Positions 1 to 20,905 of a stretch of 20,905 nt of DNA are shown here, one piece after another (the stretch's first letter is position 1; each line of letters opens with the position of its first letter). A program made the translations under genes and the position numbers. The notes below the pieces were generated by a model. It was not told the DNA's origin. It saw nothing but the letters and a program-made list of their open reading frames with translations, and did not search any database. Source of the stretch: a virus; IMG/VR virus record IMGVR_UViG_3300050014_000209, positions 1 through 20,905 of that record; one strand, written 5' to 3'.

Positions 1-838
1 CAGGTGAATAACTAGCACTAATTGCAAAAGAAGAACTTGCAACTGTCATCGAACTCGTTTGCGAGTTGGTTATGTAAGAACTTGTTACGTTAATTAAACT
101 ATTAATGGCGGCATCATTCGAACTAGTATAAGAATTAAATGTAGTATTATTGACCAATGAACTCGTGTCTATAAATTGAGACGGAGCATATGACGCAGAA
201 ATTGCATAACTTGCACTTTGATAACGAAGATCGGAGGCGGCAGCGGTGTAGGAATAAAGACTATTATTTTGAGGGGTAATGGTTTGTGAAACCATTGAAG
301 ATTGAACGATGCAATCATTGACATTTGAATCAGTCGTTGGTAAAATACGATCAATACAATTTTTTATTTTGCCAACATATTTTATCTTATAAGGTTGATT
401 AGGAACAAGCGGAATTGTAATACTACCCGTTAAATCGGTCACACAATCAATTCTATTGCCTGTAACCAGAAATTTACTACCACTAACATCGATAAAACCT
501 ATATTTTTATTTATGGGGGTTAATGAAAAGTAAATGGGTAAATTAGAAATACCATTGGAATTTTCTAAATTAAAAGTTACATTGACTAATGATCCCGAAG
601 AAGTGGAACCTGAAATTACTGAACCCGACTGATTAATATACCAATCATTTGAACTTTCTCCATTATTTTCTACTTTATAAATATTATCAACCAGTGAAAA
701 TGTGGCCGGAGCAACTGAAGAAGTAATGACATCGGCTAAAACCCGGTAAGAGCCATTGGTCAATGGATAAATAATTGGTTGAAAACTAAAAGAAGAAGTT
801 ACACTTGATCCATCAGCATTAATAAATTGAAATGTCAT
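1..838 (-). CDS. Tail fibre / receptor-binding protein, N-terminal part (cut by window edge)
   Basis: The reading frame starts at ATG 838 and stays open for 279 codons to base 1, so the C-terminus is missing. Residues 1-160 are Ser/Thr/Asn-rich and look like a beta-sandwich baseplate-attachment domain; the segment around 132-155 (CVTDLTGSITIPLVPNQPY) resembles the strand-rich N-termini of phage fibre or upper-baseplate proteins. From about residue 195 the protein changes to short repeats of the type SASYAISASYAP (208-219) and SSSFAISASYSP (268-279), a pattern seen in phage fibre shafts and likely to form a trimeric beta-rich rod. The gene is last in the tail module, where host-recognition proteins usually sit. 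It is preceded by a 76-base gap with two small hairpins. The fibre role is inferred from repeat type and position; receptor and tip domain are not visible. Confidence 0.72.
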   Translation of the reverse strand, partial: MTFQFINADGSSVTSSFSFQPIIYPLTNGSYRVLADVITSSVAPATFSLVDNIYKVENNGESSNDWYINQSGSVISGSTSSGSLVNVTFNLENSNGISNLPIYFSLTPINKNIGFIDVSGSKFLVTGNRIDCVTDLTGSITIPLVPNQPYKIKYVGKIKNCIDRILPTTDSNVNDCIVQSSMVSQTITPQNNSLYSYTAAASDLRYQSASYAISASYAPSQFIDTSSLVNNTTFNSYTSSNDAAINSLINVTSSYITNSQTSSMTVASSSFAISASYSP

Positions 839-857
839 AATATTTGAGCCTTCGCTT

Positions 858-897
858 TTGAGTTACTTCTAACTCGATTACCCACTGTTTGGGTGGT
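858..897 (-). other. Two small hairpins in the leader of the fibre gene
   Basis: Between the 63-residue gene and the fibre start there are two inverted repeats. One is a perfect 6-bp stem GAGTTA/TAACTC with a 4-base loop (860-875). The other is a 5-bp stem ACCCA/TGGGT with a 5-base loop (880-894). Neither has a T-tract on the transcribed strand, so they are not typical intrinsic terminators. They may shape the mRNA leader or an RNA-processing site. The role is inference. Confidence 0.35.
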
Positions 898-910
898 TAT
901 TCTATGAGGA

Positions 911-921
911 TTCGTCAAAAA
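911..921 (-). promoter_or_regulatory. TTTTTGACGAA repeat element, copy 1
   Basis: The minus strand reads TTTTTGACGAA. It spans the stop codon of the 63-residue gene (the TGA lies inside it) and sits 72 bases upstream of the fibre start. The same 11-mer occurs at 14738-14748 and 17426-17436, and its 10-base core at 12653-12662. Function is unknown. Confidence 0.35.
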
Positions 922-1106
922 CTTACTAAATCATTTAATTTTTTTCGTCTCTTGGCACAGGTTGAACAGCCCTTAATATGGGTGTGAAATACTCTATCAA
1001 TGACGGTAGCTATGGGTTCAGCAACTTTTGCAACGACATCACCCAATCCCTTAATCTTAGGTATTTCTTCTTGTTTACTTTTGTTTACATCGTGGAGTCT
1101 GATCAT
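915..1106 (-). CDS. Small Cys-motif protein, unknown function
   Basis: A 63-residue basic protein. The ATG at 1106 overlaps the TGA of the preceding gene in an ATGA junction, which supports both the start and translational coupling. A predicted helix in the middle (GDVVAKVAEPIATVIDRVF) is followed by a C-terminal GCSTCAKRRKKLNDLVSF tail with a CxxC pair and a KRRKKLN basic patch. Similar GC-x-C-x(2)-R-x(3)-LN tails occur at the C-termini of small uncharacterised phage proteins. With only two cysteines, metal binding would need a partner or dimer. It is the third gene of a block with two glycosyltransferase-like genes and may act with them or be an unrelated tail-module passenger. Function is not assigned. 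Confidence 0.6.
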   Translation of the reverse strand: MIRLHDVNKSKQEEIPKIKGLGDVVAKVAEPIATVIDRVFHTHIKGCSTCAKRRKKLNDLVSF

Positions 1107-1714
1107 ACATTATTAATGGGGTGGGGGGTTGATAGATCATTGGCTCTGAATTTAGTTACCCCGCAATCAGGAAATTCTTCCATCCATCGAAGGATTCCCG
1201 TTTTATAAAAATCTACTAATCCATGCTCTATTCTTGTTTTACCAAATGATTTTTTGATGGGTTTTATATTAAAAATAAAATCAACACGGCGAATTGCTTC
1301 TTGTTTGTTAGTGATAGTTTTTAAAATGAAACTTTCACCATTGATGTTTGGAATGGGGTAGCATCCGATATTGAACGAATATCCTTCAACCATCTTGGTT
1401 AGTTCATCCTCCTTATTTGAAACATTATTCCAGAAAGAAGGACTAACGATACAAGTATCATGTAGTAAGAAGATGGAACCGGTATGTTGTCGTTGTTGAG
1501 CTTGCCAATTCAACGCAGTATACTCCCAATTATTTTCTTTAAATGGTATCATATTACAATCATAAGACCCCGATAACATGGAGCCCGAAGATATCATACC
1601 CCCAACAACTACAGTTATAGCCTCAGCCGGACAACCACTGGCACTTAAACTTGCCAACAAAGGCGGTAGGGTTAATTGATAATAATTTATATTGCTAGAT
1701 ATTAGGATTTGCAT
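1103..1714 (-). CDS. Possible second glycosyltransferase (GT-A-like), weakly supported
   Basis: A 203-residue protein from ATG 1714. The N-terminus MQILISSNINYYQLTLPPLL followed by AITVVVGG (residues 32-39) reads like the first strand-helix-strand of a GT-A nucleotide-sugar fold. The segment YTALNWQAQQ...IFLLHDTCIV (65-90) places an HDT (85-87) where a DxD metal-binding motif would lie, so the usual double aspartate is absent. The frame is open upstream to in-frame ATGs at 1738 and 1774, but these would overlap the preceding gene more deeply (44 and 80 bases rather than 20) and add residues that do not look like part of the fold. The gene directly follows a clear GT-A enzyme, and its stop overlaps the next start. 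It could be a degenerate glycosyltransferase, a partner subunit, or an unrelated tail protein. Confidence 0.5.
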   Translation of the reverse strand: MQILISSNINYYQLTLPPLLASLSASGCPAEAITVVVGGMISSGSMLSGSYDCNMIPFKENNWEYTALNWQAQQRQHTGSIFLLHDTCIVSPSFWNNVSNKEDELTKMVEGYSFNIGCYPIPNINGESFILKTITNKQEAIRRVDFIFNIKPIKKSFGKTRIEHGLVDFYKTGILRWMEEFPDCGVTKFRANDLSTPHPINNV

Positions 1715-2345
1715 AGTATTTTTTAAAGGTGCGTTCATACTCTTCGTCGGCTCCCGGTTTAAGTGATAAAGCATTTTCGTCGGTCATATCGTGAAGGTTT
1801 TCAAATTTATCAGTCGGAATAATTAATTTATTAACCATTGGCAATCTTCCAAATAAATCAATTTCCCCGCAGGTCCACGAAAATTTACTATAATCGTGAT
1901 TGAGGAACATCCATTTTTTCATGAGCATGCAATACGCAATGATATGATTCACTGCTTTCGGATACTCGTTCAATTCTTCTGATTTAATTATTTCTCCCTC
2001 TTTATAGGAATAATCGCCTTTATTAAATATTTTACCACATATTCCAAGAGCAGTATTATCGTCGGAATATTTCAATAGATCAGAAAATAATCCCGGCTTA
2101 ATTTTTATATCATCATCCATCATGAAAATATTATCATAGGAAGCCATCGAAGCTAGGGAATATCGAATATTTGCTCCGAGGTTCTTCTGTGAGTTTATTA
2201 CGGTTATGGGATAATCGGTTTTAAATATACCCGAATTATCCCATAATATTACTTCACCACATTCAGGCTCCGATAATATAGTCTTTAAATTTGACTCAAT
2301 ATTATGTGCTCGTTTCCAGTTTAAGAGAATAGATGTTATTTTCAT
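1695..2345 (-). CDS. Glycosyltransferase, GT-A fold (family 2-like)
   Basis: A 216-residue protein. ATG 2345 is chosen because it lies one base after the TAA of the preceding gene and starts the fold directly (MKITSILLNWKR); an upstream alternative start at 2411 would run 22 residues into that gene. Visible features are strand one with ILLNWKR (residues 6-12), EVILWDNSG (31-39), NLGANIRYSLA (55-65) and the DxD-type MMDDDIKIKPG (75-85, Asp77-79), which binds metal and the sugar nucleotide in this fold. SWTCGEIDLFGRL (156-168) fits the acceptor or catalytic-base region. There is no signal peptide or membrane helix, so it should act in the host cytoplasm. Donor and acceptor cannot be read from the sequence; candidates are virion proteins, host surface-glycan precursors or phage DNA. 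GT64-like assignment is an alternative. Confidence 0.82.
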   Translation of the reverse strand: MKITSILLNWKRAHNIESNLKTILSEPECGEVILWDNSGIFKTDYPITVINSQKNLGANIRYSLASMASYDNIFMMDDDIKIKPGLFSDLLKYSDDNTALGICGKIFNKGDYSYKEGEIIKSEELNEYPKAVNHIIAYCMLMKKWMFLNHDYSKFSWTCGEIDLFGRLPMVNKLIIPTDKFENLHDMTDENALSLKPGADEEYERTFKKYYANPNI

Positions 2346-2346
2346 G

Positions 2347-5300
2347 TTAAAAATATAAATCGGGGCATAGATATTTGTAATCGTAGAGGGAACAAATAGT
2401 AGCACACGCATTGGCCTTTAGATTCCATATATACAGCATGGAAACGGGAGCACCACCAACAGCAACATTTTTAATATAGGGCGGAGTAATACCTGAACTT
2501 GTCACGGTTGGATCATCAATCATCCACTTAAAATGTCCTGAACTACTAATGGGGTTGGGAGCACCGTCAGTCGTTCCGTCTAATAATTTAGTTGTTGGTA
2601 ATGTTAAAAAGGGTTCAATTTGTTGGGGTAGTCCATAGTAATCATGATAAAAAGTTGCGCCACCCTCACCTATCACGGGATAACTGTCCTGACAAGATCC
2701 ATCATCTGAAAGTGGCCCGATTACATAATAAGGATCGACCTCACATCTTTTATGGGGTGTTTGAAAATCAAAGGTCTGTTGATTCTGGACTACTTCCCCT
2801 TGCCAACGACTATTATAGAAATAATCATAAGTAACATTGGGAATAGAATATTGCCGAGAATTCTTACTCCATACTCCTTCATGATTATTACTATAGATTA
2901 TCCATGCCGTATTGCCGCAAGTCGAACCGCATTCATTTTCAGGAATACCATCGAGCGAAGCACTAACGATACTTACCTGAGTTGCCTTGAATGATTTATA
3001 TCCTAAATTAGGATTAGATCCAGTCGGAACCGGTAGACCCATACAGTCCGTTAAACCTGATAAACGACTAACTTCGGAGTTTGTCCGATTATCAACGACC
3101 CACTCTAAAGTAACAACTTGACCTTTTGGTTGATCATCACACCACCAAGTCTTGGAACCACTGCTTATAAGAAAAATAGCCTTCTGAAAATCACCACTGG
3201 CCGACGCATGAAAATCATCAATGTAATTGATGGTAACGGAACTAGCCAGAGGAGATTGTTTAGGAACAAATATATTTTGAGGGTTAAATGTTCCTTTATA
3301 AAAATCAACAATGGCCGAGCCTGAATATTGATTTTGAGGTGTTTCAAATTCTATTAAGGAATGAGTGTGGTCATATGTTACATTAATAGGAGTTGTTCCA
3401 AAGGCTGGACATTTTGGATAACTTAATCGACAAAATGTATTTTCAAATTCAGCAGGTAAATTTAAAATCAATGACCCCGTCGTTAAAGAATAGGGGGTTC
3501 CAACTCCATCACCACTAACCCCTGTTATTGAAAAGAAACCATTAACATCAGTTCCTCCCCATATATCATTGGTTGATGGGGGGATTGTTGGATTTAAGAA
3601 AATAGCACTTGCCGTTCCATCTCCTCCATAACTATAAAGGATACCTTGACCGGGAGTTGTCGACCAATCGGTATAGCAACTAACAGCCGTTTCATCAACT
3701 GTAAATCTATCTTGACCATATGGTTTATTAAAATTCCAAGAAGGTATTGTTTGTTTTACTTCACAGAATTTTTGTTTCCAACCAAAAAATCCTAAATTAA
3801 TATTGAAACTATATGGAAACAAAAATTGAGCATCATAGTTATTCGTCCATTGCGTTGCCGTTAAAGGTAATCCGAATTGGCCTCCATTAACTTGTCCGTA
3901 ACTTTCAATATACCACGCAGGATAACCGCCGTCTTCTGGATGACAAGCTTGATAATTATAAACGGGGAACCTCCAATCCCAATTACCTGTTTTGATTATC
4001 ATGGGGGTGCTACCACTCCCCGCAACTATGCTTGGTTTACCTAGTATGGAACCATCAAAGTAGGAACAAGTTCCTGTTGCTGCACAGATATCTTGCGAAC
4101 CTGTTCCCGACCAATAAAATCCTTTGGATGATTGATCGAACCACGCACAAGTATCGTAAGTTGGAGTCCAATCAGCACCACCCGTATCATATGTCGGAAT
4201 CCAGCAAGGACTATAAGGAACGGCACCATAGATATCGTTGATTGGTATACCACGTCCACCCGTGCTATAAGGTGCATTACCATTACTATCAGCAATGGGA
4301 GAACGAAGATCCAGTATCGGACAGGCTACCTCAACATCGCTTGGTCGTCTATAATTTTCATTATAAGTTACGAGCGGTGCAATATGAGCATAACCGTCAA
4401 TACGGGGAGGATAAATATTATTATCTGTTAATTCCCAAGTTGATAACAAGGTATCCAATTGAGCTTGAACGTCATCCCCAGTATAGGCATCTCCCAAAGT
4501 AATCAATCCGTCATATTGATGATCGTCATACCGAGCTCCACAATAACCAGAAACCATATGCATGGTGATGTTGAATGTATAACTTGTTTCGGTTCTTGTA
4601 AAGGAAGCCTCTAAAGTTGAAGTCCCCATTACTCCTTTATTGGTATAGGCCGAACCCGATAAGGGAGAATTGGGATCATCACAAAATAATACGCAATCAT
4701 CAGGATAGGGAACATCAAACGAAAGAGATACATCCCAACTATTACCTACATTGGGAAGAATAGCTGGTTGTCCTATTGGATACAAACCACCACATTCGTT
4801 GACGCTCGCAGCAACATTCCATTCATTCAGCAATTCTACGAATATTGGCATATGATTATTACCAGCAGGTAAATTTGTTAATTCACCAGCAATCGGATTA
4901 CCGGGATCATAGCTACCGGGATTATGGTAGGAGCGTGGTCCACTTTGAGGATTGCCATAAGAATCATAATGACCATTGGGGAAATCATATTCTTCAGCCG
5001 TGTCACCACATCCCGTTAAATGTTCTCTTGTCCACATACCATCCATATTAATTGTTCCAAAAACTCCACCACAGTTATCATCAATTTCATAACTTCCCGA
5101 AAAGTATTCGGTGAACGTGGAATCAACGTTAGTTGTATTTGTTGTTACTTCCCCTGAATATTCATCGACAACAACAGTCCTCGCTGAGGTTGATGTCCAA
5201 CTTACGCCGGATCTTTGGTTGATCAAAGACCATGGAGTATTGGTGTCGTCGCAAGGGTAAGACCCAGTAACGTCAGCATATGAAACATCTGCGCTATAAT

Positions 5301-5877
5301 TTAAATCCCAAGTTATACTCCTATAAGTTGTTTGATTAGGCGTTCCATTAAATCCACGATAATCAATAATATTACCTGAACAACTCGATTCAACATTGTT
5401 ACCTGAATAAAATTCACAATCGGTGAGGGGTGGATTACCCTGTTGGTATTTTTTGGCTTGAACATTTTTATAGCCCCACCAATTTTCACAGAGGGAATGA
5501 GTTACAAGGGAAGCTGTTGGATAAATCGGGATGAATGGAAATGTTGAATTATATCCATCGATTGGATTGGGTTGTAACCATTGACCATGAGGGCAACCAT
5601 TATCTACCATTGATGAAGTATCGTTACAACACCAACTGGGAGTTACAACGCAAGATTCATCACTTCCACATGCCAATGCAAATTTTCTAGAATAGGGTGA
5701 ACCGGTTGTTGGGATAACGCCACGAGGCATAATCACATTATCATTGATTGCATCTTGAATTAAATAACTTGAAGTTGAACTGCCCGTGAAAAAGGGTAAA
5801 TAAATTGGTTCTTGCCCGGTTTTCCAGCCGTCTGCTGGTGGGCGATATGGTTGACCAATTGAGCCAATATTCTCCAT
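2347..5877 (-). CDS. Large cysteine-rich tail-module protein, unknown function
   Basis: A 1176-residue protein, the largest in the window. ATG 5877 (MENIGSIGQPYRPP) lies two bases after the preceding TAA; an earlier start at 5904 would overlap that gene. I recognise no family. The composition is striking: rich in Tyr, Trp, Gly, Ser, Asn, Pro and Asp, poor in Lys, with about 34 cysteines spread over the full length, including CC near residue 88, CAATGTC, and a C-terminal cluster CATICSLYDYKYLC. A short tandem duplication WIPTYDT / WTPTYDT sits at residues 559-565 and 570-576. No signal peptide or membrane segment is evident. Size, composition and position between tail-tip genes and the fibre suggest a beta-rich virion protein of the tail tip or a spike. 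An adhesin or glycan-degrading depolymerase role cannot be excluded. Confidence 0.7.
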   Translation of the reverse strand: MENIGSIGQPYRPPADGWKTGQEPIYLPFFTGSSTSSYLIQDAINDNVIMPRGVIPTTGSPYSRKFALACGSDESCVVTPSWCCNDTSSMVDNGCPHGQWLQPNPIDGYNSTFPFIPIYPTASLVTHSLCENWWGYKNVQAKKYQQGNPPLTDCEFYSGNNVESSCSGNIIDYRGFNGTPNQTTYRSITWDLNYSADVSYADVTGSYPCDDTNTPWSLINQRSGVSWTSTSARTVVVDEYSGEVTTNTTNVDSTFTEYFSGSYEIDDNCGGVFGTINMDGMWTREHLTGCGDTAEEYDFPNGHYDSYGNPQSGPRSYHNPGSYDPGNPIAGELTNLPAGNNHMPIFVELLNEWNVAASVNECGGLYPIGQPAILPNVGNSWDVSLSFDVPYPDDCVLFCDDPNSPLSGSAYTNKGVMGTSTLEASFTRTETSYTFNITMHMVSGYCGARYDDHQYDGLITLGDAYTGDDVQAQLDTLLSTWELTDNNIYPPRIDGYAHIAPLVTYNENYRRPSDVEVACPILDLRSPIADSNGNAPYSTGGRGIPINDIYGAVPYSPCWIPTYDTGGADWTPTYDTCAWFDQSSKGFYWSGTGSQDICAATGTCSYFDGSILGKPSIVAGSGSTPMIIKTGNWDWRFPVYNYQACHPEDGGYPAWYIESYGQVNGGQFGLPLTATQWTNNYDAQFLFPYSFNINLGFFGWKQKFCEVKQTIPSWNFNKPYGQDRFTVDETAVSCYTDWSTTPGQGILYSYGGDGTASAIFLNPTIPPSTNDIWGGTDVNGFFSITGVSGDGVGTPYSLTTGSLILNLPAEFENTFCRLSYPKCPAFGTTPINVTYDHTHSLIEFETPQNQYSGSAIVDFYKGTFNPQNIFVPKQSPLASSVTINYIDDFHASASGDFQKAIFLISSGSKTWWCDDQPKGQVVTLEWVVDNRTNSEVSRLSGLTDCMGLPVPTGSNPNLGYKSFKATQVSIVSASLDGIPENECGSTCGNTAWIIYSNNHEGVWSKNSRQYSIPNVTYDYFYNSRWQGEVVQNQQTFDFQTPHKRCEVDPYYVIGPLSDDGSCQDSYPVIGEGGATFYHDYYGLPQQIEPFLTLPTTKLLDGTTDGAPNPISSSGHFKWMIDDPTVTSSGITPPYIKNVAVGGAPVSMLYIWNLKANACATICSLYDYKYLCPDLYF

Positions 5878-5879
5878 AA

Positions 5880-6830
5880 TTATTCGGGTGTATAGGGCAA
5901 CCAACCCCTGTTAAAATTAGACCCACTTAAAAATCCATTAACATACATGGTTTGATTATTGCAGAGTTGAGCTGCGAACATGGGGGACATAGCTTCCCAA
6001 TAACGAATATTAGCATTAAGTGAACTGGTTCCTTCTTCGCTAAAAACCGACGCTGTCATTTGTAAATTTAAAGGTATCTCTGGATAAATAGGATAAGCAA
6101 TATTATAATCATTACGTTCATCGATGGTTGGCACGGGCTGGACACAAATAAATAATCCAGCACAAATAGGGCAATTACTCGAACTAGTAAAGGTATCAGT
6201 TGTACCTATCGTCAAGGGAGAATTGTCCCAATCGACATAACTCGAACTTGCATTAGGAAATACTCGAACAACATCATTTACTGCATATGAAGCAGATGAT
6301 TTATAATCACTCATCCAATTCAATCCACCACTACCACCTAATATTTGCCAAAAAGATTGACTTGCGGTAACAGTCCAATAAGATTCAACCACACCGATAA
6401 TGGGGGTAAACGTTTGAGTTGTTGGGTAATAAATATTATTAGCACGTCGGTAGCCATTAGCATAATCTTCCGTTATGGAACCACCATAAGAATCAATATT
6501 AGGGGCAACTGTTCCGATAAGTAAAGCTGAAGTCATTATTCCTGCCGGGACATAATTTATACAAACCCAAGTTCCGACACTTGAACCTGATATCGATGAA
6601 GATATCGTTACCACATCATTAACGAAATATTCAGCATTAAAATCATAATTACCAATAAATCTCATTTTCTCATTGGCATATTCTTTAGTATGTTCAATGA
6701 TATGTGAATTGTTGTGACTGGTTATTTTTATTCCTCTTCCAGCCACAACTTTATTGGAATTGACGCCCTGACCCAAGGCATTCAAATAAGAATTATCAGG
6801 ATGCTCTAATGGATAGGGACGAATATGCAT
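5880..6830 (-). CDS. Tail-tip/baseplate-position protein with two carbohydrate-binding-like modules
   Basis: A 316-residue protein starting at ATG 6830, two bases after the stop of the preceding gene. Residues 16-46 (LNALGQGVNSNKVVAGRGI and following) match a beta-turn segment often found near the N-terminus of phage tail proteins. Two related units follow: residues 57-92, with YDFNAEYFVNDVVTI then GTWVCINY, and residues 172-232, with DYKSSASYAVNDVVRV then GLFICVQP. The pattern Y-x(5)-Y-x-V-NDVV...(W/F)-(V/I)-C is like the small CBM5/12 (ChtBD3-type) fold used by phage proteins and chitinases to bind glycans. The likely role is host-surface glycan contact or tail-tip structure. The domain call rests on pattern only; substrate is unknown. 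Confidence 0.65.
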   Translation of the reverse strand: MHIRPYPLEHPDNSYLNALGQGVNSNKVVAGRGIKITSHNNSHIIEHTKEYANEKMRFIGNYDFNAEYFVNDVVTISSSISGSSVGTWVCINYVPAGIMTSALLIGTVAPNIDSYGGSITEDYANGYRRANNIYYPTTQTFTPIIGVVESYWTVTASQSFWQILGGSGGLNWMSDYKSSASYAVNDVVRVFPNASSSYVDWDNSPLTIGTTDTFTSSSNCPICAGLFICVQPVPTIDERNDYNIAYPIYPEIPLNLQMTASVFSEEGTSSLNANIRYWEAMSPMFAAQLCNNQTMYVNGFLSGSNFNRGWLPYTPE

Positions 6831-6832
6831 AA

Positions 6833-7846
6833 TTAAGATGTAGGATTATTGGTTGCCGTAATTACAAGGGGGAAATCACGAGTAGGACTTTCAATGTAGT
6901 AAATTCCATCTAAATATTCATTCCATATAAATTCTTGGGTTAGTTGAATTTTGTTCCGAGATATAAATTGAAAGGAGGGTGGTTTAACTAACCAGCCTGC
7001 ATAAGTAGTCCAAGGAAATACATCAATGGTTTTATTGGCCTGTTTCATATACGACCGATTCATAAATCTAGAAACTGTATCAGGAGTTCCATATTTATTT
7101 ATCAGGGACCTACTGGATAAAATATAGTTCACTGTTCCTTGAGAATTTAAACTACTATATTCCAAATCAGCCGATAACTGGAAAGCACTATTGCTATTAT
7201 TTTTATCAATGACCGCAGTTCTTTTTAATGTTTGGGTATAACTTGGAACTCCTTCAACCCCCATTCTAATATATTGTTGAATTTGTTGTGCTTGTTTATT
7301 AAACACCGTATAAGACCCCGATGTTACATTAATGATACTTTTATTTTCAATGGATCGTTGAACGGCTAATTGCAGAGGAACCGGTAATACAACATAATTA
7401 CCATTAGTTGATGGGGGAACAAAGGAATTGACTAAAAGACCTTGTGCATATAGTGGTTTCATATCCATTGTTGGAACTAACTCCCACTGTTCCGTTGCAA
7501 ATAAACTTACGTTAAAATCTTCACTGGTCATGGTGTCCCAAGGAGCAGTAACAGTTATGTTATGAACGGGTCCTTCAACTATTTCATAGTTACATGACCA
7601 ATCGGCAAAATAATTCGCTAAATTTTGAATATCATTATACGATATTGAAGTATAAACATGGGTAGTTTGCCCCAAGGTTGATATTTGATAACTTACTCTA
7701 CGTGCCGACAATTTAATTAATTGACTGGTTGGAAAGGATAATCCCTTAATCGGACTTGGTAGTGACCTGAATGGATCTTGTGGAATATAAGCCGTTTGTT
7801 CAATGGATGATAATCCGTTTTGATGATAATTGATTTGATTAGACAT
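6833..7846 (-). CDS. Tail protein downstream of tape measure (distal-tail position)
   Basis: A 337-residue protein. ATG 7846 lies six bases after the tape-measure stop. I see no named motif. The sequence alternates polar and hydrophobic residues as in beta-sheet proteins and has few charges, with a recurrent aromatic pattern (WELVPTMDMKPLYAQG around 122-137; FPWTTYAGWLVKPPSFQF towards the C-terminus). The first gene after a tape measure in siphoviruses usually encodes the distal tail protein or first baseplate component, so that is the working inference. It forms a compact block with the next two genes, with junctions of two bases each. The role comes from position, not homology. Confidence 0.6.
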   Translation of the reverse strand: MSNQINYHQNGLSSIEQTAYIPQDPFRSLPSPIKGLSFPTSQLIKLSARRVSYQISTLGQTTHVYTSISYNDIQNLANYFADWSCNYEIVEGPVHNITVTAPWDTMTSEDFNVSLFATEQWELVPTMDMKPLYAQGLLVNSFVPPSTNGNYVVLPVPLQLAVQRSIENKSIINVTSGSYTVFNKQAQQIQQYIRMGVEGVPSYTQTLKRTAVIDKNNSNSAFQLSADLEYSSLNSQGTVNYILSSRSLINKYGTPDTVSRFMNRSYMKQANKTIDVFPWTTYAGWLVKPPSFQFISRNKIQLTQEFIWNEYLDGIYYIESPTRDFPLVITATNNPTS

Positions 7847-7852
7847 AATATT

Positions 7853-9652
7853 TTATACTCCACCACCATATCCTGTAGGAGGAGTTTGTCCTCCAATTAC
7901 GGTTGATGCTTTTATTACTGCGGTGTTGCTTGAGATCTGTCCAAGTAGTTCAACCATCTTTTGATTAAGAAGAACCATTCTTGATTGATAGTTAGAACCA
8001 AATACACCGCCTATCTTTAGTCCGGTGGTTGATGAAGAATTACCTGTCCCCATGAATGCTCCAATATTAGGTATTGGTGGAACAATGGACGAACCTGCCG
8101 TTCCGTGTTTCGTTCCTGATTTTATGGATGATTCAATATTTGCTGCTGCTCCTAGACCAAATAGTCCTCGACCACCATATTTAGCGAATTTAGACATAGC
8201 CGATGCTTCTTCTAATGTTTTTCCACCTATACGTCCACCTTTAATAAAATCCCCTTCCAAAAGTGATCGCATAGATCCTTTCATTTTCGACCCCTCGACA
8301 TTTTTCTCAACACCTTCCATTAACCGTTGTGTTATAGTCTTGCCACCCAATAATCCTTCGGTTCCGGCTGCTTTGTTTCTTAAATTGAATGCTTTATTTA
8401 ATAGGTTCTCCGATAAATTCTCCATGCCTAGTTTCGATGCCCCTACCGCCGCTCTTCCCAATCCATATTGCGCTCCTTTGGCTATACCAGATTCACCCCC
8501 CGTTAATAATAATCCCGCCGTATTAGCAATACCCTCACCACCCTTTGCCATTTTCCCACCCGTTCCCAGAGCATCATTAGAAATTTTTGCTTGTTTATTG
8601 ACCCATTCAGTCATAGAAAATGGGGGTGTATCCATTATTGATTGACCCATCTCTTTCAATTTTTTTCCTCCCAATATTTTCGGTAACATAGCGCCAAGCC
8701 CATAGATAAGTTCGCCAAATACTTTTGCTAAACCTTTAGCAATTAAATCAAATACACTAGTAAATATTTTCAGAACACCAAAGCAAAAATTCAAGGCTAC
8801 ACCACCAAATTCTTGTAATCCTTGTTTGAAAACTCCCATGTCACCCGTCAATATACCTTTCCAGAAATCAAATATACCTTTAAATAAAGTAATAACACCA
8901 CCCAGAGCATTGATAATATCATCAAAAACTGCTAGTAAAAGTGAAGCCGCAGGTTTTAAGTCCGTTCCGATTTGTTTCAAATCAACCACTAAATTAGCCC
9001 AAGTAGCCGATAATTCATTAATCGTTCCTTCGGGAATTATTTGACCTGTAGATTCCTCTTCTTTTTTTTCACCCAACATCGTATTACCATTGAGACTTTG
9101 ACCTATTTGATTGAGGAAATTTTCAGGTGTTCCCGTTATCTTTTCAATGTCTAACCGGTTTAAATTATCCGCTTTACTTATATCTCCGTTCGGAGCACCA
9201 GCTTGAATATTCTGAACTCCAGTTACTGCTTTCGATAAGAATTCTTCTTTGGAAAGAGTTCGGATATCATCCATCGTTACTCCCAATCGATTGAGAGAAG
9301 CAATATATTCTGCATTACCATTCAAGGCTTCTTTACGAGCCTTATCGATATTTTCATACATACTCATAACAGCTTCTTCAGGAACATTAGCCTTAGAAGC
9401 TAATAATTGAAGACTCTGTAACATCGTATTAGTTATACCCATGCTCTTGGATGTTTGATCTAATTTCTGTGCCCACTCCCCCGTTTTTTGGGCGGCTTGC
9501 TCAATTGCAGCCACTGAAAACAACATTTTTAATTTGGTTGCTAGTTCTCCCTTGACAACCCCTTCCAACCCCTTCATGGCATTAGTCGTTTCCTGAATCT
9601 TAGGAACTGATTTATTATCACAGTCAATTACGAATTTTGCGCCTAGTCCCAT
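7853..9652 (-). CDS. Tail tape measure protein
   Basis: A 599-residue protein that would set tail length and help pass DNA into the host. The N-terminal part (1-200) is helical, with IEQAAQKTGEWAQKLDQTSKSMG (50-72) and LQLLASKANVPEEAVMSMYENI, typical of tape-measure openings. Residues 235-325 hold a run of hydrophobic helices (PAASLLLAVF, INALGGVITLF, ALNFCFGVLKIF), the membrane-active part seen in many tape measures. The C-terminal third is Gly/Ala-rich and low complexity. At 1.5 A per residue the tail would be about 90 nm. ATG 9652 is one base after the chaperone stop and has an AGAAAGAT leader five bases upstream. The long open frame on the opposite strand is a by-product of its composition. 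Confidence 0.9.
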   Translation of the reverse strand: MGLGAKFVIDCDNKSVPKIQETTNAMKGLEGVVKGELATKLKMLFSVAAIEQAAQKTGEWAQKLDQTSKSMGITNTMLQSLQLLASKANVPEEAVMSMYENIDKARKEALNGNAEYIASLNRLGVTMDDIRTLSKEEFLSKAVTGVQNIQAGAPNGDISKADNLNRLDIEKITGTPENFLNQIGQSLNGNTMLGEKKEEESTGQIIPEGTINELSATWANLVVDLKQIGTDLKPAASLLLAVFDDIINALGGVITLFKGIFDFWKGILTGDMGVFKQGLQEFGGVALNFCFGVLKIFTSVFDLIAKGLAKVFGELIYGLGAMLPKILGGKKLKEMGQSIMDTPPFSMTEWVNKQAKISNDALGTGGKMAKGGEGIANTAGLLLTGGESGIAKGAQYGLGRAAVGASKLGMENLSENLLNKAFNLRNKAAGTEGLLGGKTITQRLMEGVEKNVEGSKMKGSMRSLLEGDFIKGGRIGGKTLEEASAMSKFAKYGGRGLFGLGAAANIESSIKSGTKHGTAGSSIVPPIPNIGAFMGTGNSSSTTGLKIGGVFGSNYQSRMVLLNQKMVELLGQISSNTAVIKASTVIGGQTPPTGYGGGV

Positions 9653-9653
9653 T

Positions 9654-10274
9654 TTAAATCTTTCTCTTTTTTGCGTTGTTTAATTGTTCTATATCAATGC
9701 GGTTCATCACTTTAATTGCTCCCTCTGCCTCGGAGTAGCTCGCCCATTCATAGAACATCTTCTTAAAATTCATATTTAATATCTCGGATTCATCATAACC
9801 TAATTTTTTAAATATTAAAAATAGATTTTGTCTCCAATCAGTTCCACTTGGAGTTGAAATGTCTTGATTTTGCTCTTCCGAGTATAAAGGCATTTCCATA
9901 TGAAACTTTACATATGTTTCAAACATATTTAATTTCTTTAAAATATTCCAATCCGATTCATGTTCCATATTTTTTAGCATATTCTGTGTAAACTTATCAA
10001 CATATTCTTTATAGTCGGTTGAGTTATCCAGCAATGTTAAATTCTCTTCATAATTTAAACCACAGACTAATAAAGCATGAAAGAAATAATAAATACTATC
10101 TTCCAAGGTTGTATCTTGTGCATTAATATTGACAATCGGATTCTGAGTATGTTCGAGAATCAATAAATGACCTAGGCAGAACGGCTTCAATTCAAGTCCA
10201 CATATGGTAAACTTGCGAGGAATAATCGCATTCGAATAAAAATAGGAAGTGAAATCTTGTTCTTTTTTTGCCAT
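9654..10274 (-). CDS. Putative tail assembly chaperone
   Basis: A 206-residue, mostly helical acidic protein between the tail tube gene and the tape measure, the conserved place of the gpG-type chaperone that coats the tape measure during tail assembly. It has no other recognisable domain; KLGYDESEILNMNFKKMFYEWASYSEAEGA near the C-terminus is helical and charge-rich, as in this group. At its end the codons GCA AAA AAG contain the heptamer A AAA AAG in the correct phase for -1 slippage, the site class used by many chaperone genes. A -1 shift here would only swap the last three residues for about seven (EKDLKWD) before TAG, so a long gpGT-like extension is not encoded. ATG 10274 is preceded by a strong hairpin. 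Confidence 0.7.
   Translation of the reverse strand: MAKKEQDFTSYFYSNAIIPRKFTICGLELKPFCLGHLLILEHTQNPIVNINAQDTTLEDSIYYFFHALLVCGLNYEENLTLLDNSTDYKEYVDKFTQNMLKNMEHESDWNILKKLNMFETYVKFHMEMPLYSEEQNQDISTPSGTDWRQNLFLIFKKLGYDESEILNMNFKKMFYEWASYSEAEGAIKVMNRIDIEQLNNAKKRKI
9658..9665 (-). promoter_or_regulatory. AGAAAGAT leader of tape-measure gene (unusual ribosome-binding site)
   Basis: AGAAAGAT lies five bases before ATG 9652, inside the last codons of the chaperone gene. AGAAAG is complementary to the very 3' end of many 16S rRNAs (CUUUCU-3'), next to the usual CCUCC core. The same octamer precedes three other virion genes. Confidence 0.4.
9674..9680 (-). promoter_or_regulatory. Slippery heptamer A AAA AAG at end of chaperone gene
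   Basis: The minus strand reads GC A AAA AAG AGA AAG in the chaperone frame. The heptamer is in the X XXY YYZ phase required for -1 frameshifting, and AGAAAG just downstream may act as ribosome-binding site for the tape measure. The -1 frame closes after about seven codons, so the outcome would be a slightly altered C-terminus. Coordinates are approximate within a few bases. Confidence 0.3.
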
Positions 10275-10286
10275 AAATTTAATGAT

Positions 10287-10317
10287 GGGGACTATCAGTT
10301 ATTAGCCAATAGTCCCC
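10287..10317 (-). terminator. Hairpin after tail tube gene (possible terminator or attenuator)
   Basis: A perfect 9-bp inverted repeat GGGGACTAT / ATAGTCCCC with a 13-base loop fills most of the 60-base gap between the tail tube stop and the chaperone start. The transcribed strand continues CATCATTAAATTT, so there is no clean T-tract. It could partly terminate or stabilise the 3' end of the tail tube mRNA, lowering expression of chaperone and tape measure relative to the abundant tube protein. Confidence 0.55.
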
Positions 10318-10334
10318 CCGTTGATATATTACAC

Positions 10335-10727
10335 TTACGCAATAGCCAAGTAACGGATACATTTGAGTGTAACCTTACACGCATCAGTATTCGTTCTTTT
10401 GATTACGTCCGATTGGACAATCCAACCAGAACCACTGATAGCCCCATCAGCCGCAATGGAAATTTTAGTTCCACGATCAGGATAGGTAATTGTAGCCGAA
10501 CCAGATGCAGTCGAAGCATCCGTAGCCACATATTCCAAGGTTGCCGTTTCAGTCGGATTGTAACCAACCCATGCGACAACGTTACCTCGCTGATCACGTA
10601 TTTCGTTTTCATCTAATTTCAACTCATGATCAGTTGATTGATAGATGCCAGTGACACCGGTGATGGTAACGGCGGAACTGCCGAGACCCCATGCAATGTC
10701 AAGTCCGTAGTATGTTTGAGCAATCAT
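10335..10727 (-). CDS. Putative major tail (tube) protein
   Basis: A 130-residue, beta-rich, low-charge protein two genes upstream of the tape measure, directly before the chaperone, where the tail tube gene sits in most siphoviruses. Composition fits a stacked-ring tube protein: many Thr, Ser, Gly, Ala and Val, with the segment ELKLDENEIRDQRGNVVAW (35-53) as the only charged stretch, perhaps the loop between subunits. It is shorter than lambda gpV (246 residues) but within the range for compact tube proteins. ATG 10727 carries an AGAAAGAT leader whose 17-base context is identical to that of the capsid gene, and a hairpin follows the stop. Both fit high expression. Identity rests on position, size and leader, not on a recognised motif. 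Confidence 0.72.
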   Translation of the reverse strand: MIAQTYYGLDIAWGLGSSAVTITGVTGIYQSTDHELKLDENEIRDQRGNVVAWVGYNPTETATLEYVATDASTASGSATITYPDRGTKISIAADGAISGSGWIVQSDVIKRTNTDACKVTLKCIRYLAIA

Positions 10728-10735
10728 TTTATATT

Positions 10736-10743
10736 ATCTTTCT
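10736..10743 (-). promoter_or_regulatory. AGAAAGAT leader of tail tube gene
   Basis: AGAAAGAT ends eight bases before ATG 10727, within AGAAAGATAATATAAAA (10727-10743), which recurs exactly at 13743-13759 before the capsid gene. It probably serves as a non-canonical ribosome-binding site pairing with the 3' end of 16S rRNA. Confidence 0.5.
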
Positions 10744-10760
10744 CTTAATTTGTTAATTTT

Positions 10761-11213
10761 TTAGATTGGAACACACGCTCCAATAAATCTAAAGTTAAAA
10801 TTGTTTATCCAAGCATCACCAACCGTGACACTATTATAATTTCCAATTTGTATCTGCCAAAAATTGATACCAATACCATTTCCTTGACAAAATTGTGATG
10901 TAGCCAAACTTCCACTAACTGAATCAGTGAAGAGCGATAATACATTTCCGGCTAGGGTTGAATAATTATCAACGGTATCATCAGTAGCTATCTCCTTAAC
11001 GACTATATCAACATCAAAAGCGTAACATCGTGAATTGAAGACAACTTCAGTTGCATCCTTTACAAAAACTATAATGGCCGGGGCAATTTTATCCTCGTTA
11101 TCCATTCCCGTGTAAACATTGGAATATAATGAACCAGAATTAATCGAAGCTGAGATATAAGTCGATATACCTTTTTCAGCAACGTTTAATGGATTAAATA
11201 TCAATGGATTCAT
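10761..11213 (-). CDS. Putative tail terminator / tail completion protein
   Basis: A 150-residue protein. ATG 11213 (MNPLIFNPLNVAEKG) is one base after the preceding TAA; an in-frame TTG at 11225 is less likely. The sequence reads as one alpha/beta domain: an N-terminal helix with NVAEKGISTYI, then strands IAPAIIVFVKDATEV and RCYAFDVDIVVKEI, then a helix TLAGNVLSLFTDSVSG and a final strand NNFNFRFIGACVPI. This strand-helix order and the place just before the tail tube gene resemble gpU-type tail terminators, which cap the tube and join it to the head. No catalytic motif is present. The assignment is inferred from position and predicted fold. Confidence 0.55.
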   Translation of the reverse strand: MNPLIFNPLNVAEKGISTYISASINSGSLYSNVYTGMDNEDKIAPAIIVFVKDATEVVFNSRCYAFDVDIVVKEIATDDTVDNYSTLAGNVLSLFTDSVSGSLATSQFCQGNGIGINFWQIQIGNYNSVTVGDAWINNFNFRFIGACVPI

Positions 11214-11214
11214 A

Positions 11215-11589
11215 TTATGATTCAACTAAAATATATTGTAATAAAGCGGGTAAAAGGGAACCGGTTGCTAATGCATATAGTTGAGCACTTCCACTATTTG
11301 TTAAAATACAAAAATCGCCAAGTTGAAGATTTGATGCATAAGAAGCGGTATTACCAATGGCTATTTTGATAGAAGCGGAAACATCCAAGTTGGAGAAATA
11401 TCCAAAACGGAAATCATCAATACTTCCCGTTGGTAACTTAGTCCACGATGAACCTGTCGGAATATTAGCCGTATTTGCTATACTATTGCTGCCACTGGTC
11501 GTTGTATTTTCGGATAAAGTGGCGATGGTTCTACAACTATTATTATTTAGAACTAATTGCCCTGAAATTGTATATGTTTGTGCGCTCAT
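11215..11589 (-). CDS. Small beta-rich virion protein, unknown
   Basis: A 124-residue protein with almost no charged residues, rich in Ser, Thr, Asn and Ala. The middle part SASIKIAIGNTASYASNLQLGDFCILTNS (about 72-100) followed by AQLYALATGSLLPALLQYIL reads as a beta-sandwich of the kind seen in small phage surface or decoration proteins. ATG 11589 overlaps the preceding TGA in an ATGA junction and has an AGAAAGAT leader eight bases upstream, which it shares with the capsid, tail tube and tape-measure genes; this hints at high expression. A virion component, perhaps a decoration or connector accessory protein, is the best guess. No specific function can be assigned. Confidence 0.55.
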   Translation of the reverse strand: MSAQTYTISGQLVLNNNSCRTIATLSENTTTSGSNSIANTANIPTGSSWTKLPTGSIDDFRFGYFSNLDVSASIKIAIGNTASYASNLQLGDFCILTNSGSAQLYALATGSLLPALLQYILVES

Positions 11590-12278
11590 TTAAATGTATC
11601 TTTCTTTTGTAATTTTTGAAATTGTTCCGTATATTTACGTTCTATATATTTATTCATGGATGATATTTCTGATTGAATGGCCTCTTTTAATCCATCATTC
11701 AATATTTTATCAACGGTCGGAGAATTTTGTTTATTATCCATTCCTACCATATTCCAAATCCAACCAAATGATCGAGTTCCTGTTGTAACCTTAGCTGCTA
11801 ATACATCACCCTTATCTTTTCCGTATTGTTTTACACCCGTTGGTTTTTTTGGAGCATATCTTTTAATGAATGATATATCACCCAATTTATTCCAATAATC
11901 TAATTTTTTAATACAAGGTATCCAACCAGCCCTCAAGAATCCAACACGAGTTTGAGCACGTTTGATATATTTTTCAATGGCTAATTTCATCTTATTACCA
12001 CTCAATCCTTTTTTGTGTTGAGCCGCCAATTGTTTATTGACCAGAATAGCAACTAATGGAATTTCTGGATTAACTCTAGAAGGGACTCCCAATTTTTTAG
12101 GAATATCTGATTTATCAACGGCCTTAGTTGCCCTCATAGCTTGTAATGCTATAAAATATAATTTAGCATTGATAATATCAGCTCCTTGTCGTTTATTCCA
12201 CGTTTTATATTCATCAAATACCTTGTGGAATTCTTTCATTCCTTCCAACTTCATTGTTATTTTAGCTTCGTTTGCCAT
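11586..12278 (-). CDS. Putative tail completion / neck protein
   Basis: A 230-residue strongly basic protein. The opening KITMKLEGMKEFHKVFDEYKTWNKRQGADIINAKLYFIALQAM resembles the start of HK97 gp10-type tail-completion proteins (ligand strand, then two helices), but the protein is longer than that family, with a Lys-rich middle (IEKYIKRAQTRVG, YAPKKPTGVKQYGKDKGD). It lies between a connector-like gene and the tail terminator-like gene, where neck proteins are encoded. ATG 12278 has the one near-canonical ribosome-binding site found here, AGAGGAA nine bases upstream, inside the last codons of the preceding gene. The basic charge suits contact with DNA or the acidic head-tail interface. Function is inferred from position and a weak family pattern. 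Confidence 0.55.
   Translation of the reverse strand: MANEAKITMKLEGMKEFHKVFDEYKTWNKRQGADIINAKLYFIALQAMRATKAVDKSDIPKKLGVPSRVNPEIPLVAILVNKQLAAQHKKGLSGNKMKLAIEKYIKRAQTRVGFLRAGWIPCIKKLDYWNKLGDISFIKRYAPKKPTGVKQYGKDKGDVLAAKVTTGTRSFGWIWNMVGMDNKQNSPTVDKILNDGLKEAIQSEISSMNKYIERKYTEQFQKLQKKDTFK
11598..11605 (-). promoter_or_regulatory. AGAAAGAT leader of the 124-residue virion protein gene
   Basis: AGAAAGAT ends eight bases before ATG 11589 and lies within the upstream coding sequence. It is one of four copies of this leader octamer seen upstream of virion genes. Confidence 0.4.
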
Positions 12279-12282
12279 ATTA

Positions 12283-12636
12283 TCAAATTCCTCTGGTAGT
12301 TGAATGAGCCACTAATCTAAAATATGAATTAGTCGGATCTCTTTTTACCGATTCTACACGGTAATTAGTTCCATCCAAAGTATAAGTAATTATTTGTTGC
12401 GGTTGAGGAAGTCCATTGGTGAATATAGATTCAAATTCTTCATCGATATAATTATACATCCGAACGGTTGCGGTCATGAGTCGAACAAGTTGAAAACCAC
12501 CAGTTTCTAAATCACGATTGAATTCGGTTATAGAAGGAATGAAGGTATATGAATTGCCTAACCACGTAAACGAAGGAAGACCCAAATCTTCTTCGGTTAT
12601 TACTAGGTCTTCGCAAATTTCAGATCTTAAACTCAT
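12283..12636 (-). CDS. Putative head-tail connector (stopper/adaptor-type)
   Basis: A 117-residue beta-rich protein. I place the start at ATG 12636 (MSLRSEICEDLVITEEDLG); the frame is open to a TTG at 12660, which adds nothing convincing. DLGLPSFTWLGNSYTFIPS near the N-terminus and a C-terminal TYTLDGTNYRVESVKRDPTNSYFRLVAHS give the pattern of a small beta-barrel in which a measured property is followed by its substrate-binding rim, as in head-tail stopper proteins that plug the portal after packaging. It is the first gene after the capsid gene, consistent with that role. A TTTTGACGAA element lies 16 bases upstream. Function is inferred from position and fold. Confidence 0.6.
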   Translation of the reverse strand: MSLRSEICEDLVITEEDLGLPSFTWLGNSYTFIPSITEFNRDLETGGFQLVRLMTATVRMYNYIDEEFESIFTNGLPQPQQIITYTLDGTNYRVESVKRDPTNSYFRLVAHSTTRGI

Positions 12637-12652
12637 TTTCAAGATATAACGA

Positions 12653-12669
12653 TTCGTCAAAAGTTTGAC
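12653..12669 (-). promoter_or_regulatory. TTTTGACGAA element, copy 2, within a 14-bp inverted repeat
   Basis: The minus strand reads GTCAAACTTTTGACGAA. The core TTTTGACGAA (12653-12662) is the shared element. In this copy only, it overlaps a perfect inverted repeat GTCAAA-CT-TTTGAC (12656-12669) that looks like a small operator. It lies 16 bases upstream of the connector gene start and downstream of the capsid terminator, so it is well placed to restart transcription or regulate the distal operon. Confidence 0.4.
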
Positions 12670-12736
12670 TTGATTAAAAGTTTGTTATATGCTAAGGATA
12701 ATATTCAAACTCTTCTTAGTGCCGCTGAATATTTAC

Positions 12737-12765
12737 AAAAAAATAACCCTGCCGAAACAGGGTTA
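12737..12765 (-). terminator. Intrinsic terminator after the major capsid gene
   Basis: On the minus strand an 8-bp stem TAACCCTG / CAGGGTTA encloses the loop TTTCGG and is followed by seven Ts (12743 down to 12737). It lies 27 bases after the capsid stop. Stem, loop and T-tract fit a rho-independent terminator well, probably limiting read-through into the connector and tail genes. Confidence 0.85.
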
Positions 12766-12792
12766 ATTGATTTTGATATTTAATTAACTAGA

Positions 12793-13740
12793 TTAGACTC
12801 CCGAAGTAGACCAAACAGGAACAATCGCACTGGTATTACCAGCCGCTGTCCCATAAATTGAGACCACGGCCATTCTCCACGCAGGTAGAGAAACGTCGTA
12901 TACCCAACGAACTTGGAGACTTAGACCAGAAGTAGGATCAACAGCAGTCGCCGACTGAACAAGACCATTGTTAATTTCCTGTGGTGCTCTCACGGCACAG
13001 ACGAGTCCAGCCTCATGTCCAAACATACCAACTAATTTATTCGTTCCATTGCTGTAGCTTGAACCACCTTGAGGTTTTGTAGCACCATAGAAACGAGCAT
13101 ATTTTTCAAGGTTGAAACCAATTAATTCCTGAACTTTGTTTTGTTTAACGGCATTAGCATCACCATAGATGTAGGTAGGAAGAATTCCAGCTACTAATGA
13201 TTGATAAGTATTCGGAGAAACAATACCAAAACGTCCATCTTCAGGAATTTCTAAGTTACTTAACATAGTAGCAGCATATTGAACGCTGGTTGAACCCGTA
13301 ACTGTAAAGTTAGAACTTGAAGCAACGGTTATACCATTAGTAAAAGAAGCTGACGTAATATTGCTAATAGCGTCAACAACGATACCATTCGCTAATTGTT
13401 TTACCATCTGAGGTAAATAAGTATTCTGTAATACTTGAGGAGTAATAGTTGACCATTCAAGTTCATTAAATACAATGTCATAATCACGCAATTTAAGCGT
13501 GGCCGTTACAGCACTCGAAGAAGCAGCAGTATCGGCCCAACCATTAGTTAGGTCATTAGGACTGCCCCATTGAGTATTGGAAATACGAGTCGTTACACTT
13601 ATACCACCATTAGCAATTTCAGTATCGAAATTTTTGGTGAATAAGTTGATTTTCGGCATACCTGCAATGTATTGAGTAAGAGATTCTTGAGCGAATACAG
13701 CGAGATAGCCTTGTAGTGAGTTTGCGGATGTGGCGGCCAT
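12793..13740 (-). CDS. Major capsid protein
   Basis: A 315-residue protein in the capsid position after terminase, portal, protease and scaffold-region genes. Composition is typical of an HK97-fold coat protein: Ala/Ser/Thr/Asn-rich with few cysteines. LQGYLAVFAQESLTQYIAGMPKINLFTKNF (9-38) forms the N-arm helix; VTTRISNTQWGSPNDLTNG resembles the strand and E-loop start of P22-type or related coats; LPQMVKQLANGIVVDAISNI is the long backbone helix; and EDGRFGIVSPNTYQSLVAGI matches the usual 'r-x-ivspn-x-ya-l' feature of coat proteins. It carries the AGAAAGAT leader, and an intrinsic terminator follows it directly, both suited to a highly expressed gene. I am confident of the role but not of the exact coat family. 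Confidence 0.85.
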   Translation of the reverse strand: MAATSANSLQGYLAVFAQESLTQYIAGMPKINLFTKNFDTEIANGGISVTTRISNTQWGSPNDLTNGWADTAASSSAVTATLKLRDYDIVFNELEWSTITPQVLQNTYLPQMVKQLANGIVVDAISNITSASFTNGITVASSSNFTVTGSTSVQYAATMLSNLEIPEDGRFGIVSPNTYQSLVAGILPTYIYGDANAVKQNKVQELIGFNLEKYARFYGATKPQGGSSYSNGTNKLVGMFGHEAGLVCAVRAPQEINNGLVQSATAVDPTSGLSLQVRWVYDVSLPAWRMAVVSIYGTAAGNTSAIVPVWSTSGV

Positions 13741-13751
13741 AATTTTATATT

Positions 13752-13759
13752 ATCTTTCT
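13752..13759 (-). promoter_or_regulatory. AGAAAGAT leader of capsid gene
   Basis: AGAAAGAT ends eleven bases before ATG 13740. The surrounding 17-mer AGAAAGATAATATAAAA (13743-13759) is identical to the tail tube leader. Its 5' half can pair with the CUUUCU-3' end found on many 16S rRNAs, and the following A/T stretch should keep the start unstructured. Confidence 0.5.
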
Positions 13760-13762
13760 ATT

Positions 13763-14188
13763 TTAACCTTTGTTGATTTTATGAGATTTTAAAGCTAAGG
13801 TTATTAAATCTTTATTCTCGTTGTAGTAAGCAGTCTTATCTTCTCCATTTAATTCAGTAAATTTCTTTAAAGCATCTTGGGGATTAGTTGCTGGCTGCGT
13901 ATTAATTATTTCGTGAGCAAATGTTGAGACTCCAATTGAGGCTAAGGCAGCATTTACTCTTAAATTTACACTTTTTTCAGTATCTTTGATTTTAATCTTC
14001 ATTTCTTCTAGTTCTACGGAATGAGCCATTTTTAAATTCTCATATTGGGTAGCGGTCGTTTCAATGGTTGATTTATAATCATTGATTTCTTTCTCCATTA
14101 CTTGGAGAGTTCGATTTACATTATATAAATCATCCGTTTTGGATTTTAATTGATTCTGTAAAAGTTTAATGTTGGAATTTCCAAACAT
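13763..14188 (-). CDS. Coiled-coil protein in scaffold position
   Basis: A 141-residue charged helical protein. Residues 8-75 form a likely coiled coil with heptad-spaced hydrophobics (KLLQNQLKSKTDDLYNVNRT, VMEKEINDYKSTIETTATQY, EEMKIKIKDTEK). A hinge with NLRVNAALASIGV (about 76-88) and a C-terminal helical region (NPQDALKKFTELNGEDKTAYYNENKDLITLAL) follow. Coiled-coil proteins immediately upstream of the capsid gene are often scaffolds or head-assembly helpers, and the short conserved C-terminal part may be the coat-binding end. It lies three bases after the Glu/Lys-rich gene and 22 bases before the capsid gene. The scaffold role is inferred from position and predicted structure only. Confidence 0.55.
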   Translation of the reverse strand: MFGNSNIKLLQNQLKSKTDDLYNVNRTLQVMEKEINDYKSTIETTATQYENLKMAHSVELEEMKIKIKDTEKSVNLRVNAALASIGVSTFAHEIINTQPATNPQDALKKFTELNGEDKTAYYNENKDLITLALKSHKINKG

Positions 14189-14191
14189 AAA

Positions 14192-14713
14192 TTATTTCAA
14201 GTTGATAGTTAAAAACTGATCTTCGACGGTTTTCCTAAAGGCATTCATTTTGGGTGCCGGTTTCGTTCCGAAAGCAGCTAATTTCCAATCATCTACAGAA
14301 GGTAAACAGGCTTTTTTATCTACCTTTTCATCTTCTTTTTTTTCTGCCTCCGGCTTATCTTCAGCCTTTTTCTCTTCTTTCTTCGGTTCTTCTTTTTTTT
14401 CCTCCGCTTTTTTCTCTTCCGGGACTTTATCTTCCATTTTCTTCTCTTCTACTTCTTCTTCGGAATTCTTATAAGTAGGATCATAGTCTTCCAATTCAAA
14501 TTCACCGGAGCAATGAGGACAAGCAACTTTGTAGGCCGTTGAAATCTTTGTCTTTTTAATATCTACTTTTTCCGGAGTTGAAGAGGCAACTTCTGGTTTA
14601 GTATCTTCGGCTTTCTTTTCTTCCTTCTTAGGTTCTTCAGCCTTGGTTTCGATTGAGGGAGCAGCAGCAAGAGCCGAAGAAACAGCTTTGATTATTTTAG
14701 TTATTTTCATCAT
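14192..14713 (-). CDS. Glu/Lys-rich low-complexity protein, possible scaffold or head accessory
   Basis: A 173-residue protein. Residues 1-20 form an amphipathic helix (MMKITKIIKAVSSALAAAPS), 22-55 and 84-134 are Glu/Lys-rich and predicted disordered, and a compact C-terminal part (ACLPSVDDWKLAAFGTKPAP) ends the chain. The peptide EEPKKEEKKAED occurs twice, at 26-37 and 108-119, an internal duplication. A single CPHC (65-68) in KVACPHCSGEFELEDYD looks like half of a zinc ribbon with no visible second pair. The order protease, this gene, coiled-coil gene, capsid gene puts it where scaffolds lie. ATGs at 14713 and 14710 are both possible starts. A TTTTTGACGAA element is 24 bases upstream, inside the protease gene. 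Scaffold is a tentative call. Confidence 0.55.
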   Translation of the reverse strand: MMKITKIIKAVSSALAAAPSIETKAEEPKKEEKKAEDTKPEVASSTPEKVDIKKTKISTAYKVACPHCSGEFELEDYDPTYKNSEEEVEEKKMEDKVPEEKKAEEKKEEPKKEEKKAEDKPEAEKKEDEKVDKKACLPSVDDWKLAAFGTKPAPKMNAFRKTVEDQFLTINLK

Positions 14714-14718
14714 ATGAG

Positions 14719-15552
14719 TTATTTTGTTATATCTGAGTTCGTCAAAAATTCATCACATGTATCAGCGAGAATATCAACGAATCCATAAGTTAGAGCCTTT
14801 TTACCATTAAATGATAATCCTTGGAGGTATTCGTCATTTATTTTTCGAGTTGAGGTAACAACTCCTTTAAATTGTAAATTAGTTTCTTCAACATCATCTT
14901 GAAGTATTTTCTTTTCTTCATCCGTTAATGACCGAAAACCATGACCTATTAATTTGTATTTACCGGCTGAAAAAGCTTCAATTTTAATTCCTTCCTGTTC
15001 CATTTGTTTGGTGCAATCTTCAATGAGAGTATACACTCCAACGCTTCCTACTTCAGCCGAAGGAGTCATTCCAATTAATCCACATTGACTTAACAACCAA
15101 TAGGCAGCACTGGCTGCTTTAAATTCCACCCAACCCTTTATAGGTTTTATATTACTATTAATAAAGGCTATTTTTCTTCCAAGTTCTTCAATGCCGGTCG
15201 TTTCTCCTCCGGGACTGGCAAATGATAAACAAATATCTTCGACACTGGAATCCTCAACACATTCATCCAACATCTTTGTTATCATGTCAACATTACATAA
15301 TCCTAATTCTTCACATGCTTCGGGGTCGGCACCCTTTATTAAAATACCACTAATAGGAATAATAGCCGTATATCCTCTCGGATCATTTTCTACAGTTGAA
15401 TTATTATTAGACGTAGTAGCTTCTGTTTTTTTTGTTATAGTTGTAGGATTTTTAATATATCCTTCAACTCTCTTAACCAGAATAGAATAATCCAACGGAG
15501 ATAATAACCACTTGCCATTGGAAATTTTAGAAGCTAAACTGGTAATATTCAT
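14719..15552 (-). CDS. S49-family prohead protease (lambda gpC-like)
   Basis: A 277-residue serine protease that would cleave or remove scaffold and trim coat or portal during head maturation. Visible S49/ClpP-fold features are YTAIIPISGIL (61-71), the oxyanion-strand region LSFASPGGETTGIEEL (109-124), the nucleophile segment KAASAAYWLLSQC (Ser148 in A-S-A-A-Y), PSAEVGSVGVY (164-174) and the general-base lysine in AGKYKLIGHGFRSL (Lys200). Length fits the family's short phage forms. The ATG at 15552 overlaps the portal TGA (ATGA). Unlike lambda, the scaffold is not nested in its C-terminus; candidate scaffold genes follow separately. The catalytic Ser/Lys pair is intact, so I expect an active enzyme. 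Confidence 0.9.
   Translation of the reverse strand: MNITSLASKISNGKWLLSPLDYSILVKRVEGYIKNPTTITKKTEATTSNNNSTVENDPRGYTAIIPISGILIKGADPEACEELGLCNVDMITKMLDECVEDSSVEDICLSFASPGGETTGIEELGRKIAFINSNIKPIKGWVEFKAASAAYWLLSQCGLIGMTPSAEVGSVGVYTLIEDCTKQMEQEGIKIEAFSAGKYKLIGHGFRSLTDEEKKILQDDVEETNLQFKGVVTSTRKINDEYLQGLSFNGKKALTYGFVDILADTCDEFLTNSDITK
14738..14748 (-). promoter_or_regulatory. TTTTTGACGAA element, copy 3
   Basis: An exact 11-base copy of the repeated element, here within protease codons (EFLTN near residues 268-272) and 24 bases upstream of the next start at 14713. Its occurrence inside coding sequence shows the spacing to the next gene is kept even where no intergenic space exists, or that this copy is chance. 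Confidence 0.3.
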
Positions 15553-17144
15553 GGTTGTTGTTTATTCAAATCTTCATTAGTATCAACAATAGGTTTAATA
15601 GTGCTGGTAACTTTAACCGGAGTTTGTTTCCATTCGGATATGACAAGGTTAATATCACGTCCCGTTAAATCTGATATTTTCTTAGCTCTGGTATAAAATT
15701 CTAATAATTCTTGCTCTTGTTCAGCCATTGTTTCTGATGCCGTTTTATTATTTAAACGAGTGGTAGCTTCATTCAGTGATATCACACCAGAGTTTAAATT
15801 ATCAATAACAATATCATTATCATAACGGGCATCGAGACTGAAGAGAGGAGGATGAGTAAATTCAATTATCTTTGCTAAATTTTCTTCATTGTTCGGAGGA
15901 AGAAGGCCACCTTCAATTGCTTTAGCCAATGCAAAGCCAACCGTTAACTTACAAACATTATCCAACAGAGTTTGTCGTTTGGTTATGGAATTTCTAAATA
16001 CTTCAGCCGCAGCACTCGTAACCCGACCACCAATTTTATTAGTTGAAAAAATTAACTGATGAGGAACGCCTAATGTTGATAATACTTGAGTCTCAAGTTT
16101 CGTCATGTATTCTTGGGCATCGTTAGTTGGACCCGATGTAGCGAGAGTTTTAATATCCCCACCATCGGCTCGAACATATCTTACTTCTGGCCCTTGGACG
16201 ATTTTAATTGCATGATCATTAGGACTAATCATTAATCCATTACCACCTGAATCTTGAAGCAGTTGTTGAAAAGTGTTTTGTAATTCTTGTGGAGCTTCAC
16301 CCGAAGCATTATGCTCCACTAACCCAATCATACTCTGGATTTTTAATTTATCCATTTCATATTGGTCTAATTCCTGTAAACTAATTGCTTGGAGAATTGC
16401 TGAACCAATCGAAGGTATGCCACGATTCTTATCGAAGAAACGAGGATTAAAAATTAAACGAGCATCTCTTGAGTCAAAGAGCATATCAGGAGTCTGAGTA
16501 GCACTTGAATTAACCAAATTATCAGCATTACTAACGGCAAATGCTTTAGCTTCACCTGATGGACTGTAAATAACCCCATCGGACATAACACAACCCTTAT
16601 ATTTTCCTTCATCCATTACCTGACCATCTCGCCCCAGATTTTTAATACGATGAGATGGAATAACTTGAAATTTAGGAAACCCACCAACTTGACCAAATAC
16701 TTGAAGAATATCACCATCCGTATCAATTGCTTGAGAAAGTAATGATAAACAAGTTTTAAAAGGATAAGACGAGCCACGATTACAACAATTTGGATACCAA
16801 TCATCAGTTAACCAATCAATCGCTAATTTTCCCCATTCTTTATCATTTCCCTTATAAACTGGAGCATATGCATCACCAACAGTAAATTGAGCTAAAATAT
16901 CAATAGCAGCCGATATTGTTGGATTTTGAGCAGCCATTTCACGGCTCCAACGAACTAATAATTCTCTACTATAAGTATCTAATCCAGCAGAAGAATCTGA
17001 TAAAGTGTAATAACGATATTTAAATCTTCCAGCATTACCATAACCGAAAATATTCCCGTATAAACCCATCGCATTCTTATTAGTCTTAGGATCGATATTA
17101 ATCTTGACAGACTGACCTTTAGAATTGCTTACTTTAGTTATCAT
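15549..17144 (-). CDS. Portal protein (lambda-type)
   Basis: A 531-residue portal that would form the dodecameric ring at one capsid vertex, through which the terminase packages DNA. Signature regions of the lambda portal family are visible: the N-terminal YTLSDSSAGLDTYSRELLVRWSREMAAQNPTISAAIDILAQFTVG (about 46-90), ILQVFGQVGGFPKFQVIPSHRIKN (residues about 145-168), RGIPSIGSAILQAISLQELDQYEMDKLKIQSM, and the C-terminal clip/stem region GVPHQLIFSTNKIGGRVTSAAAEVFRNSI. Length matches the family (about 530). It starts three bases after the preceding stop and ends in an ATGA overlap with the protease gene, the same order as lambda (A-W-B-C). The C-terminal tail is Gln/Lys-rich. Confidence 0.92.
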   Translation of the reverse strand: MITKVSNSKGQSVKINIDPKTNKNAMGLYGNIFGYGNAGRFKYRYYTLSDSSAGLDTYSRELLVRWSREMAAQNPTISAAIDILAQFTVGDAYAPVYKGNDKEWGKLAIDWLTDDWYPNCCNRGSSYPFKTCLSLLSQAIDTDGDILQVFGQVGGFPKFQVIPSHRIKNLGRDGQVMDEGKYKGCVMSDGVIYSPSGEAKAFAVSNADNLVNSSATQTPDMLFDSRDARLIFNPRFFDKNRGIPSIGSAILQAISLQELDQYEMDKLKIQSMIGLVEHNASGEAPQELQNTFQQLLQDSGGNGLMISPNDHAIKIVQGPEVRYVRADGGDIKTLATSGPTNDAQEYMTKLETQVLSTLGVPHQLIFSTNKIGGRVTSAAAEVFRNSITKRQTLLDNVCKLTVGFALAKAIEGGLLPPNNEENLAKIIEFTHPPLFSLDARYDNDIVIDNLNSGVISLNEATTRLNNKTASETMAEQEQELLEFYTRAKKISDLTGRDINLVISEWKQTPVKVTSTIKPIVDTNEDLNKQQP

Positions 17145-17147
17145 ACA

Positions 17148-17411
17148 TTAATATCGAATAATTCGTGATGAATTAGTTATTACTCCATATTTAGATGGAT
17201 TTAACCGCATTAAAAATAATCGGGTTTCCATTAGAACATCTTCACACTTCATCGTAAATTCTTTACTAGATTCGACTCCCTCACCCGACCAACTGAGGAC
17301 TACTATTCCTTTCAGTAGTAATTCTTTAGCCTTGGCACGAATTGCAAGGACTTCGTCTTCGCTATCCATTCCAATTTGAAATAATGTGCCCGTATTATTA
17401 TATTCAGCCAT
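17148..17411 (-). CDS. Small head-joining protein in the gpW position
   Basis: An 87-residue protein between large terminase and portal. In lambda-type phages this slot is taken by gpW (68 residues), which attaches to the portal ring and helps close the head. The sequence has an N-terminal helix (SEDEVLAIRAKAKELLLKG), a short strand (IVVLSWSGEGVE), then a second helix region (KEFTMKCEDVLMETRLFLMRLNP) and a basic tail, an alpha/beta/alpha layout compatible with gpW but not diagnostic. The SWSGEG motif is the most distinctive feature and could equally fit a small unrelated family. ATG 17411 lies 28 bases after the terminase stop, with a TTTTTGACGAA element 14 bases upstream. Role is inferred from gene order. 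Confidence 0.5.
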   Translation of the reverse strand: MAEYNNTGTLFQIGMDSEDEVLAIRAKAKELLLKGIVVLSWSGEGVESSKEFTMKCEDVLMETRLFLMRLNPSKYGVITNSSRIIRY

Positions 17412-17425
17412 ATGGTTTATGTAAA

Positions 17426-17436
17426 TTCGTCAAAAA
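17426..17436 (-). promoter_or_regulatory. TTTTTGACGAA element, copy 4
   Basis: An exact copy in the 28-base gap between the large terminase stop and the gpW-position gene, 14 bases before its ATG. It contains TTGACG, like a sigma-70 -35 box, but no good -10 box follows at normal spacing in any of the four copies. Confidence 0.4.
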
Positions 17437-17439
17437 TAT

Positions 17440-19329
17440 TCACTTATTAGACTCTTGATCAGTGATAATTGAAGCTAATTTTCTTAATTCTGTCTCGGAA
17501 GTGAACGTTGAAGACATTACTCCTGCTTGCATTGCAATTGTTAATGCCATAGCACATGCATCTAGGTAATGATTATCATGGCCGATCTCAACCCATCTAT
17601 TAACTGTAGCACCCGTTCTCTTATCAACGACCTCTCGTAATCCTTCCGATCTTAGTTGAGTATCAAAATCACTATCAGGACGATCTAATTTCCACTTAAT
17701 GCCGGGTAATTTATTATCTCTTAGATTTGCCAATATGATTTTAACACTGGTAGTTGCCCAAAGAAGAAGAGGAGCAGGTATTCCCTTAAATTTTGATCCA
17801 ATAGGAAAACAAGCATCTTGAGGGCTTATCTCTGAGTATAGCCGAGTTACGCCGTCCTTATGCTTGTAACTAATCTTTTGGTCTCCCTTCATTGGTTGCC
17901 AACAAACATACCCCAAATTTCTACCTTGTTGGATTACTTTACCCCGCTTTATACATTCTTGATAGATATTCTGGGTATTCTCACCATCACCACTATCAAT
18001 CCCTAAACATTGCAGAGGAACTTTATTCTTTATTCTAATTTCTTCTAATTCGTCCCACGTTCTTGCTATTCCGAAATCAATTCTTCTTGATTCATTGCCA
18101 TTCTTGTGCCATGCGAATATTACCCAATATTTAATACCACCAGATCTTTGAACGTCAACTCCCATTGTCCTTACCCAATCTTGATTATTAGTATCATTAA
18201 CATCATATGGTTCACATAGTAGTGCCTGCATATCCAACATGGGTTCCGCTTTATAAAATTTACCTAATACTTGATTAACAAATATTTTCATTGGTTCGTC
18301 CAACCCCGTTGTTTTCTTAAATCTCTTGGCTAACATGTATTGAGTAGCAGCCGATTCAAATGATAAATTGATATTAACAAAGTTAGGCCAAGTATAAGAA
18401 ACTATTGAAGGATCACCATCATTTTTTATAAGAACATATTGTCCCGCATCATTCAACCTTCTTCTTTCAGCCGGAGTATCGTGAACTTTACCTCGGCATT
18501 CTTCACATTCAAGCCAAGTAGTTTTAGCTGATTGTGCTATATTAGTCGTTTCTCCATCTTCGTTGAGAATTGTATCCCAGTTGAAACCACAGAATGTTTC
18601 GTCTTTTCTATGTTTACTCCAATTGAAAGGTTGAACTTGTTTACAATGGGGGCAACACCATTGCCATTCATATACTAATCCGCTAAGATATATTCTCTCC
18701 AGTTCACTATCTTTACCATTGGGCTGACTAGCAACAATTATTTTTCTTCTTCCAGCGAAAGCCGTCGTTCTGGCTTTAAATTTGTCAAATTCACCAACAT
18801 CCCACTGATGAACCTCATCACATAAAAGATATTTAACACTCATACCATGTTGGAGTGCCGTTCCCGATCCACCACAAGTAACCGCCATATGTGCTAAAGT
18901 TATTCCTGATTTTTTTGTAGAGAATTTATTATATTCCAATAGTGGTTTCATTACTTTACAATTCTTCAATAGTGGTATAAGACGAGTTTCCTGAAAGACA
19001 TTAGAAACATCTACGTTGTGAAATATATTAAAAACAGGGCCAGGATTATTAATTATTATATAAGGTATGGCAAGTTCTTTAACGAGGCTCTTACCACCTT
19101 GAGTTGCACCTATGTTGTTGATTTGAACTATTTTAGGATCGTCAAATGCTTTCATCGGCTCAACTAAGTAAGGACTGGTATTAGTTATCTCTAACCTACC
19201 CGGAATTGAATATGCAGGTGGAAGTTCAACGTGTTCTTCACACCATTTTAAAAATCCTTTATTATAAGGCCGTTGAAATGCCGATCTATAAGTTTCTAAT
19301 AATTCTTCTTGAATATCTTTATTAATCAT
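17440..19329 (-). CDS. Terminase large subunit (GpA family)
   Basis: A 629-residue packaging motor: an N-terminal ATPase translocates DNA into the prohead and a C-terminal nuclease cuts the concatemer. The start FLKWCEEHVELPPAYSIPGRLE (26-47) is the usual GpA-family opening. Walker A is GATQGGKS (74-81), Walker B YLLCDEVHQW (167-176, Asp171-Glu172), and the coupling motif VASQPNG (199-205). A zinc-ribbon-like insert has CCPHC (225-229) and CEEC (275-278). The nuclease domain shows MGVDVQ (Asp391), LGIDSGDGENT (Asp445) and HYLDACAMA near the end. All key residues are present and the length matches the family. The start overlaps the small subunit stop (ATGA), so the two are translationally coupled. 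Confidence 0.95.
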   Translation of the reverse strand: MINKDIQEELLETYRSAFQRPYNKGFLKWCEEHVELPPAYSIPGRLEITNTSPYLVEPMKAFDDPKIVQINNIGATQGGKSLVKELAIPYIIINNPGPVFNIFHNVDVSNVFQETRLIPLLKNCKVMKPLLEYNKFSTKKSGITLAHMAVTCGGSGTALQHGMSVKYLLCDEVHQWDVGEFDKFKARTTAFAGRRKIIVASQPNGKDSELERIYLSGLVYEWQWCCPHCKQVQPFNWSKHRKDETFCGFNWDTILNEDGETTNIAQSAKTTWLECEECRGKVHDTPAERRRLNDAGQYVLIKNDGDPSIVSYTWPNFVNINLSFESAATQYMLAKRFKKTTGLDEPMKIFVNQVLGKFYKAEPMLDMQALLCEPYDVNDTNNQDWVRTMGVDVQRSGGIKYWVIFAWHKNGNESRRIDFGIARTWDELEEIRIKNKVPLQCLGIDSGDGENTQNIYQECIKRGKVIQQGRNLGYVCWQPMKGDQKISYKHKDGVTRLYSEISPQDACFPIGSKFKGIPAPLLLWATTSVKIILANLRDNKLPGIKWKLDRPDSDFDTQLRSEGLREVVDKRTGATVNRWVEIGHDNHYLDACAMALTIAMQAGVMSSTFTSETELRKLASIITDQESNK

Positions 19330-19787
19330 TTTATTATTTTATTTTCTAAAATATCAAAGAAAACCATAATTTCTTTATCAAGTATGATTTTAATATCTTG
19401 TTCTGATTTACCTGCTAATCTAATGGGCCATTCATTCATAAGTTTCTTAATCATAACACTTTGTGCCGTGGCAATCTCGACTAACATTTGTTTTACATCT
19501 TCCGGCAAGAGTAAATCTCGTTCCATTTCTCTTATCTTCAATTCCTTAATTCGAATGTCCTTTTCCTTATCTTCAACTTTCAAATCTTCCAATGTTAACT
19601 CTTTACTACTGTCAACTTGTTCTTTGTGTTCGGTATACCATTTCATCAACTTAACAGTGTTAACCTTGCCATTTGGTTGAATTCCATCAGCATTCATCGA
19701 ATTCATTATCCTCACCAACTTTAGGGGTAAATTCATCCAGACTGCCGCTGACTTGATATTGGGGGCTACAACTTTATCTTTTCTCAT
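19326..19787 (-). CDS. Terminase small subunit (Nu1-like)
   Basis: A 153-residue protein that would recognise the packaging site and load the large subunit. Residues 8-50 (APNIKSAAVWMNLPLKLVRI, then IQPNGKVNTVKLMKWYTEH) form a small winged-helix unit in which the segment after the first helix pair reads '...G.V....L..W', as in Nu1-type proteins. A long charged helix follows (TLEDLKVEDKEKDIRIKELK, then MERDLLLPEDVKQ), ending in a region (MIKKLMNEWPIRLAGKSEQDIKIILDKEI) typical of the oligomerisation half of these subunits. Position directly before the large subunit with ATGA overlaps on both sides strengthens the call. Confidence 0.8.
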   Translation of the reverse strand: MRKDKVVAPNIKSAAVWMNLPLKLVRIMNSMNADGIQPNGKVNTVKLMKWYTEHKEQVDSSKELTLEDLKVEDKEKDIRIKELKIREMERDLLLPEDVKQMLVEIATAQSVMIKKLMNEWPIRLAGKSEQDIKIILDKEIMVFFDILENKIIK

Positions 19788-20218
19788 AATGATTTTAATA
19801 AATTAACTGCTCTGGTTTTTTCTTGCTGACTCATGCCTTTCAATTGAATTTGAATGAGATTATAATATTTACCAAACTTATTAACTTCTACTTTTTTCTT
19901 GACTTTTGTTTTGATAGTTAACTCCTTCTGCCGAATTACTTTACGTAATTTACAGGGGGTTAAATTATCCTTGACAGCCAAATCTAAATATTTCTTAGCC
20001 TTCAACTGATCTAAACCAGCAACTTCAACATAAAATTCGGGGGCAATATGATGCGTTCTATTGACATAGGAGCCAATTGTAAGAAACCATTGAAACTTAT
20101 GATGATCAAGTCCACTCAATTCAAGAGCTACTTTCCAACCTTTTTCTACTTTTAAAAGATAAATAGCGTCGGCCAATTGGAATACTGCTTGATTATAAGT
20201 TTCAATATATGTTTTCAT
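19784..20218 (-). CDS. Unknown phage protein, helical and basic
   Basis: A 144-residue protein. The N-terminal half (TYNQAVFQLADAIYLLKVEKGWKVALELSGLDHHKFQWFLTIG) is helical, followed by SYVNRTHHIAPEFYVEVAGLDQLKAKKYLDLAVKDNLTPCKLRKVIRQKE, which resembles the helical 'choose-axis' segments found after ParB-like or other DNA-associated domains (residues about 50-100). The C-terminus is strongly basic (TIKTKVKKKVEVNKFGKYYN). It overlaps both the gene before and the terminase small subunit by four bases, so it is translated with them. A DNA-binding role before packaging is possible; I do not recognise a family. Confidence 0.55.
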   Translation of the reverse strand: MKTYIETYNQAVFQLADAIYLLKVEKGWKVALELSGLDHHKFQWFLTIGSYVNRTHHIAPEFYVEVAGLDQLKAKKYLDLAVKDNLTPCKLRKVIRQKELTIKTKVKKKVEVNKFGKYYNLIQIQLKGMSQQEKTRAVNLLKSL

Positions 20219-20622
20219 TTGTTCGAGAATTTTCTGTAATTGGTTGATTTATAACCATTTTTAGATTCTGACAACATCCCGGTGTTTGTTTTTAAATTGT
20301 AATCGGATTGAACTTTCTTTACCAATCCGCTGAAATCTTGCTTACTTATTCCAAGATTGCTGGCAATTGAAGTTATTGAATTGTTACATCCTATTAGAAT
20401 CCCGACATCATAATTTACCGAATATAATAAAGCACAGAGATACCGCTTAGGATTATTATCGGATAATAATGTAACGGCAAACTTATTAATAAAATCATTG
20501 ATATCGAATGAGATAACATCTTTTTCTTCATCATCATTTTCACCACAAGAAGCAGTGATTGTTACGGAGAAATTTATATTATTGTTAATATAATCATAGC
20601 TATTAGATTTGTTATTATTCAT
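20215..20622 (-). CDS. Small protein with predicted helix-turn-helix
   Basis: A 135-residue protein with an Asn/Asp/Glu-rich N-terminal 40 residues and a helical body. Residues about 82-108 (ITSIASNLGISKQDFSGLVKK then VQSDYNL) follow the helix-turn-helix pattern, with a turn at NLGIS and a recognition helix KQDFSGLVKKV. This suggests a DNA-binding regulator of the late operon or a packaging accessory factor, but the domain also resembles sigma-factor-like region 4 helices and is not diagnostic. The start overlaps the end of the gene before it by eight bases, and its stop overlaps the next start by four. Confidence 0.55.
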   Translation of the reverse strand: MNNNKSNSYDYINNNINFSVTITASCGENDDEEKDVISFDINDFINKFAVTLLSDNNPKRYLCALLYSVNYDVGILIGCNNSITSIASNLGISKQDFSGLVKKVQSDYNLKTNTGMLSESKNGYKSTNYRKFSNK

Positions 20623-20812
20623 ATTTTGATGGAAAGGGCCAGTTATCTCGCACTAATTGAGTATTCTCTATTCGTCTGCCGGAACCTTTACCCACAACTG
20701 ATCTCTGAGCAATTCGGGTTTGTTCTTCACTTGCCTTTCGGAATCCATCAGCTTCATTAGGAATATAAGCAGGGACTCCAAAGGTTTTCTTTTTATTTGT
20801 TATCTTCTTCAT
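20615..20812 (-). CDS. Small basic protein, unknown
   Basis: A 65-residue protein with a KKITNKKKTFGVPAYIPNE opening and a basic, Arg-rich middle (TRIAQRSVVGKGSGRRIENT). No family is recognised. It is the first complete gene of the cluster, starts at ATG 20812 with no clear ribosome-binding site, and overlaps the next gene by eight bases. The overlap and shared strand make it likely to be real. A DNA- or RNA-binding accessory role would fit the charge but is a guess. Confidence 0.45.
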   Translation of the reverse strand: MKKITNKKKTFGVPAYIPNEADGFRKASEEQTRIAQRSVVGKGSGRRIENTQLVRDNWPFPSKYE

Positions 20813-20890
20813 ACTATATGTTGTGGTCTATTATTAAAAATTGTCTATATAAGGGGGTTTTGTTAAAAAAATTAAGTATATAAGCTCTCA

Positions 20891-20900
20891 ACGCACTCGT
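20891..20900. other. Ten bases identical to a sequencing barcode near the right edge
   Basis: The plus strand reads ACGCACTCGT; its complement ACGAGTGCGT is the published 454 multiplex tag MID-1. It lies five bases from the window edge. The usual TCAG key is absent next to it, so it may be a residual adapter in an assembled read or a coincidence. Confidence 0.3.
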
Positions 20901-20905
20901 CAGCC

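Follow-up and report, generated by a model that had tools for sequence, protein, structure and literature searches.

Glycosylation of the phage particle is known from few phages. Corndog, a mycobacteriophage of cluster O, carries genes for an O-methyltransferase and three transferases between its portal and protease genes; the cluster O transferases were detected in infected cells and, by gel analysis, were not identified in virions (PMC4351075). Enzymes of the cluster O type are reported to modify the capsid and the tail tube (PMC11600133; PMC12619734).

The window, i.e., the whole stretch of DNA analysed here, is a 20.9-kb virus record with a GC content of 36%, and it likewise has glycosyltransferase genes inside a structural operon, which is the arrangement expected of a virion-glycosylation cassette. 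Its tailed-phage late genes lie on the minus strand in the order GpA-type terminase, lambda-type portal, S49 protease, major head protein and tape measure protein; three large proteins follow, then the block of three genes studied here and then a fibre-like protein (Table 1). No sugar-nucleotide enzyme or O-methyltransferase was recognised in the window. Among 235 terminase matches, 79 were Flavobacterium phage records; considering these matches together with the Nonlabens-like 63-residue protein of the block, a Bacteroidota host is likely for this phage.

Table 1. Positions of the block genes, their neighbours and other late genes in the window.
Feature	Coordinates	Strand	Evidence and remarks
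Ser/Thr-rich fibre-like protein, N-terminal 279 aa	2..838	-	No family match; candidate acceptor
P0003, 63-aa CxxC protein	915..1106	-	phrog_32048, E 2.8e-4; Nonlabens phage relative
P0002, member of the "HDTC" family, 203 aa	1103..1714	-	phmmer, alignment A4, conservation table
P0001, GT-A glycosyltransferase, 216 aa	1695..2345	-	PF00535, relatives, profile match, AF2/Foldseek
1176-aa protein with 34 Cys, upstream neighbour	2347..5877	-	No family match; candidate acceptor
Tape measure protein	7853..9652	-	phrog_9483, E 2.6e-5; marks the tail module
Major head protein	12793..13740	-	
Portal protein	15549..17144	-	

The three minus-strand open reading frames between the Cys-rich and fibre-like proteins were present as an earlier note on this DNA had described. 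The junctions it listed, namely, a gap of one base (2346), an overlap of 20 bases (1695-1714) and an ATGA overlap (1103-1106), were exact, but their tightness was nothing special, as most of the 20 junctions along the operon were gaps of no more than 6 bases or overlaps. Because tight junctions are the rule in this operon, the tightness of the block is no special sign of a complex, and the notion of a specially tight block was rejected. The start of P0002 at position 1714 was backed by family relatives beginning MKYIISSNINYY, which matches MQILISSNINYY. A near-identical block was also found in a second contig, IMGVR_UViG_3300050029_000111 (29.3 kb, 96-98% identical to the window; hereafter the sister contig, L005), and this repetition ruled out an assembly accident. 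Close relatives without the block were looked for, so that their tail genes could be compared; the only other relative of the window, L008, ended before the block.

P0001 scored 25.8 bits against PF00535 (Glycos_transf_2), above the curated cut-off of 23.3, which bore out the proposal that the first gene encodes a GT-A enzyme. Its DDDIKIKPG motif occupies residues 77-85, with DDD at 77-79, and TCGEI at residues 158-162 stands in the position of NCDDI in EXTL2. When viral contigs, genomes and phages were searched directly for homologues of P0001, the sister contig was the only hit. Relatives were reached by a search with the motif LNWKR..N followed by a profile search of viral contigs. They were present in more than 20 viral contigs, and their alignment (A3), in which D77-D79 was invariant, spans LNWKR, DDD and a TC.[DE]I motif. 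Against the PDB, the A3 profile matched EXTL2 (E 5.8e-5) and EXT2 (E 3e-4). P0001 itself stayed under the GT64 cut-off (PF09258; 18.8 vs 21.3), and several members of its family passed it (38.3 for L062 and 42.8 for L065). A search with the GT64-like L065 gave no hit in annotated phage records. The AF2 model of P0001 was confident for approximately residues 1-100 only (pLDDT of about 80-90 up to residue 50 and 57-74 from residue 51 to 100), and it had the strand-helix-strand order of a beta-alpha-beta nucleotide fold. The structure search that the earlier note had suggested as a check gave EXT2 as the top Foldseek match of this confident N-terminal half (E 0.013). P0001 is a GT-A enzyme, GT64-like, and belongs to an "LNWKR" phage family of GT64/GT2-like proteins.

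Ordinary searches with P0002 (Pfam, PHROGs, viral contigs, genomes and phages) gave nothing beyond the sister contig. It was nevertheless wrong to regard P0001 and P0002 as orphans, since motif patterns uncovered the families of both. For P0002, which has HDT at residues 85-87, the pattern F-x-h-HDTC-x-h-xxx-F (h, hydrophobic) was found in 76 viral stretches, approximately 62 of which encoded P0002 homologues, mostly over the whole length; a stricter pattern with Pro and Trp retrieved the sister contig only. When P0002 was used as a single phmmer query, approximately 60 viral relatives were found (best E 1.5e-19, L110), and P0002 and its relatives could be aligned over their full length (A4, 32 rows). 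The invariance of F82, HDTC and F94 is partly by construction because all of them are in the search pattern. Outside the pattern, N61, G117, Y119, K137, E144-D145, R176, K188 and N192 were near-invariant, and P0002 keeps all of these residues except E144, which is V in P0002 and E in 49 of 50 aligned sequences. P0002 also diverges at S91 (G in the family) and F114 (M in the family). A paralogue from the record G041, found by profile, does not fit the pattern, yet it has HDTC. Considering this paralogue and the conservation of the non-pattern residues, it could be concluded that HDT is the norm of the family and not a lost DxD. The second gene, described earlier as a DxD-lacking partner of the first, instead belongs to a distinct viral family of approximately 60 proteins with HDTC as its conserved signature. 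The G041 record, a 441-kb virus, encodes two divergent HDTC proteins (92358-92939 and 114256-114681), one of them within an open frame of 504 residues.

The HDTC family is known so far from uncultured viruses only; a tblastn search with three of its members gave no hit in 50,697 phage records, and the pattern scans covered IMG/VR, with cellular genomes being scanned with the window proteins only. A direct comparison of P0001 with P0002 gave no significant similarity, and an origin of the pair by duplication was thus not supported.

P0003 had been counted as a member of the glycosylation block. However, its family motif, KGLGD..AKV...C..C.KR..KLN, is common to Nonlabens phage proteins, which are encoded near the terminase gene and have no annotated glycosyltransferase alongside. 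The CxxC protein was rejected as a glycosyltransferase partner on account of this independent family; its relatives mark it as a small phage protein in its own right and no component of glycosylation.

The gene neighbourhoods of the HDTC family were rich in sugar genes, including the UDP-galactopyranose mutase, GT1, GT2, epimerase and methyltransferase families. A PF00535 gene lay within 3 kb of the HDTC gene in 27 of 48 records, compared with 13.2 expected by random placement within the same records (maximum of 21 in 2000 trials). In records longer than 50 kb, this was found in 9 of 15, compared with 1.9 expected and a maximum of 7. According to cluster labels, 41 of 66 HDTC loci had a glycosyltransferase or UDP-galactopyranose mutase no more than 3 kb away. 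The commonest neighbour was a family of DAO-type FAD oxidoreductases (25 loci), and an unannotated family (MKLLIGNTGLVGQT...) accompanied HDTC genes in 20 loci; L134 (3907-4887) and L142 (7534-7887) are examples of loci with recurrent neighbour families.

Two independent viruses repeat the layout of glycan genes beside structural genes. In the 6.3-kb contig L103, the order is GT4, galactosyltransferase (phrog_29879, E 5e-40), HDTC, methyltransferase, head-tail adaptor, tail terminator and major tail protein. In L149, a gene for a 1025-residue fibre-like protein is followed by a sugar cassette. This cassette includes a GT64-like gene (E 5e-22) and, two genes further on, the HDTC gene, as well as a UDP-galactopyranose-mutase-like gene, the last being assigned by eye. 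GT64-like genes also occur downstream of the tape measure gene, beside GT-B and GT2 genes, in seven further contigs (L061-L065, L067 and L068). In these contigs, the genes for the tape measure and a 261-residue product are followed by a recurring cassette that encodes a protein of approximately 700 residues, GT-B, the GT64-like enzyme, a second GT2 and sometimes more glycosyltransferases. The earlier note took glycosyltransferases of phages to be rare among structural genes, but these viral contigs and the cluster O mycobacteriophages contradict this view.

The two large neighbours of the block were considered as acceptors. The fibre-like protein is complete in the sister contig (1216 residues), where a further Ser/Thr-rich protein is encoded downstream of it. 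Serine and threonine make up 28% of the part in the window and 23% of the full sister protein. Because family searches with it gave no match, the label "fibre" is based on its repeats, its composition and where it lies. Positions 1778-2280 of the sister contig hold a 51-bp tandem repeat of approximately 10 copies, which encodes SNFFGYSAGMQATNANN-like units in this protein. Family searches with the Cys-rich protein also gave no match. Its gene differed between the window and the sister contig at 114 of 3570 aligned columns, 39 of these being gaps, and the three genes of the block had 4, 8 and 1 differences; the 34-Cys protein looks like a rapidly changing exposed protein. The genes of the major head protein and portal had 49 and 48 differences, respectively, and the genes between and around these two had 0-14; the divergence of these two genes suggests recombination patches.

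The genes of the block, the GT-A identity of P0001, the family of P0002 and its association with glycan and structural genes were established directly. Starting from these results, we propose, at about an even chance, that P0001 and P0002 form a glycan cassette in the late operon that glycosylates the phage's own virion. P0001 would transfer a sugar from an NDP-sugar by means of an ordinary metal-dependent GT-A site. P0002 would probably transfer a second sugar, with H-D-T in place of DxD, if, as its family suggests, it is a catalytic GT-A protein. The two enzymes would add their sugars in sequence or at separate sites on one virion protein. Since the genes are encoded with tail genes, a virion protein is the most likely target; it would be made simultaneously from the same operon, and the likeliest acceptors would be the fibre with its many Ser and Thr residues and the hypervariable Cys-rich protein. 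The valine at position 144 of P0002, where the family has glutamate, counts against this proposal, as does the lack of a recognised sugar-nucleotide enzyme or O-methyltransferase in the window.

Of the functions offered earlier, self-glycosylation of a virion protein is the best supported, and alteration of the host surface is its main rival, although we consider the latter rather unlikely. The pair would then modify a surface polysaccharide of the host, either at a late stage of infection or during a carrier state, and thereby exclude superinfecting phages or prevent progeny from adhering to debris; its place in the tail operon would only secure late expression. Relatives of P0002 are indeed often encoded in the extensive sugar clusters of big phages, together with UDP-galactopyranose mutase and epimerases, and clusters of this sort have been read as capsule or LPS modification (PMC7824862). 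However, no clear membrane-spanning segment was seen in P0001 or P0002, whose 19-residue hydropathy peaked at 0.80 and 1.56, respectively, and the Pfam and PHROG matches included no GtrA/GtrB-like gene or flippase beside the pair, although a Gtr-type O-antigen cassette would have such genes. In both L103 and the window, moreover, the genes are placed within structural genes.

As a less probable alternative than modification of the host surface, P0002 could be another protein of glycan metabolism, e.g., a sugar-binding or sugar-modifying one, that travels with glycosyltransferases. None of 32 HDTC members had a convincing match in Pfam, PHROGs, NCBIfam or the PDB, and hhalign comparisons of the family with GT-A families gave low probabilities (9.6% at best). 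In contrast, when the HDTC profile was compared by hhalign with 115 neighbouring protein families, five of its seven top matches were GT-A families, each of them weak, whereas approximately 13 of the 115 families were labelled GT-A (labels assigned by eye). In one of these GT-A families, the N-terminal helix and HDT of the HDTC profile fall on the equivalent helix and acidic site, and other GT-A-like neighbours of HDTC genes have HDD or HND where the HDTC family has HDT. An AF2 model of P0002 built from two sequences had a pLDDT of 28.5, too low to speak for or against a GT-A fold. A GT-A-type transferase is probable for the HDTC family, supported rather than proven by its sugar-gene neighbourhoods and these weak profile comparisons.

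The view that the two proteins form a complex, which the earlier note had suggested, was not supported: HDTC proteins usually occur without a GT64-like partner (a GT64-like match was found in 3 of 48 HDTC records, and one of these was convincing), and overlaps or minimal gaps between genes are common in the operon. It is accordingly very improbable that P0002 is a catalytically dead pseudo-enzyme that supports P0001, as might be read from the 20-base gene overlap and the missing Glu144, since P0002 also retains HDTC, Asp145, Arg176 and Lys188. Glycosylation of modified bases of the phage genome has an equally slight chance, given that the weak match of P0001 to a beta-glucosyl-HMC-alpha-glucosyltransferase (phrog_842, E 0.066) was non-significant, the genes lie in the tail operon and not with replication genes, and a search, not a thorough one, recognised no base-modifying gene in this incomplete genome.

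Taking the family as a whole, we suggest, with somewhat less than even confidence, that HDTC proteins are an undescribed glycosyltransferase family that has H-D-T-C for DxD and adds sugars to the particles, at the fibres or tails, of many unrelated phages. If this is true, there is a second, wider set of structural-module glycosyltransferases, one family of which has no name in any library searched, and it would point to glycan synthesis on tails or fibres as a common trait of uncultured phages. This would have consequences for receptor binding, for escape from antibodies and decoys, and for phage annotation. The HDTC signature provides a simple handle for finding and testing the family.

Compared with cluster O phages (Corndog gp35-gp38), the window shares tandem glycosyltransferases within a structural operon. 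Its glycosyltransferase genes stand beside fibre-like genes and not between portal and protease, one of them belongs to the HDTC family, and no O-methyltransferase was identified; the HDTC virus L103, unlike the window, has a methyltransferase-like gene as cluster O cassettes do. P0001 resembles the GT64 proteins EXTL2 and EXT2 in its GT-A fold, DDD site, [TN]C.[DE]I motif and family profile, but it is a short soluble phage enzyme and, taken alone, passes the cut-off of PF00535 and not that of PF09258. For P0002, the nearest likeness is a PF13712/PF00535 family among the neighbours in HDTC loci (neighbour family 6), which has H-D-D at the place of HDT and, by eye, the same order of N-terminal elements, but does not match the HDTC family significantly in sequence. 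Finally, the sugar clusters of jumbo cyanophages of the P-SSM2 type combine glycosyltransferases with epimerases, as do the surroundings of many HDTC genes; the P-SSM2 cluster is large, stand-alone, comprises 15 genes and has been read as surface modification (PMC7824862), whereas the window has two such genes, placed in a tail operon.
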